Shown: positions 1 to 63,942 of the stretch, one piece after another
Position numbering within the stretch: the first letter of the stretch is position 1
Layout: each line of letters begins with the position of its first letter
Assembly (NCBI GenBank): GCA_031269935.1
Contig: JAISYL010000167.1
Location: 1 to 63,942, forward strand
Source of the DNA: Planctomycetota bacterium
Lineage (GTDB): Bacteria; Planctomycetota; SZUA-567
Direction of reading: 5' to 3'
Length of the DNA: 63,942 bases
The notes under the pieces: generated by a model
Databases searched by the model: none
Told to the model about the DNA's origin: nothing
Seen by the model: the letters and a program-made list of their open reading frames with translations, nothing else
Translations under genes and position numbers: made by a program

Positions 1-215
1 ACTTTGTCGGACAGACCTCTGGTGTGCGAGTTGTCCTGCCAAGGGCAATGCTCGGTAGCTATGTCTGGAACGGATAAACGCTGAAAGCATCTAAGCGTGA
101 AGCCAGCTTCAAGATGAATCTTCCCCGAAGGCCCCCGGCAGACCACCGGGTTGATAGGCTGGGTGTGTAAGACCCGTAAGGGTTTCAGCTAACCAGTACT
201 AATTGGCCGTTCGGC
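1..215 (+). rRNA. rrl: 23S ribosomal RNA, 3' end (partial)
   Basis: Conserved 23S 3' terminal sequence (GGTGTGCGAGTTGTCCTGCCAAGGGCA...GAAAGCATCTAAGCGTGAAGCC...CTAACCAGTACTAATTGGCCG); end approximate. Confidence 0.95.
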
Positions 216-384
216 TTGATCGCAACGCTTTCGCCCTCCAACTCCGGTTCTCCGGAATCGGCGGGGGCGGGGCATTGTCGTTTGTTGTTCGCGCTCGGGT
301 TCGAGTTATCAATTTCCCAGCCGGCGCCGGCGTATCCGCTATTCATTTTATTCTTGGCCGTCCCCAAGCGGGATGGAATTTTTT

Positions 385-491
385 CCTGGTGGCTTTGGCG
401 GAGGGGCAACGCCTGTTCCCATTCCGAACACAGTAGCTAAGTCCTCCAGCGCCGATGGTACTGGCAACGGGAGAGTAGGTCGCCGCCAGGA
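385..491 (+). rRNA. rrf: 5S ribosomal RNA
   Basis: CCTGGTGGC...CCCATTCCGAACACAGTAGCTAAG...GGGAGAGTAGGTCGCCGCCAGG with pairing 5'/3' ends. Confidence 0.95.
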
Positions 492-500
492 TTTATTTTA

Positions 501-535
501 GCCCTCGCGCCGCAAGGCGCGAGGGCGTTTCGTTA
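501..535 (+). terminator. Putative rRNA operon terminator
   Basis: GCCCTCGCGC-cgcaag-GCGCGAGGGC stem immediately after 5S followed by gTTTcgTT. Confidence 0.75.
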
Positions 536-541
536 GGGACC

Positions 542-671
542 GTGAAGAAATAAAGTTTACCCGTTTAGACTTCGTTACTCGGCTCTCTCGGGGTTTTTTC
601 GCCCAACCGCCGGCGAAAAAACCCCGTCAATCCTCGCGCCTCGTTTAAACGGGTAACCTTTATTTCTTCAC
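542..671. repeat. Nested inverted-repeat element (outer 29 bp arms, inner perfect 14 bp arms)
   Basis: 542-570 GTGAAGAAATAAAGTTTACCCGTTTAGAC vs 643-671 reverse complement with 2 mismatches; inner GGGGTTTTTTCGCC (590-603) / GGCGAAAAAACCCC (612-625). Confidence 0.85.
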
Positions 672-693
672 AAACCCTTGCGCCATGGACCAC

Positions 694-746
694 GGACTTT
701 TAAAGGAACTCGAACGGGGGTTTGCTTGATTTTTCTTTAAAAATCC
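694..746. repeat. Short hairpin repeat, family B
   Basis: GGACTTTTAAAGGAACTCGA...TTGATTTTTCTTTAAAAATCC imperfect palindrome; same motif elsewhere in window. Confidence 0.7.
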
Positions 747-771
747 GCGGTGCCGCCGGACGGCGCCTCAA

Positions 772-1689
772 TCAAGATCCGGAACTCCGGGGTTCGAACA
801 CCAGATCCGGATTGGAGAGGGTGACGACGGTGTCGGGAGGCACCGAATCGGTGAGCCAGACGCTGCCCCCGATTACCGAGTTTCGGCCGATTACCGTCTC
901 GCCGCCGAGAATGGTGGCGTTGGCGTAAATTATCACTCCGTCCTCGATGGTGGGATGACGCTTCATCTTTCGCCCCGATTTTCCGGAGGCGGGCGACAGC
1001 GCCCCCAGGGTGACTCCCTGGTAGAGGGTGACGTCGTCGCCGATCCAGGTGGTCTCGCCGATTACCACCCCGGTGCCGTGATCAATAAAGAAGCGTTGGC
1101 CGATCCTGGCCCCGGGATGGATGTCGATGCCGGTGCGGGAATGGGCGCGTTCGGTCCAGACCCGCGGGATTATGGGAACCCCTTGGCGGTGCAAGGCATG
1201 GGCAAGGCGAAAGGTCGCCACCGCCTCCAGGCCGGGATAGCAAAAAAGAATCAGGTCCAGATTGTCGGCCGCCGGATCCCGCTCGTAGGCCGCTTGGGTG
1301 TCGCCTTTCAGGGTTTCCCGCAGTTCCGGCAGGGCTTCCAGCAGTCCCATGGTCGCCTTGACTGCCTGGTTGGAGGCTTCGCAATCCGCATCCCGTCCGT
1401 TCCGGCGCCGGCAATCGTAGATCAGGGCCCGTTCGATCAGGCCCGGCAGTTCGTTCCGCAGGCGGGTCAGGATATCCCCGAAATAGTAGGGGAGGCTGGC
1501 CGGGGCCAGGGCCTTGCCGTTGGCATAGCCGGGAAACAGCAAGGACAGGAGCAGGTTCAGGGTCAGTTCCACGTTTCCCTTGTCCGGCAGGTCATGGCCA
1601 TCGCGGTGATTGACCGCTTGGTTGTCGAGTGATGATTCGATTAGGCGCTCCACCAGGACGGATATTTCATTCAGCCCATTTTCGCCCAT
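772..1689 (-). CDS. cysE: Serine O-acetyltransferase
   Basis: LbH hexapeptide region 'DIHPGARIGQRFFIDHGTGVVIGETTWIGDDVTLYQGVTLGALSP'; start chosen at MGENGLNEI. Confidence 0.9.
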   Translation of the reverse strand: MGENGLNEISVLVERLIESSLDNQAVNHRDGHDLPDKGNVELTLNLLLSLLFPGYANGKALAPASLPYYFGDILTRLRNELPGLIERALIYDCRRRNGRDADCEASNQAVKATMGLLEALPELRETLKGDTQAAYERDPAADNLDLILFCYPGLEAVATFRLAHALHRQGVPIIPRVWTERAHSRTGIDIHPGARIGQRFFIDHGTGVVIGETTWIGDDVTLYQGVTLGALSPASGKSGRKMKRHPTIEDGVIIYANATILGGETVIGRNSVIGGSVWLTDSVPPDTVVTLSNPDLVFEPRSSGS

Positions 1690-1690
1690 G

Positions 1691-3709
1691 TCATGGATCC
1701 TTTCGTCCGGCGAGGCGGTTGGTCCGGGTCCCCGCGGTCGCCAATTCAAGCTCTCCGGCGGTGGCGTTCAACGCCTCGGCCTGCCGGGTCAATTTTTGGG
1801 CGGCGGCGGCGACCTCGCCGGCCGCCTGATCGTTTCGCTTGACCTCCGCCTCCAGTTCCGCGACCGCGGTGTTGACTCCGCCGATGGCCAGGTTCTGCTC
1901 GTCGGTCGATTCGCGAATGCCGGCCATCAACCGGACCGCGCCGCTCATCGCCTGATCGATGTCACGGAAGCCTTTTTCCAATTGTTCCGTAGCCCGGGCG
2001 CCGAGTTTCACCCGTTCGGTGGAATTGCTGATTAGCGTTTCGGTTTGCCGCACCGCTTCGGCCGAGCGGCCGGAAAGATTCCTCACCTCCTCCGCCACCA
2101 CCGCGAAACCCTTACCCGCCTCGCCCGCCCGGGCCGCCTCCACCGACGCGTTGAGGGACAACAGGTTGGTTTGGAAGGAGATGGCCTTGATGGTGTTAAG
2201 GATGCTGCCGATCTTGTCCGACGATTCGGAAATGCCGGTCATGGCTTCGGTCATCTTTCCCACCAGGCCCAGCCCCGATTCCACCTCCCGGGTGGCTCCG
2301 GCCATGGCCTCTCCGCACCGGCGGACGCCGTCGGCGCTGTTTTTCACCTGGCCGGAGATTTTCTCCAGGGATGAGGAGGTTGCGGAAAGGGTGGCCACCT
2401 GGCTGGCGGCGCCGTCCGCCAGCGAGCGGGAAAGGTCGGCCATGGTGTCGGCGACCGAACCGATGCCGGCCGCTTCCCGGGCCACCGCCGCCACCGATCC
2501 GATCAGGCGGTTGGCGACGTGGATTAGCGACAGCAGCGTCGCTCCGGCCGCCAGCAACAGGATTGCCAGGGAAATCCCCCCGGCCAGGGCGACTTTCCGC
2601 ATTTCCTGTTTCTGGAACGCCTCCATGTCGGTCAGCAGCGTTCCGGCCCGCAGACTGTCGGCCATTATTTCGGCTTCCGGGGTCAGGGCGGCCATACCGA
2701 TCCGCTCGTCGACATCCAGGACGATGAGGGCGTATTCGGCTCCCTGGCTGCGGATGGAGGTTCGCAGGACATTGTTGCCGGACAGCCGGCCGAAGAGGTC
2801 GAGGATTTCCCGGCCGAAAGACAGTTCGGCCAAGGTTCCGCCTTTTTTTTCCTGGGGATCGGAGATCCCGGAGGAAGCGAGAATCGCCCCGGAAGCGGCG
2901 GCGAAAACCAGAATGCCGGTATTGGGGGAAATTGCCAGCCGGGAGCGCTCGGCCAGTTCCCGCAAATCGGTCAGCGGCAGATCCAGGAAGGCCACGCCCG
3001 CCGCCTGGTTGTCGAGGTTGATGGGCGCGGTGGCCGAAAGAGTGGGCCGTCCGGTTATTTCGTCCAGGTAAATGTCGGTCCAATTGACCTGTTCGGGCAG
3101 GGGAGCCGCCCGGTCATGTCCGGCCGGCAGTGAGGCGACGTAATAATCCAACTCCCGTTCGTGCCGGAATATGTCTTCCCGTTCCCGGTCGGTCAGGGGC
3201 GCGTCCGGATTCCGATCCGGCGGAAGCGTCACCTCGTCGTCGTAATTGATCCCGCCCTCCTCCCAAAAGGCGAAGGGCATGAAATAAGGCAAAAAAGGGG
3301 AAAACCGGCCCGGCTCGAAAGTGGCCCCGATGCCGGAGGAGCGCGGCAGCCGGCTTTGGATGGCGGTTCGGCAGAATTCAGCCACTTCTCCCCGGGCAAT
3401 CTCGGTGTTTTCCGGGGACAGCCGGGCGATCCGGGCCTGGGCGGCGAAGAAATCCCTGGCCAGCCGGATGGCCTGGGAATATTCGTTGAGCAGGAGTTTC
3501 AGGTCGATGACCTGGTTCATCAGGGTGTTTTCGAGACGCGCGCCCTCGTGGTCGGCGACATTTTCCAGCATCAGGGCGGCAATTTCGTGGGAGCGCGACA
3601 CCAGCCCCCGGCCCAGCATTTCCGTCAACCGCCAACTGATTGCCATCTGCCCCAGGGTCGGGAACGCCAGTATGCCGAAAAGCAACAGGACGGTCTTTTT
3701 AAAACCCAT
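1691..3709 (-). CDS. Methyl-accepting chemotaxis protein
   Basis: N-terminal TM/sensor region and signalling hairpin 'ISFQTNLLSLNASVEAARAGEAGKGFAVVAEEVRNLSGRSAEAV'. Confidence 0.93.
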   Translation of the reverse strand: MGFKKTVLLLFGILAFPTLGQMAISWRLTEMLGRGLVSRSHEIAALMLENVADHEGARLENTLMNQVIDLKLLLNEYSQAIRLARDFFAAQARIARLSPENTEIARGEVAEFCRTAIQSRLPRSSGIGATFEPGRFSPFLPYFMPFAFWEEGGINYDDEVTLPPDRNPDAPLTDREREDIFRHERELDYYVASLPAGHDRAAPLPEQVNWTDIYLDEITGRPTLSATAPINLDNQAAGVAFLDLPLTDLRELAERSRLAISPNTGILVFAAASGAILASSGISDPQEKKGGTLAELSFGREILDLFGRLSGNNVLRTSIRSQGAEYALIVLDVDERIGMAALTPEAEIMADSLRAGTLLTDMEAFQKQEMRKVALAGGISLAILLLAAGATLLSLIHVANRLIGSVAAVAREAAGIGSVADTMADLSRSLADGAASQVATLSATSSSLEKISGQVKNSADGVRRCGEAMAGATREVESGLGLVGKMTEAMTGISESSDKIGSILNTIKAISFQTNLLSLNASVEAARAGEAGKGFAVVAEEVRNLSGRSAEAVRQTETLISNSTERVKLGARATEQLEKGFRDIDQAMSGAVRLMAGIRESTDEQNLAIGGVNTAVAELEAEVKRNDQAAGEVAAAAQKLTRQAEALNATAGELELATAGTRTNRLAGRKDP

Positions 3710-3733
3710 GGGAGATCCCCCCGCGGATCGGCT

Positions 3734-4303
3734 TCATCTTAACGCGGCCCGAATCAGGTCTTCCACCCCCAGGCCGGGCGAATCCCGGAGCGCTTTTTCC
3801 ACCCTGGCGGCGGCTTCGGCCGGAGAAATCCCCAAGGCCACCAGGGCGGCCGCCGCTTCGGATCCGGGTCCGGCGGGACCGCCGCCCTCCTCCGGCGGCA
3901 GGACGGTTTTGGCTCCCTTGAGTTCGAGGATTATGCGTTTCGCGGTTTTATCCCCTATTCCCTTCACCCGGCGCAGGGCGCCGGCGTCCTGGCGCTCGAT
4001 CGCCAGGGCGAAATCACGGGGGGCCATGTCGGAAAGAATCTGCAGGGCCAGGACCGCCCCGACTCCGGAAAGACCGATGAGGCGGCGAAAAAGCTCCCGT
4101 TCGTCGGATTCGGCGAAGCCGATCAGGCGCAGTTCATCCTCCCGCACCAGCAAATGGAGCAATACCGTCGCCTCCCCGCCGGGTTCGGGAAAGCGCCGGG
4201 CGGCGCGGAGCGGGACGGCGATTTCGTAGCCGATTCCGCCGGACTCCACCACTAGGCGGCCCGGGGTTTTTTCCACCACCCGGCCCCGGATGTGATTATA
4301 CAT
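3734..4303 (-). CDS. ruvA: Holliday junction branch migration protein RuvA
   Basis: MYNHIRGRVVEKTPGRLVVESGGIGYEI; HhH 'GVGAVLALQILSDM', 'VKGIGDKTAKRIILELK'. Confidence 0.93.
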   Translation of the reverse strand: MYNHIRGRVVEKTPGRLVVESGGIGYEIAVPLRAARRFPEPGGEATVLLHLLVREDELRLIGFAESDERELFRRLIGLSGVGAVLALQILSDMAPRDFALAIERQDAGALRRVKGIGDKTAKRIILELKGAKTVLPPEEGGGPAGPGSEAAAALVALGISPAEAAARVEKALRDSPGLGVEDLIRAALR

Positions 4304-5345
4304 TTGCCGGCTCGCTTTCCCTCGGGCGGGCGCCGGAAACCGGCCTTCCGTCCGGTACGGGAGAGCCATGAAAAAAGTTCGCCGCCAGCCCGGCCAACTC
4401 GTCCCGGCTCCGGCAGAAATTCAGCCGGTTGCGGAATTCCCGGGCGCCGGCCAGCGACCGGGAATAGAACGAGCCTAGCTTGCGAATCTGGCGGATGGCG
4501 CGTTCCGGATCCAGCAACTCGGCCAATAGGTCGTGGTGACGGAGCAGGATGTCCGCGACCTCCGCCGGCGCCGGAGGCGCCCAGGATTCGCCGGAACATT
4601 CGGCCCGGACGCGGGCGAAAATCCAGGGGGCGCCAAGGCAGGCCCGCCCCAGCATGATCCCGGCCACCCCGGCCTTTTCAAACATTTCCCGGGCTCCGGC
4701 CCCGTCCCGGACATCGCCGTTGCCGATTACCGGAATGCCCACCGCCTCCACCACCCGCCGGATTTCCCCGAGGCGGCAGGGGGAGGCATACGATTCCCGG
4801 GCATGGCGGCCATGCACGGTAAGCCAATCCGCCCCTTCGGCCTCGGCCGCCCGGGCCGCCTCGGCCGCGTTGAAATTGTCGCCGGAAGGCCCCAGGCGAA
4901 TCTTTATCGACAGCGGGAGGGAGGTATTTTTCCGCATCGCCCCCACCAGGCGCGCAAGCCGGGGAATGTCCTCCATGAGTCTTGAACCGGCTCCGGCGGC
5001 CCGCACCTTGCGTACCGGGCAGCCGCAATTGAGATCCACGGCGGCGGCGCCCCGCTCGGTCACCACGGCGGCGGCGAAACCGGCGGCTTCCGGTTCGGAA
5101 CCCCAGATTTGGTACATGATCGGGCCTTCCGCCGGGGTTCTCCGGAGATAGCGTTCCTGGCTGGCCAAACCCTGGCGCAGGGCGTTGGCCGAAATCATTT
5201 CGGTCGCCAAAAGGCCCGGCCGCCCAAACCGCCAGGCCAGCAGCCGGAAGGGGAACGACGAATATCCGGCCAGCGGCGCCTGGATCAGATTGTCGGCCAA
5301 ATCCAGCCTTCCCAGCCGGAGGGGAGCCACGGGATTTTCAGGCAT
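4296..5345 (-). CDS. dus: tRNA-dihydrouridine synthase
   Basis: 'APLAGYSSFPFRLLAWRFG', 'DLNCGCPVRKVRAAGAGSRLM', 'WLTVHGRHARESY', 'VIGNGDV'. Confidence 0.92.
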   Translation of the reverse strand: MPENPVAPLRLGRLDLADNLIQAPLAGYSSFPFRLLAWRFGRPGLLATEMISANALRQGLASQERYLRRTPAEGPIMYQIWGSEPEAAGFAAAVVTERGAAAVDLNCGCPVRKVRAAGAGSRLMEDIPRLARLVGAMRKNTSLPLSIKIRLGPSGDNFNAAEAARAAEAEGADWLTVHGRHARESYASPCRLGEIRRVVEAVGIPVIGNGDVRDGAGAREMFEKAGVAGIMLGRACLGAPWIFARVRAECSGESWAPPAPAEVADILLRHHDLLAELLDPERAIRQIRKLGSFYSRSLAGAREFRNRLNFCRSRDELAGLAANFFHGSPVPDGRPVSGARPRESEPANV

Positions 5346-5492
5346 GGGCCGTCCATCGTCTCCTGGGTGTTTCCGGCTGGGAAGCGGGGGGATGCTGGCG
5401 GTCCGGAATGAAGCCGCAACGGCGTCCATGGAAAGGGGCGAAGTTCCCCTTCGAATAAACAAACGGTCGGGACGGATCGGTGGACTTTTACG

Positions 5493-6245
5493 TCAACGAT
5501 CCGCCTCCCCGTCCCCTTGCGTTTCCCTGGCGTATAATATCCTGCCGCAGCCCTGGCAGCGGCAATTCTTGATGTCCCTGCCGATAAGCACGATGTTCAC
5601 CACGTTGGAATTTTGCCGGCGAAAACAGGACTGGCAGATGCCGTCCGGGGACATTTCCGCCAGGGGATCGCCCTTGGTGCGCTTCAAGGCTAGATCATAG
5701 GCCTGGTAGGCGGTGGAATCCAGGGAATTCACCCTGGCCATCGCCCGTTCCCGTTCCTCAACCAGGCCGGCGTGCCCTTCCTTTATCCGGACGGATTCCT
5801 CCTGGGCCGACTGCCGCAGGCTGGTCAGCTTCAAATCCTCCTCCCCGATCCGATTGCGGCATTCCGTCACCCTTTCCCGCAACCGGTCCAGTTCCTCCAT
5901 CCCGGCGAGGAGTTGGGATTCGTTTTCGTCCACCCGTATCTTCAGATCCTTTATCCGGTCCGTGACTATGCGGAATTCGCGTTGGTTCTTGATGGCCTTG
6001 AGTTTTCTTTCCTGTTCCCCCGCCTCCGCCTCGGCGGCGCGAATCTCCATGTTAAGCCGGTCGGCCTGCAGAATGTTTTCCTTGACCGCCAGTTCGGCGG
6101 TCCGGGCCTGTTGGCGCGCCGCCTCCACCGCCTTCTCCTGGACCGCCAGCGAGCGTGCCAACTCCTGGAGGCGCAACTTGCCGCGGACCAGGCGGAGATC
6201 CACCTGGTTCAAGGCCATGATTTCGCGCGTCACTTCGCTTTCCAT
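5493..6245 (-). CDS. Zinc-ribbon coiled-coil protein (DUF164/C4-type zinc ribbon)
   Basis: Coiled-coil followed by C-terminal 'GICQSCFRRQNSNVVNIVLIGRDIKNCRCQGCGRILY'. Confidence 0.85.
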   Translation of the reverse strand: MESEVTREIMALNQVDLRLVRGKLRLQELARSLAVQEKAVEAARQQARTAELAVKENILQADRLNMEIRAAEAEAGEQERKLKAIKNQREFRIVTDRIKDLKIRVDENESQLLAGMEELDRLRERVTECRNRIGEEDLKLTSLRQSAQEESVRIKEGHAGLVEERERAMARVNSLDSTAYQAYDLALKRTKGDPLAEMSPDGICQSCFRRQNSNVVNIVLIGRDIKNCRCQGCGRILYARETQGDGEADR

Positions 6246-6311
6246 GTCGCCTCTCCCGGGAATCGTCCCTTGGTCAGCAAGTTCGTCAATTATAGCGAAG
6301 GCGGGATCCAA

Positions 6312-6368
6312 GTCGACTTTTAAAGGAAATCGGACCAACCGCCGCCCGGTTTCCCTTAAAAATTCGAC
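6312..6368. repeat. Short hairpin repeat, family B
   Basis: GTCGACTTTTAAAGGAAATCGG...CCGGTTTCCCTTAAAAATTCGAC. Confidence 0.75.
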
Positions 6369-6458
6369 CGCTTTCGTTTCAATGGGCGGTTTTTTCGTCC
6401 CCCGATTCCCCAAGCCCGGGGAAAAAGAAGGCGGGCGGGGATGTCCGCCGCCCGCCGC

Positions 6459-7232
6459 CTACAGACGCACGGCCACGCCCAGGCCGCTCAATTCCTGTTT
6501 TATGTCGCGGCTGGTCCTCCCGTCGATGTGGGCCAGGGAGGCTATCAGGGCGGCGTCGGCTCCGCCCCGCAGCAGAACGTCGCGCAGGTGGATAATTTTG
6601 CCCGCCCCGCCGCTTGCCACCACCGGCACCGGCACGGCCCGGGCCACCCGGCGGGTGATGTCGAGATCGTAACCGTCCCGGACTCCGTCGGCGTCGATGG
6701 AGTTCAGGCATATTTCTCCCGCCCCCAGGTCCGCCGCCCGCTTCGCCCATTCCACCACGTCGAGGCCGGCCGGCGTCCGGCCTCCCCGGATTACCACCTC
6801 GCAGCCGGAAGGGAAGCGGGGATCGCCGGGCCGGCGCTTGGCGTCGAGGCCGAGAACGACGCACTGGCGGCCGAATTCGCGGGCGCCCTCCTCCAGCAGG
6901 GCGGGATTCGTCACCGCCAGGGAATTCAGGGACACCTTTTCCGCCCCGGCCAGGAGCGCCGATCGCATGTCGGAAAGCGAACCCAGGCCGCCGCCCACCG
7001 TGAAGGGGATGAAAATCCGTTCCGCCACCCTCCGGACCATGTCGATGTCGATGGCCCGGCCTTCGGCCGAGGCGGTGATGTCGTAAAAGACCAGTTCGTC
7101 CACCCCTTCCTCGTAATAGCGCCTGGCCAACGACGCCGGATCCCCGACCTCGCGGTTGTCGACGAACCTGACCCCCTTCGTCACCTTGCCGTCCCTGATG
7201 TCCAGGCAGATGATGAGTCGTTTCAGCAGCAT
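6459..7232 (-). CDS. hisF: Imidazole glycerol phosphate synthase subunit HisF
   Basis: MLLKRLIICLDIRDGKVTKGVRFVDNREVGDP... Confidence 0.95.
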   Translation of the reverse strand: MLLKRLIICLDIRDGKVTKGVRFVDNREVGDPASLARRYYEEGVDELVFYDITASAEGRAIDIDMVRRVAERIFIPFTVGGGLGSLSDMRSALLAGAEKVSLNSLAVTNPALLEEGAREFGRQCVVLGLDAKRRPGDPRFPSGCEVVIRGGRTPAGLDVVEWAKRAADLGAGEICLNSIDADGVRDGYDLDITRRVARAVPVPVVASGGAGKIIHLRDVLLRGGADAALIASLAHIDGRTSRDIKQELSGLGVAVRL

Positions 7233-7900
7233 GGCGAGCCGTCCCACACGAGAAACCGGGCCAGGATGTCCAGGCCGGCGGCGGCGCTTTTTTCGGGATG
7301 AAACTGGGTGGCGAAAAGGGAACCGGTTCCCACCGCCGAGGCAAAGGTCAGGCCGGCGTAGGCGGTGGCCCCGTAAACCAGCCCGCCCGGCGAATCGGCT
7401 CCGGCGGCGGGCCGGTGGGAAACCCCGGCGGCATTCCAGGCCGGTTCCGCGTAATAGGAATGCACGAAATAGAAATCGCCTCCGGGCAGCGCCGGCGGCA
7501 ACAACGGGTGCCTCCGTCCGGTGTCCACCCGGTTCCATCCCATATGGGGAATTTTGCAGCCGGGGTCGGATGGCCGAAAGCGGCGCACCCGCCCCGGCAG
7601 GAGGCCGAGGGCGGCCACTCCGCCGTCCTCCTCGGAAAAATCGAAAAGAAGCTGCATGCCGATGCAGACGGCCAGGACGGGAATGCCCCGGGACAGGGAA
7701 TCGGCGAGGAAACGGTCGAGGCCGCGGGAGCGCAGGCTGTCCATGCATTGCCGGGCCGTCCCCACTCCCGGGAAAACCACCCGGGTGGCCCCGGCGGCGG
7801 CGGCGGCGTCGCGAACGAATTCCGGTCGCCCCCCCACGTGCCGGAGGGCCAGGCGAACGCTTTCGATGTTCCCGGCGCCGTAATCCAGAATGGCGAGCAT
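7223..7900 (-). CDS. hisH: Imidazole glycerol phosphate synthase subunit HisH
   Basis: MLAILDYGAGNIESVRLALRHVGG; glutaminase motif 'VLAVCIGMQLLFD'. Confidence 0.95.
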   Translation of the reverse strand: MLAILDYGAGNIESVRLALRHVGGRPEFVRDAAAAAGATRVVFPGVGTARQCMDSLRSRGLDRFLADSLSRGIPVLAVCIGMQLLFDFSEEDGGVAALGLLPGRVRRFRPSDPGCKIPHMGWNRVDTGRRHPLLPPALPGGDFYFVHSYYAEPAWNAAGVSHRPAAGADSPGGLVYGATAYAGLTFASAVGTGSLFATQFHPEKSAAAGLDILARFLVWDGSPCC

Positions 7901-8179
7901 TGCCCCTCCCAGGTTTGTTTCCCGGCCGCGAGATCGCCCGCCGGCCCGCGTGGAAATAAATCCCCCTTCCCGTTGGGGAAAGGACGGCGTCAAACCTTCC
8001 CCATTTTGGCTAGGGAAAAGCTCGTGTCAATATGTCGCCCGGAGCCCAAAGTGAAAAGCGGACGGGATTATCCCTTGACACCCGGCTGTTTGGGAATTAT
8101 CATGGCTTTCGCGCCGTCCCATCTGTCGATGCGGACGGCGATTTGGCGTTCGCCGGATTCGGCCGGGAGTAAAGCCCGC

Positions 8180-9070
8180 ATGGCGAAACAAGGCAAAAAA
8201 CTCGAGTTGTACGAAATCCTGGCCGCCAAGAGGGGAAAAGGCAAGCAGCCGTTGGCGTTCGAGCCCCGAAGCCTCCGGCCGCCGGGAAAACCCGGCCCGG
8301 AGCCGGCGGCGGCCGACCGGATTGGGACCGCTCCGGCGCTGATTATCGACGAGGGGGTTTTGCCCGAATTGCCGAACGCCGTTTCCGGCGAGGGCTGGAA
8401 AAAGGCCGGGCCGGAGGTGAAAACCGCCCCGGGAGAGATCCATTTTTTTTCCCCGCCCCAGCGTCCGGCCTATCCGGCGGCGGTTGCGGCGGAAGCCGTG
8501 AGCGAGCCGAAGGCGCCGCCCCGGCCCCGATCGCCCCGGGAGGTGGTTTTGGCCCTGGACATGGCGTTTTTTTGTTCCCTGGCGTTTTTGGGAATGGCGG
8601 TGTGCTCTTATTTCATCGGCTATAGGAGGGGGCAGGAGGAACGGCCGGCCTCCCTGGTCGGGGGGGACGACATTTTTTACGCCGATCCCAACCGGTTGAG
8701 CCCGCGCCGGCTGGCCCCGGCGCCCAGGGCGGTTGTCAGTCCCGGGGAACAGGATTATACCCTGATTATCAGAACCGAGGCGGTCGACGGCGAGTTGCCC
8801 GAACGTTTGGAGCTGGAACTGGCCGAGGCGGTTGCCAAGGGGAAACTGGGCGGGGGGGACGAGGTTCAGGGTTTCATATTCAAGACCGGGGGGACGGATC
8901 CGCGTTTCGTCCTCTCGGTGGGTTTGGGGAAAAGCGCCAACGATCCCCGGTTGGACAAGCTGCTTAAGATATACTACCAGATGGACGGCTTGACCTTTTC
9001 CCGGGAAACCACGCCTTATCGGGGTTGCCGGGTGGCTCCGGTGCGGGAGTTGGGCGTCCAGGTTTATTGA
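8180..9070 (+). CDS. Hypothetical single-TM protein with possible C-terminal SPOR-like domain
   Basis: Internal ATG start giving MAKQGKKLELYEILAAKRGKGKQ; TM 'MAFFCSLAFLGMAVCSYFIGY'; ends before DUF89 gene. Confidence 0.65.
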   Translation: MAKQGKKLELYEILAAKRGKGKQPLAFEPRSLRPPGKPGPEPAAADRIGTAPALIIDEGVLPELPNAVSGEGWKKAGPEVKTAPGEIHFFSPPQRPAYPAAVAAEAVSEPKAPPRPRSPREVVLALDMAFFCSLAFLGMAVCSYFIGYRRGQEERPASLVGGDDIFYADPNRLSPRRLAPAPRAVVSPGEQDYTLIIRTEAVDGELPERLELELAEAVAKGKLGGGDEVQGFIFKTGGTDPRFVLSVGLGKSANDPRLDKLLKIYYQMDGLTFSRETTPYRGCRVAPVRELGVQVY

Positions 9071-9105
9071 TTTTTCGACCGATCCTTGGATGTCGTGGGG
9101 GAGGC

Positions 9106-9972
9106 ATGAAAGCCATACCTGATTGCGTGCCGGAAGCGTTGGCGATGATCCTGGCCGCCGCCCGGGCGGTGTCCGAGGACGATTTCATTCACCGCAAGGT
9201 ATTGTTGAAGGTAATGGGGGAAATCGCCGAGGATGGCGACTTGGGGGCGAACCCGGCCGAACTTTACCTTCAGTGCTGGGATTCGGCCTGCCGGGCGTTG
9301 GGGGTAAGGGACCCTTACGAAAATGAAAAGGCCCGGCGGAACAAAACGGCCCTGGGCATCCTGAAAATGCTGGCCGAACGTTTCGCCTCCGGCCAGGACG
9401 ACCGTCTTGGCCGGGCCATCCGTTTTTCCCTGGCCGGGGCCATGCTGGATTTCGGCGGCCTGGGGCGGACCGACATCCAGGAGGACGCGGCGGCCAATTT
9501 CCTGCGCCCCCCGGCGCCGGACGAATCGGCGGCGCTGGAAGCCGCCATAGCCAAGGCCGATTCCCTGATGCTGGTGGCCAACCGGGCCGGGGAAATCGTC
9601 CTGGACAGGCCGCTGGCCGAGGCGGCGGCGGCGAAGGGGAAACGGGTCTTCCTGACGGTGGCCGCGAAGCCGGTTTTTCTTCTCGCCACCCGCAAGGACG
9701 CCGAACTGGCCGGCTTCCCGGCGGAAGTGGAGGTGGTGGATCCCGGCACCCCCATGTTCGGCCTGGCGCCCGAACGGGCATCCAGCGAGTTCCGGGAGCT
9801 TCTGTCCCGGGTGGATTTGCTGATTGCCAAGGGCGACACCAATTGGGGGACCATGACTTCGGATCATCCCCGGTTTTTCATTCTCAAGGCCGGCGATCCG
9901 GCCTTGGCCGAAAGTCTGGGGACGGGCTTGAACGAAGGGGCGGTTTTCCGGGCTACGCCGGCGAAAAAATGA
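9106..9972 (+). CDS. DUF89 (ARMT1-like) domain protein
   Basis: 'DCVPEALAMI', 'DPYENEKARRNKTALGILK', 'DLLIAKGDTNWGTM'; DUF89-type architecture. Confidence 0.8.
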   Translation: MKAIPDCVPEALAMILAAARAVSEDDFIHRKVLLKVMGEIAEDGDLGANPAELYLQCWDSACRALGVRDPYENEKARRNKTALGILKMLAERFASGQDDRLGRAIRFSLAGAMLDFGGLGRTDIQEDAAANFLRPPAPDESAALEAAIAKADSLMLVANRAGEIVLDRPLAEAAAAKGKRVFLTVAAKPVFLLATRKDAELAGFPAEVEVVDPGTPMFGLAPERASSEFRELLSRVDLLIAKGDTNWGTMTSDHPRFFILKAGDPALAESLGTGLNEGAVFRATPAKK

Positions 9973-10008
9973 CGGGGAGGCCTTCCCGATTACGCTGAAG
10001 GAGGCAAA

Positions 10009-10230
10009 ATGAGCATCCATTCGTCTTTCCGGAGCGGCGGTTCGGCCGCCAGGCACCGCAATGTCCTCACCCGCCTGGAGCGGTTGGAGAGGCTGGAAGA
10101 GGCCAAACGCTGGGACGCGGCGGGAAACGGCCTCTTCGGCTTGCCCAAGGTGAGATCCATCAAGATCGCCATGAAGAAGAAAAAGAAGAAGGAGGAGGGC
10201 GCCGAGGAAGAGGCGGCGGCCAAGAAATGA
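10009..10230 (+). CDS. Small basic protein, resembles the TIGR04137 small basic protein family
   Basis: MSIHSSFRSGGSAARHRNVLTRLERLERLEEAKRWDAAGNGLFGLPKVRSIKI + Lys-rich tail; RBS GGAGG upstream. Confidence 0.7.
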   Translation: MSIHSSFRSGGSAARHRNVLTRLERLERLEEAKRWDAAGNGLFGLPKVRSIKIAMKKKKKKEEGAEEEAAAKK

Positions 10231-10289
10231 TCCGCTTTCGGGGGGGGGCTCCCCGGCGTTTCGCCAAGACGCCGCCGGGAAGGGGCGAA

Positions 10290-11435
10290 ATGCCCTGCCG
10301 GCGGGGATGCCCCAAGGGGAATCGTCCCGTGACTAGACTCGCCCAGCGCGTTTTCAACACCGAAGCGTCGGGAATCCGCCGGATTTTCGATTTGGCCGCC
10401 AATCTGAGGGATCCGGTCAACCTGTCCATCGGCCAGCCGGATTTCGATGTGCCCGAGCCCCTGAGGGAACGGGCCGTTTCGGCCATCCGGGCCGGCCGGA
10501 ACGCCTATACCCAAACCCAGGGGGGGAGGGAGCTTCGGGCCGCCCTTCTCGCCGGACCCTTGAAGGATTACGGGGAAAGGGAGGTGTTGGTTACCGGCGC
10601 GGTGTCCGGGGGGTTGATTCTGGCCTACATGGCGCTCCTGAATCCGGGCGACGAAATCATGCTCCCCGATCCCTATTTCGTCATGTACAAACAACTGGCG
10701 TTGATGTTCGACGCCAAACCGATTTTTTACGATTGTTATCCCGACTGGCGGTTCGACGGGGAGAGGCTGGCGGCCGGGATCACCACCCGGTGCAAGGCCA
10801 TTCTCATCGGCTCTCCCGCCAACCCCACCGGGGCGGTTCATTCCCGCGAGGAGTTGGCGGCGGCGGCCCGGCTGGCCGAGCGCCACGATTTGGCGATTCT
10901 GGCGGACGAGACTTACGAGAGCTACTGCTATGAGGGGCCGCCGGCGAGAATGCGGGAGTTTTGTCCCCGCCGGACGGTCACCCTGGGCGGTTTTTCCAAG
11001 AGCCATGCCATGACCGGCTGGCGGGTGGGCTGGGCGGCGGGGCCGGAGGATCTGATCCAGGCCATGACCAAGTTCCAGCAGTTCAGTTTCGTCTGCGCCC
11101 CCTCCCCCCTGCAAATCGGGGCGGCGGCGGCGATCGGCTTCGACATGTCCGGCCGGATCGGGGAATACCGGGCCAAGCGCGATCTGATTTATCGGGGCCT
11201 GGTGGACGCCGGCTTCGAGGTGGTAAGGCCGGGAGGCGCCTTTTACATCTTTCCCCGCGCTCCCCGGGGAACCGGCGGGGAATTCGCCGAGGAATGTGTC
11301 CGCAACAATCTCCTGGTCATACCGGGCAACTGTTTTTCCGAGCGCGACACGCATTTCCGCATTTCCTACGCCGCCCGGGACGAAACCATACGCCGGGGAT
11401 TGAGGATACTCGGCGAGTTGGCTGGAAGGGGATAA
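10290..11435 (+). CDS. Pyridoxal phosphate-dependent aminotransferase (class I/II)
   Basis: 'NLSIGQPDFDVPEPL', 'GSPANPTGAVHSREEL', 'GGFSKSHAMTGWRVGW'; start uncertain. Confidence 0.9.
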   Translation: MPCRRGCPKGNRPVTRLAQRVFNTEASGIRRIFDLAANLRDPVNLSIGQPDFDVPEPLRERAVSAIRAGRNAYTQTQGGRELRAALLAGPLKDYGEREVLVTGAVSGGLILAYMALLNPGDEIMLPDPYFVMYKQLALMFDAKPIFYDCYPDWRFDGERLAAGITTRCKAILIGSPANPTGAVHSREELAAAARLAERHDLAILADETYESYCYEGPPARMREFCPRRTVTLGGFSKSHAMTGWRVGWAAGPEDLIQAMTKFQQFSFVCAPSPLQIGAAAAIGFDMSGRIGEYRAKRDLIYRGLVDAGFEVVRPGGAFYIFPRAPRGTGGEFAEECVRNNLLVIPGNCFSERDTHFRISYAARDETIRRGLRILGELAGRG

Positions 11436-11440
11436 GGGCC

Positions 11441-12937
11441 ATGCCGGAAAGCACCATGCAGAAAATCGTCAGCCTGGCCAAGCGGCGGGGATTCATCTTC
11501 CAGTCCTCGGAGATTTACGGCGGGCTCAAGGCCTGCTATGATTACGGCCCGCTCGGGGTGGAACTCAAGCGTAATATCAAGGACGCCTGGTGGCGGGACA
11601 TGGTTCATCGCCGGGACGACGTGGTCGGCCTGGACTGTTCCATCATCATGCATCCGGACGTCTGGAGGGCCTCGGGCCACCTGGCCGGCTTTTCCGATCC
11701 CCTGGTGGATTGCCGCAACTGCAAGGAGCGCTTCCGGGCCGACAAGGCGCCCCGGGCGGTTCCCGGTTCCGCCCTGGTCTGCCGCGAGGGCGGGAAAAGG
11801 GACGGGAGGAAACTCGCGGGTACGGTCGGTCCGGCCGGCTACGTCTGCCCGGTGTGCGGTTCCGGCGATCTTTCGCCCGAACGCCAGTTCAATCTGATGT
11901 TCCGCACTTCCCTGGGGCCGGTCGACCCCGTCCAGGAGATTCTCGACGCCCTGGATTCCCTCGTTGAACTGGAACCGTCCAAGCGGAAGGAGAGGCTGGC
12001 CGGGATCGTCGACCGGACGGCGGTCTACCTGCGGCCGGAAACCGCCCAGGGGATGTTCGTCAATTTCCTCAATGTCCTCAACTCCGCCCGGGTCAAGCCG
12101 CCTTTCGGGGTGGCTCAATGCGGGAAATCCTATCGAAACGAAATCACCACCTCCAACCTTACCTTCCGTACCTGCGAATTCGAGCAGATGGAAATGGAAT
12201 TCTTTGTGGAGCCCGGCACGGACGAGCATTGGTTCGACTATTGGTCGCGCGCCAGATTCGCCTGGTACCAATCCCTCGGGATGAGGGCGGAAAAGCTGCG
12301 CTTGCGCCGCCACGAGAAGGAGGAGCTGGCCCATTACGCCAAGGCCTGCGTCGACGTGGAATATTTTTTCCCCTTCGAAAATCCGGAAGGCGAGGGAGAA
12401 TGGGGGGAATTGGAGGGGATAGCCAACCGTACCGACTACGATCTCCGGAGGCATTCGGAGCGTTCCCGGAAGGATCTTTCCTATTTCGAGGCCGAAACCC
12501 GCAAGCGCTACGTGCCCTACGTCATTGAACCGGCGGCCGGGGCGGATCGGGCCGCCCTCGCCTTTCTTTGCGACGCCTACGCCGAGGAGATGGTGGAGGG
12601 TGAGATCCGTACCGTTCTCCGCTTCCATCCCCGCCTGGCGCCCATCAAGGTGGGAGTCCTTCCCTTGGTCAGGAAGGACGGCCTGCCGGAGAAGGCCGGG
12701 GAAATAATGCGGGAACTGATGGCCGCCGGCATCAACGCGTTCTACGACGAATCCGGGGCCGTCGGCCGGCGTTACCGCCGCCTGGACGAGGCGGGAACCC
12801 CCTGGTGCGTCACCACGGACGCCGAGACCAACGCCAACGGTTCCGTCACCGTCCGGGAGCGGGACAGCATGAGGCAGACGCGGGTGCCGATGACCGGCTT
12901 GGCCGAACATTTTCGGAGGCTTCTGGGCGGGGGATGA
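11441..12937 (+). CDS. glyQS: Glycyl-tRNA synthetase
   Basis: 'GFIFQSSEIYGGLKACYDYGPLGVELKRNIKDAWWRDMV', 'YLRPETAQGMFVNF', 'FRTCEFEQMEMEFF'. Confidence 0.96.
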   Translation: MPESTMQKIVSLAKRRGFIFQSSEIYGGLKACYDYGPLGVELKRNIKDAWWRDMVHRRDDVVGLDCSIIMHPDVWRASGHLAGFSDPLVDCRNCKERFRADKAPRAVPGSALVCREGGKRDGRKLAGTVGPAGYVCPVCGSGDLSPERQFNLMFRTSLGPVDPVQEILDALDSLVELEPSKRKERLAGIVDRTAVYLRPETAQGMFVNFLNVLNSARVKPPFGVAQCGKSYRNEITTSNLTFRTCEFEQMEMEFFVEPGTDEHWFDYWSRARFAWYQSLGMRAEKLRLRRHEKEELAHYAKACVDVEYFFPFENPEGEGEWGELEGIANRTDYDLRRHSERSRKDLSYFEAETRKRYVPYVIEPAAGADRAALAFLCDAYAEEMVEGEIRTVLRFHPRLAPIKVGVLPLVRKDGLPEKAGEIMRELMAAGINAFYDESGAVGRRYRRLDEAGTPWCVTTDAETNANGSVTVRERDSMRQTRVPMTGLAEHFRRLLGGG

Positions 12938-13056
12938 GGCGCCGGGACTTGCCGGAATTCCGGCCGCGGCGGGTCTTCGCCCGCGGGGGGCGGAATGCAA
13001 GGCGGCTTCGGGGGGCCGGGTCCGGTCGGGCGTTTTCAGGAAAACGAGGAGGATTT

Positions 13057-13200
13057 ATGGAGTACAAGATCCGCTATATCCGGAATCGGAAGGAGCGCAA
13101 AATCAAGAACCGCGAGGCGGCGGGATATGTCCGAATCAAGACGCGCGGGCGCAAGCGCTGGGTTAAAAAGATCGCCGTGGAGGCGGAGAAAAAGAATTGA
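13057..13200 (+). CDS. Small basic hypothetical protein (47 aa)
   Basis: MEYKIRYIRNRKERKIKNREAAGYVRIKTRGRKRWVKKIAVEAEKKN with upstream GAGGAGGATTT RBS. Confidence 0.6.
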   Translation: MEYKIRYIRNRKERKIKNREAAGYVRIKTRGRKRWVKKIAVEAEKKN

Positions 13201-13278
13201 TTCGTCCGGATTACGGAGGCGCCGGGAGGCGGCGGGCCGGACCGATTTCGCCGTTCCGGGCCGGGAGAGCGAATTCGC

Positions 13279-13641
13279 ATGACACAGGATAGCGGCGGAA
13301 CCGTCGACGGCAAGGTTGACGTCAACAACCTTTACCGGCAGGAAACCTACACCGATCTAGGCCTGGGTTCGATTCAGAGCCTCCGGCCGATAACCGCCGA
13401 GGGCGATCCGGATCCCTCCCGCAAGGTCATTTTCATGGGATCGGCCCAGATTATGACCCCCCACGGCCCCATCCCGGTCCAGTGCGAGATTGACGCCGAC
13501 AATCTCCGGGCCGCCTGCGCTGCCTTTCCCGGGGCGATCAAGGGGGCGGTGAACGAGCTGCTCCAGGAGGTCCGGCAGATTGAACGGGAGCGCCAGGGCG
13601 GCATCGTCATCCCCCGGGGCGGCAAGCTGGAGCTTCCTTGA
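13279..13641 (+). CDS. Conserved hypothetical protein
   Basis: 120-aa ORF in operon context between 47-aa ORF and DHH gene; codon phase consistent with neighbours. Confidence 0.7.
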   Translation: MTQDSGGTVDGKVDVNNLYRQETYTDLGLGSIQSLRPITAEGDPDPSRKVIFMGSAQIMTPHGPIPVQCEIDADNLRAACAAFPGAIKGAVNELLQEVRQIERERQGGIVIPRGGKLELP

Positions 13642-13654
13642 GGAAGAAGGCGGG

Positions 13655-14668
13655 ATGGCGCTGACCGGGATACTCTCCCTCCTCCGGTCGCCGGGGCTGT
13701 CCCGGGTGGCCCTGAGCGGGCATGAACGGCCGGACGGGGACAGCTTGGGCGCCTGCCTGGGCCTCATCGAGATTTTCCATTCCCTGGGCCGCCCCGCCCG
13801 CCTGGTCAACCCCGGCCCCATTCCCGAAAAATACCGTTTCCTGCTTCGGCCGGGTTGCCTGGCCGAACACGGAGAGCCCGGCTGGTGGCGGGAGTACGAT
13901 CTGTTCGGCGCCCTGGACTGCGAGGCCGGGCGTTTGCCGGAGGCCAATCGCGAGGCGGCGAATCGCCTTCCCGTCTTCAATATCGATCATCATGTTTCCA
14001 ATCCCGGTTTCGGCCGGGCCTTTTGGGTGGAGCCGGCCGCCAGTTCCACCAGCGAAATGCTGGTTCGCCTGATCGGGGCGGCGGGCTGGGAATTGACCCG
14101 GGAAGCGGCCCAGGCCCTGTGGACCGGCATAGTCACCGACACCGGGCGCTTTTCCCAGGAGAACGCCACCGCCGGCGCCCTTGAGGCCGCCCGGATATGT
14201 TTGTTGGCGGGGGCGGATCCGGTGCTGAGCGAGGTCAAGGTCAACCAGTCCGCCAGCCTGGGCGAGCGCCGGCTGCAGGGCCGGGCGCTGGAGCGCCTGC
14301 GGCTGCTGGCCGGGGGGAGGCTGGCCGCGTCCTGGGTGGAGCCGGCCGATTTCCGGGCCGCCGGGCTGCCGGGGGACGTCTCCTACGACCTGATCAATTG
14401 CCTGGGCGGAATCGCCGGGGTTGAAGCCTGGGTTCTTTTCACCGATCCCGGTCCCGCCGCTCCCGGGATAAAGGTCTCCCTCCGGACCCTGGCGCCCCAC
14501 GACGCCGTTCGCCTGGTCCGCCGCTTCGGCGGCGGCGGGCACAGGCGCGCCGCCGGCTGCCAAATCCTGGACGGGCTGGCGGCGGCCAGGGACCGGTTCA
14601 TAGCCGCCGCCCTGGAGGAGTTCTTCCCCCCGGACGGCCATGGGGACGGCGGCATTCCCCCGCCTTGA
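13655..14668 (+). CDS. DHH family phosphoesterase (NrnA-like)
   Basis: 'SGHERPDGDSLGACLGL', 'NIDHHVSN', 'DTGRFSQENAT', 'GGGGHRRAAG'. Confidence 0.92.
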   Translation: MALTGILSLLRSPGLSRVALSGHERPDGDSLGACLGLIEIFHSLGRPARLVNPGPIPEKYRFLLRPGCLAEHGEPGWWREYDLFGALDCEAGRLPEANREAANRLPVFNIDHHVSNPGFGRAFWVEPAASSTSEMLVRLIGAAGWELTREAAQALWTGIVTDTGRFSQENATAGALEAARICLLAGADPVLSEVKVNQSASLGERRLQGRALERLRLLAGGRLAASWVEPADFRAAGLPGDVSYDLINCLGGIAGVEAWVLFTDPGPAAPGIKVSLRTLAPHDAVRLVRRFGGGGHRRAAGCQILDGLAAARDRFIAAALEEFFPPDGHGDGGIPPP

Positions 14669-14682
14669 TGAAAAGCCGCCTA

Positions 14683-14828
14683 AGGGTCTGTCCATAAATA
14701 ACTTATACATGTTTAGACAAGGAATCTAGTCGCGGAGGTAAATTTTCGCCCGTGGTTGGGCGAAAATTTACGAGAGCGACGTTGGTGACGCGATATAACC
14801 ATGTATAAGTTACTTATGGACGAGCCCT
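14683..14828 (+). repeat. Nested-palindrome element, family A, copy 1
   Basis: AGGGTCTGTCCATAAATAACTTATACATGTTTAGACAAGG...GGTAAATTTTCGCCC gtggtt GGGCGAAAATTTAC...CCATGTATAAGTTACTTATGGACGAGCCCT. Confidence 0.9.
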
Positions 14829-15555
14829 AAAGGTAGGGCCGTTCCGGCCTTTTGACCGGCCTGAGTTCGGGTTCCTCCAAAATCGGAATCTTCTGGCCCT
14901 GGATCCGGCGGATGGCGAATTTTCCGGTCACCCTGGCCCAGGCGTTTTCCTCAAGGGAGGCGCTTTCCGGCAAATCCACCACCAGGGCCAGGGGAATCGC
15001 GTCGGCGGCGCAGCAGGTCATGGCGAACCTGAACAACACCGGACAGTTGCGGCCCATCAATTCGGCGACCTGACGGTTGTCGGTCGTCAGCATTCCCACC
15101 ACGGCCAGCCGCCGGCCCGCATACAGATAGGGATTCTCAAAAATTTTGTCCATCGGCACTTCGGAAACCGGCTGGTTCGAAAATCCGGTCCCCGGCGGGG
15201 TTCCGGCCGCCGGGCCGTCCCCTTCGCCGGTTGATAAGCCGCCGATGAACCGGGTATTGAAGGCGTCCGACTCCAAAACCATCCCCTCGGCCCGCCAAAT
15301 GCCGTACAATGGCAGCAGCAGCAGCAAGGCTCCGGCCGCTTCCCGCAGGACGATGCCGCCGGACGGGGGTTCGCCAATCCTGGAGCAGGTGAAGAGAATC
15401 AGGATTACCGCGGCCGGCCACAGGACATGGAAAAATTCCGGGATGAGGAACATTTCGAACCGGCCGCCGGACAGGAGCCCCAGTATCGCCAGGAGCCATA
15501 CCAGGCACACCGTGAATTTATGCCACCGGCCAAAAAAGCGGAGAATGCCAGGCAT
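14827..15555 (-). CDS. TIGR03943 (DUF1980)-like membrane protein
   Basis: MPGILRFFGRWHKFTVCLVWLLAILGLLSGG...; C-terminal 'FRFAMTCCAADAIPLALVV...WARVTGKF'; partner of adjacent permease. Confidence 0.75.
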   Translation of the reverse strand: MPGILRFFGRWHKFTVCLVWLLAILGLLSGGRFEMFLIPEFFHVLWPAAVILILFTCSRIGEPPSGGIVLREAAGALLLLLPLYGIWRAEGMVLESDAFNTRFIGGLSTGEGDGPAAGTPPGTGFSNQPVSEVPMDKIFENPYLYAGRRLAVVGMLTTDNRQVAELMGRNCPVLFRFAMTCCAADAIPLALVVDLPESASLEENAWARVTGKFAIRRIQGQKIPILEEPELRPVKRPERPYL

Positions 15556-15593
15556 GTGCGATTTCCTCCCTTTCCAAAGTCCGTCCCGCCGTT

Positions 15594-16661
15594 TCAGTTC
15601 GCCCTCACCAGCAGATGAATCAACAGCGAGGCGGCGAACACCGTCGCCGGAATCAGGGTGGCCAGCAGAAAGATCGCCCGGCGGCGAAAAATGCCCCGAT
15701 ACATCAGGAGAAGCTTCAGGTCGAACATGGGCCCGATCAGCATGAAGGCCATCTGGGCCGCCAGGGGGACGTAACCGGTGAAGGAGGCGGCGATGAAGGC
15801 GTCGGCCTCCGAGCAAAGGTTGAGCAAGACCGCCAGCGCCATCATGGCCAGGTTCGAAAGAAGCGGGGAGGAGGAAAGGGCGACGAAGGCGGCGCGCTCG
15901 ACATGGGTTTGCGCCAGGGCGGCGATGAAGGAGCCGGCCACCAGGAAGGGGGCGGTGGCCATGAAATCGTCTTGCGCATGCCGGACGGCGGCGCGAATTC
16001 CCTCCAAAATAAGGGAAGTCTTTCGAACCATCCCCCGGGCGGGGGCGGGATGATGATGGTGATGGTGATGTCCGCAATCGCCGCCGTCCCCGGAATCGGA
16101 GGATGGCGGAACCGGGCCGCCGGGTTCGACAATTCCGCCGTCGCCTAGGATTCTTCCCGCGAGGAAGGCCACGACCACGGCCGTCAGATAGCCCCAAACG
16201 GCCCGGGAAGCCGCCACCTGCCAATTGAACCGATAGGCCAGGCCGGTCGAGACAAACACCACCGGGTTCACTATCGGCCCCCCCAGGAGGTAGGCTATGG
16301 CCGCCGCCGCCGGCAAACCCTTGCCGATCAGGCGCCGCACCACCGGCACCACCGCGCATTCGCAGACCGGGAATATCAAGCCGAGGGCGGAGGCGGTGCA
16401 GATGGCGTGAAACTTGTTGGCCGGCAGGAGGGAGGTCATCCGGTCATGGGTCAAGAAAACCTCGATCAGCCCGCCCACCAAGGTGCCCAGCAACATGAAG
16501 GGGATCGCCTCCAGGAGGATGCTGGCGAAAATGATGAAGAAGGTCCGGGTGGAGGCGGAGTCGGGGTTGAGCCCCGGATAAACGACTATCAGGAGGGCGA
16601 CTAGGAGCCAGAACCAGGTCATCCATTCGACCCGGCCGCTGGCGGACGCGGATTCAGGCAT
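15594..16661 (-). CDS. Permease (DUF318/YraQ-like) with His-rich loop
   Basis: 'GLIFPVCECAVVPVVRRLIGKGLPAAAAIAYLLGGPIVNPVVFVST', loop 'CGHHHHHHHPAP'. Confidence 0.85.
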   Translation of the reverse strand: MPESASASGRVEWMTWFWLLVALLIVVYPGLNPDSASTRTFFIIFASILLEAIPFMLLGTLVGGLIEVFLTHDRMTSLLPANKFHAICTASALGLIFPVCECAVVPVVRRLIGKGLPAAAAIAYLLGGPIVNPVVFVSTGLAYRFNWQVAASRAVWGYLTAVVVAFLAGRILGDGGIVEPGGPVPPSSDSGDGGDCGHHHHHHHPAPARGMVRKTSLILEGIRAAVRHAQDDFMATAPFLVAGSFIAALAQTHVERAAFVALSSSPLLSNLAMMALAVLLNLCSEADAFIAASFTGYVPLAAQMAFMLIGPMFDLKLLLMYRGIFRRRAIFLLATLIPATVFAASLLIHLLVRAN

Positions 16662-17529
16662 GCTTGCGCGCTCCCCGTAAAAGGATCGGCAAAAGGGACA
16701 ATCCGAACCAGATCAGCGCCGCCAGGACAATCGTGGCCCCGGTGGCGGTTCCCGCCCAATCCTGGGCGGAAACCGCCAGGCCGGCCACGGACGAGGAAAG
16801 GCTGATCAACAATGCCCACCAGAACATGCCGCCGGCGGAGGCGGCCAGATTGCGGGCGGCGGCGGCCGGCACCACCAGCATGGCGGTGACCAGGAACACC
16901 CCCACCGACCAGACCGAAAAAATGGCGGTGAAGGACAGAAGCCCGGCGAAAATGTATTGCCAGGCCCCGACCTTCACTCCATGCGCCCCGGCCAGCACCG
17001 GATCCAGGCCGAGGTAGAGCATCCGGTTGTAGGCGAAATATTGGAACGCCAGGGTGATCGGCAAGGCCGCCGCCAGCACGAAAATTTCCGAATCGCCGAT
17101 GGTGAGAATGTCCCCGTAAAGGAAAGCCTGGACGCTCCTGGCGATGGCGCGATCCCGGCTGGCGGCCGCCAAGCCGGCCGCCACCACCCCGGAAAAGAAA
17201 ACCCCAATCACCGAATCGCCGGAAAGCCGGATTCGGCGATGGCAAAAAGTGACGCCCAACCCGATTAGCAGGGCCAAAACAATGGCGCTGAACCGGGGAT
17301 TGACCGCCAGGGTCAGGCCCAAGGCCACCCCGGCGAAGGCGGAATGGCTGATGGCGTCGGAAAAGAAGGCCATGCGGAGGTTAACCACCTGCACCCCCAT
17401 CGCCGCCGTCATGGGCGAAAGCAGGAGCAGGCCCAGCAGGGACTGGCGCATGAAGCGCGGCTGGAGAAACTCGAAGGGGAGAAGCGTCCCCATGGCCCGG
17501 TAGACGTCCGCGAGATCAGGCACTTTCAC
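16654..17529 (-). CDS. znuB: Metal (zinc) ABC transporter permease
   Basis: ABC-3 permease: 'MRQSLLGLLLLSPMTAAMGVQVVNLRMAFFSDAISHSAFAGVALGL'; GTG start inferred. Confidence 0.85.
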   Translation of the reverse strand: MKVPDLADVYRAMGTLLPFEFLQPRFMRQSLLGLLLLSPMTAAMGVQVVNLRMAFFSDAISHSAFAGVALGLTLAVNPRFSAIVLALLIGLGVTFCHRRIRLSGDSVIGVFFSGVVAAGLAAASRDRAIARSVQAFLYGDILTIGDSEIFVLAAALPITLAFQYFAYNRMLYLGLDPVLAGAHGVKVGAWQYIFAGLLSFTAIFSVWSVGVFLVTAMLVVPAAAARNLAASAGGMFWWALLISLSSSVAGLAVSAQDWAGTATGATIVLAALIWFGLSLLPILLRGARKHA

Positions 17530-18268
17530 TCCTCGCCTTCGGTTCGGCCAGGGAAATGCCGGGGAAAAAGGCCGCCAGGTCGCCGGAAGCGTCAAGCGCC
17601 TCCGGCGTTCCCGCGGCCAACACCTTCCGATCCAGGCAAATCAGGTGATCCGCCAGGGCGAGAACGGTGGCGAGATCGTGGCTTATCATCACCTGGGCGA
17701 ATCCCATTTCCCGCCGGAAACGTTCCAGAAGCCGGATCAATTCATTGCGGTTGACCGGATCGGTGGCCGAAACCGCTTCGTCGAGCAGAAGCACTTCCGG
17801 CTTGCGCTCCAAAGCCGCCGCCAGCAGCAAACGCTGCAATTCGCCCCCGGATAGGTCCCCGATCCGGCGATCCCGGCAATACTCGAGATTAACCAGCGAC
17901 AATGTACGCTCGATCCGGGCGCGTTCCCCTTTTCCGGCCCGGAGCCACAAGGGCGAACGGCTTTCCCCCAAGCGGATGAATTCGCCCGCCGTCAAGGGCA
18001 GTTCGCGGTCGAAATCGAGGCGTTGAGGGACATAACCGAAACGGGGGGCGCCTCTCCGGCCGGGAAAGCCTATTTCGCCCCGGTGGGGAACGTACCCCAG
18101 CATGGCCAGGAGCAGGGTGGTTTTCCCGGCTCCGTTCGGCCCTACCACGGCGGTGCAACCGCCCCGGGGAATGACGGCCGTCACCCGATCCAGGATCAGG
18201 TTGCGGTCCAAAACCACGGTGACGTTTGAAAACGTCACCGTGGCGTTGACAATGTCCGGAGGGTTCAT
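17516..18268 (-). CDS. znuC: Metal (zinc) ABC transporter ATP-binding protein
   Basis: Walker A 'VVGPNGAGKTTLLLAMLG', signature 'LSGGELQRLLLAAAL', Walker B 'LLLDEAVS'. Confidence 0.9.
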   Translation of the reverse strand: MNPPDIVNATVTFSNVTVVLDRNLILDRVTAVIPRGGCTAVVGPNGAGKTTLLLAMLGYVPHRGEIGFPGRRGAPRFGYVPQRLDFDRELPLTAGEFIRLGESRSPLWLRAGKGERARIERTLSLVNLEYCRDRRIGDLSGGELQRLLLAAALERKPEVLLLDEAVSATDPVNRNELIRLLERFRREMGFAQVMISHDLATVLALADHLICLDRKVLAAGTPEALDASGDLAAFFPGISLAEPKARSESA

Positions 18269-19266
18269 TTGGTTCCCAGGGCCTCGGCGATGGTCGCCAG
18301 ATTCGTTCTCATGACGGTTTCGAAATAGTCGATCGGCGCCTCCTCGGGTCCGGAGGCGGCCGGATCCAGAAGGAACACGCCGATTCCGGTTTCGGCCGAA
18401 ACCAGCCGCCCGGTGCGATCGGAATACTGGGGTTCGATGAAAATGGCGCCCGGCTTTTCCCTTCGGATGGTTTCCAGCAGGGCCAGAATTCCCGAGGCGG
18501 AAGGTTCGATTCCATGCGGCTGCAGGACGCCGACGACGGCCAGTCCCATGTCCCTGGCCAAATAATCGAAGGCGCCGTGCGGCTCCACTATCCGGTTGTT
18601 GGCCAGTCTCCTCCCCAAATCGGCGGCTTCCCTGGACAGGCTGTCCATCGTCAGGCGATAGCGCCGGGCGTTATCCGCATACAGGCCGGCGCGAGGGGGA
18701 TCCAAGCGGGCCAATTCCGCCGCGATGTTCTCCCCCATCCGGGCCGACAGGGACGGGCTGACGAAAAGGTGCGAGTTGATCCCCTCGTGGACATGGGCGT
18801 GTTCCGCCTCCTCCCCCTCATGATCCTCTTCGTCCCCATGCCCGTCTTCCGCCTCATCCTCGTGATCCTCGTCGTGCTCCTCCCCCTCATAGGGCAAAAG
18901 ATCCTCGATTCCGGCGGAACTGTCAATCATAATCAGGCGGTTGTTCGCCTTTTCCACCGGGGAACCGAGAAATTCCTCCAGGCCAAGCCCATTGACGATC
19001 AAGGCGTCGGCGGCTTCAAGTTTTTTCATGTCGTCCGGCGTCAAGGTATAGTCGTGGGGGCAGCCCATGGGGGCCGGGATCATCAATTCAACTTCGGCGC
19101 CGGCGCTTCCCAGGGCGATGTTTCGAGTGATTTGATAGACGGGAAAGGTGGTGCAAAGAAGCTTTATCCGCTTGTCCGGCTCGGCCCCGCGCAGGACCGG
19201 GAACAGGCAGACGGCCAGGCCTAGCAACCAGGGCGAACACGGGCCCGTTTTCCTTGATTTCAGCAT
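18265..19266 (-). CDS. znuA: Zinc ABC transporter substrate-binding protein
   Basis: Signal peptide; His/Asp/Glu-rich loop 'EGEEHDEDHEDEAEDGHGDEEDHEGEEAEHAHVHEGINSHLFVSP'. Confidence 0.92.
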   Translation of the reverse strand: MLKSRKTGPCSPWLLGLAVCLFPVLRGAEPDKRIKLLCTTFPVYQITRNIALGSAGAEVELMIPAPMGCPHDYTLTPDDMKKLEAADALIVNGLGLEEFLGSPVEKANNRLIMIDSSAGIEDLLPYEGEEHDEDHEDEAEDGHGDEEDHEGEEAEHAHVHEGINSHLFVSPSLSARMGENIAAELARLDPPRAGLYADNARRYRLTMDSLSREAADLGRRLANNRIVEPHGAFDYLARDMGLAVVGVLQPHGIEPSASGILALLETIRREKPGAIFIEPQYSDRTGRLVSAETGIGVFLLDPAASGPEEAPIDYFETVMRTNLATIAEALGTK

Positions 19267-19289
19267 GTTTTATCCTTCGTTATCCAATT

Positions 19290-19305
19290 GTCGATTCGAA
19301 TCGAC
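19290..19305. promoter_or_regulatory. Perfect 16-bp palindrome upstream of znuA (candidate operator)
   Basis: GTCGATTCGAATCGAC in the intergenic region 24-39 bp upstream of the znuA start. Confidence 0.4.
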
Positions 19306-19385
19306 GTCCTCCGGATCGGCGGCAACGGCCGGAATTCCGGACTATTCGGACGTCAAATTGCCGGGATGATCGCCAAACGGGAAAA

Positions 19386-19886
19386 TCAGCCCGCGGGAGG
19401 GGCGCGGGATCGGCTGTTTTCGGGAAAGAAGGGGGGGGCGGCGAAAAACGCGCCGGGGAAAGCCGATAATCCAAGATCTTCAAGCCCGGGCGGGGAAAAC
19501 GCGCTCTCCGCCGGCGGATCGGTCACCAGTTGGGCCAGAACGTTGCAGACTGGGCAATCAAGGGAATCGGAGTGGGCGGGAGCGGCGCAATCCCGGCAGG
19601 GGTTGGCCAGAACCGGCGGCATCGCTTCCGTCAGGCCGGCGATCAGCGCCGGCTGGCCGCCAAGGGCAAGGGAGGGATGGTGGCAGGAAAGGGAATGCTC
19701 CTGCGCGTGGCGGGGCAGCAGGATCAGGAGCGCCGGAGCCAGGTGAACGGCGAGTCCGATCAGCCGGGAAAGCGGAAATTTTGGCCGCATCAAACCCTCC
19801 GCGTGGCGGGGCAGCAGGATCAGGAGCGCCGGAGCCAGGTGAACGGCGAGTCCGATCAGCCGGGAAAGCGGAAATTTTGGCCGCAT
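19386..19886 (-). CDS. Small Cys-motif protein (DUF2946-like) with duplicated N-terminal signal-anchor
   Basis: 'SLDCPVCNVLAQL' motif; in-frame repeat of MRPKFPLSRLIGLAVHLAPALLILLPRHAEGL; alternative inner start at 19790. Confidence 0.65.
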   Translation of the reverse strand: MRPKFPLSRLIGLAVHLAPALLILLPRHAEGLMRPKFPLSRLIGLAVHLAPALLILLPRHAQEHSLSCHHPSLALGGQPALIAGLTEAMPPVLANPCRDCAAPAHSDSLDCPVCNVLAQLVTDPPAESAFSPPGLEDLGLSAFPGAFFAAPPFFPENSRSRAPPAG

Positions 19887-19895
19887 CAAACCCTC
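19704..19895. repeat. Tandem direct repeat, 2 x 96 bp
   Basis: 19704-19799 and 19800-19895 read identical (CGCGTGGCGGGGCAGCAGG...GCATCAAACCCTC). Confidence 0.95.
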
Positions 19896-19953
19896 TCCCG
19901 GTTTGGACGCCGCGAACTGGATCCCGCGATTGGGGGCGGAGCTAATCAAGGTT

Positions 19954-20098
19954 GGGGCTCGTCCAAAAATGACTTATGCAAGTTTATACCGCGTCACCAA
20001 CGCCCTTCTCGTAAATTTTCGCCCAACCCCGGACGAGAATTTACCGCCGCGACTAGGTCCCTTGTCTAAACATGTATAAGTTATTTTTGGGCGGACCT
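19954..20098 (-). repeat. Nested-palindrome element, family A, copy 2 (inverted orientation)
   Basis: GGGCTCGTCCAAAAATGACTTATGCAAGTTTATACCGCGTCACCAACG...GGTCCCTTGTCTAAACATGTATAAGTTATTTTTGGGCGGACC. Confidence 0.9.
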
Positions 20099-20526
20099 TT
20101 ACCCGTCCCCGCCGGAAACCCGGAAGCCGCCCAATCAACCGCCGGCGTAAAAAATAATACGCTTGATCGTCCCGAAAGCAAGCTTAAAATGCCGGCGCGA
20201 ATTTTGCCAATGACCAAACCGCCGCCGATGCCGGCATGGTTTTCCCCGTCCTTCGCGCGACCGCCCCGCCATTTCCGGTTTCGCCCGGCCGCTCCGGCGC
20301 ATCGCGGGTTCTCCCGTTGCGCCGCGTTCCCGGCCGGCGCCGAAAATTCGGGAACGAAAGCTCCAACCGGATAGTTTGACCACAATTGTCGGGGAATCGC
20401 GAGGAAACCGTGAGAAATAAAATTTTTGGGTAAAATCCGGCGGCGGTCGGCCAGGTTTCCCCGGGCGGGTGTTTTCATGCCGAACCCGGTATTAGTTTCC
20501 CCGTTGACGGTTGCGGGTTTTTATCC

Positions 20527-20554
20527 TTGCGCCCGATACTGAACGGGGTATAAT
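20527..20554 (+). promoter_or_regulatory. Candidate sigma70-like promoter for fusA
   Basis: TTGCGC-N16-TATAAT about 235 bp upstream of fusA. Confidence 0.4.
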
Positions 20555-20788
20555 GACGATTGGTTCGGCAAGCCGTCGTCGGGGCGGCTTGCTGTTTATT
20601 TATTTTTAGGATCCTCAAGGGTTCTCCCCGGCCCTTTTTCCGCGTTCCGCCGGATTCGCCGGAACGCCTTCGCGCAAACGCATCGCCTGGATGCGGGCCG
20701 ACCCGACTGTCGTCCGCGCGGGATTTTATTTGCCCGGCGTTTTTTGCCGGGCCCGGAAAAAGGGCGTCCGTTCGAAGGAGCTTGTCGC

Positions 20789-22882
20789 ATGGCGGTGGAA
20801 AGAGGCACCCCTCTGGAAAGGGTGAGGAACATAGGCATAATGGCCCACATCGACGCCGGCAAAACCACCTGTTCCGAGCGCATTCTTTATTATACCGGCA
20901 AAACGCACAAAATCGGGGAGGTCCACGACGGCGCCGCCATCATGGATTGGATGCCGCAGGAACAGGAACGGGGCATAACCATCACCTCCGCCGCCACCAC
21001 CACCAGGTGGAAGGATTGCGAAATAAATCTTATCGATACCCCGGGGCATGTCGACTTCACCGTCGAGGTTGAGCGCAGTCTCAGGGTTCTGGACGGGGTC
21101 ATCGGGTTGTTCTGCGCCGTCGGCGGCGTCGAGCCGCAGTCGGAAACCGTTTGGCGCCAAGCCGACAAGTACGAGGTGCCGCGCATCGCCTTCATCAATA
21201 AAATGGATCGGATCGGGGCCGATTTTTTCGGGGTGGTCGAGAAAATCAAGAAAATCCTGGGCGCCAACGCCGTTCCCATAGCCATCCCCATCGGCGAGGG
21301 GTCGGATTTTTCGGGGGTCGTCAACCTGGTGACCGACAAGGCCCATTATTACGACGAGAAGGACAGGGGAATGACCGTCCGCGTCGAGGACGTTCCCGGT
21401 CATATGCGGGAAGCCGCCGGCCATTGGCGGCGGAACTTGCTGGAAAAAGCTTGCGAACACGACGACTCCCTGATGGAAAAATATCTGGACGGGGGCGAGA
21501 TAGACGCCGACGAACTTCGCGGAGTGGTGAAAAAAGCCACCCACGACCAGGTCATCTGCCCCGTTCTTTGCGGAAGCGCCTTTAAAAACAAGGGCATACA
21601 GATGCTTTTGGACGCCATCGTCCATTATCTCCCCAGCCCGGCCGACAAGCCGCCGATTATCGGCGAATCGGTTCGCGGCAGCGTACGCCGGCGGGTTCCC
21701 GGCGAGGGAAATCCGCTCGCCGCCATCGCTTTCAAGATCATGGCGGATCGCCACGTGGGGAAGCTCGTGTATGTCCGGGTCTATTCCGGCCGGTTGGAAA
21801 GCGGCTCCTATGTCCTGAATTCCACCCAAAACAAGCGCCAGCGGGTGGGGCGGATCATGCGGATGCACGCCAACCGCCAGGAAATGGTGGACTGCCTCCA
21901 CGAAGGCGACATCGGAGCCGTCATAGGCATCGGCGACACCGTGACCGGCGACACCATCTGCTGTGAAAGCGATCCGATAATCCTAGAGGCCATCGAATTT
22001 CCCGCCCCGGTTCTCTCCATCGCCATTTCCCCCCGGGAGCGCGCGGATCGCGACAAGATAGACAAGGCGCTCCAGAAGCTCTCGGAGGAGGACCCCACCT
22101 TCCTGGTGTCCTCCGATCCGGAGACCGGCGACACCCTCGTCGCCGGGATGGGGGAACTGCACCTCGACATAATTATTGATCGCATGCGGCGGGAATTCGG
22201 AGTCGAGGTCGATACCGGCGCCCCCCAGGTGGCCTACCGGGAAACCGCCACCATCGTCTCCGAGGTGAGCGAACGCTTCGCCAAGCAAACCGGCGGCCAT
22301 GGCCAATTCGCCCAGGTGGCTCTCCGGATAGACCCCTTGCCTCCGGGAACCGGATTCGAGTTCGTCAACGCCGTCGTCGGCGGCGCCGTTCCCAGGGAAT
22401 ACATACCCGCGGTCCAGAAAGGGGTGACCGACGCCCTGGCCAAGGGCGCCTTCGCCGGCTATCCGGTGGTGGACGTGCGGATCACCCTGTTCGACGGGAA
22501 GCACCACGAGGTCGACTCCTCGGAACAGGCGTTCCGGACCTGCGCCGCCCTGGCCTTCCGCAAGGTCCTGATGCGCGCCAATCCCCAGTTGCTCGAACCC
22601 ATGATGTCGGTGAACGTCTCCACCCCGGATGATTTCGCCGGCGGAATCACCGGGAATCTTTGCGGCAAGCGGGGGAGGATTGTCGGCATGGAGCCGTTGG
22701 CGGGCGGGCAAATGATCAAGGCCGTCGTCCCCCTGGCCAACATGTTCGGCTACGCTTCGGAACTTCGCAACATGAGCCAGGGCCGGGCCTCCTTCACCAT
22801 GCATTTCGAACAATACGAAACCACTCCCCTGCGGATCGCCGAGGAGGTGGCCGAGGAAAGAAAAAAGCGGCGGAAGAATTGA
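20789..22882 (+). CDS. fusA: Elongation factor G
   Basis: '[60 protein letters not shown]', 'DTPGHVDFT'. Confidence 0.97.
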
Positions 22883-22973
22883 CCGGCGGGCCGATGAATC
22901 GGTCCGGCCTTGGCGAGCGCCGTTTTTCGGCCGGACGGCCGGGGATTCGGCGGGCGGGGCGGGGGAACGATCC

Positions 22974-23714
22974 ATGCCGGAGGCGGGGCTGGAATTTCCG
23001 GAATTGGAGTTGATCGACAGCCTTATCTACCGGCTGGACAGCCTGATTAACGAATCGGACAGCGCTCCCCTGGTAATCGCCGCCGCCGGCCAGGCCAAGC
23101 GGGCCGTCTACCGGATTCTCAACAATCCCGTTCTGGATCGCAAGCCCAAAACGGCGGAAGCCGTGTTGCTTGACGACGCCAAGCTGGTCCTCCAATGCAG
23201 CAAGACCGATTTGGTCCGGCAGTCCACCCTGGAGGTGGTGGTGCAGGCCAGCAAGAACGGGCGGGGGGAAAACATGGCGGTCATCAATGGCCGCGTGGAC
23301 GGCATCAAGAGGGTACGCGGAGGTTACCATGTGGAAATCGAGGTCGTCGATCGCCGCATGCGCCGCATCACTCCCGGCCAAAAAATCCGGGAATGCCTCA
23401 GGCGCAACGACGTCTCCGGCTGGAATCGCTGGTGCCAGGACATCCGCGACGAAATCGAATTGACCGGCATTGACTTGAAGAATTCGGACCTTTCCGGCTA
23501 CGATTTTTGCGGCGCCGACTTGTCCGGCTCGGACCTGTCGGGGGCGAATCTGACCGGCGCCGTCCTGGCCGGGGCGGATTTGCGGCATTGCAACCTGGCC
23601 AATGTCACGGTGACCGGCGCCGATTTTTTCCATGCCTTCATGAACAGTTCCCAGGAACCCTTGTTGGGGCAATCGGGGATGCCGGAGGTGGAAAGCGTGA
23701 TTTTCGGGAATTGA
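22974..23714 (+). CDS. Pentapeptide-repeat containing hypothetical protein
   Basis: C-terminal 'DLKNSDLSGYDFCGADLSGSDLSGANLTGAVLAGADLRHCNLANVTVTGADF'. Confidence 0.8.
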   Translation: MPEAGLEFPELELIDSLIYRLDSLINESDSAPLVIAAAGQAKRAVYRILNNPVLDRKPKTAEAVLLDDAKLVLQCSKTDLVRQSTLEVVVQASKNGRGENMAVINGRVDGIKRVRGGYHVEIEVVDRRMRRITPGQKIRECLRRNDVSGWNRWCQDIRDEIELTGIDLKNSDLSGYDFCGADLSGSDLSGANLTGAVLAGADLRHCNLANVTVTGADFFHAFMNSSQEPLLGQSGMPEVESVIFGN

Positions 23715-23727
23715 GGGAATTCCTCCG

Positions 23728-24588
23728 ATGCCGGAACCGGGCGATGGGCGGCTGATTCTTGGCCGCTATACCCGCGAGGAATGCGGATTGCCGCCGGACG
23801 GATCCGGGCCTTCGGGTCCGGGGGCGGCGGTTTTGAAATGGCTGACGGTCTTGGCGGCGATGCTGCTCTCCGGCTGGTTGGCCGGCTTGTTCACCGCCAG
23901 GACCCGGGAATTGTGGCTGGCGGAACTCCCGGCCCGGGTGGCCGCCTCCTCCCCGGCGGAAGCGGCGAGCCTGTTGGCCCTGGGACGTGTTTACGCCCTG
24001 GCTTTGCCGGAACGCTCCAGCCTGTCGGCCAATCTGGCCCTGGCTCTGGTTTGGGCGGGGGAGCGTTTTCCCCGGCCGGCCGGGTTTTACGGCAATGCCG
24101 CCAATCTCCTGGCCGTTACGGGGGATCGGGAGGATCCGGAACCGAAAAGTTCCTTCTTTTTCGCTTTGGCCGCCGCCGGCGTCTTTGCCGAGGTGGAGGA
24201 TTACCGGAAGGCTTTCGCCAGCCTGGATCGGGCGGCGAAGGCCTTGGAGGCGGTCGAGGAGGGGGAATGGCGGCGGCGGCGGGAAATAGTTTTCCTGAAC
24301 AGCCGGGCTTATCTCCTGGCGACCGCCCCCGGCGGTACGGGGCGGGATCATGAACTGGCGTTGGGGCTGATTCGTACCGCCCTGGCCTCGCGGGAAAAAC
24401 TTCCCGACGGGAGCCGGCCTTCGGAATCGGCCGCCATTCTGGACACCCTGGCCGCGGCCTGGCGGGCGGCGGGAGATTTTTCCCGGGCCGGCGAAGCCCA
24501 GGCCCTGGCCTTGGGCTTGGCGGAAACCGACGGGCTGGCGGGCTATTTGCGGCGCCATGATCAAATATCGGCGGCCGGCGGCGAGTGA
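23728..24588 (+). CDS. Membrane-anchored TPR-like hypothetical protein
   Basis: TM 'VLAAMLLSGWLAGLF', helical repeats; co-directional in operon. Confidence 0.65.
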   Translation: MPEPGDGRLILGRYTREECGLPPDGSGPSGPGAAVLKWLTVLAAMLLSGWLAGLFTARTRELWLAELPARVAASSPAEAASLLALGRVYALALPERSSLSANLALALVWAGERFPRPAGFYGNAANLLAVTGDREDPEPKSSFFFALAAAGVFAEVEDYRKAFASLDRAAKALEAVEEGEWRRRREIVFLNSRAYLLATAPGGTGRDHELALGLIRTALASREKLPDGSRPSESAAILDTLAAAWRAAGDFSRAGEAQALALGLAETDGLAGYLRRHDQISAAGGE

Positions 24589-24626
24589 GGCCGCCGGACA
24601 TGGGGATCGGGCGGGGAGATGAAAAG

Positions 24627-25829
24627 ATGACCGAACAATTTCTCAGTCGACGGGCGCTCGGGTTGGCTCCCAGCGCCACTCTTGCCATGGGCAACAAGGC
24701 CGGCCGGCTGAAGGCCGAGGGCAAGGCGGTGATTTCCTTCAGCGTTGGCGAAACCGGTTTTTCGACTCCCCGGCGTATTTGCGAGGCGGCCAAGTGCGCC
24801 ATCGACAGCGGCCGGCATGGCTATACCCCCGTTTCCGGGATTCCGGAATTGCGGGAGGCGATCGCCCGGTCGCTTTCGCAAAAAATCGGCTTCGCCTACC
24901 GGCCTTCCCAGGTTGTCGTCTCGCCCGGCGGCAAATATTCCCTTTACCTCGCCCTGCTGGCGTTGGTGAATCCCGGGGACGAAGTGTTGATTCCCGCCCC
25001 CTATTGGGTTAGCTATCCCGAGATGGTCCGGTTGGCGGGCGGAGTTCCGATCTTCGTCGAGTCGCGGGAGGAGGAGTTCTTCGCGGTCACCCCGGAAGCG
25101 ATTGAAAGGGCGATTACCCCGCGGAGCAAGCTGCTTATCCTGAATTCGCCTTCCAACCCCTCCGGCCAGGCGATCCCCCCCGCCAACGTCCGGGCCATCG
25201 GCGAACTTGTGGAGCGCGCCGGCCTGTGGTGCCTGTCGGACGAGATTTACGACAGCCTGCTCTTTGACGGGGCGATCCATAAATCGCCGGCTTCGGTATC
25301 CGAGTATTGCCGCGACCATACGGTGGTGGTGAACGGCTGCTCCAAAACCTACGCCATGACCGGCTGGCGCCTGGGCTGGATTGGCGCCAGGGCCGAGTTG
25401 GCGGCGGCGATTGGCGACATTCAGAGCCAGACCTGTTCAAACCCCTCCTTCATCGCCCAGGCGGCGGCGGTGGAGGCCTTGAACGGTCCCCAGGACGAGG
25501 TGGCGGCCATGCGCGACAGCTTTGATCGGCGCCGACTGTTGATTTATCGGCTTTTGAACGATATTCCCGGCTTCTCCCTGGTCAAGCCGAACGGCACCTT
25601 TTACGCCTTGCCCAACATTTCCGGCATATTCGGCCGCGCCCTGGCGGGAACCGTAATCGACGGCCCGCTCCAATTCTGCGAAACCGCCTTGGAGCGGGCG
25701 CTGGTGGCCATGGTCCCCGGCGAGGCTTTCGGCGCCCCCCGGCATGTCCGCATCTCCTATGCCGCCGGCGACGGGGATATCGAGGAGGGTTGCCGGCGGT
25801 TGCGGGAATTGGTGGATCGCCTCTCCTGA
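24627..25829 (+). CDS. Aspartate aminotransferase family (class I) aminotransferase
   Basis: 'FSVGETGFSTP', 'LNSPSNPSGQAIPPANV', 'NGCSKTYAMTGWRLGW'. Confidence 0.93.
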   Translation: MTEQFLSRRALGLAPSATLAMGNKAGRLKAEGKAVISFSVGETGFSTPRRICEAAKCAIDSGRHGYTPVSGIPELREAIARSLSQKIGFAYRPSQVVVSPGGKYSLYLALLALVNPGDEVLIPAPYWVSYPEMVRLAGGVPIFVESREEEFFAVTPEAIERAITPRSKLLILNSPSNPSGQAIPPANVRAIGELVERAGLWCLSDEIYDSLLFDGAIHKSPASVSEYCRDHTVVVNGCSKTYAMTGWRLGWIGARAELAAAIGDIQSQTCSNPSFIAQAAAVEALNGPQDEVAAMRDSFDRRRLLIYRLLNDIPGFSLVKPNGTFYALPNISGIFGRALAGTVIDGPLQFCETALERALVAMVPGEAFGAPRHVRISYAAGDGDIEEGCRRLRELVDRLS

Positions 25830-25893
25830 CCCCGGGGGCGGGGCGGGAATTGATTTTCGGACAATTCGGTTTCGTCAGCGAGGTGAACAGGTT

Positions 25894-26373
25894 ATGTCAG
25901 CCAATGACGCGGTGCCCATGACGGAAGAGGGGATGGCCAGAATAAAGATGGAAATGGCCGAACTGGAACGCAAGCGCCCGCAAATCAAGAGGGCCATCGA
26001 GGAGGCGCGGGAAAAGGGCGATCTCAGGGAAAACGCCGATTATCACGCCTCCCGGGAGGAATTGGCCATGCTCAACGCCCGCATCGCCCAATTGAACGGC
26101 ATGTTGGCGAACGCCGTCATCATTGACACCTCCAGGGCTCCGAAGGACAAGGTGGTTCTTGGCTGCACCGTGACCTTCACCCGCCAAGGCGACGGAAAAA
26201 CGCTGGTGCGAACCATTGTCGGGGCGGGCCAGGCCGATCCGGCCTCCGGCAGGATCCTAGTCACTTCGCCCCTAGCCAAGGCCATGGTGGGGCACGGTCC
26301 GGGCGAAACGGTCACCGCCGATCTTCCGGGCGGCAGCCAGAATATTCATATCGACAAGATTGAATTCGTTTGA
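25894..26373 (+). CDS. greA: Transcription elongation factor GreA
   Basis: 'MTEEGMARIKMEMAELERKRPQIKRAIEEAREKGDLRENADYHASREELAML'. Confidence 0.95.
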   Translation: MSANDAVPMTEEGMARIKMEMAELERKRPQIKRAIEEAREKGDLRENADYHASREELAMLNARIAQLNGMLANAVIIDTSRAPKDKVVLGCTVTFTRQGDGKTLVRTIVGAGQADPASGRILVTSPLAKAMVGHGPGETVTADLPGGSQNIHIDKIEFV

Positions 26374-26591
26374 GGGAGGTCATTCCAAGTAAAACATGCC
26401 TCGATAGCCGCGATCCAAAAAAGGCTCGATCTATTCCGATCTTCCGCGCAGGCGTTACGACTGCTCCAATGTCTGGCGGCAGGGCATGTGCCCATCACAG
26501 GAATTGCCGGGCAACCTCAAAGCGCCTATCAGGAATCCCTCTTTGCTTGTATAAGTAATGAATCCGATCTTCCGCCTTGCCGATTCGGCAG

Positions 26592-27503
26592 TTATTCCTC
26601 CTTCCCGTAAATTTTACGAAGAATGCATGAAAACCGTTGCGCGATGGGAGGGAGGGGTTCGTCCCCGCGCATCATCAACCCAAGTTCCTGGGGAAAGGGT
26701 TTCGCCTCGTCAAGCGCGATTGAAGTTAAATATCCCGCCTTGCGTTCGGCATTGATGAGTTCGGGCGCCATGAGGGAAACATGGTCCGTCATCATGATTA
26801 TGGCCTTGATTCCGGGAACGGAATTCGTTGAGATGTTGGGCATTGGCCAGGGAACGGAGTTGTTCATAAAAAGGGACTCGATATTTCGCCTGAATACGCT
26901 GCCCCGCGCCGGCAAAACCCATTTTACCCCGGAAAGTTCCAGCAGCGACACCGACTTCCTTTGGGCCAATGGATGTTCGGCGTGCATAATCAATTCCCAG
27001 GTACTGGAACGGAGGGGAATCGCCTTCAGGTTCCCGTATTCCGGATTGAAGGGAATGCGGCCAACCACCAGATCAATATGCCCCGAACTCAATTCGCGCT
27101 GAAGATCGTCGTCAAGGCCGTCCACCATCGACACCGAGATGTTTGGCCGCTTGTTCACCAAAAGCCCGAGGACGTTCGGCACCATATCCACTGCGGTTAT
27201 GGGCGTGACCCCCACGACCAGCTTTCCCTCTATCCCCTTGGAAAGAAGGTATATCTCCTCTTCCGCGCGTTCCATGAGGCATTCGAGGGCGGCGGCGAAA
27301 GCTTCCAGCCGCCGCCCATAGGAATTAAGACGGGCGCCGTGCCGTCCACGCTCTATGAGTTGCACGCCAAGTTCCCGCTCCAGCATGGCCATGCTCTGGG
27401 ACAGCGCCGGTTGCGAAACATGAATGTTTTCCGCCGCCGCGCTGAAGCTGCCGGCCTTGGCGATGGCAAGAAATTCAAGCAATCTGCGGGGTTCGACCGC
27501 CAT
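26592..27503 (-). CDS. LysR family transcriptional regulator
   Basis: N-terminal HTH 'RRLLEFLAIAKAGSFSAAAENIHVSQPALSQSMAMLERELGVQLIERG'. Confidence 0.95.
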   Translation of the reverse strand: MAVEPRRLLEFLAIAKAGSFSAAAENIHVSQPALSQSMAMLERELGVQLIERGRHGARLNSYGRRLEAFAAALECLMERAEEEIYLLSKGIEGKLVVGVTPITAVDMVPNVLGLLVNKRPNISVSMVDGLDDDLQRELSSGHIDLVVGRIPFNPEYGNLKAIPLRSSTWELIMHAEHPLAQRKSVSLLELSGVKWVLPARGSVFRRNIESLFMNNSVPWPMPNISTNSVPGIKAIIMMTDHVSLMAPELINAERKAGYLTSIALDEAKPFPQELGLMMRGDEPLPPIAQRFSCILRKIYGKEE

Positions 27504-27790
27504 ATATTTTTTTCTTTCCTTTTGGCACGGCCGGTAATGCGCTAACGTCTTGCGCGCCCGTTGCGCGGAAAAGGTTTTTCACAACCGGCGGATTGGGTAC
27601 GGTCAAATGAACGGGGAGGGAGGAAGCGCCATTTTCACAGCGCGCGAGACGGTGCGTCCCCTAGAAATCCTTGACGGGGGGACGCGTTCAAAAGGCGGCG
27701 GGATTTCCTGCTTTCGCGGGCATCTTCGCGCGATCCGCCCAAGTATACCATCTCGACCGGCGGTTGTCCAGAAGTATGCGCCCGGAGTCA

Positions 27791-29104
27791 TCAGACCAGG
27801 CTGGGCAGCCAGAGGGCCATGGCCGGAAACGCCATTGTCAACCCCATCGCGGCCAAGGTAATGAAAATATAGGGTACGGCGGAAAGAATAACCTCATGAA
27901 GCCCAACGTCGGGCGGAGTGACGCCCTTCATCACGAATAACAGCATGCCGAAGGGGGGAGTGATCTGTCCGACCTCGATATTCAACAGCATCAGCGTCGC
28001 GAACCAGATCGGGTCGAAGCCAAGCCTGGCCGCGATAGGCAGAAACACCGGGATGCTGATTAAGATGATGGACATGCTTTCCATGAAAGTGCCCATGAAA
28101 AGAACGATTATCTGCATGAATACGATCACCATCATCGGCGCCATGTTCAGCCGTTCGACGAAGGAGAAAAGTCCGTTCGTCGCCCCGGTGAAGGCGAGAA
28201 TGCTGCTGAACGATTTCGCCGCCGCGATGATCATGAAAACCATCACCGTGACGCTGGTGGTGCCCATCAACGACCTTTTGACGACCTGAAAACTCGCTTT
28301 TCGTTCGAGAAGGGCGACCAGAAACGCGGCCACGGTTCCCGATGCGGCCGCCTCGGAAGCCGTGGCGACGCCGAGGAGGATCAGCCCTATGACCATGAAA
28401 ATGATGAATGCAATCGGAATGAGATGCCGGACGGCGAACGCGAGTTTCCTGGCGAGCGGGATCCGTTCGGCCGCGAAGCGAGGAGCCGCGGCCGGATTGA
28501 ATACCGCCGTCAAAATGATGTATGCGCAAATTATGACGCCGATTGCCAGCCCCGGGATGACGCCGGCGACAAGAATTTTGCTGACCGACAACTGCGCCAC
28601 CGTCGCCATGATGACGGCCATGGCCGAGGGGGGAATAAGCATCGCCAGGCCGCCCACCCCGAGAATCGGGCCAACCGACATGGCAATGGAATAACCGCGC
28701 TTCCTCATCTCTGGAACCAGGATGCTGCCGAGCATGGCGGTATTGGCCATGGTCGAGCCGCTGGTTGCGGCGAAAATGACGCCGCACAGCGAGGCGACGA
28801 GGCTGAGGCGCCCCGGCAGGCGTCCAAGCCACATGTCAATAACCTTGATCGCGTTGTCGGCTATGCCGGAATGAAACATCAACTCCCCCATCAGGATGAA
28901 CAGGGGCACCGGAATAAGGGTGAACGAACACAACGAACTGAATATGGAAACAGACATGTTGAACAGGCCGGGCGTTCCCATCAGGGCGTACAGGCCAATG
29001 CTGTTGACCAGCAGGAAGGAAAACGCCACCGGGAAGCCGGTCGCCAGCACGGCAATCAATCCGCCCAGAAACAGGAGCAGAACGTGCCACCACTCCATAA
29101 TCAT
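27791..29104 (-). CDS. dctM: TRAP transporter large permease (DctM)
   Basis: 'FIFSSLCSFTLIPVPLFILMGELMFHSGIADNAIKVIDMWLGRLPGRLSLVASLCGVIFAATSGSTMANTAMLGSILVPEM'. Confidence 0.93.
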   Translation of the reverse strand: MIMEWWHVLLLFLGGLIAVLATGFPVAFSFLLVNSIGLYALMGTPGLFNMSVSIFSSLCSFTLIPVPLFILMGELMFHSGIADNAIKVIDMWLGRLPGRLSLVASLCGVIFAATSGSTMANTAMLGSILVPEMRKRGYSIAMSVGPILGVGGLAMLIPPSAMAVIMATVAQLSVSKILVAGVIPGLAIGVIICAYIILTAVFNPAAAPRFAAERIPLARKLAFAVRHLIPIAFIIFMVIGLILLGVATASEAAASGTVAAFLVALLERKASFQVVKRSLMGTTSVTVMVFMIIAAAKSFSSILAFTGATNGLFSFVERLNMAPMMVIVFMQIIVLFMGTFMESMSIILISIPVFLPIAARLGFDPIWFATLMLLNIEVGQITPPFGMLLFVMKGVTPPDVGLHEVILSAVPYIFITLAAMGLTMAFPAMALWLPSLV

Positions 29105-29661
29105 CCCTCCGAATCGCCTCCCCCGGCGTGGGCGGCCAAGGATTCCGCCAGCGTACCTTCGGGAACGGCTTCGCCGTTTGCGAGAATGCGCCAAGCGGCC
29201 CAGTACTCGCCGAATAGAAGGAGGAATTGACAGGTCAACAGGAAGAATCCTATTGGTATGACGCCGAGTACCCAGCCTTTCGGAACGTCGATGCTGCCCA
29301 CGTCCACCACGCCGCGCCTGATGTGATCCAGGGTCGAGGCGCCGGTGTAATATGTCAACAGGGCGCAAAGCGAGGCTCCGACCGCCTTATGGACCGTTTT
29401 CAAGAGAGCGCGGCTCTTCGGCGATAAATAGTCCTGAACCAGGGTCACCGCAGTGTGCCTCTCCAGGGAAAGCAGCCAAGCCGAACCAAAGAATGTCATG
29501 GCGAGAAGGGAATATTCGCTGAACTGGTTGACCCAGATCGGACCGCGCAGATTGAATAGGCGGCAGGCGATGGTCACTGAAATCATTCCGGTGATGAACA
29601 CCAGCAACGACGCGGATATGCGCGCCAGCCAGGAGCATATCTGTTGAAGCATTCCGGCCAT
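29101..29661 (-). CDS. dctQ: TRAP transporter small permease (DctQ)
   Basis: Four-TM DctQ-like sequence overlapping the DctM start. Confidence 0.85.
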   Translation of the reverse strand: MAGMLQQICSWLARISASLLVFITGMISVTIACRLFNLRGPIWVNQFSEYSLLAMTFFGSAWLLSLERHTAVTLVQDYLSPKSRALLKTVHKAVGASLCALLTYYTGASTLDHIRRGVVDVGSIDVPKGWVLGVIPIGFFLLTCQFLLLFGEYWAAWRILANGEAVPEGTLAESLAAHAGGGDSEG

Positions 29662-29728
29662 GTCGTCCTCTCCCGGAAATCGTAAAGGAATTAGCCTCCC
29701 GCCGAGTCGGCGTCCCGATTCATATTCG

Positions 29729-30658
29729 CTACAAACGAACGTCATAGGAATTTTGAATTATATCAATAAGGCGATACAACGTTTCATTGACAACGGCCCG
29801 CCGGCCCGCCTTCGAGGCGATCTTCGCCACTTCGCCGTTGATGAAGGCGGCCTCGGTGCGGCGGTTCGCCAGCACGTCGTTGAGCATCGAGGGGCGGTGA
29901 TGGCAATGCTCCCGAAATGCGTGATCAAGCATTTCCCGTACTCTCTCCCAACTAGCGTCAACGTCGACGGCCCGCGCCGTTTCCACCGTCTCCCTCGCGG
30001 CAGCATAAGCAAGCTCCCTGCCTCCCCGTTCACCCATCGCTCCAACAGGCAAGCGGACAATGGAGCATATGGCGTTGACGGCCGCGTTGAAGGATGCCTT
30101 TTCCCATATGTATCCGTGGACCTTGGGCGTCGCCTCGCAATTCAAGCCGGCCGATGTAATTTCCTCCGCTATTTTCACCACCCGATCCGTCAACTTGCCG
30201 TCGGCGTTCATAATGACCGTGAAGCTGCTCCCGCGCGAGATGACCGCACCGGGGCCGGCCGGATCCGCCGGATACCCCGTCATACCCATGATTATTCGGT
30301 TCTCCGGCGCGAAGCGCATCATCAGTTCCCGGTTGCCGAGACCGTTCTGCATGGAAAGAAGGAGGGTTTCCGGCAAAATCAAATGCCTCGCCGAGGCAAG
30401 CGCCTCTTCGGAATGAATGGTTTTGGTGAAGAGAATCAGGAGATCGAACCTTCCCGAGATTTCACTCGCGGTTCCCGCCGACACTCGGACGCTGAAGGCG
30501 CCGGCGTCCGTTTCCACGCGGAGGCCATTGGCGTTCAGGCAGTCGATCTGTCGCTTGTCCACATCTATGAACGTCACCTCGTGCCCGATTTTCGCAAGCG
30601 ATCCGCCATAGAGACACCCCATGGCTCCCGCCCCCAACACGGCTACTTTCATACTCAT
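29729..30658 (-). CDS. 2-dehydropantoate 2-reductase family protein
   Basis: 'MKVAVLGAGAMGCLYGGSLAKIGHEVTFIDVDKRQIDCLNANGLRVE'. Confidence 0.9.
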   Translation of the reverse strand: MSMKVAVLGAGAMGCLYGGSLAKIGHEVTFIDVDKRQIDCLNANGLRVETDAGAFSVRVSAGTASEISGRFDLLILFTKTIHSEEALASARHLILPETLLLSMQNGLGNRELMMRFAPENRIIMGMTGYPADPAGPGAVISRGSSFTVIMNADGKLTDRVVKIAEEITSAGLNCEATPKVHGYIWEKASFNAAVNAICSIVRLPVGAMGERGGRELAYAAARETVETARAVDVDASWERVREMLDHAFREHCHHRPSMLNDVLANRRTEAAFINGEVAKIASKAGRRAVVNETLYRLIDIIQNSYDVRL

Positions 30659-30680
30659 GGCCGATTCACTTTCCCGCGGA

Positions 30681-31601
30681 TTACAGAGGGCCGCAGGCGT
30701 CGATCATGCTTCGAACCCGTTCCCCGGACGCTTCAAGCGCCGACCGCTCCCCGGCCGACAGAACTACCTCCTCGATTTTGGACCATCCCTCCGCGCCGAA
30801 CCAGACCGGCACTCCCAAGCTTAGTCCAGCCATTCCATATTCTCCATCCAACACCGCCGAGGCCGGGATGGGACCGTCCTGCCCTTTTCCACACAACGCC
30901 CTCAGAACGACGGCCGAGCTTGTCGGCGTCAACCAGGTTGACGACCGGTTGGCGTCCAGGCGCATCTGTTCCGCGAAATAGTTTTTCAAGATCGCATCAA
31001 CCTCCGTTATTTGATCGAAGCGTAAATTGGCTGGCTTGCCGTCGATGGTGGTCATTCCATACAGCGGCACTTGACTCGCGCCGTGCTCCCCCACGACCAT
31101 TCCATCCACCCGACGCATCTCCACCCCCAACACCCTCGACACGGCCCATCGCAACCGTACCGTGTCGTTCCGAGTGAGTCCTATGAAGCGGCGCCTGTCG
31201 CCGCCTAGCTTCCTGTGAAAAACATAATTGAAGACGTCCGTCGGGCAGGTAGCGGTGAAAACAACGGCATCGGGGCAATATTTTCCAATAGCCTCCGCCG
31301 CAGAAACGACTATGTCCCGATTTATCCGCAGAAATTCGTTGCGGGATCCCGCCCTGGGCTGCGGCGCCGAAGCCGCCATAAATACAATATCGCATCCTTC
31401 CAGAAATTCCCAGCCGCCCGAGAAGAATTTCGCGGAACCGGAATCTCCGACCGATTGCTCTATATCCATTCGATGGCTAGTCAGCGGATCGCGCTTTATG
31501 TCGACCATTGCGATTTCATCGAAAAAGCCTTGATGGCCGGCGTGAAAGGCCATGGTCGCGCCGACTCCGCCCGCCGCGCCGATAATGCCGAGTTTATTCA
31601 T
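30681..31601 (-). CDS. Malate/lactate dehydrogenase family protein
   Basis: 'MNKLGIIGAAGGVGATMAFHAGHQGFFDEIAMVDIKRD', 'GLTRNDTVRLRWAVSRVLGVEMRRVDGMVVGEHG'. Confidence 0.85.
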   Translation of the reverse strand: MNKLGIIGAAGGVGATMAFHAGHQGFFDEIAMVDIKRDPLTSHRMDIEQSVGDSGSAKFFSGGWEFLEGCDIVFMAASAPQPRAGSRNEFLRINRDIVVSAAEAIGKYCPDAVVFTATCPTDVFNYVFHRKLGGDRRRFIGLTRNDTVRLRWAVSRVLGVEMRRVDGMVVGEHGASQVPLYGMTTIDGKPANLRFDQITEVDAILKNYFAEQMRLDANRSSTWLTPTSSAVVLRALCGKGQDGPIPASAVLDGEYGMAGLSLGVPVWFGAEGWSKIEEVVLSAGERSALEASGERVRSMIDACGPL

Positions 31602-31648
31602 TTTTTCTCCCATGGGCACCGTCGCTTCGTCGATATCGCCGTTTTCCC

Positions 31649-32944
31649 CTACCAGGAACGGATAAATTGAACCAATCCCAGGGAAAAGCTTGGGAACAAG
31701 ATTATCAAGGCGAGCGCGGCGAGCATTACTCCGACCCACACCCAAATGGATTTCGCCAGCTTATCGAAGGACGTATCGGTGATGCTTGAAGCCACGAACA
31801 GGTTCACCCCCAATGGAGGTGTAACCAAACCGATTGCCAGGTTCACAATCATGACTATGCCAAAGTGGATCGGGTTTATTCCAAGCCTTGTGACGATGGG
31901 CAACAGAATCGGCGAAAGAATGATGATGGCGCTGATGGCGTCAAGGAAACATCCCACGATCAATAACAGCAGCATAATCAGGACAATGACGATCATCGAA
32001 TTTTGGGAGGCGCCGGTTATGGCCTCCGCGATATACGCCGGAATGCGGTTTATGGAAAGAACGCGGCCAAACGCCGTCGCCATGGATATGATGATCAGTA
32101 CGGTCGCGGAGGTGATGGCCGAACGGCCGATGAGGATCGGGAGTTCCCGCCATTCGAGATCCTTGTAAATGAACTTGCCCACCAGGAAACCATATATTAC
32201 CGCGACGGTGGCGGCTTCGGTCGGGGTGAAAATGCCCCCATAAATGCCTCCGAGGATCAGCCCCGGCATGAAAAGAGCCCACTTGCCGTCCCATAGGCTT
32301 ATAAGGGCGGCGCGAAACGTGGATTTGGGTATTTCGATGCGCGGATACTTATGGACGCGAGAAAACCAGTAGGAATACGCGATGAGAAGCAATCCGATCA
32401 ATATTCCCGGGACGATTCCCGCCAAGAACAGATCGGCCACCGATTGGCCCGCCGACACGCCGTATACCACCATAGGGATGCTTGGAGGGATAATGATGCC
32501 TATCCCGCCGGCCGAGGCGATAAGGCAGGCGGTAAATCGCTTGTCGTATCCCTGGCGCAGCATCTCCGGTACGACCACCCCGCCAATCGCGGCCACGGTG
32601 GCCGGACCGGAACCGGAAATCGCGGCGAAAATACAGCAGGCCACGACCGTGACGATGGCTATGCCGCCGACAATATTGCCGAAAAAGGCGTTAGCGGCGG
32701 CCAGAAGGCGCCTGGATATGCCGCCGCTGCCCATGAGTTCGCCGGCAAGCACAAAGAACGGCACCGCCAATAATGGAAAGGAGTCCAGGGCCATGGTCAT
32801 GCTTTGCACCATGTAGCGGATACCGATCTGCCTCGAATGGGCATTGGCCACAAGCGCCGAGACACCGAGACAGACACTGATGGGAACGCGCAACGCAAGA
32901 CAAACGCCAAGAATGGTGAAGAGAATAAAGGCCGTCACACTCAT
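31649..32944 (-). CDS. dctM: TRAP transporter large permease (DctM), second copy
   Basis: 'LDSFPLLAVPFFVLAGELMGSGGISRRLLAAANAFFGNIVGGIAIVTVVACCIFAAISGSGPATVAAIGGVVVPEM'. Confidence 0.94.
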   Translation of the reverse strand: MSVTAFILFTILGVCLALRVPISVCLGVSALVANAHSRQIGIRYMVQSMTMALDSFPLLAVPFFVLAGELMGSGGISRRLLAAANAFFGNIVGGIAIVTVVACCIFAAISGSGPATVAAIGGVVVPEMLRQGYDKRFTACLIASAGGIGIIIPPSIPMVVYGVSAGQSVADLFLAGIVPGILIGLLLIAYSYWFSRVHKYPRIEIPKSTFRAALISLWDGKWALFMPGLILGGIYGGIFTPTEAATVAVIYGFLVGKFIYKDLEWRELPILIGRSAITSATVLIIISMATAFGRVLSINRIPAYIAEAITGASQNSMIVIVLIMLLLLIVGCFLDAISAIIILSPILLPIVTRLGINPIHFGIVMIVNLAIGLVTPPLGVNLFVASSITDTSFDKLAKSIWVWVGVMLAALALIILFPSFSLGLVQFIRSW

Positions 32945-33468
32945 TATTCCGCCTTTCCCGGCGCGGCGGGGGCGGTTGTCTCCGTGCCCCCTTCGGCGGA
33001 GAATTCTCTTACTTTCTCCCATATGCTTTGCGAAAGGCGGAAAAATATCAGTATGAAGCCGGCGGGGAGCGCGCCGTAAACATACCCCATCGATATGTTC
33101 ATGGCGGGCGAGGAGAAATTGGAACCGACGATGAATTGCAGAACCTCGGCCCCCGAATAGGCGACAAACGCCGCGAACACAAGGAAAACGACCTCCGCGA
33201 GTATCGCCATGAACTTGGCCACCCTCGCGGGGAGTAAAAGTAGAAACGCGTCGACGCAGAGATGACGATTTTCCCTGACGGCGAAACCGCTTCCAATGAA
33301 CACCAGCCAAATGCAGAGGTATCGGGACAGCTCCTCCGACCAGGTAATCGATGAATCGAAGACATACCTCAGGATCACCTGAAAGCCGATGATAATCGTC
33401 ATTATCGAAAGCATGGCGATGCAGAGATACTCTTCCCCGTGACGATTCAATTTATCGAATAATTTCAT
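32944..33468 (-). CDS. dctQ: TRAP transporter small permease (DctQ), second copy
   Basis: 'VILRYVFDSSITWSEELSRYLCIWLVFIGSGFAVRENRHLCVDAF'. Confidence 0.92.
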   Translation of the reverse strand: MKLFDKLNRHGEEYLCIAMLSIMTIIIGFQVILRYVFDSSITWSEELSRYLCIWLVFIGSGFAVRENRHLCVDAFLLLLPARVAKFMAILAEVVFLVFAAFVAYSGAEVLQFIVGSNFSSPAMNISMGYVYGALPAGFILIFFRLSQSIWEKVREFSAEGGTETTAPAAPGKAE

Positions 33469-33602
33469 GGGCTCTCCCCCGGCTGGAACATATTGCCCGG
33501 AATCCCCCGTTGAGCGTCGGCGTCGACGGAAATCCCGGCGCGACATTTTCGCCTCTTCAAAGAAGAAGTCGGCCGGCGTACAATATCGGACTTTGTATAG
33601 CG

Positions 33603-34607
33603 CTATTTCGCGGATGCGGAGACGGCGCGGAAAGCCTCCAACACTTCCGGGGAAACCCGTTGCTTGATGATTTCCAGGGCGGCCGGCTGGGCGATGGAAC
33701 GGATTTTTTGCCTTTCCGGGTCAGAAATGGGGGTGAAGGCGACGCCGTTCTTGACAATCGCCTCAAAGCACTCTCTGTCAATCCGCGCGCTTTCCGCCAT
33801 GTGGTAATCGCTGGCGACCTTTGCCGCACTCCCGACGATTTTTTGCTCGTCCGGTGTCAGGGAATTGTAAAAAGCGAGATTCATGAAGGCGATGTAAGGA
33901 GAGAGGATATGCTTAGAATTCGATATATGCGTCATTGCCTCGAATAATTTCTCCTTGTAAAGCCGCACGTAGGAGTTTTCGGACCCGTCGACGATCCGCT
34001 GTTGAAGGGCGGTGAAAACCTCACCCGTCGCCATGGGCGTGGGATTGGCGCCCAGGGCCTTCCAGAAGGCGACATGGACGGCATTCTCAAGGACCCTAAT
34101 CTTCAGGCCCTTGATGTCATCCGCCTCCTTGATGGCGCGCCGGGTATTGGCCAGTTGCCGGAAACCGCTGTTGTAGTAAATAATCGGCTTTATTCCCGCC
34201 TTGATCATGGATGCCGCCAACTTCCGGCCAAGTTCGCCATTAAGCGCCGTCCACAGATGATCGTCGTCGTTCCACGCGAACGGCATGTCGAGTACATACA
34301 AGTCGGACACCAGCGAGGCAAGATGCGGCGCGCTCGCGAGTGCCATGGTAAGTTCTCCCATCTGGACAGCCGGAGAAGTCGTGGTGTCGTTCCCCAGTTC
34401 GCCATTGGGGAAGATATCGACAGCAATGCCGCCGTTCGACTCCCTTTCTACATGATCCTTGAATTTGACGAACCCGACATGAGTGGCGTCCTCGATTGGA
34501 TCGGGATGGGCAAGCCGGATGACCTTTTGTCCCGCTAGGGAAAAGGATGGAACGATAAAAAAACCAATGACGCACAAGATCAACGCATGCAGGTTTCCTC
34601 TTTTCAT
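33603..34607 (-). CDS. dctP: TRAP transporter substrate-binding protein (DctP)
   Basis: Signal peptide + 'VIRLAHPDPIEDATHVGFVKFKDHVERESNGGIAVDIFPNGELGND'. Confidence 0.94.
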   Translation of the reverse strand: MKRGNLHALILCVIGFFIVPSFSLAGQKVIRLAHPDPIEDATHVGFVKFKDHVERESNGGIAVDIFPNGELGNDTTTSPAVQMGELTMALASAPHLASLVSDLYVLDMPFAWNDDDHLWTALNGELGRKLAASMIKAGIKPIIYYNSGFRQLANTRRAIKEADDIKGLKIRVLENAVHVAFWKALGANPTPMATGEVFTALQQRIVDGSENSYVRLYKEKLFEAMTHISNSKHILSPYIAFMNLAFYNSLTPDEQKIVGSAAKVASDYHMAESARIDRECFEAIVKNGVAFTPISDPERQKIRSIAQPAALEIIKQRVSPEVLEAFRAVSASAK

Positions 34608-34623
34608 TTTAATTCTCCATAAG

Positions 34624-34676
34624 TGGACCTTAAAGGAAATAGAGCCAATCGTCGCTCGATTTCCTTTAAAACCTTA
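34624..34676. repeat. Short hairpin repeat, family B
   Basis: TGGACCTTAAAGGAAATAGAGC...GCTCGATTTCCTTTAAAACCTT. Confidence 0.75.
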
Positions 34677-34766
34677 AGCGATTTGCTGCAACGGCTTGAT
34701 TTTCGTCTGGCCTGGTTGAAGCCATGAGTTTCACATAATTCATGGCGACTATCCAAAACCCGAAAG

Positions 34767-34812
34767 CTTTAAAGGAAGCCAAACGCGCGGTTTGCTCGAT
34801 TTCCTTTGAAAG
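34767..34812. repeat. Short hairpin repeat, family B
   Basis: CTTTAAAGGAAGCCAAAC...GTTTGCTCGATTTCCTTTGAAAG. Confidence 0.75.
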
Positions 34813-34882
34813 TCGACTAAATGGCCAATCCTGACAGGCCAAGGTTTAATTAGAACGCCAAGGCCGAAAAATCCAGAGATCG

Positions 34883-35875
34883 TCACTTTCGGGAAAGCGC
34901 GAAAATCTTTTCGCTTTCCGCGGGCGCTTTTGCCTTGACGGTATCCATCAACGCCTTGTCGGCCATGTCGCCGAAACGTTTGGATTCCTCCGGGGACAAT
35001 TCGACGAAGACGATGTTGGCGGCTTGCGCTGCATCATAGGCGATCTTCATCTTTCCCCGGGCGTGCTCAATTACCTTGTGTTCGGCGAGTTCCATTTCCG
35101 CGACGAAAATTTCCTTCAATTCGGCGGGCATCCCGTCCCAGAAACCGGCATTGGCGAGGACGGGATTGCTCGGGCTGTAGAATGTTTGGGCGAGGCTGTG
35201 GCTTATCATCGGGATGAGGCCGAAATCGACAATCTCGGGGGGAGGCAGGACGAAGCCATCGATGACGCTGCGTTCGAGCGCGGTGAACAATTCGGCGTTG
35301 GGCATGGCGATGGGTTCGCAGTCGAGCAGACGCATGATGGGAATATTGGTGGGGGATACCCGGATGCGCAATCCGGCCAAATCCCGGAGGGTGGAAAAAG
35401 GCTTGCGGGTGAACAACTGGAATACGGAACCGGATCCTAGGCGTCCCACGTAGACGGCGTTGACTTTTTCCCGGTGTATTTCGTCCAGATACCTGAATAG
35501 CGGCGCTTTTCGTTCCTCCCACGGCATTAGCTGGGATAGGGCGAGGACGTCGATTTCGGGCATGACCGAGACATAATAGCTGCCGGCGGTGGCGATCATG
35601 TCAATCATGCCGGTGCGGACCGCTTCGATCTGCTCGTTGGCGGCGATGACCTCGACCCCGCCGCGATGATTGATTTTGAGCTTTCCGGGATATTTTTCGT
35701 CCGCCTTAGTTTGAACCGCTCCGAGATACTCGACAAAGCCAATGGTCACGCTATGATTGGGGGGGAGGCAGGTGACGGTATTGACGGTGAAAGCCGCGGC
35801 AAGGGCGGAAGCGGCCGGGCAAAAAATCGCGCTCAGGATTGCGGCCAGAAAACGCCGGGCAGCCATTTTTTTCAT
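34883..35875 (-). CDS. dctP: TRAP transporter substrate-binding protein (DctP-like), second copy
   Basis: 'ANEQIEAVRTGMIDMIATAGSYYVSVMPEIDVLALSQLMPWEER', 'GLRIRVSPTNIPIMRLLDCEPIAMPNAELFTALERSVIDGF'. Confidence 0.9.
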   Translation of the reverse strand: MKKMAARRFLAAILSAIFCPAASALAAAFTVNTVTCLPPNHSVTIGFVEYLGAVQTKADEKYPGKLKINHRGGVEVIAANEQIEAVRTGMIDMIATAGSYYVSVMPEIDVLALSQLMPWEERKAPLFRYLDEIHREKVNAVYVGRLGSGSVFQLFTRKPFSTLRDLAGLRIRVSPTNIPIMRLLDCEPIAMPNAELFTALERSVIDGFVLPPPEIVDFGLIPMISHSLAQTFYSPSNPVLANAGFWDGMPAELKEIFVAEMELAEHKVIEHARGKMKIAYDAAQAANIVFVELSPEESKRFGDMADKALMDTVKAKAPAESEKIFALSRK

Positions 35876-35944
35876 GCGCTTCTCCTTTTCGATGTCAAAA
35901 CGTCCCGCGACACATATTTCTCAATCGACGATATTCGACCCCGG

Positions 35945-36709
35945 TCACGCTCCGACCATCGCCAACCCGCCATTGCACAGCAGGAACTGCCCGGTCATAT
36001 GGCGGGAATCGTCGCCCGCCAGGAAAAATACCGGCCCGATCATGTCCTCGGGAGCGGCGATGCGGCCCAGGGGCGTGTTTTTAAGGATTTCCTCGCGGCG
36101 TCCGGTTTTCCAGTCGTGGCGATTCCTCAGGGTTTCCGTTTCCATGAAGGCGGCGCCAAGGGTGTTCACGCGAACGGCGGGAGCAAGGGCGCGGGCATAG
36201 GACTTGGTGACGCCGATGACTCCGTACTTGGCGGCGGCGTACTGGGGCGCGCGCGGGCTGCCGGCAATAACCACCTGGGAACCGATATTCACAATGGTTC
36301 CGCCTCTTTCCATCATCCGGGAACCAACCTCGTGGGTCATAAGCATGGTGCCTTTGACGTCCACGGCCAGGGTGTGATCAACGATTTTTTCATCCAGCTC
36401 GCGCCATGATTTTTGATTTACCGCCATGTCGCCGACGTTATTGACGAGTACGTCCACCCGGCCGAACTCACTGAACGAGGCTTCGGCGATTTTCTTGACG
36501 TCGGCGTGAATCGCGATATTGCCCTGAACGGTCGCCGCCCGTCGGCCGAGTTCCCTGACGCCGGCCGCCACCTCCTCGGCTCCCTTGGCCGAACTGTTGT
36601 AGTGAACCATCACATCGGCGCCTTCGCGGGCGAACGCGTTTGCCAGGGAGGCGCCGAATCCTCTTCCCGCGCCGGTCACCAGAACTATCTTGTCCTGAAA
36701 TCTTCCCAT
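35945..36709 (-). CDS. SDR family oxidoreductase
   Basis: 'KIVLVTGAGRGFGASLANAFAREGADVMVHY', 'VLVNNVGD', 'YAAAKYGVIGVTKSYARALA'. Confidence 0.94.
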   Translation of the reverse strand: MGRFQDKIVLVTGAGRGFGASLANAFAREGADVMVHYNSSAKGAEEVAAGVRELGRRAATVQGNIAIHADVKKIAEASFSEFGRVDVLVNNVGDMAVNQKSWRELDEKIVDHTLAVDVKGTMLMTHEVGSRMMERGGTIVNIGSQVVIAGSPRAPQYAAAKYGVIGVTKSYARALAPAVRVNTLGAAFMETETLRNRHDWKTGRREEILKNTPLGRIAAPEDMIGPVFFLAGDDSRHMTGQFLLCNGGLAMVGA

Positions 36710-36779
36710 CGCCGTCGTCTCCGTTTTGCCGGGGCGGCACCCGCGCGGGGTCCGGGCGCCGCCATGCCATGAAGCGCCG

Positions 36780-37964
36780 CTACTCGAGCGAAGCCGCCAG
36801 TTTTTTGAAATCCTCGTCGCTGACGAGGGATTTGGAGGCGATGGCGCGCGCCTTGACCTTGGCCAGAAGTTCGGTTTTTCTTTCCTTGTCCAAATCAATG
36901 CCCAACTCCCCGCATTTTATGTCGATGGACGCCGCTCCGCTCTTTTTCCCGACCACGATGCGCCGGGGAGTGTCCAGAATGGCCGCCGAATACGGTTCGA
37001 TGGCGTGCGGCAAATGGAATTGGGCGCTCACCGCCCCCGTCTCCCGCACAAAGAGATTGTCCCCGACCACCGGTTTCCATGGTTCCAGGGAGTACTTCGC
37101 GGTTTTGCGCAAATATTCCGAGGCGGCGCGGATTTTTTCCATCCTGTAACCGCAGTCGCAGCCATAGAGGATTTCAAGCGCCATGGCGATTTCCGGAAGG
37201 TTGGCGTTGCCGCCGCGCTCGCCGATGCCGTCGATCGTTCCGTGAATCCATTGCGCGCCGGCCTTCGCCGCCGCGAGGGAGTTGGCCGTGGCCAAACCGA
37301 AGTCGTTATGGCCGTGAAAATGGATGGGGGTTCCCCTGTCGAACCACCCTTGCGCCCGCTTGACGAGAAATGACACCGCTTCGGGAACGGCAATCCCCAT
37401 CGTGTCGACGATGGCGAACTCGCTAGCCCCCGCGTCGCGGGCGGTTTTGTATACCGTTTCCAGGAAGCCAAGATCCGCACGGGTGGCGTCGACGCCGAAA
37501 TAGGCCACTTTGACGCCCAATGCGATTGCGCGTTCAATCGACGTTTTGACCCGGTTAAGTACGGTTTCGCGGGTGATGTTGAGCGCCTTCATCTTGCCTT
37601 CCGCGACTGGAGCCTCGATAACGCACGCCTTGAGTCCGAGTTCCGCGACCGCGTCCACATCCGGCGCCAGGGCGCGGGAGAATCCCCAAATTTCGGCGGA
37701 AAGGCCGGCTTTGCTGATCATTCGAATCGCTTGCGCATCCTCTTCCGAGACGCGCGGGAAACCGGCCTCTATTCTCGCCGCCCCGAGCGAATCCACAATT
37801 CTGGCGATCGACAGCTTCTCCTCCGGGTCGAAGACGACGCCCACGGCCTGTTCGCCATCCCTGAGGGTGGTGTCGTAAAACTTGGGAGCGGGCATTTTCG
37901 GCCCGTCAAGGGCGGCCTTGTTAAGATCGCCCGTCCACACCTGATCGGCTTTGATATTGGCCAT
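36780..37964 (-). CDS. Homocitrate synthase / 2-isopropylmalate synthase-like protein
   Basis: 'FYDTTLRDGEQAVGVVFDPEEKLSIARIVDSLGAARIEAGFP', 'HFHGHNDFGLATANSLAAAKAGAQWIHGTIDGIGERGGNA'. Confidence 0.88.
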   Translation of the reverse strand: MANIKADQVWTGDLNKAALDGPKMPAPKFYDTTLRDGEQAVGVVFDPEEKLSIARIVDSLGAARIEAGFPRVSEEDAQAIRMISKAGLSAEIWGFSRALAPDVDAVAELGLKACVIEAPVAEGKMKALNITRETVLNRVKTSIERAIALGVKVAYFGVDATRADLGFLETVYKTARDAGASEFAIVDTMGIAVPEAVSFLVKRAQGWFDRGTPIHFHGHNDFGLATANSLAAAKAGAQWIHGTIDGIGERGGNANLPEIAMALEILYGCDCGYRMEKIRAASEYLRKTAKYSLEPWKPVVGDNLFVRETGAVSAQFHLPHAIEPYSAAILDTPRRIVVGKKSGAASIDIKCGELGIDLDKERKTELLAKVKARAIASKSLVSDEDFKKLAASLE

Positions 37965-37966
37965 GA

Positions 37967-38863
37967 TTAGAACCCTTCAAATTCAGGGGCGGCGACGCCG
38001 TACGCCTCTTTCCAGGAAACCACCTTATTCCGGAGAATGCCGATTTTTTCAATCTCCGCCTCGATGACGTCGCCAGGCTTGAGGTACCAGGCCCATTTAT
38101 CGGCGCTGAAGGCGGCAACGCCCGACACCGTCCCCGTGGTAAGAATGTCGCCGGGGGAGTAGCCGGCGGGGGAGAATTTCGAAATAATCTGATTCAGCGT
38201 CACCGCCATTTTCCCGGTATTTGATTTCTGGCGCTTTTCGCCGTTGACGCGGAGTTCCATGTCCAGATTGTAGGGATCTCCGACTTCGTCGGGCGTCACT
38301 ATCCATGGACCGAGGGGGCAGAAGGTGTCGATGGATTTGCTGAAACTGAAATTATCGGAATCCATTTCGCGGCGTTGAATGTCGCGCGCGGTGATATCGT
38401 TGAAGATGACGTAGCCGCCGACATAATCCATTGCCTCGGATTCGGGGATGAATTTGCCCTTTTTTCCCATGACCACGCTGAATTCAAGCTCATAATCAAG
38501 TTCTTTGGTCAAATGCTGGGGATAAACGATATTTTCATCGGGTCCGACGACGGCGTCGGGATTCTGGAAGAAAACGATCCATGGTTTTATGGCATGGCCC
38601 CAATCCGCCTTGTCGCCCTCTTCGGCGTGTTCGCGGAAATTACCGGCGGTGTGGAATATTTTCTTGGGAAAGATGGGCGCGGTCAACTTGATTTCATCGA
38701 ACTTGAAGCGTTTCGTCGTCAGGCGCTTTTCCGCTTCCTTGGCGACGGGATGGCCAAGCTCGAACAGGGTGCGCATGTCGGGAATATCCACGACGGCAAG
38801 CTCGCCGTCGTCGAGCGCACCCACGTAAGCATGGTTCCCTTTGGTGAAAGCAGCGAGTTTCAT
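37967..38863 (-). CDS. Fumarylacetoacetate hydrolase family protein
   Basis: 'LDYELEFSVVMGKKGKFIPESEAMDYVGGYVIFNDITARDIQ', 'FCPLGPWIVTPDEVGDPYNLDMELRVNGE'. Confidence 0.93.
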   Translation of the reverse strand: MKLAAFTKGNHAYVGALDDGELAVVDIPDMRTLFELGHPVAKEAEKRLTTKRFKFDEIKLTAPIFPKKIFHTAGNFREHAEEGDKADWGHAIKPWIVFFQNPDAVVGPDENIVYPQHLTKELDYELEFSVVMGKKGKFIPESEAMDYVGGYVIFNDITARDIQRREMDSDNFSFSKSIDTFCPLGPWIVTPDEVGDPYNLDMELRVNGEKRQKSNTGKMAVTLNQIISKFSPAGYSPGDILTTGTVSGVAAFSADKWAWYLKPGDVIEAEIEKIGILRNKVVSWKEAYGVAAPEFEGF

Positions 38864-38974
38864 GAAGTTTCTCCCAAAAAAGAATGCAAAATTCCGTACT
38901 TCACGCCGATTTCGGCAAACCGCGGCAAAAGGCCTGCGGATCAATTTGAAAAAATACCGGCAATCGCATCCCCG

Positions 38975-39027
38975 ATCCAATAATAAATTTTGCGCGCGCC
39001 ATAGAATTTTCTTATGGAACGGCTGCC
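38975..39027 (-). promoter_or_regulatory. Conserved 53-bp promoter block with CCATA-N9-TATGG (T-N11-A) site, upstream of FAH-family gene
   Basis: Minus strand GGCAGCCGTTCCATAAGAAAATTCTATGGCGCGCGCAAAATTTATTATTGGAT; matches 39986-40038 without gaps. Confidence 0.7.
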
Positions 39028-39030
39028 GGG

Positions 39031-39921
39031 TCAGTGGCAGGCCTGCGTCAACAATGTACTCAGGGATTGACCATATTTTCCCGCCGCATATATCCTTTCC
39101 AGGTTTATCCCCGTCGAAATGCCCATTCGGGAAAACATTTCCACCAGAATTTCCGTCTGGGTGTTCCCTTTGGCGCCGGGAGCGTATGGGCAGCCTCCAA
39201 GGCCTCCGACGGCGCAGTCGAATCTGGTTATTCCAGCTTGGAGCGCGGCAAAATTATTGGCGAACTCCAGGCCATGATACTTGTGGAAATGAACCGCCAA
39301 GCCCGCCTTACTCAACTTCCCTTTGATTGTTTTTGGAATGGTATGTGCCGACGCCGGGTTTGCCATGCCTGTGGTGTCGCCAAGCGATATTTCGTATGAG
39401 CCGAATCCCTCCAGCGCCATAGCCAGTTCGATCGCCTTTTCCCGGGAAATATTTCCTTCCATGGGGCAGCCGAAGACGGTTGCGATATACGAGCGGACGC
39501 GAACGCCGTTCTTTCCGGCCACGGAGTTAATTTTTTCAATTTCCCGCAACGAATCGTCAATGCTCATGTTGAGATTTTTTTTGTTGTGGCTTTCGCTGGT
39601 GCTTAAAATGGTCACCACTTCATCAAGACCGCATTCCATTGCGAGTTCCAGGCCGCGCAGGTTGGGAACGAGGGCATTGTACACCACCCCCTCCCTGCGG
39701 GTTATGCCATTGCATACTGCTTTCGCGTCCCGCATTTGCGGAATCCACTTGGGATGGGTGAACGAGGCAATCTCTATCTTTTTGCATCCCGCATCGGCAA
39801 TTAATTCAATAAGTTTGATTTTTTCCGATGTGGGGATGAAATCTGGTTCGGGTTGCAAGCCGTCCCTTGGGGCGACGTCAAAAATCTCCACGGCATCGAT
39901 GGATTGGAAAAAGTTGACCAT
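39031..39921 (-). CDS. Hydroxymethylglutaryl-CoA lyase-like protein
   Basis: 'VEIFDVAPRDGLQPEPDFIPTSEKIKLIELIADAGCKKIEIASFTHPKWIPQM', 'GGLGGCPYAPGAKGNTQTE'. Confidence 0.93.
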   Translation of the reverse strand: MVNFFQSIDAVEIFDVAPRDGLQPEPDFIPTSEKIKLIELIADAGCKKIEIASFTHPKWIPQMRDAKAVCNGITRREGVVYNALVPNLRGLELAMECGLDEVVTILSTSESHNKKNLNMSIDDSLREIEKINSVAGKNGVRVRSYIATVFGCPMEGNISREKAIELAMALEGFGSYEISLGDTTGMANPASAHTIPKTIKGKLSKAGLAVHFHKYHGLEFANNFAALQAGITRFDCAVGGLGGCPYAPGAKGNTQTEILVEMFSRMGISTGINLERIYAAGKYGQSLSTLLTQACH

Positions 39922-39985
39922 TGTTGGCATCCTCTGTAATCGCGGCACGCAAATTTGACATACAATACCCCTTAATCGGTGATGC

Positions 39986-40038
39986 ATCCAATAATATATT
40001 TTTACATTGCCATACTATTTTCTTATGGAACAGTTGCC
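39986..40038 (-). promoter_or_regulatory. Conserved 53-bp promoter block with CCATA-N9-TATGG (T-N11-A) site, upstream of HMG-CoA lyase-like gene
   Basis: Minus strand GGCAACTGTTCCATAAGAAAATAGTATGGCAATGTAAAAATATATTATTGGAT. Confidence 0.7.
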
Positions 40039-40152
40039 TTTGCGATTCTTGCCGGAACGGATCGTATAATGGCCCGGGAATTTACGACAGTGGTTCGTGC
40101 AACAGTCTGCCGATGAGTATATGAATCCATTTCATAGCCATGGAGGCAGGTG

Positions 40153-40300
40153 ATGCGCAAGGGTTATACCGCGGCATTCAAGGTAAAGGTGATGTTTGAA
40201 GTCGTTGCGGGACAGCGTAACTTGTAGAATTACTGGCGGGCGATCCGGAATTGTTCTTGGGCAAGCGCCGCCTCAAGGACATCTTCGATGTTCCACAATA
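40153..40300 (+). pseudogene. IS3-type transposase OrfA remnant
   Basis: MRKGYTAAFKVKVMFEVVAGQRNL* then shifted-frame ELLAGDPELFLGKRRLKDIF, resembling OrfA 'KxYSxEFKxKVxxEAxxGxxTL'. Confidence 0.55.
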
Positions 40301-40421
40301 GCCGCGGGACAGCACCCGGTCTCAAGCTAGAGCTATACCGAAAACATTTTGGGCTTCGGACAACCATCGTTCCCAAACGAATGCTTTGCGTCGGGTCCCA
40401 ACCGAATCGTCATTCCCGGCC

Positions 40422-41432
40422 TTAGCCTTGGGCGGAATCCTCCCCCCAAAGGCGGTAAACCGCCAAGCTCATCTTTTCCCTCGCGTCGCCCCCGGGAAGG
40501 GAACAGAGGCGCACTTGGCGGGAATCGGGAAAATGCCTTTCCCAGGCCCGGTCCTCCAGTCTCGGCGGCAGATCGGATTTATTCAAAACCAGCAAAATCG
40601 GCGGCGCCGGGGCCGGTCCTTCCCTTAACAGCCTGGCCGTCAAGCCGGCGGCCGCCTCGGCCGTTTTTCCCCAGGGCCGCGAGGAATCGCAAACAAAAGC
40701 CACCGCCCCGGCTTGGCGAAGATGGGCGGCGGCCCGGTTGCCCGCTTCCAGCTCCAATCCGCCGGCGGCGGGGGAAAAGCCGGGCAAATCGCTTATCCTG
40801 ACGACAAAGCCGCCAAGGTCGATCATTTCCTCAACCACATCTCGGGTGGCTCCGGCTTCCGAATGCACAAAAGCTCGTTCATAACCGGCCAACCGGTTCA
40901 TGAGACTGCTCTTCCCGACATTCGGCGGCCCGGCCAACATCAAGCGATGCGTCCGCAGCAGTTCGATCGGAAAATCGATCCTTCCGGCGCGAAATTCCAA
41001 TACGGCGGCGGCCTGCTCCGGGGTCAGGCATTGAGCCAAAAAGGGATCCAGCCGATCGTCCATTTCCCCAAGCCGGGCGGACGACTCGGCCGAATCGTTT
41101 TTAACTTGTTGGAATCCCATCTGTTGTAAGTAATTGCGAATGTTGTGGCCAACCAGCCGGCCGCCATGGGAGGTCAAGATTCTCACGCCGGTCTCCGGGC
41201 AGGCCAGAACGATTTCGTCAAGAAGGTTGTTTTCCCCGTCCCGCAACCAGCCGTAAGCCAACTCGGTTGGTTGCAGGCGCTTTCCCGGCCGCGAATTTTT
41301 TTCCCCCCCCAATCGAAGATCAAGGGCGGCGGACAATTCGCTCTCGGCGGCATAAACCTGAAAAACGCCCAGGGCCCCGATTCCATCGCAACTGGCTTGC
41401 ACAAATGCCTTTGTCTTAAAAAACGGACCCAT
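40422..41432 (-). CDS. MnmE/TrmE-like GTPase lacking the canonical C-terminal CxGK
   Basis: 'LMLAGPPNVGKSSLMNRLAGYERAFVHSEAGATRDVVEEMIDLGGFVVRISDLPGF', 'LNKSDLPP'; ends YRLWGEDSAQG. Confidence 0.8.
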   Translation of the reverse strand: MGPFFKTKAFVQASCDGIGALGVFQVYAAESELSAALDLRLGGEKNSRPGKRLQPTELAYGWLRDGENNLLDEIVLACPETGVRILTSHGGRLVGHNIRNYLQQMGFQQVKNDSAESSARLGEMDDRLDPFLAQCLTPEQAAAVLEFRAGRIDFPIELLRTHRLMLAGPPNVGKSSLMNRLAGYERAFVHSEAGATRDVVEEMIDLGGFVVRISDLPGFSPAAGGLELEAGNRAAAHLRQAGAVAFVCDSSRPWGKTAEAAAGLTARLLREGPAPAPPILLVLNKSDLPPRLEDRAWERHFPDSRQVRLCSLPGGDAREKMSLAVYRLWGEDSAQG

Positions 41433-41598
41433 GCCCCTCCCCTTGCCCCGCAACCCGGAAATTCCGGACGGAGTCCGGAAGCCTTCCCGCGGCTTCCCTT
41501 TTGTAAAAAATTTCCCGCCCCTGTCAATTTCTTACCCTAGGAAAAACATGTCCTTATCCAAAAGGAAAGGAAGAACCGGCAACTCCGGGAAAAATCCC

Positions 41599-41652
41599 TT
41601 GACGCACTATATGCGGGCATATAACATTACCTTGGGCACTATTGATAGTTAT
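41599..41652 (+). promoter_or_regulatory. Candidate nrdR-nrdDG promoter with two NrdR-box-like motifs 32 bp apart
   Basis: TTGACG (41599) / GCACTATATGCGGGCA / TATAAC (41620) and GCACTATTGATAGTTA (41636). Confidence 0.4.
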
Positions 41653-41835
41653 TTATGGGAACAAAAATATCCGAATAAGATTGAAGGATCTGATAAATTT
41701 AAGGTTGTGAATCTTGCCGCGGCGCCTGCCCCGGGGGAAAACCAAAATATAGACCGATACTTATCCGGGCCGCCCCTGTCCGGAGGGAGGTTATTTATTT
41801 TCATAAGTTACGATTATAGTTGAAAGGAGCGAGGC

Positions 41836-42348
41836 GTGCGCTGTCCTTTCTGCAAAGACATAAACGACAAGGTATGCGACACCAGGATGTCGGAGGACGG
41901 TTTGGTCGTACGCCGCCGCCGGGAATGCCTGAGTTGCGGCAAGCGGTTCACCACTCATGAAAGATTGGATGTAATGCCGGTTCGGGTAATAAAAAAAAAC
42001 GGCCGGCGCGAACCCTTCGATCACAACAAGATTTTGAACGGCATCCTCCGGGCGGTGGAAAAGCGTTCCGTATCGGTGGATACGGCCGAGGATCTGGTCG
42101 ACGCCCTGGAAAGGGAACTCTTTGACAGCCGGGCGCGGGAAATATCCACCCGGCGCATCGGGGAACTGGTGATGCTCAAGCTCAAGGCCCTGGACGAGGT
42201 GGCATATGTCCGCTTCGCCTCGGTTTACCGGGAATACAAGGCCTTGGACGAGTTCATCCAGGAAATCCAGACCATTTCGGAACTGGAGGGAACGCCGCCG
42301 GAGCCGGCGGACGCCCGATCCGGAGCCGGGGAGGGGGTGACCGGTTGA
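41836..42348 (+). CDS. nrdR: Transcriptional repressor NrdR
   Basis: GTG start; 'MRCPFCKDINDKVCDTRMSEDGLVVRRRRECLSCGKRFTTHER' zinc ribbon plus ATP-cone. Confidence 0.97.
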   Translation: MRCPFCKDINDKVCDTRMSEDGLVVRRRRECLSCGKRFTTHERLDVMPVRVIKKNGRREPFDHNKILNGILRAVEKRSVSVDTAEDLVDALERELFDSRAREISTRRIGELVMLKLKALDEVAYVRFASVYREYKALDEFIQEIQTISELEGTPPEPADARSGAGEGVTG

Positions 42349-44756
42349 CAAAAGGGGAAAGCATGCCGGGCATTGCCAAGATAATCAAAAGGGACGGCCG
42401 CGAGGCCGCCTTCAACGTCCAAAAAATCGGCGACGCCATTTTCGCGGCCGCCCGGGCGGTGGGGGGGGAGGATCGCCGGCTGGCCGACGACATCGCCGGC
42501 TTTGTCGTCGCCCTGCTGGAAAAGCGCTACGGCGAGGGCCGGCCTCCCGGCATCGAGGACATCCAGGACATGGTGGAAAAAACCCTGATTGAAACCGGGC
42601 ATGCCAGGACCGCCAAGGCCTATATCCTTTACCGGCAGAAACGCGCCCTGGCGCGGGAGAAAATGCGGGTCAGGAAGGACGCCCTGTCCGGCGAGGCCGA
42701 TTCCACCGATATCCACCTCCTGGTGGATCCCGGAAGCCGGGCCGAGTATTTCCAGTGGGAGCGCGGGCGGATCGCCCGGGCGTTAATCCGGGAGGCCCGC
42801 CTGGAGGCGGGGGAGGCCGAATCGATAGCCAAGGCGGTCGAGCGCCGGGTATTCGCGTCCGGCATCACCCGCATCTCCACCAGCCTGATTCGCGAACTCG
42901 CCGACAACGAGCTTTTCGAGCGCGGCCACCAAAAAACCCTGGAGCGGCAGGCCCTGATCGGCCTTCCCAAATACGACATAGAACAGTTGATAGTCTCCAA
43001 GTCCAAGGAAAACTCCAATATTTCCGCCAACAATCCCGAGGCCATCAACCTGGCCATCGCCGAAACGGTCCTCAAGCAGTACGCCCTCCAGGAAATCTTC
43101 TCGCCGGAGGTGGCGGACGCCCATCGCGACGGCATGGTGCATCTCCACGACCTGGGCTATCCCACCCGGGTCTACTGCTCCTCGCATTCGCTGGAGTACC
43201 TCAAGAAATACGGCCTGCAGCTGGAGAATCTCGACACCAGTTCCGCCCCGGCCAAGCACGCCCGGACCCTGAACGGCCACCTCAACACCTTTCTCGCCTC
43301 CATGCAGGCCTATTACGCCGGCGCCCTCGGGGTCGCCTACATCAACATCATGTACGCGCCGCTGGTCGAGAAAATGTCGGACGAGGAGATGCGCCAGGAA
43401 GCCCAGCACCTGATTTTCTCCTCCAGCCAGAACGCCTTTTCCCGTGGCGGCCAGACCCTGTTCCTCGACTTCAACATCCATACCGGCATTCCCGCCTACC
43501 TGAAGAAAATCCGGGCCATCGGCCCGGGCGGCAAATACCTTGACCGCGCCTACGGCGATTTTTCCTCCGCCGCCACCCGGTTCACCCGGGCCATGCTGGA
43601 TGTCTGGGCGACCGGGGATCAATACGGGCACGTCTTCGCCTTCCCGAAGTGCGACTTCCACGTGAACCACGAAACCTTCGAGGACCCGGCCCAGCTCGCC
43701 ATCTACGACTACGCCTGCGCGATAGCCGCCAGGAACGGCACCCCCTATTTCATCTTCGACCGGGACGAGGTCACCCTTTCGGCCTGCTGCCGCCTGCGGA
43801 CGGTGATCGAGGATTCCCACATGATCCAGCATCCCGAATCGATGCGTTTCTGCGGCTTCCAAAACGTCACCATCAACCTGCCGCAATGCGCCTACCGGGC
43901 GGGAAGGGGCAATTACGCCAAGGTGTTCCCGGAAATCGAGCGGGCGCTGGACATCTGCGTCAAGGCGCACCTCCAGAAAAGGAAATTCGCCCGCGTGCTC
44001 ATGTCCGGCCCCTCCATGCCGCTCTGGCAAATCGGGAAGACGGCGGCCGACGGCCGTCCCTACGTCGATCTTGACCAGGCCACCTACATAGTCGGGATCA
44101 TCGGTCTGAACGAGTGCCTCGCCTACCTGATCGGCAAGGAGCTGCACGAGGACCCCGAATCGCTCCGGCTGGGGGTGAAAATCGTGTCCTACCTGTATTT
44201 TTGCATCAAGGAGCTGGGCCGCCGGCACGGCATGAAGATAACCATGGAGGAATCGCCGGCCGAGTCGGCCGCCCGCCGCCTAGCCAAAATCGATCTCAAG
44301 CGCTACCCGGACGCCATCGACTTCATGCGGGGCGATCTGGAAAGCGACGAAATCTATTACACCAATTCCGTCCACCTCCGGCCCGACGCGGACGAGGGCA
44401 TCGTCGACCGCATAATCAAGCAGGCCAAGTTCCACAGCCTGATCGAATCGGGGGCGATCATCCACGCCTTCGTGGGGGAATCGCGGCCCTCGGCCGGGGC
44501 GATCGCCAGCCTGGTCCGGAAAACCTTCGAAAAAACCAAGGCCGCCCAGCTTACGATCAGTCCCGAGTTCACCATCTGCCGCTCCTGCCACCGGGTCGGG
44601 GCCGGCATCAGCCAGCGCTGTCCGCATTGCGGGGCGGCGAATCTTCCCGGCATCGTCAGGGTGGACGAAACGGAAGGACTGGACGGCGCCTGGAGCCGGG
44701 AGAGCCTTTCCGAACTCGAACGGGTCGAAACGGCCGCCGCCGGCCGCGGGGCCTGA
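42345..44756 (+). CDS. nrdD: Anaerobic ribonucleoside-triphosphate reductase (class III), atypical C-terminus
   Basis: N-terminal ATP-cone; 'SNISANNPEAINLAIAETV', 'LSACCRL', zinc site 'CRSCHRVGAGISQRCPHCG'; no RVxGY after it. Confidence 0.92.
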   Translation: MTKGESMPGIAKIIKRDGREAAFNVQKIGDAIFAAARAVGGEDRRLADDIAGFVVALLEKRYGEGRPPGIEDIQDMVEKTLIETGHARTAKAYILYRQKRALAREKMRVRKDALSGEADSTDIHLLVDPGSRAEYFQWERGRIARALIREARLEAGEAESIAKAVERRVFASGITRISTSLIRELADNELFERGHQKTLERQALIGLPKYDIEQLIVSKSKENSNISANNPEAINLAIAETVLKQYALQEIFSPEVADAHRDGMVHLHDLGYPTRVYCSSHSLEYLKKYGLQLENLDTSSAPAKHARTLNGHLNTFLASMQAYYAGALGVAYINIMYAPLVEKMSDEEMRQEAQHLIFSSSQNAFSRGGQTLFLDFNIHTGIPAYLKKIRAIGPGGKYLDRAYGDFSSAATRFTRAMLDVWATGDQYGHVFAFPKCDFHVNHETFEDPAQLAIYDYACAIAARNGTPYFIFDRDEVTLSACCRLRTVIEDSHMIQHPESMRFCGFQNVTINLPQCAYRAGRGNYAKVFPEIERALDICVKAHLQKRKFARVLMSGPSMPLWQIGKTAADGRPYVDLDQATYIVGIIGLNECLAYLIGKELHEDPESLRLGVKIVSYLYFCIKELGRRHGMKITMEESPAESAARRLAKIDLKRYPDAIDFMRGDLESDEIYYTNSVHLRPDADEGIVDRIIKQAKFHSLIESGAIIHAFVGESRPSAGAIASLVRKTFEKTKAAQLTISPEFTICRSCHRVGAGISQRCPHCGAANLPGIVRVDETEGLDGAWSRESLSELERVETAAAGRGA

Positions 44757-44759
44757 GGC

Positions 44760-45506
44760 GTGGCCGCGGGAGAGGAAGGCGCCGGCGGGTTCGATCTGCG
44801 GGGGTTCATCCCCAATTCCCTGCTGGAATGGGAGGATCACGTGGCGGCGGTCGCGGTAACCGGCGGCTGCAACCTTCGCTGCCCTTTCTGCCATAGCTGG
44901 CGCTACGTTTCCGGCCTGGACGGCCTGCCGCGGCTGGACCCGGAAAAATTGTTCGCCACCCTCTCGCGGCAGCGGGACTGGGTCGACGGGGTGGTGTTCA
45001 CCGGCGGCGAACCCACCCTGCAGCCGGGACTGGCCGGGATGATCCGCCGGGCCCGCGGCCTGGGGGCGAGGGTAAAACTCCACACCAACGGCTGCCGGCC
45101 CGGAGTGGTGCGGGACTTGCTGGAGGAAGGGCTTCTGGACTGCCTGGCGCTGGATTACAAGGCGCCCCTGGACGGGCGGTTTTTCGCGGCGGCGGGCATC
45201 CCGCCCGATCCCGGAACGCTCGCGGCGGTGCGGGAAACCTTCGGCCTGGCCCGGGACCGGGAGGTTGAAAGGGAATATCACACCACCCTGGTCCCGAAAT
45301 TCGTGGACGAAGGGGCGTTTTCGGAAATGGCGGACTGGCTGGAACCGGAGGGATTGTGGATATTGCAGCAATTCGAAAACGGGGACTGCCTGGATTCCGG
45401 CATGTCCGGGACTCCCGGCTACGGCCGGGAACGCCTGGAGGTTTTCGCGGCCAGGGCCGGCGCCGGGCATGGCCGGGTCCTCTTGAAAAAAGGAAAATCG
45501 GCATAG
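44760..45506 (+). CDS. nrdG: Anaerobic ribonucleotide reductase activating protein (radical SAM)
   Basis: 'TGGCNLRCPFCHSW' CxxxCxxC, 'VVFTGGEPTLQPGL'. Confidence 0.9.
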   Translation: MAAGEEGAGGFDLRGFIPNSLLEWEDHVAAVAVTGGCNLRCPFCHSWRYVSGLDGLPRLDPEKLFATLSRQRDWVDGVVFTGGEPTLQPGLAGMIRRARGLGARVKLHTNGCRPGVVRDLLEEGLLDCLALDYKAPLDGRFFAAAGIPPDPGTLAAVRETFGLARDREVEREYHTTLVPKFVDEGAFSEMADWLEPEGLWILQQFENGDCLDSGMSGTPGYGRERLEVFAARAGAGHGRVLLKKGKSA

Positions 45507-45507
45507 C

Positions 45508-46086
45508 ATGGCTGGAGATCTCTTTTGCGAAATGCTGGGCGAGGCCAGGCGGGACCGGCAGTTGATCTGCCTGTTTCGCGATCCGCTGGATCTCAGGAGG
45601 TTCACGGTGGGCTTCGTGGAGGCCGTGTCGGACACCGATTACACCCTGCAGCAGGTGGACCCGGACGGCAATCCGGACGGCCTGGACGTGGGCGCCATCG
45701 ACGACATCATCGAGATCCGCCGGGAGTCCCGGTATGTCAGGCAAATCTCCCTGTTGATGGAGAAGGAGGAGGAGGCGCGGACGGTCAAGGGCTGGAACGG
45801 CAATCCCCACCCCGAAAGCTGCCTGGACGAGGCTTTGCGCCGCTCCCTCGCCGAACAGCTGGTGGTCAACGTCCTTCTCGCCACCGGCGACGACGAATTG
45901 CGCTTTCACGGCATAGTCAGGGACATTTCCGAAACCCATGTCCGCCTTGACGTGCTCTCCGACGACGGCGAGCCGGACGGCACCTCGGTAATCCGGATAG
46001 ACGACATCGCCGGCCTCCGGATGAACACCCGGGACGAATGGAAAATCGCCATGTTCAACCGCCATCGCATGCACCTTTACTTGTGA
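45508..46086 (+). CDS. Hypothetical protein with internally duplicated ~50-aa module
   Basis: 'RFTVGFVEAVSDTDYTLQQVDPDGNPDGLDVGAIDDIIEIRRESRY' vs 'RFHGIVRDISETHVRLDVLSDDGEPDGTSVIRIDDIAGLRMNTRDEW'. Confidence 0.75.
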   Translation: MAGDLFCEMLGEARRDRQLICLFRDPLDLRRFTVGFVEAVSDTDYTLQQVDPDGNPDGLDVGAIDDIIEIRRESRYVRQISLLMEKEEEARTVKGWNGNPHPESCLDEALRRSLAEQLVVNVLLATGDDELRFHGIVRDISETHVRLDVLSDDGEPDGTSVIRIDDIAGLRMNTRDEWKIAMFNRHRMHLYL

Positions 46087-46091
46087 CCGCC

Positions 46092-47099
46092 ATGCCGGAC
46101 GCCTTCGCGCGGGCCAGATATTTCGAGTCGTTTCCCGACCGGGCGGTGGCTTGCCGCCTTTGCCCGCGGGGTTGCTTACTCAAAAGGGGCGGGATCGGGG
46201 CCTGCGGGGCGCGATTCAACCGGGACGGCGTCCTGGTGGCCGCCAGTTACGGGAAGGTTTCCGCCGCCGCCCTCGACCCGCTGGAAAAGAAGCCCCTGTA
46301 CCATTTTTTCCCGGGCCGGAGCGTGTTTTCCATCGGCGGCTACGGTTGCAACCTGAAATGCGCCTTCTGCCAAAACAGCGGCATATCCCAGTTCAATCCG
46401 CCGACCGTGGACATGTCCCCGGAAGAGGTGGCGGCGGCCGGAACCGCCGGCGGTTCGCTGGGGGTGGCCTATACCTACAACGAGCCCTCCATCGCGGCCG
46501 AATACGTCGGGGATTGCGCCCTGGCCGTGCGGAAGGCCGGCGGACTCAACGTCCTGGTCACCAACGGCTTCATGAATCCGGAGCCGCTGGCGGACCTGAT
46601 CCCCCTAATCGACGCCATGAACATCGACATCAAGGCGTTCAACAACGATTTTTACCGCCGGCTGTGCGGCGGCGGCCTGGAGCCGGTGCTGGAAACGGCG
46701 AAGGCGGCGGCGAGGAAAACCCATGTGGAACTGACCACCCTGATAATTCCCGGGGAAAACGACGCCATTCCCGAACTGGCGGATCTGGCCGGCTGGATAG
46801 CCGACAACTGCGGCCGGACAACCCCCTGCCACCTGACCGCCTACCATCCGAGCTACAAGCTGACCCGGGCGGCCGCCACCGCGGCGCATCTGCGCAACGC
46901 CGGCCGGATCTTCCGGGCCCGGCTGGACTACGTTTATCTGGGCAATCTTCACGCGCCGGACTTCGCCGACACCGTTTGCCCGGCCTGCGGCCGGACGGTG
47001 ATCGCCCGCTCCGGCTTCGCGGTCGACGCCTCCGGCCTGGGGGAAAGCGGAACCTGCGCCGGTTGTGGCGCCGACTGTCGCGTGATCACGGCGAAATGA
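46092..47099 (+). CDS. amrS: AmmeMemoRadiSam-type radical SAM enzyme
   Basis: 'CRLCPRGCLLKRGGIGACGAR', 'GYGCNLKCAFCQNSGISQ'. Confidence 0.88.
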   Translation: MPDAFARARYFESFPDRAVACRLCPRGCLLKRGGIGACGARFNRDGVLVAASYGKVSAAALDPLEKKPLYHFFPGRSVFSIGGYGCNLKCAFCQNSGISQFNPPTVDMSPEEVAAAGTAGGSLGVAYTYNEPSIAAEYVGDCALAVRKAGGLNVLVTNGFMNPEPLADLIPLIDAMNIDIKAFNNDFYRRLCGGGLEPVLETAKAAARKTHVELTTLIIPGENDAIPELADLAGWIADNCGRTTPCHLTAYHPSYKLTRAAATAAHLRNAGRIFRARLDYVYLGNLHAPDFADTVCPACGRTVIARSGFAVDASGLGESGTCAGCGADCRVITAK

Positions 47100-47121
47100 A
47101 CAATCCCCCGGAGTCCGATTC

Positions 47122-50100
47122 ATGCAATTGAAATCGATTGAGATGTTCGGCTTCAAATCCTTTCCCGAGCGGACGGTTCTCGCCTTCGATCGGGGCGTCA
47201 CCGCCATTCTCGGCCCGAACGGCTGCGGCAAGTCGAACATCGTCGACGCCGTCAAGTGGGTGCTGGGCGAGAAATCGGCCAAGAACCTCCGGGGCGGGGA
47301 GATGCTGGACGTCATTTTCTCGGGTTGCGCCTCCCGGGCGGCCAGCGGCATCGCCCAGGTGACCCTGAATTTCGACAATTCCGATCACAGCCTGAAAACC
47401 CCCTACGAGGAGGTGGCGATTCGCCGCCGCCTCAACCGGGCCAGGGAAAGCGAATATTTCATCAACAACACCCCTTGCCGGCTCAAGGACATCCGGACCC
47501 TGTTCCTGAACTCCGGGGTCGGCAATTCCGCCTATTCGGTCATCGAGCAGGGCCGAATCGAGGAACTGCTTTCCGCCCGCCCGGCCGAAAGGAGGGTCAT
47601 CTTCGAAGAGGCGGCCGAGATATCCCTGTTCAAATCCCAGCGCCGGGAGACGCTTGCCCGCCTGGAGCGGACCGAACAGATTCTCGCCCGGGTGGACGAC
47701 CGGCTGGCGGAAAAGGAAAGGCTCCTCCGCCGGGTGTCGGGGCAGGCCGCCGCCGCCCGCCGGCACCGCAAGCTCGCCAACGAGCGCGACACCCTCCGGG
47801 CCGGGTTTTACGCCCGCCAGCGGGCCGGCTTGACCGGAGGCCTGGAAAATGTCCGGGTTCGGCGGGAAGTGTTGAAAACCGAATTGGACGGCGCCGAAAA
47901 CGTCCTGGCCGGGATTAATCTGAAATTCGCCGAACTCTCCGGCCGGGAAGGGGAATTGGCGGCCGGCCACAATTCCCTGGCCAGGGCGGCCGGGGAAAAC
48001 CAGGAGGCCCTGGCCGGCAATCAATTGGCCCAGGCCAACGCCAGGAACCGCCTCGAGGCGCTGGCGAACGATCTCGCCCGGGGGGAGGAGCGCCGGAGCG
48101 AACTGGCGGCCCGGCTGGAGCGCCTGACGGCCCAGGAGGGCGAAATCGCTTCCGAAATGCCGGAGGTCGGGGAAAGAGTCCGGGCAATCGAAAGGGACCT
48201 CGGCGAACGGGAGGCTTTCCGCCGGGAATGGCTCCGGCGCGCCCAGGCCGCGGAGGCCGGGGTCACCGAGCTGCGCAACCGGCTGATCGATCTCAATCGG
48301 CGGCGGCATGAACTGGCCGGGGAGGCCGCCGGACGGGAAGCCTCGGAACGGTCCCGCGCCGCCCGGGCCGAAGAAATGGAAGCCAGGCTCTCGCGCCTGG
48401 GGAGGGAAAGGGACGAGGCCGTCCGGACGGCGGAAGCGGCGGCGGCGGAGTACCGCCTGGCGGCCGGGAAGTTCGCCGAAGCCGCCGAACGCAAGGAGGC
48501 GCTGGCGGCCAGGAGCCGGGAAACGGCGGCGGAGGTTGAGCGCCTCTTGGCGGAGGAAAGGGCGGGGGAGGCGGAAAAGGCCGGCCTCGCCTCCCGCAAA
48601 TCCACCCTGGAGGATCTGGAAAGGAGCCTGGCCGGCTCCTACGAGGGGGTCAGGAACATTCTTCTCGCGGCCAGGCGGGGGGAAGCGGCCGGCCGGGGGG
48701 CGCTGGGCAGGGTGGGGGATCTTATCCGGGTTCCCGAAAACCTGGCCACGGCCCTGGAAACCATCCTGGGGTCCTCGGTGCAGGACATCGTGACGGAAAC
48801 CGCCCGCGACGCCCAGGCCGCCATCGAATACCTTAAGCGCAACCGGCTGGGCCGGGCCACCTTCCTGCCCCTGGATCGGATCCAACCCCGGAAGCGCCTC
48901 CTCCCCGGCCTCGACCGGTTGCCGGGGGCGATCGGGGAAGCGGTGAACCTGGTGGAGTTCGACCCCAGGTTCGCCGCCGCCATGGAGCATTTGCTGGCCG
49001 GGATTCTGGTGGTGGACAATCTGGACCTGGCCCGGGAGCTGTCGGGCCGCGAGGCCAGGGGAGTGAAAATCGTCACCCTGGACGGGGAGGTCATCAGCCC
49101 CTCCGGCGCCATGACCGGGGGAATCGGCAAGTCCCCCCCCCAGGCGGGCCTTTTGCGGCGGAAAGCGGAACTGGAGGCCCTTGGCCGCGAATTGGCCGAG
49201 CGCGGCGGGCGGCTGGAGGCCACGACCCGCCGGAGGGAGGAATTGTCCGCCGCCCTGCGGACGATGGCCGAGGGGATTGCCGATCTGGAAAGGAAAATGG
49301 GCGAGGCGGGACGATCCGAGGCCGGTCTCAAGCAAAGGCTGGCGGCGAGCCTGGGCGAAAGGGATCGCCTGGAGCGGGAATCCTCCGAAGCCGGGGCCGA
49401 ATTCCAGGCCTTGTCCCGGGGAGGGGACGGCCAGCGGGAGGAGCTGGAAGGGATCCGGCGGGAATTGATCGGCGTGGAAGCCGGAATGGCCGAACTGGAG
49501 GGCGAAATCGGGGCCGGGATCGGGGAACAGCGTAATTCCCGCGAAGTCCTCGACTCCCTGGGCGGCGAGTTCGCCGAACTTTCGGGCAAGCGTTCCGAGG
49601 CTTTGGCCAGGTTGCGGGAACTGGAATCGAGACGGAGGGAACTGGCGGAGGAAATCGCCGGTTGCCGGGGGGAACTCAAGCGCCCCGAACTTTTCGGGGA
49701 AGGGGCGGAAGGGGAAATAAACCGGTTGCGCGGGCGGCTGGCCGAATTGATGGGGGAGGAGGAGGCGCTCGTCAAGATCCGCGACGAATGCCGGGCCGCC
49801 GGGGCGGAAATCATTGAACAAAGCGACATTCTCCGGGCGGAACAGGAAAGGCTGCGGCAGGCCGAACGGGAAGGCCAGACCCAGGCGACGCGGTTGCGGG
49901 AGGGCTTGGCCCTCCTGGACCGCCAGGAGGCGGAAATCGGCTTGCGTCTGGACCATGTCCTGGCGAAAGCCCGGGAGGAGCTTAATCTCCAGCCGGAGGA
50001 GCTGGCCGCCCTGGACGGCCGGGGGGCGGAGCCGGCCGCGAACGCCGGGGCGGCGGCCGGATCGCCCCTGGACGCCCTTTCGGACGCCGAACTGCAGGCC

Positions 50101-50883
50101 CGGATAGACGAGTTGTCCCAGAAAATCCGCGCCCTGGGCCACATCAATCCCGAGGCGATTGACGAATTGGCGGAACTGGAGGCCGGAATCGAGTTTTTGC
50201 GGGTCCAAAAGGAGGAGGAGGAGGAGGCGGTAAAAACCATTCGGCAGGCGATCGAACGGCTCAACGCCGATTCCTCGGCCCGTTTCCAGGCCACTTTCGC
50301 CGCGGTCAGGGGCAATTTTCAACAAATCTTCGCCAACCTGTTCGGGGGCGGCCGGGCCGATCTGACGCTGGAGGAGCCGGCCGGGCCGGAGGCGGATCCC
50401 CTGGAGGCGGGAATCGAAATCCGCGCCCAGCCGCCCGGCAAGGAACCCAAAAGCATCTCGCTCCTTTCGGGCGGCGAAAAGGCGCTTTGCGCCGTGGCCC
50501 TGCTCCTGGCCCTGTTTCGCGCCAAGCCAAGTCCCTTCTGCGTATTGGACGAGGTGGACGGCCCCCTGGACGAGGCGAACATCGAGCGCTTCATGCGGCA
50601 AATCCGCGCCTTCGCCTCCGACACCCAGTTCATCATCATCACCCATTCGCAGCTCACCATGGGCATGACCGACGCCATTTGGGGAGTGACCCAGCGGATA
50701 GCCGGCATCAGCAACGTCCACAGCCTCAAATACGCGGAGATGGAAAGGATGAGCCGGGGAATCCCCCTTGATCCGGAATCGCCGATTGAGGAATCCGGCG
50801 GCGGCCGGGAAGCCTACGAACAGGACGAGCTTGCCGGCGCCGGGGAATCGCCGGATTCCGGGAAGCGCCTGGCCCTGGCCTAG
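47122..50883 (+). CDS. smc: Chromosome segregation protein SMC
   Basis: 'FKSFPERTVLAFDRGVTAILGPNGCGKSNIVDAVKWVLGE', hinge region, 'SLLSGGEKALCAVALLLALF', 'FCVLDEVDGPLDEAN'. Confidence 0.97.
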   Translation: MQLKSIEMFGFKSFPERTVLAFDRGVTAILGPNGCGKSNIVDAVKWVLGEKSAKNLRGGEMLDVIFSGCASRAASGIAQVTLNFDNSDHSLKTPYEEVAIRRRLNRARESEYFINNTPCRLKDIRTLFLNSGVGNSAYSVIEQGRIEELLSARPAERRVIFEEAAEISLFKSQRRETLARLERTEQILARVDDRLAEKERLLRRVSGQAAAARRHRKLANERDTLRAGFYARQRAGLTGGLENVRVRREVLKTELDGAENVLAGINLKFAELSGREGELAAGHNSLARAAGENQEALAGNQLAQANARNRLEALANDLARGEERRSELAARLERLTAQEGEIASEMPEVGERVRAIERDLGEREAFRREWLRRAQAAEAGVTELRNRLIDLNRRRHELAGEAAGREASERSRAARAEEMEARLSRLGRERDEAVRTAEAAAAEYRLAAGKFAEAAERKEALAARSRETAAEVERLLAEERAGEAEKAGLASRKSTLEDLERSLAGSYEGVRNILLAARRGEAAGRGALGRVGDLIRVPENLATALETILGSSVQDIVTETARDAQAAIEYLKRNRLGRATFLPLDRIQPRKRLLPGLDRLPGAIGEAVNLVEFDPRFAAAMEHLLAGILVVDNLDLARELSGREARGVKIVTLDGEVISPSGAMTGGIGKSPPQAGLLRRKAELEALGRELAERGGRLEATTRRREELSAALRTMAEGIADLERKMGEAGRSEAGLKQRLAASLGERDRLERESSEAGAEFQALSRGGDGQREELEGIRRELIGVEAGMAELEGEIGAGIGEQRNSREVLDSLGGEFAELSGKRSEALARLRELESRRRELAEEIAGCRGELKRPELFGEGAEGEINRLRGRLAELMGEEEALVKIRDECRAAGAEIIEQSDILRAEQERLRQAEREGQTQATRLREGLALLDRQEAEIGLRLDHVLAKAREELNLQPEELAALDGRGAEPAANAGAAAGSPLDALSDAELQARIDELSQKIRALGHINPEAIDELAELEAGIEFLRVQKEEEEEAVKTIRQAIERLNADSSARFQATFAAVRGNFQQIFANLFGGGRADLTLEEPAGPEADPLEAGIEIRAQPPGKEPKSISLLSGGEKALCAVALLLALFRAKPSPFCVLDEVDGPLDEANIERFMRQIRAFASDTQFIIITHSQLTMGMTDAIWGVTQRIAGISNVHSLKYAEMERMSRGIPLDPESPIEESGGGREAYEQDELAGAGESPDSGKRLALA

Positions 50884-50969
50884 CGGTCCGCAAAATCCAA
50901 ATCGAAGATTAAGACTTTGCGGAGAGTGCCCCCGGTTCATCCGGCGACCGCCTCCGGGGAACGGAAAAC

Positions 50970-51998
50970 ATGACTGACAAACGCGAGATTCTCCTCGCCT
51001 CACTCGACAAACAATTTTTTTTCGACAAGGGAAGGAAAAAGCGGATCGTTTCTTCACTGTGCGGCTTGCAGGCGCAATTCGCCAATAATCCCGGTCACGC
51101 CCTCCGTATCCGGGCGGACGATTTCGCCAGCGGGACCTGGCACGACGGTTTGGTGAAGACCTGGACCTTTCGTAACACTCTTCACGCGGTTAGGAAAGAC
51201 GAATTGGGATTGTTCTTGTCGGCGCAGGGCGTGCCGGATAAGTGGGACGGCGGTTGGGGGCTGCCGCCGAAAACGATGGCGCGCTGGTCGGCCTTTTTGT
51301 TGGATAAAATTGGTGAGGGGGTGTGCGACCGCGAAGCGCTGAAGATCGCGAGCCGGAAGGCTGGCATGACCGACGACGAAATGGAATGCGCCTTCCATGG
51401 TTGGGGCGGGCTCATCAAGGAAATGGCGAAGCGCGGACTTATCGCCTATGTTTCGGGAACGGCAAAACGTTTCGTGGCCTGCGGCGATGTCGCCCTCATG
51501 GATTGGGAAGAAGCTTCGGCCATACTGCTTGAGCGTTATTTTCGTTACCTCGGACCCGCCACCATGGCGGACTGCGCGAACTTCTTCGGTTGCCGCGGGA
51601 GGACGCTTCTTGAATTATTGAAAAAACGCCCGTTGCCGCTTAAATCCATCGTTTGCGAAGGGGTGGAATACTGGTATCTCGGGAAGTGGAACGCGACGAG
51701 GGAAATCCCTCCCTGCCTGTTTCTTGCCGGCTTCGATCAATTGCTCATGGCCTACAAGGACAGGAGTCGCCTAGTTGACGGGAAGCACAAATCGGATGTG
51801 GTGACGAATACCGGCATTGTTCATCCCACCGTGCTGGTTGACGGGAGCCTGAAGGCTAAATGGAGGAAGGACGGCCGTACGCTTGTCATCACCCCCTTTG
51901 CCAAGCTGACCCGCCGCCAACGCCGGCTGATTGACGATTTCGGCGGCGAGTTGTTCGGTGGCGATGTTCTACAGGTGGTTTTCAACGATGAAGAGTAA
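50970..51998 (+). CDS. Winged-helix DNA-binding protein (AlkZ/HTH_42-like DNA glycosylase)
   Basis: 'SSLCGLQAQFANNPGHALRIRADDF...LVKTWTFRNTLHAV', 'LFLAGFDQLLMAYKDR'. Confidence 0.85.
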   Translation: MTDKREILLASLDKQFFFDKGRKKRIVSSLCGLQAQFANNPGHALRIRADDFASGTWHDGLVKTWTFRNTLHAVRKDELGLFLSAQGVPDKWDGGWGLPPKTMARWSAFLLDKIGEGVCDREALKIASRKAGMTDDEMECAFHGWGGLIKEMAKRGLIAYVSGTAKRFVACGDVALMDWEEASAILLERYFRYLGPATMADCANFFGCRGRTLLELLKKRPLPLKSIVCEGVEYWYLGKWNATREIPPCLFLAGFDQLLMAYKDRSRLVDGKHKSDVVTNTGIVHPTVLVDGSLKAKWRKDGRTLVITPFAKLTRRQRRLIDDFGGELFGGDVLQVVFNDEE

Positions 51999-52001
51999 AG
52001 T

Positions 52002-52054
52002 GGACTTTTAAAGTGAATCGAACATGACAGTTTTGTTTGATTTCCCTTTAAACG
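52002..52054. repeat. Short hairpin repeat, family B
   Basis: GGACTTTTAAAGTGAATCGAACATGACAGTTTTGTTTGATTTCCCTTTAAAC. Confidence 0.75.
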
Positions 52055-52135
52055 GATGTTCCAGTATAATTCATCTGGCCTACCCGGATTTAACATCCGC
52101 CGTACTCGGTCATCGCTTCGCAAAACGGCTTCGTT

Positions 52136-52489
52136 TCAATCCGCCGCCCTTTCCTTATACTTCATCCCCCAATCTCTCAGCGCTCCAATAATCGGTCGCA
52201 AACTGTTTCCCAGATCGCTCAGTGTATATTCGACTCTGGGCGGCACCTCCGCAAATATCCTTCGCACAATGAGGCCGTCCCTCTCCATACTGCGCAGGTT
52301 TTGCGTCAGCACCTTTTGACTGATGTTGGTGATGGAACGTTGCAGTTCATTGAAACGTTTGGTGCCGGCGAGCAATTCCCGCAGAATGAATATTTTCCAT
52401 TTGTTGTTGATCAACTGCATCGTTGTTTCGACGGGGCAGGGCGGCAGATCACTTTTTTTAACCTTTATCCTCATCGCAACATCCTTCAT
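52136..52489 (-). CDS. HxlR family transcriptional regulator
   Basis: 'CPVETTMQLINNKWKIFILRELLAGTKRFNELQRSITNISQKVLTQNLRSMERDGLIVRRIFAEVPPRVEYTLSDLG'. Confidence 0.95.
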   Translation of the reverse strand: MKDVAMRIKVKKSDLPPCPVETTMQLINNKWKIFILRELLAGTKRFNELQRSITNISQKVLTQNLRSMERDGLIVRRIFAEVPPRVEYTLSDLGNSLRPIIGALRDWGMKYKERAAD

Positions 52490-52802
52490 TTCAATAAAGC
52501 GAACCTTTTGGTGCGTGACTAACTTCGAGGTGCCTACTTTACAACCGGCCGTTGCCGCATACTATCCCGTTTAAGCCGGGGGCGCAATCGAAACCGTCAA
52601 ATACGGTATTTTTTTGAGTCTCGGACACGACACGGAATGAATGGTTGGAATATCTCTCCGCGTCGGCTTGAACGGGATGGTATGCGGTGGCCATGGAGGT
52701 GAAAACGGTGCAATCCGCGGGACCCTGACATACCGCCAAGGTTTTGCCCTAAACATTTCGACGTTCCGATTGTTCGATTATATGGCTGTCATTTAGGAGA
52801 AA

Positions 52803-53663
52803 ATGATGAACATCCGTCTTGCCGCCATCGTTTGTGCCGCCGCCATTGGCTTGCCGTCTTTCGCCTTGGGCGCCGAGAAGCCGACGATCGCCTTGAAAAA
52901 TGGTTCGGTCGCGACGTATGAACTCGGCGACATGATCCTGCATGCCTATCAAACAGGCGATCCGCTTGCCGACGAATGCTTCGTTTTGGAAACGGCCGAT
53001 AAACTGATAGCCGTTGAATCCCCCCCGTTCGCCGCCAACATCGAAGACTGGAAAAACTATCTCGCCGGCAAGAACAAACCGCTAACCGATGTTTTCCTTT
53101 CCTATCATCCCAATGGCGGCAAATGGTTCGGCAACGCAACGACCCACGCCACCGAATCCGCCCAAAGAGCCATAACCGGCGGCGGCACGAAACAACTTGT
53201 CGAAAATCTCCATGGGGTCTTTGGCGACTCCTTCAATACGGATATTCCCCTTATCGACGGAATTCTGGTTCCCGGCGAGAACATCGTTGGCGGCGTCGAA
53301 TTTGAAATCATCGACGACGCCGACGGATATGACATCGCCATTCCCGCCGCCAAGGCGGTCTACCTCCACATGCTCGGCGCGAACGTTCATTCCCTTCTGG
53401 TAAACCTTGAACACATGGACGCGACCATCGCCAAGTTGGAGGGGTTCAGGAAAAACGGGTATGCCATGATTATCAGCGGTCACCACACCCCCGAGACGAT
53501 GGTCGACGCGGACATCAAAATCGCCTATATCAGGAAGGTAAAAGAAATCGCCCTAGGCAGCGCCAATAAAAATGAATTCATTCGGCGGATAAAGACCGCA
53601 TATCCATCGTATGCGGGAGAAAACTATCTGGACATGACGGCAAGCGCGTTGTTCGCGGAATGA
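52803..53663 (+). CDS. Secreted MBL-fold-like protein with non-canonical metal motif
   Basis: Signal peptide; 'KPLTDVFLSYHPNGGKWFGNATTHAT' and 'GYAMIISGHHTPE' resemble MBL-fold positions. Confidence 0.6.
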   Translation: MMNIRLAAIVCAAAIGLPSFALGAEKPTIALKNGSVATYELGDMILHAYQTGDPLADECFVLETADKLIAVESPPFAANIEDWKNYLAGKNKPLTDVFLSYHPNGGKWFGNATTHATESAQRAITGGGTKQLVENLHGVFGDSFNTDIPLIDGILVPGENIVGGVEFEIIDDADGYDIAIPAAKAVYLHMLGANVHSLLVNLEHMDATIAKLEGFRKNGYAMIISGHHTPETMVDADIKIAYIRKVKEIALGSANKNEFIRRIKTAYPSYAGENYLDMTASALFAE

Positions 53664-53703
53664 GAGGGCTTTCCGTTTTTCTTTGGAGAAAGGAGAAAGG
53701 AAT

Positions 53704-54477
53704 ATGTCGGATTGCGCGCGGGCGGTTTTGGACATCCTGCATTCGCTTCGCAGCATTCATGGGGATTTCTCCGACAGACCCGTTCCCGATGACGCCGTGC
53801 GGACAATCACGGCCGCCGCCGTTCGTGCCGCCAACGCCGGGGCTAGACAGTGCTATTCGATAATCACGGTGACCGGCATGGAGCGGGTCAAGAGCGCCTG
53901 TTGCTATCCGGCGCCCGTAGCGCTCGTTTTTCTTTCCGACCACACCCGCTTTCAAGACGAGGCGCTGCGGCGGGGTTATGGATTACGCCCATACTCACTC
54001 CATGATTTGATAACCACCGCCATCGATGCTTCGGTTGCCGGTCAAAATGCAGTGATTGCGGCCAAGGCGTTGGGTATCGATTCGCTGATAACAAACTCGA
54101 TTCTGGATCGCGTCGAGATGAACGAACTGATCGAAACACTCGGAATACCGGAGCGTGGATGCATGCCCCTGTTTGCGGTATTGTTGGGATATCCAAAAAT
54201 CGAGCCGGACCACCGCCAACAACGATACGATGGGCCGGGATTGCTCCATGCCGAAAAGTATCGCCGAATGACCGAGGATGAACGATTGGCCATGGCGTCG
54301 CAATACGACGAAGAAGGGATGGGCCTTGCCTTCGCCAAATGGCGGGAACAAGGATACCAGAGCTATTTCGACTGGTATTTCAATGCCTGGGACATCCATC
54401 CAGGCGCAAAAAACCACAAGGAACGGGATCCGGACTGGTCCGAGGACTATGCCAGGCGGGCGGGATTTATCAACTAG
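53704..54477 (+). CDS. Nitroreductase family protein
   Basis: 'HGDFSDRPVPDDAVRTITAAAVRAANAGARQCYSIITVTG', 'ATAIDASVAGQNAVIAAKALGIDSL'-type region. Confidence 0.85.
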   Translation: MSDCARAVLDILHSLRSIHGDFSDRPVPDDAVRTITAAAVRAANAGARQCYSIITVTGMERVKSACCYPAPVALVFLSDHTRFQDEALRRGYGLRPYSLHDLITTAIDASVAGQNAVIAAKALGIDSLITNSILDRVEMNELIETLGIPERGCMPLFAVLLGYPKIEPDHRQQRYDGPGLLHAEKYRRMTEDERLAMASQYDEEGMGLAFAKWREQGYQSYFDWYFNAWDIHPGAKNHKERDPDWSEDYARRAGFIN

Positions 54478-54636
54478 GGGTCTGTCCATAAATAACTTAT
54501 AATAAATAACTTATACATGTTTAGACAAGGAACCGAGTCGCGGCGGTAAATTTTCGCCCGCGGTTGGGCAAAAATTTACGGGAGCGACATTGGTGACGCG
54601 GTATAAACATGTATAAGTTATTCATGGACGAGCCCT
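54477..54636 (+). repeat. Nested-palindrome element, family A, copy 3
   Basis: GGGGTCTGTCCATAAATAACTTATAATAAATAACTTATACATGTTTAGACAAGG...GGTAAATTTTCGCCCgcggttGGGCAAAAATTTAC...AAACATGTATAAGTTATTCATGGACGAGCCCT. Confidence 0.92.
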
Positions 54637-54790
54637 AAAGACGCCCGATGCGGGGGTCGGCGGCCGGCGGCGCTCCCTTCGGGGACGATTTCCCCGCCTC
54701 GACGAATTTTCGCCTGGCGCGCGCCCGGCGGGCCACCTCGGTGATGCCGCCATCGCCCGCATACAGGGCATTTCTTTCCGTCTTGAAGTC
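54635..54790 (-). pseudogene. IS66-family transposase (TnpC) fragment
   Basis: 'ARRKFVEAGKSSPKGAPPAADPRIGRL' resembles IS66 'AHARRKFVEAxK...IGxLYxIE'; cut off by the family A element. Confidence 0.5.
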
Positions 54791-55046
54791 ACGATGAACC
54801 GGTGGATGGCGAAACGAGAAAATGGTGTGGCATGATTTAGTGACGAAATTTGTCAAATTATGACGGAAAAGGTGTTTTTGATTCGTTTCGGTAACAATCA
54901 AAACCGGCATTCCCCGATCAAGACGGATAGGAAGTCCTTCCCTTAAAATTTATTTCATCGCCCGATCAAGCCTAACTGGTTGACATTTCAGCACAATCAT
55001 TAGTCGGAATTTACTCGGGGGAAGAGTTGTCGCCCGATGTAAATTT

Positions 55047-56186
55047 ATGGCAAACAACTTGCTACAAAGTATTGCCGTTAAGGCGGATGTTCCAACTGTT
55101 GCCCTATATTGGCTAAACGGAGTTCGGATCATGCAACATGTCGACATAATGGTCAACCAACGCCTCCGCGAAAGTCCCGAAGTCTTCAAGCGAAGATTGC
55201 GGGCCTTATGGAGGGGCCTTATGCGGCAATCGGTCCGAACCTCATGCCGTCCTTTAGGTCCGCGAACCGGCCGGGCGTCTTTCCCGACAACATGGCATGA
55301 CGCGTTTGAGGACCAGGATGACCCAAATGAGGCCAAAGAGATCGCCATACGCCGATCACGCTCGGCAAGAAAACCCGGGTCATCGGTTTTAAAGCGCCGT
55401 TCCGGAGGGTTTACGCTTGTCGAGCTCATGCTCTCCATCGGAATACTCGCCATGTCCATTATCTCCTTGATGAGCTTTGGCTTTAGCGTCATTCGCATGA
55501 ACAAGCTGACGGAGATGCGGATCGCCGCGTTGAATGCGATCAATGTCCAAATGAACGAACTGCTTTCAGCCGCCGCCGAAAAGGCCCGCAGCGATGTGGT
55601 CGCGGATTCTCCGGCCAAGGGGCTGCTTCTTACGCTACGCGACCGGCAAATATATCTTGACCGGTTTTCCGAGGCTCCGGACGAATTCCCGTACCGTATC
55701 ACCTTCAACCAAGCGGCCGCCATCCTGACCTATGAGTTCATGGTTCCCCTTCCCGGAGGCCGGGCGTCCGGAATCGCGGATTCAACCGAGGAGATCATGC
55801 GTCGCCACTCCGGCCGCGCGCGCGGGGCGCTTACCGTATACCTGAGGGAGGACGCGGTTCCGAAGCAATTTCTCGAATGGGGAAACAGCAAGGAATCCGG
55901 AGACTTGATTGCTTGGGATCATGACTGGTTTCCCATGGAACCTATTCAAGGCGCCAAGGGTACCGGCGACTTCACGGGGATATTCTCCGGCTCCAGTCCG
56001 GATTGGGATTCCTATAATCTCGCGAACCTGCCCATAGCCCTGACCGTCCGCTACTACACGACCGATGAGCAGGCAAAGGCGGACTCCCTGGTTCCCAACG
56101 GCGAAAACCGTTTGGATTGGGGGACCGCTCAGATAGGCGCCAGCAGGTTCTACATCATCACCCCGAATTCATTGGGCCGGTTGTGA
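55047..56186 (+). CDS. Minor pseudopilin (GspI/PilV-like), prepilin N-methylation motif; start uncertain
   Basis: 'RRSGGFTLVELMLSIGILAMSIISLMSFGFSVIRMNKL' with Glu at +5. Confidence 0.8.
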   Translation: MANNLLQSIAVKADVPTVALYWLNGVRIMQHVDIMVNQRLRESPEVFKRRLRALWRGLMRQSVRTSCRPLGPRTGRASFPTTWHDAFEDQDDPNEAKEIAIRRSRSARKPGSSVLKRRSGGFTLVELMLSIGILAMSIISLMSFGFSVIRMNKLTEMRIAALNAINVQMNELLSAAAEKARSDVVADSPAKGLLLTLRDRQIYLDRFSEAPDEFPYRITFNQAAAILTYEFMVPLPGGRASGIADSTEEIMRRHSGRARGALTVYLREDAVPKQFLEWGNSKESGDLIAWDHDWFPMEPIQGAKGTGDFTGIFSGSSPDWDSYNLANLPIALTVRYYTTDEQAKADSLVPNGENRLDWGTAQIGASRFYIITPNSLGRL

Positions 56187-56242
56187 GGCGCATCACCGCG
56201 CGGCTAGTTCATGGAACGGCGCCGAGGCATGGAGAAGTCGCG

Positions 56243-57418
56243 ATGAGATATCGTTATGGAAACCGGAACGGTATGACTCTCATCGAGATAATGATTGCCT
56301 TTTCCCTCCTTGCCGCCGTCATCGGCCTAGCCGGATCGGCGATGATGACCTTTCTCCGGCTGATGCACAACCAGATTGGCGTGATCCAGGCCGACCGGCT
56401 GGCGCAAAAGGTTTTCGTGCGGCTTGGCGAACTCCTGAGCGACGCCATCATTCCCATAGGTGTCGCCTCCGCGGACGGTTCGGATATCCCCACCGCGTGG
56501 GACGATATCGACGACGGGGCGGTCGGCTTCGGCGGCGCGTCCGGCGCCAGATGGCGGCGGGAGTTGGGCATTGGCATGGACAGCATCGCCTTTGTCCAGC
56601 CGGTGTCGATTCTGGGCAGCGGGTACGACAACAGGTACGACGTGGGCGACGATCCCCCCCGCAACGACGCGTCGGCATTCGCCAGCCGCCTGCTGGTGGG
56701 ACAGGTCCGGAGCGGCAAGGGATTTCTGGGGGCGGGCGTTGCCGCGCGAACCGACAAGTGGGGGAATTACCGGTTCGACTTCCGCGCCGGCGACGAGCCG
56801 GTGAGCGTTCTGGCCATGATGGATCCTCTTGGATTGACCGGCCCCGCCTTCGAGCGGATAGGCGTACCCACCGAGGCCGACTGGGAAACCGTCCTCCTGG
56901 CCGGCGCCGCTTCCTGGCCAGCCAGGACCTCTTTTGTCGCGGTGCGCTTCATCCCGCTCATCAACCCCGTGAACAACGAGCCGTGGATTGTCGACGAGAC
57001 CAGGGCGTTCAAGGGGCGATCCCACGACCTTGACGGCGACGGCCGGATCGACGGCCGTTTTCAGGTCGGCAGGCTTCAGCTTCTCCATTCCGGCGGCTCC
57101 GATCTGCCAACTGAAAACGCCGGGGCGACCGGCATCGTCAACGCCACCCTCCCGCAGATAACCATCGACCTGACCCCCAACATCATTCTACGGCGCGTCA
57201 ACCCCGGGGACCGGACGCCGATATTCCAGTTGGCCGATCCCGATCCGGCGGCCGGGGGCGCTTCCGACGACAGGCTTGGGGCGCTTATGAGGGTCAAGCT
57301 TCTCATCGTGGACAACTCCGGCGTGGACGGCGACGGCTTGGTCGTCCCCGTCCACGCGAAAGGGCCCGCGCCCCGGTGGCACGAGTCCGCCGTTTTCATG
57401 AAGAATATGAGCCGCTGA
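56243..57418 (+). CDS. Minor pseudopilin (GspJ/PilW-like)
   Basis: 'MRYRYGNRNGMTLIEIMIAFSLLAAVIGLAGSAMMTFLRLM' with Glu at +5. Confidence 0.82.
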   Translation: MRYRYGNRNGMTLIEIMIAFSLLAAVIGLAGSAMMTFLRLMHNQIGVIQADRLAQKVFVRLGELLSDAIIPIGVASADGSDIPTAWDDIDDGAVGFGGASGARWRRELGIGMDSIAFVQPVSILGSGYDNRYDVGDDPPRNDASAFASRLLVGQVRSGKGFLGAGVAARTDKWGNYRFDFRAGDEPVSVLAMMDPLGLTGPAFERIGVPTEADWETVLLAGAASWPARTSFVAVRFIPLINPVNNEPWIVDETRAFKGRSHDLDGDGRIDGRFQVGRLQLLHSGGSDLPTENAGATGIVNATLPQITIDLTPNIILRRVNPGDRTPIFQLADPDPAAGGASDDRLGALMRVKLLIVDNSGVDGDGLVVPVHAKGPAPRWHESAVFMKNMSR

Positions 57419-57567
57419 CGATTCCCGATTCCGGCCGGGACACCGTGCGCCGAACATTGACACGCTTGCGGATTGCGGTTCCCGCCTTGGCGGGCAAAGA
57501 AGGCGTATTTGGATCGATGCCGCGTCCCGTCGATGCGAAATGGGATGGACTCTTGGGAGGATTGACC

Positions 57568-60500
57568 ATGACAATACGGGGAAAAAGCAATGGGAACCGC
57601 GGCGGCGTGCTGCTGGTGGTGCTTCTGTTTTCCGCGGTCTTCGCCGTCGCCGCGGGGTTGTATTTCTTCAGCGTCTCCCATTCCGCGTACACCGAAAACA
57701 CCGTGCTCGACAACACGGCGTCGGCGCAGGCCCACGCGGAATTCGCCGCCGGGCTGGCCATCGCCAACCTGGGCGATGTCGAGTTCAAGACGGATGAACG
57801 GGACGGCATACCCATAAGCGTACAAAGGGACTGGGTCGCCCGCGATCCCTATGGATCCGGCCGTTTCGAGCGCCGGCTGGCCGGCGCCATAGGCGCCGGA
57901 ATGGACGGTTACGAATACAGGGTCAGGGTCGTGCCAATTCGCGAAGCCCGCAAGGAAGGGGCGGTTCCGGAAAGCTGGCACGCGGGAATCGACGTCCCGG
58001 ATTATAATTTCGGCGCCGATCCCATCCGCAACTTTACCGCCGCCTACGACGTGACGGCCGTCGCGCGCCATGTCCTCTCCGACAAGAAGGCGACGATGGC
58101 GGGCGGGGGCACGGTGCGGACCGTCGCGAGCATTAAGGCGCAATCCGCCTACAACGATCTGGACAAGCTGGCGACGCTGCACCTTGACAGTCCGCGGGAG
58201 CTCGTCCTGGACCGGATCGCCCCCGCCGCCGCCCTTCCCAGCCTCGCCGCCGGATACGGCTCGACGGGGGGGGGCGAAGGGGTGTTCAAGGTCGCCGGCG
58301 AGGATCATTACTCGATCAAGAGCGTCGCCAAAATCGGCATCATAGACAAGGTCGTCGAAAGCCTGATCCGCATCAAGGCGCTTCCCACCGAGTTTTTCTC
58401 CGTATACAACAACTGGTGGACCTACGGCAAGCAGACCGTGCAATTCATGGTCGGCGACGAGCCGAACCCCAACATCCCCCGCACCCGGAATATCGGCCGC
58501 GCCGCGATTGACCGGCAGATGATTCGCCTCGATCCCGACCGGGAGTCCGACATCTACTTCAACGGCGGCAAGGTCGGGTCCTCCGATCTCAACGTCGATC
58601 GTTTTTACCCCGGCTCGGGCTGGATGAGCCGCCATTACAGGGGGCGATCCGTCAACATCGGCGAGGACGGCCTAATCGTCGAAACCACGGAAAGCGAAAC
58701 CATACCGACGACCGAGGGCCTCAAGGCCCAGAAGTCCCTGGCGGTCGGCAGCCCCGAGAACTTCCTGAATGTATACTTCAATTATGTCGATCCCTTCAAC
58801 AGCGGCACCTGGGTCGCCGACAACGCCGGCGAGGCGGCGCTCAGGGACTGGAAGAGGGGGTGGAGGCAGATCATGTTCGCCCACCACCCCAAGAACGCGA
58901 CCATCATCACCAATAACGAGGGCAATAAAACTTACGCGGCTCCCCGCGACAACTGGAAGTCCAGGCGCCGGCGCCGTTTCCCGCTGCTAATCATGCCAAT
59001 GAACGCCGACGGCGCCATGCTGGTCCGCGAATACGACGACACCGCCTACGAAAACCCCACGGGCGGACGCGCCGTTCCCCCGGACAAGTGGTACGGCACT
59101 TACACCTGGATGTACCGCCTGGGCATCACCACCGTCGCCGGCACCAGCGCCGTCCGCGGCTACAACGGCAGCTGGAGAAAACCCACCAGGGAGAACGGCA
59201 CTCCGTCGACGGAGACCCAGGGAATGAAGGCCATGGCGCCGCGCGCCTTCTCGCTGCAGGAGTTTTTGGGCCGCCGCCTCACCACCGACGCCGACGGCGT
59301 ACCCGCCAAGATTGTGAACGGCGCGATTGTCGCCGGCGTTCCCGACTACGAGCTTGACGGCGACGGCGAACGCGTTCCCTACAATCCGGACCCCGCCGGC
59401 TCGCAGACCAATTTCAACGAATCCTGGCACCGCGAGACCAGGGAGGGCGACAATTGGGGCGTGAACGAGGCAACCATTCCGCTCATGCCGCCAACGGACG
59501 GCATATACGTCAGGCTCCAGCCCGGCGATCCCGAATATGTCGAGGGCTTCCCCGGAGGCGTCGCCAAGGAGGGATACTGGCAGGCACCCGCCCAGCGCCG
59601 GCCCGGCCATGTCCAGCGGTACAAGCGCTACCAGACCGTCAAGGACTTCGCCTTTCAGCGCAACATCGGATCCGAAGCGGAGCCGGACATGCGCGATGTG
59701 ACCAGCGTGTTCCTTTCCTTCGACACCAACCAGGAGCAGGATGCCGCCTACTTCTACTACCTGCTAGAGCTGAGCGGCTCCATCGTCTGGGCGGAACGCG
59801 CGCGGATCGCCGGCGAGGATCCGGGCGAGCTGTTTCGCCACTGGTGGGAAGGCGAGCCGCGGGAGGGCCTCACCGGCCGGGAGCCCGGAATGCCCATTTC
59901 CGCCCGCGCGGACGAGGACGTCAGGAAGCTTCCCTCCGAAGAACAACTGCCGGCCCTTTTCAAGACCATGGGCATCTATGATCCGTCCGATCCGGAGAAG
60001 AGGTACCCCGACGTCAACACCATGCTTGACGGCGCGGACGCCATGTCGGGCTTCAACAAGGTCGCCTTCGTCGCCGTCGGCGAAGAGAGCGAGCTCGGCA
60101 AACCCCGGGACTTCAATTCGTGGGATTCCTCGTCCCCCGTCTACTTTTACGGCGACGACGATCTCTGGGGGGTCGCCACCGCGATGTACGCGGCGAAGGG
60201 CCTCGACATGTTCACCGGGGAGCAGCGGGATGCGCTCGTCGCGCTGTTGGAGTCGGGCGATATCGAGGGCTACAACGAAAGATGGACCGCCTTCGTCAAG
60301 GAACAGGCGCTGGAACGCATCGACCGGTACAAGGGCGACTACCAGTTCCGTCACCTTTCCGAGCGTTTCAACGGCGAGTTCAACCGCGTGCAGGCCGTCC
60401 TGTCCCTGGAGAGCGACGGGGACGTCAATCCCCACCTCGGCAAGCTGCTGGGGATGCGGTCCGAGGCCAGCGGCCGCGGCCTGTCCCTCGCGACGTTCGG

Positions 60501-61851
60501 CAGGCGCCGATTCCGCGCTCCCGCCGTTTACGTCAGGGAGTCGCCGGAGGGAACGCTGACGCGGATGCTCCAGAGGGATTTCAATCCCGATGCCTCCGGC
60601 TCCGACAATATGGCGCCGACGCGGACGATGGTGACGCTTCTGCCGGGCGAGTACAATCCGGTCGGCGACGAAAGCTCCATCGTTCCCCAAGGATACGACC
60701 TGGAGGCCAATCCGGAAACCTATCCCTGGATCGGGATGATGGCCAAGGATAACGGGGCGCTCCAGATCAACGGCAGGCGGATCGCGCCGAAGTTCATCTG
60801 GCTGGAAAACCCGCCCCAGACCAAGTCGTCCCCGTATGCGCGGGATTTGGGGATGGACGACATCCGGACCCCTCCCGAATGGTTCACCGCGCCCGATTCC
60901 GAGACCGGCGTCGTCCTCCATGACGTCATGCTCCGCGGCGACACGATCCTGGGCATGGGAGGATACAACCGCGAACGCCGCGGCGCCCTGGGCTGGCATC
61001 GCGAGGGGCCGGGCGGGCTGCCCCCGGGCGTCTACGGCAACGAAACGCGGGAAAAGAAAGTCCACGAGTTGATTTTCGGCGATCACTACGAGTATGTCAT
61101 CATGACCGCGCGCGAATCGTCTTCGGGCTTGTCGAGCGGCGAGGAACCCGGACTGTTCCCGTTCGTGACCATGGAAACGACCGACGCCGACGGCAAGGCC
61201 GGGCGCTACGTCGCCCTGTTCCGCCCCGAGGACGAGGATCCCCTGACGACGCCCAAGGCGAACACGTTTGTACCCCGCCTCCTCCCGGCCGGCGAAATGC
61301 CCACCTTCGTCGTCGAGGGCGAGGACCTGGACGGCGCCGGCATTCTCGTGGTGAACGGCAACCTCCACCTTAGAACCAGGCTTTCCTACCACGGCGTTCT
61401 GATTGTGCTGGGGAATGTCCTTGTCGAGCCCCGCCAGTACGAAATGCGCGACAGTCTCGGCAACCGCATGGACGCCGAGGGGAATCCGATCAAGGAGGTC
61501 AACGGCCTATGGTACGTGATTGATCCGCACACGCTCGAGGTTCGCCCGGATTCGGAAGGCAAGCCGGTGCAATCCAAGGGAGGGCCCGTCAACGAATGGC
61601 GCGGCGGCCTCATCGTCCAGGGCAAGGCGGTCGCGGGCGGCAAAATGGCGGTGACGCCGGAACAGGCGAATGCCGAGGGCGAGATGATTCGTCCGGCCGG
61701 CGTCATTGACATCCGCGCCAGCCGACAGGCGGTCGAGGACACCATGGGCGCCTGGATCAAGGTCGGCCCGAACGAACAGATCGTCATGAATATGACCGGC
61801 TGGTCCACGGGCGCCACGGTCACCGCCGGCGAATCAATCTGGGAGGATTGA
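57568..61851 (+). CDS. Giant GspK/PilX-like minor pseudopilin
   Basis: 'NRGGVLLVVLLFSAVFAVAAGLYFFSVSHSAYTENTVLDNTASAQAHAEFAAGLAIANL'; no Glu at +5, as in GspK/PilX; ~1427 aa. Confidence 0.72.
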   Translation: MTIRGKSNGNRGGVLLVVLLFSAVFAVAAGLYFFSVSHSAYTENTVLDNTASAQAHAEFAAGLAIANLGDVEFKTDERDGIPISVQRDWVARDPYGSGRFERRLAGAIGAGMDGYEYRVRVVPIREARKEGAVPESWHAGIDVPDYNFGADPIRNFTAAYDVTAVARHVLSDKKATMAGGGTVRTVASIKAQSAYNDLDKLATLHLDSPRELVLDRIAPAAALPSLAAGYGSTGGGEGVFKVAGEDHYSIKSVAKIGIIDKVVESLIRIKALPTEFFSVYNNWWTYGKQTVQFMVGDEPNPNIPRTRNIGRAAIDRQMIRLDPDRESDIYFNGGKVGSSDLNVDRFYPGSGWMSRHYRGRSVNIGEDGLIVETTESETIPTTEGLKAQKSLAVGSPENFLNVYFNYVDPFNSGTWVADNAGEAALRDWKRGWRQIMFAHHPKNATIITNNEGNKTYAAPRDNWKSRRRRRFPLLIMPMNADGAMLVREYDDTAYENPTGGRAVPPDKWYGTYTWMYRLGITTVAGTSAVRGYNGSWRKPTRENGTPSTETQGMKAMAPRAFSLQEFLGRRLTTDADGVPAKIVNGAIVAGVPDYELDGDGERVPYNPDPAGSQTNFNESWHRETREGDNWGVNEATIPLMPPTDGIYVRLQPGDPEYVEGFPGGVAKEGYWQAPAQRRPGHVQRYKRYQTVKDFAFQRNIGSEAEPDMRDVTSVFLSFDTNQEQDAAYFYYLLELSGSIVWAERARIAGEDPGELFRHWWEGEPREGLTGREPGMPISARADEDVRKLPSEEQLPALFKTMGIYDPSDPEKRYPDVNTMLDGADAMSGFNKVAFVAVGEESELGKPRDFNSWDSSSPVYFYGDDDLWGVATAMYAAKGLDMFTGEQRDALVALLESGDIEGYNERWTAFVKEQALERIDRYKGDYQFRHLSERFNGEFNRVQAVLSLESDGDVNPHLGKLLGMRSEASGRGLSLATFGRRRFRAPAVYVRESPEGTLTRMLQRDFNPDASGSDNMAPTRTMVTLLPGEYNPVGDESSIVPQGYDLEANPETYPWIGMMAKDNGALQINGRRIAPKFIWLENPPQTKSSPYARDLGMDDIRTPPEWFTAPDSETGVVLHDVMLRGDTILGMGGYNRERRGALGWHREGPGGLPPGVYGNETREKKVHELIFGDHYEYVIMTARESSSGLSSGEEPGLFPFVTMETTDADGKAGRYVALFRPEDEDPLTTPKANTFVPRLLPAGEMPTFVVEGEDLDGAGILVVNGNLHLRTRLSYHGVLIVLGNVLVEPRQYEMRDSLGNRMDAEGNPIKEVNGLWYVIDPHTLEVRPDSEGKPVQSKGGPVNEWRGGLIVQGKAVAGGKMAVTPEQANAEGEMIRPAGVIDIRASRQAVEDTMGAWIKVGPNEQIVMNMTGWSTGATVTAGESIWED

Positions 61852-61853
61852 CG

Positions 61854-62867
61854 ATGAAGCGACACGCAAAGCGGTATATGCCCTTTCCGTTCCTGCCGGC
61901 GCTGCTCGCCCTTTTCGGTTCCGCCGTCTCCATGGCGGCGGAGCCCGGGGGCATGCTTCGACTCGGCGTCCCCGACGGCGGCAACTCCTTTCCGCGGCGC
62001 GCCGCCGAGGTTATCGCGGAACGCATCGCCGATGCGGCCGGAGGGGCGCGGGTGACCATCGCCGATGGCGGGAACCAAGCGGGTTCGGGCGTTTGGCGCC
62101 CGCTTCAGGACGGCCGCCTCGAGGTCGGGGTGGTGAGCGCGGCGGAAATCGCTTCCCGGTTCCCCGGATTCGCGGCGCTGAACACGCCGTTCGTTTTCGC
62201 CGATCTCGACGCGGCCGAGCGTTTCTATTTCGGCGAGGGCGGCGCCCGCGTCGCGGCCCTGGCCGCCCGGCGGGACGTGACCGTCGCCGCCTGGTTCGGC
62301 GCCGACGCGCCCTTCCTGCTCTCCCGCGTTCCCCTCGAGTCGGTCGAAAGCGTCAAGGGGTTGCGCGCCGCCTTCGACAGCGCTTCGCCGGCCGTCGAGA
62401 TCTTCCGTTCCCTCGGGGCGGAGGCGAGCGTCCGGCCGTACCGGGACCGGCTTGCCGCGTTTGTCGACGGAATCTACGATGTCGTGGAACTGGATCCGTC
62501 GGGATTGGCCGAGGGGGAGCTTCCGCCGGAGGGCATCCACGCCTATCACTCCGGCTACGTCTTTCCCTTCTGGGCGATCTGCTTCTCCGGGGCCGCCGCC
62601 AAGATGGCTCCGGAGGCGACCCTCTCCGCCCTTGTCCAGGGCGCCCGCGCCGGCGCGGCGGCGGCCGAGGCCGTTCTCGGCGAAGCCTCCGCCGCCGCGT
62701 ACGCCGTATTGAGCCGTCGGGGAGCGTCCTTCAACGCCCTCAACGCCGACTTGTTCGCGGCGGCGGCCGGCCCCGCGGCCGACTCCGCCGTCGCGACCGC
62801 GGACGCGGTCGTTCTCGAGGAAATAAACAAGATAAAAACGATAAAGAATCAGGACGATACCGAATAA
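61854..62867 (+). CDS. TRAP DctP-like periplasmic solute-binding protein
   Basis: Signal peptide; 'RRAAEVIAERIADAAGGARVTIADGGNQAGSGVWRPLQDGRLEVGVVSAAEIASRFPGFAALNTPFVFADLDAAERF'. Confidence 0.75.
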   Translation: MKRHAKRYMPFPFLPALLALFGSAVSMAAEPGGMLRLGVPDGGNSFPRRAAEVIAERIADAAGGARVTIADGGNQAGSGVWRPLQDGRLEVGVVSAAEIASRFPGFAALNTPFVFADLDAAERFYFGEGGARVAALAARRDVTVAAWFGADAPFLLSRVPLESVESVKGLRAAFDSASPAVEIFRSLGAEASVRPYRDRLAAFVDGIYDVVELDPSGLAEGELPPEGIHAYHSGYVFPFWAICFSGAAAKMAPEATLSALVQGARAGAAAAEAVLGEASAAAYAVLSRRGASFNALNADLFAAAAGPAADSAVATADAVVLEEINKIKTIKNQDDTE

Positions 62868-62868
62868 A

Positions 62869-62921
62869 CGGACTTGTCAAGGAAATCAAACATGCCGCCG
62901 TTTGATTTCCCCCCAGGTCCG
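62869..62921. repeat. Short hairpin repeat, family B (divergent)
   Basis: CGGACTTGTCAAGGAAATCAAACatgccgccGTTTGATTTCCCCCCAGGTCCG. Confidence 0.7.
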
Positions 62922-63047
62922 CAAACAGGCTGTCGCGGGAATCGGCTCGGGGTTCCGGATTTCCTTCCCGGCCCCAATCCCTCCCCCTCCAGCCGGGCGG
63001 GATGCCGCCGCCAGGCCGCCTCCATCCGTTCGGGATCGCCAAAAACC

Positions 63048-63706
63048 TTGGGCATGACCGACGCAATTTGGGACGTGACCCGGCGGATAGCCGGCATCAA
63101 CCGCGTCCACGGCCTCAAATGCGCGGAGATGGAAAGGATGGGCCGGGGAATCCCCCTGGATCCGGAATCGCCGATTGAGGAATCCGGCGGTGGCCGGGAA
63201 GCCTACGAACAGGACGGGGCCGCCGGCGCCGGGGAATCGCCGGAACCCGGGAAGCGGCTGGCCCCGGCCTAGCGGTCCGCGAAGTCTGGCTCGCGGCGCC
63301 GGCTAGACGGGAAAACATGACTGACAAGCGTGAGCTTCTCCTCGCTTCATTGGACAAACAATTCTTTTTCGACAAGGGGAAGAAGAAACAGATTGTGTCT
63401 TCACTATGCGGCTTGCAGGCGCAATTCGCCAATAACCCCGGTCACGCCCTCCGCATCCGGGCGAATGATTTCGCCAGCGAGACCTGGTACGACGGCTTGG
63501 TGAAGACCCGGACTTTTCGTCACACTCTTCACGCGGTGAGGAAAGACGAATTGGGATTGTTCTTGTCGGCGCAGGGCGTGCCGGAGGAGTGGGACGATGA
63601 TTGGGGAATGCCGCCGAAAACGATGGCGCGCTGGTCGGCCTTTTTGTTGGACAAAATTAGCGAGGGAGTATGCGGTCGCGAAGCGCTGAAGACCGCGAGC
63701 CGGAAG
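63048..63706 (+). pseudogene. Partial duplication of smc 3' end and AlkZ-like gene 5' end
   Basis: Collinear with ~50660-51366; copied AlkZ-like ORF stops after 137 aa (63317-63730). Confidence 0.93.
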
Positions 63707-63776
63707 GCGGCGGGGAAATTCGGGACATAATACTATTTTCGCTTGCATAATTAGCTTTTGCCGCTATGGTTTCATC

Positions 63777-63942
63777 ATGTCCCGAATAGTCCGGATAGTG
63801 GCGGTAGGAGTACCTCATCACACAACCCAACGCGGCAATCGCCGCCAGACCGTGTTTTTTACCGATGCCGACTATAGTGCTTATCTTGAATTGTTGGGCG
63901 AGTGGCATATCAAAGGATACTCCGGCCACAAAAAAGAGGCAG
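63777..63942 (+). mobile_element. REP-associated/Y1 (IS200-like) transposase, 5' part, truncated by window end
   Basis: Translation MSRIVRIVAVGVPHHTTQRGNRRQTVFFTDADYSAYLELLGEWHIKGYSGHKKEA; open at window end so missing from the ORF track. Confidence 0.9.

What the first reader, a model, noticed from the sequence alone, without database searches (positions are those of the whole stretch)
14683..14828. Family A: ~146-160 bp nested-palindrome elements in three scattered copies
Copies at 14683-14828 (+), 19954-20098 (-) and 54477-54636 (+) share the same design: ~32-bp outer arms (GGGTCTGTCCATAAATAACTTATACATGTTTA ... TAAACATGTATAAGTTATTCATGGACGAGCCC), an inner stem (GGTAAATTTTCGCCC / GGGCGAAAATTTAC), and conserved asymmetric linkers (TAGTCGCGG; GAGCGACxTTGGTGACGCG). 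No ORF is carried. This fits a MITE or another non-autonomous, structure-borne repeat, with the autonomous partner not visible here.
Basis: seen in the sequence. Interest (0 to 1): 0.7.

Follow-up and report, generated by a model that had tools for sequence, protein, structure and literature searches.

The report
Mobile nested-hairpin repeats, IS5-type mini-transposons
Short non-coding mobile elements, present in hundreds of copies in this bacterial genome, insert with a 3-base duplication like the small transposons of the IS5 family, but unlike ordinary ones they carry an inner folded structure that has been preserved by matched base changes across a whole genus.

Summary
The three window copies (144 bp, GGG...CCC) belong to a family with about 105 copies in this draft genome (210 end matches). 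A fourth copy, from a sister family, lies at 536-677, and a third family (C) has about 164 matches to its core. Copies are flanked by TNA duplications (TAA/TAA, TTA/TTA, TCA/TCA). Related empty sites, one element inside another, show precise insertion with one TWA as target, so these are mobile elements. No open reading frame is carried. IS5-family insertion sequences with near-identical termini (15-16 of 17-18 bases for family C) and the same target occur in a sister species. The cognate IS of family A was not found. Covariance searches find the design in all 7 genomes of the genus and one further genus. Arms differ between families but stay paired (32 two-sided compensated pairs, 0/500 shuffles), while two internal loops stay 80-94% conserved. 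That goes beyond a typical MITE. Whether the fold works as RNA or single-stranded DNA is open: no wobble strand bias in recent copies, no orientation bias to neighbouring genes. Verdict: an IS5-type MITE superfamily with a conserved structured core; a new variant of a known kind.

The parts
14681..14683 (+). left copy of the 3-bp target duplication (TAA)
   Evidence: pattern statistics
14684..14827 (+). family A element, copy 1 (144 bp, GGG...CCC)
   Evidence: R1 147.3 bits (this copy is in the model's training set)
14684..14715 (+). outer 5' arm (terminal inverted repeat plus sub-terminal stem)
14715..14722 (+). conserved internal-loop strand L1 (AGACAAGG; consensus AGACRAGG)
14723..14733 (+). 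middle stem, 5' side
14734..14737 (+). inner 4x4 loop, 5' side (consensus GGCR)
14738..14751 (+). inner stem, 5' side (GTAAATTTTCGCCC)
14758..14771 (+). inner stem, 3' side (GGGCGAAAATTTAC)
14772..14775 (+). inner 4x4 loop, 3' side (GAGA)
14787..14796 (+). conserved internal-loop strand R (GACGCGATAT; consensus RACGNNGKAT)
14797..14827 (+). outer 3' arm
14828..14830 (+). right copy of the 3-bp target duplication (TAA)
19955..20098 (-). family A element, copy 2 (more diverged; flanks TAA / CAA)
54478..54635 (+). family A element, copy 3 (158 bp; starts right after the TAG stop of the upstream ORF; TAA on the right)
54488..54515 (+). 14-bp tandem duplication inside the left arm of copy 3
536..677 (-). 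family B element (same fold, different arms), behind the 5S rRNA gene

Best explanation
These are non-autonomous mini-transposons (MITEs) moved in trans by DDE transposases of the IS5 family (IS1031/IS427-like: GRG...TGT termini, TNA target). The transposase is inferred to bind roughly the terminal 17 bp, excise or copy the element and insert it at a TNA trinucleotide, giving a 3-bp duplication. Because TAA/TTA is a stop codon on one or the other strand, many copies sit exactly at the stop codon of a neighbouring gene, where they are harmless. Families A to F in this genome, and others in sister species, descend from one ancestor. They differ in termini and arms, probably because each lineage follows a different resident IS5 transposase. 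They keep a common folded core: outer stem, asymmetric loop AGACRAGG/ACGnnGTAT, middle stem, 4x4 loop GGCR/GAGA, inner stem. The core is most likely kept by selection on the element itself, as a folded single strand (DNA on the lagging strand, or RNA). Shown: copies, TNA duplications, related empty sites, covariation, loop conservation, IS5 elements with matching termini for family C. Inferred: that an IS5 transposase moves family A, and what the core does.
For: Copy number. TNA duplications: families A/B and relatives 40 of 56 concordant against 45% expected, p = 7e-5; family C 23 of 32, p = 7e-4. Related empty sites with a single TWA: B in a D-type element (L061), A in B (L170), A in C (L184), A in other repeats (L078, L028, L017). 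IS5-family transposases (NF033580) in G004 with termini GAGCCTGTAGACAAATTAA...TTAATTTGTCTACAGGCTC flanked by TAA/TTA, and GAGGGTGTTGTTAAATAG, against family C termini GAGCTTGTTGACAAATTG and GAGCGTGTTGTTAAATAC. An IS5 transposase in the own genome with TTA/TAA next to its end GAAAGYGTTCTTAAAAT. Covariation: 24 and 32 pairs with two-sided changes, 0/500 shuffles, slid controls far lower. Loops 80-94% conserved against about 50-70% in stem strands, with 80-91% pairing kept. Insertion at stop codons without orientation bias, 17 against 17.
Against: No IS with family A's own termini was found: the exact pattern GGGTCTGTCNADAAATAA occurs only in G000 and G002 among 393 phylum genomes, and every G000 end that I read was a MITE or a truncated or collapsed MITE. 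The genome is an 84.6% complete draft in which multi-copy ISs are easily lost. The full ISs do not contain the core, so the elements are not simple internal deletions of them. Some families in other species appear to use a 2-bp TA duplication rather than TNA.
Confidence: 0.85

Rival explanations
1. The core is a functional structured RNA (or RNA domain) spread by MITEs: the transcript's two internal loops bind a protein or another RNA, and helices vary freely as long as they pair.
For: Loop conservation with covarying helices. In families C/G001/G003 non-Watson-Crick cells inside helices are G-T rather than A-C in the + orientation (10 against 2 distinct sites).
Against: No such bias in recent copies of family A (33 against 32 distinct changes; by copies A-C 119 against G-T 83) or family C (9 against 13 sites). 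No orientation bias to neighbouring genes. No Rfam match. No expression data.
Confidence: 0.25
2. The pairing is kept without selection: hairpin-templated repair (quasi-palindrome correction by template switching) copies changes from one arm to the other, so arms evolve in concert.
For: Signs of hairpin misprocessing: collapsed one-arm elements joined at microhomology (L029, L034, L084, L054), a chimera switching from B to C at the loop (L064), arm swaps (L079).
Against: Correction should also erase the mismatched internal loops, yet these are the most conserved part in 16 family representatives. Loops are altered in some of four outlying lineages (G003 L122, G006, G004, G089) that were left out of that count.
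Confidence: 0.3
3. A REP/REPIN-type or IS200/IS605-type single-strand transposon system (Y1 transposase, hairpin recognition, no target duplication).
For: Hairpin design; conserved unpaired bases.
Against: Duplicated TNA targets and single-copy target in empty sites; long TIRs of IS5 type. A Y1/RAYT gene was not searched for.
Confidence: 0.04

Closest known systems
MITEs of the IS5 family (IS1031/IS427 groups)
   Same: Short, no ORF, TIRs, 3-bp target duplication; termini match IS5-family elements of a sister species for family C. PMC2516522 states that three nucleotides as insertion site is a feature of the IS1031 group.
   Different: Shared sequence with the full ISs is limited to the terminal ~17 bp; the inside is a conserved structured core that covaries across families. 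The cognate IS of family A was not found.
Correia elements, RUP, ERIC and similar small palindromic repeats of bacteria
   Same: 100-170 bp intergenic palindromic mobile repeats without known function (own knowledge; PMC2759123 abstract for enterobacterial RU elements).
   Different: I know of no comparable cross-species helix covariation with conserved internal loops in these. Not compared by computation.
Eukaryotic PIF/Harbinger Tourist-type MITEs
   Same: TWA target duplication and a transposase related to IS5 (own knowledge; IS5 and Harbinger groups are placed in one phylogeny in PMC12730594).
   Different: Bacterial, far shorter, with a conserved folded core.

Membership tests
MITE (non-autonomous mini-transposon) | short, no coding capacity, terminal inverted repeats | tested here: met
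   144 bp, ~32-bp arms; too short to hold an ORF of 100 aa, none of the listed ORFs lies inside it
MITE (non-autonomous mini-transposon) | high copy number with target-site duplications | tested here: met
   about 105 (A) and 164 (C) matches; TNA duplications
MITE (non-autonomous mini-transposon) | empty sites | tested here: met
   related (paralogous) empty sites; orthologous empty sites between species not resolved
IS5-family derived MITE | termini shared with an IS5-family element | tested here: inconclusive
   met for family C (G004 IS5 elements); not found for family A
IS5-family derived MITE | 3-bp TNA target as in the IS1031 group | tested here: met
IS5-family derived MITE | mobilisation by the IS5 transposase | not testable with these tools
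   needs a transposition assay
REP/REPIN, IS200/IS605 type | no target duplication | tested here: not met
   target duplications present
REP/REPIN, IS200/IS605 type | cognate Y1 transposase in the genome | not tested
known structured RNA family (Rfam 15) | match to a covariance model | tested here: not met
   no match overlapping the elements

The most novel reading that the evidence does not exclude
A genus-wide superfamily of mobile elements that share a functional folded core (RNA or single-stranded DNA) with two conserved internal loops, and that repeatedly exchange their termini to be moved by different IS5-type transposases. The selected trait would be the fold, with the terminal repeats as replaceable handles.
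Probability: 0.3. Interest if true: 0.75.

Novelty: new variant of a known kind. Interest (0 to 1): 0.5.

Why it matters
MITEs are usually taken to be passive remnants whose inside drifts. Here the inside is the best conserved part across a genus, as a fold with conserved loops, while the transposase-facing ends change. If the fold has a role in mobilisation or tolerance, it is a testable case of structure-level selection on a bacterial mini-transposon. In practice these repeats also seem to break the assemblies of this genus: at least 30 of the 100 listed family C matches lie within about 130 bp of a contig start.

Tried and rejected
Own-genome search for an IS with family A termini: none. 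DDE_Tnp_1 hits in the own genome: an IS1634 element and truncated fragments; the one IS5 element, in two copies at contig ends, has other termini. Orthologous empty site for the 14684 copy: the downstream gene was not found next to the upstream one in the genus relatives. G-T versus A-C strand test: inconclusive, differs between families. Rfam: nothing on the elements. Plasmid and phage collections: no match. An alignment of all families at once was poor in the arms, so two separate alignments were used for covariation. Literature: no report of such a core found in the held library.

Full report
OBSERVATION. The three window copies are real: 14684-14827 (+), 19955-20098 (-) and 54478-54635 (+), GGG...CCC in copies 1 and 3 and AGG...CCC in copy 2; the third carries a 14-bp tandem duplication in its left arm. 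The arm motif occurs five times in the window and never in shuffles. Copy 1 folds into one long nested hairpin (-72.3 kcal/mol, z = -9.4). A further copy of the same design with different arms (family B) lies at 536-677 (-), just behind the 5S rRNA gene.

GENOME. In the 3.36-Mb, 298-contig, 84.6% complete assembly the family A query returns 40 scored copies, all that the tool scores, at about 90% identity or more. The end motif matches 103 + 107 times with 0 in the control, i.e. about 105 copies. The core motif of a third family, C, matches 164 times (one match per element assumed). Of the 100 listed family C matches at least 30 lie within about 130 bp of a contig start, so these elements are a likely cause of the fragmentation. 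Families B, D, E and F are rarer.

MOBILITY. Flanks show direct 3-bp duplications of TNA: for families A/B and relatives 40 of 56 copies with TNA on both sides agree in the middle base (45% expected, p = 7e-5); for family C 23 of 32 (42% expected, p = 7e-4), with TAA, TTA and TCA all seen. Copies are related, so these p-values are approximate. Joining the flanks of a copy and comparing with the other loci gives precise related empty sites: B inside a D-type element, A inside B, A inside C, A inside further repeats, each with a single TWA where the filled site has two (in L028 one of the two filled-site copies is mutated). Orthologous empty sites between species could not be tested.

POSITION. 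With a simple codon-score gene call, none of 42 copies with enough flank lies inside a called gene, and 34 lie between genes of the same direction. Roughly half of those start within a few bases of the upstream gene's stop codon. Orientation relative to the genes is balanced, 17 to 17. This fits a TAA/TTA target and argues against a strand-specific role in the neighbouring mRNA.

PARTNER. No IS with family A ends was found. Each 0-mismatch end that I fetched belongs to a full, truncated or collapsed element. IS5-family transposases (NF033580) are present in four of seven genus genomes. In G004 they carry ends GAGCCTGTAGACAAATTAA...TTAATTTGTCTACAGGCTC with TAA/TTA outside (left and right end read on different contigs), and GAGGGTGTTGTTAAATAG, close to family C ends GAGCTTGTTGACAAATTG and GAGCGTGTTGTTAAATAC. 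The own genome's IS5 element ends GAAAGYGTTCTTAAAAT next to TTA/TAA, like one G001 element (L142, GAAAGTGTTATAAAATT). Only the terminal ~17 bp are shared, so the elements are not plain deletion products of these ISs.

STRUCTURE ACROSS SPECIES. A covariance model of families A, B, D, E and F (R1) finds the design in G001, G002, G003, G004, G006, in G012 (another genus of the family) and one weak case in G089 (another family of the phylum), among 101 genomes. A second model (R2, families C, G001, G003) finds all seven genus genomes and G012 among 393 phylum genomes. The other members of family, order, class and phylum searched gave nothing. Arms differ completely between families but stay complementary: 24 pairs with two-sided changes in alignment A2 and 32 in A5, 0/500 shuffles, with slid controls at 30-48% pairing against 90-91%. 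The structures were derived from the same sequences, which favours the unslid version. In 16 hand-segmented family representatives the internal loops are the conserved part (L1 AGACRAGG 91%, R RACGNNGKAT 88%, I1 GGCR 80%, I2 GAGA 94%), while stem strands are at 50-70% and pair in 80-91% of positions. I chose the segment borders, and the models favour elements with these loops, so the contrast is somewhat inflated. Four outlying lineages (L122 of G003, G006, G004, G089) were left out, and some have other loops.

WHICH MOLECULE. If the + strand RNA were selected, G-T should exceed A-C inside helices. Family A: 33 against 32 distinct changes; family C: 9 against 13; the cross-species A5 set: 10 against 2. 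The test is inconclusive. Rfam has no match on the elements.

REARRANGEMENT. Several elements have lost the hairpin between short repeats, leaving one arm plus a stub (L029 2861-2898, L034 1516-1552, L084, L054 2960-3005), one is a B/C chimera at the loop (L064), and one has exchanged ends (L079). Hairpin-templated correction could therefore account for part of the covariation. It does not easily explain the retained, conserved mismatched loops.

CONCLUSION.

Noticed in passing
G000 (whole genome), e.g. L198, L205, L210: Family C of the same superfamily is more abundant than family A (about 164 core matches), and many contigs start or end inside it.
   Followed up: yes
L064 (about 526-667) and L067 (about 180-560): Chimeric or compound elements: B joined to C at the hairpin loop; a C element between halves of an A and a B-like element.
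   Followed up: partly
L029 2861-2898; L034 1516-1552; L084 483-511; L054 2960-3005: Collapsed elements with one arm left, joined at short microhomologies: signs of hairpin deletion.
   Followed up: partly
L002 157-243; L011 1656-1778: Further palindromic repeat families (e.g. ends GATCGCGTAAGGAAATAAC) that serve as targets for family A.
   Followed up: no
L111 1501-1653 (G089): A hairpin element in another family of the phylum with ends GGGCCTGTCAAGAAATAA and TTA duplications, similar in design to family E.
   Followed up: no
window 19700-19895: A 96-bp tandem duplication (99% identical) next to the second family A copy.
   Followed up: no
window 50656-51262 and 63045-63609: Two stretches ~89-90% identical 12.4 kb apart; the first overlaps an AlkZ-like DNA glycosylase gene, the second lies near the contig end.
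   Followed up: no
window 38975-39027 and 39986-40038: A 53-bp repeat (79% identical) starting near the 5' ends of two adjacent minus-strand ORFs.
   Followed up: no
L031 907-2571: An intact IS1634-family transposase in the same genome, unrelated to these termini as far as seen.
   Followed up: no
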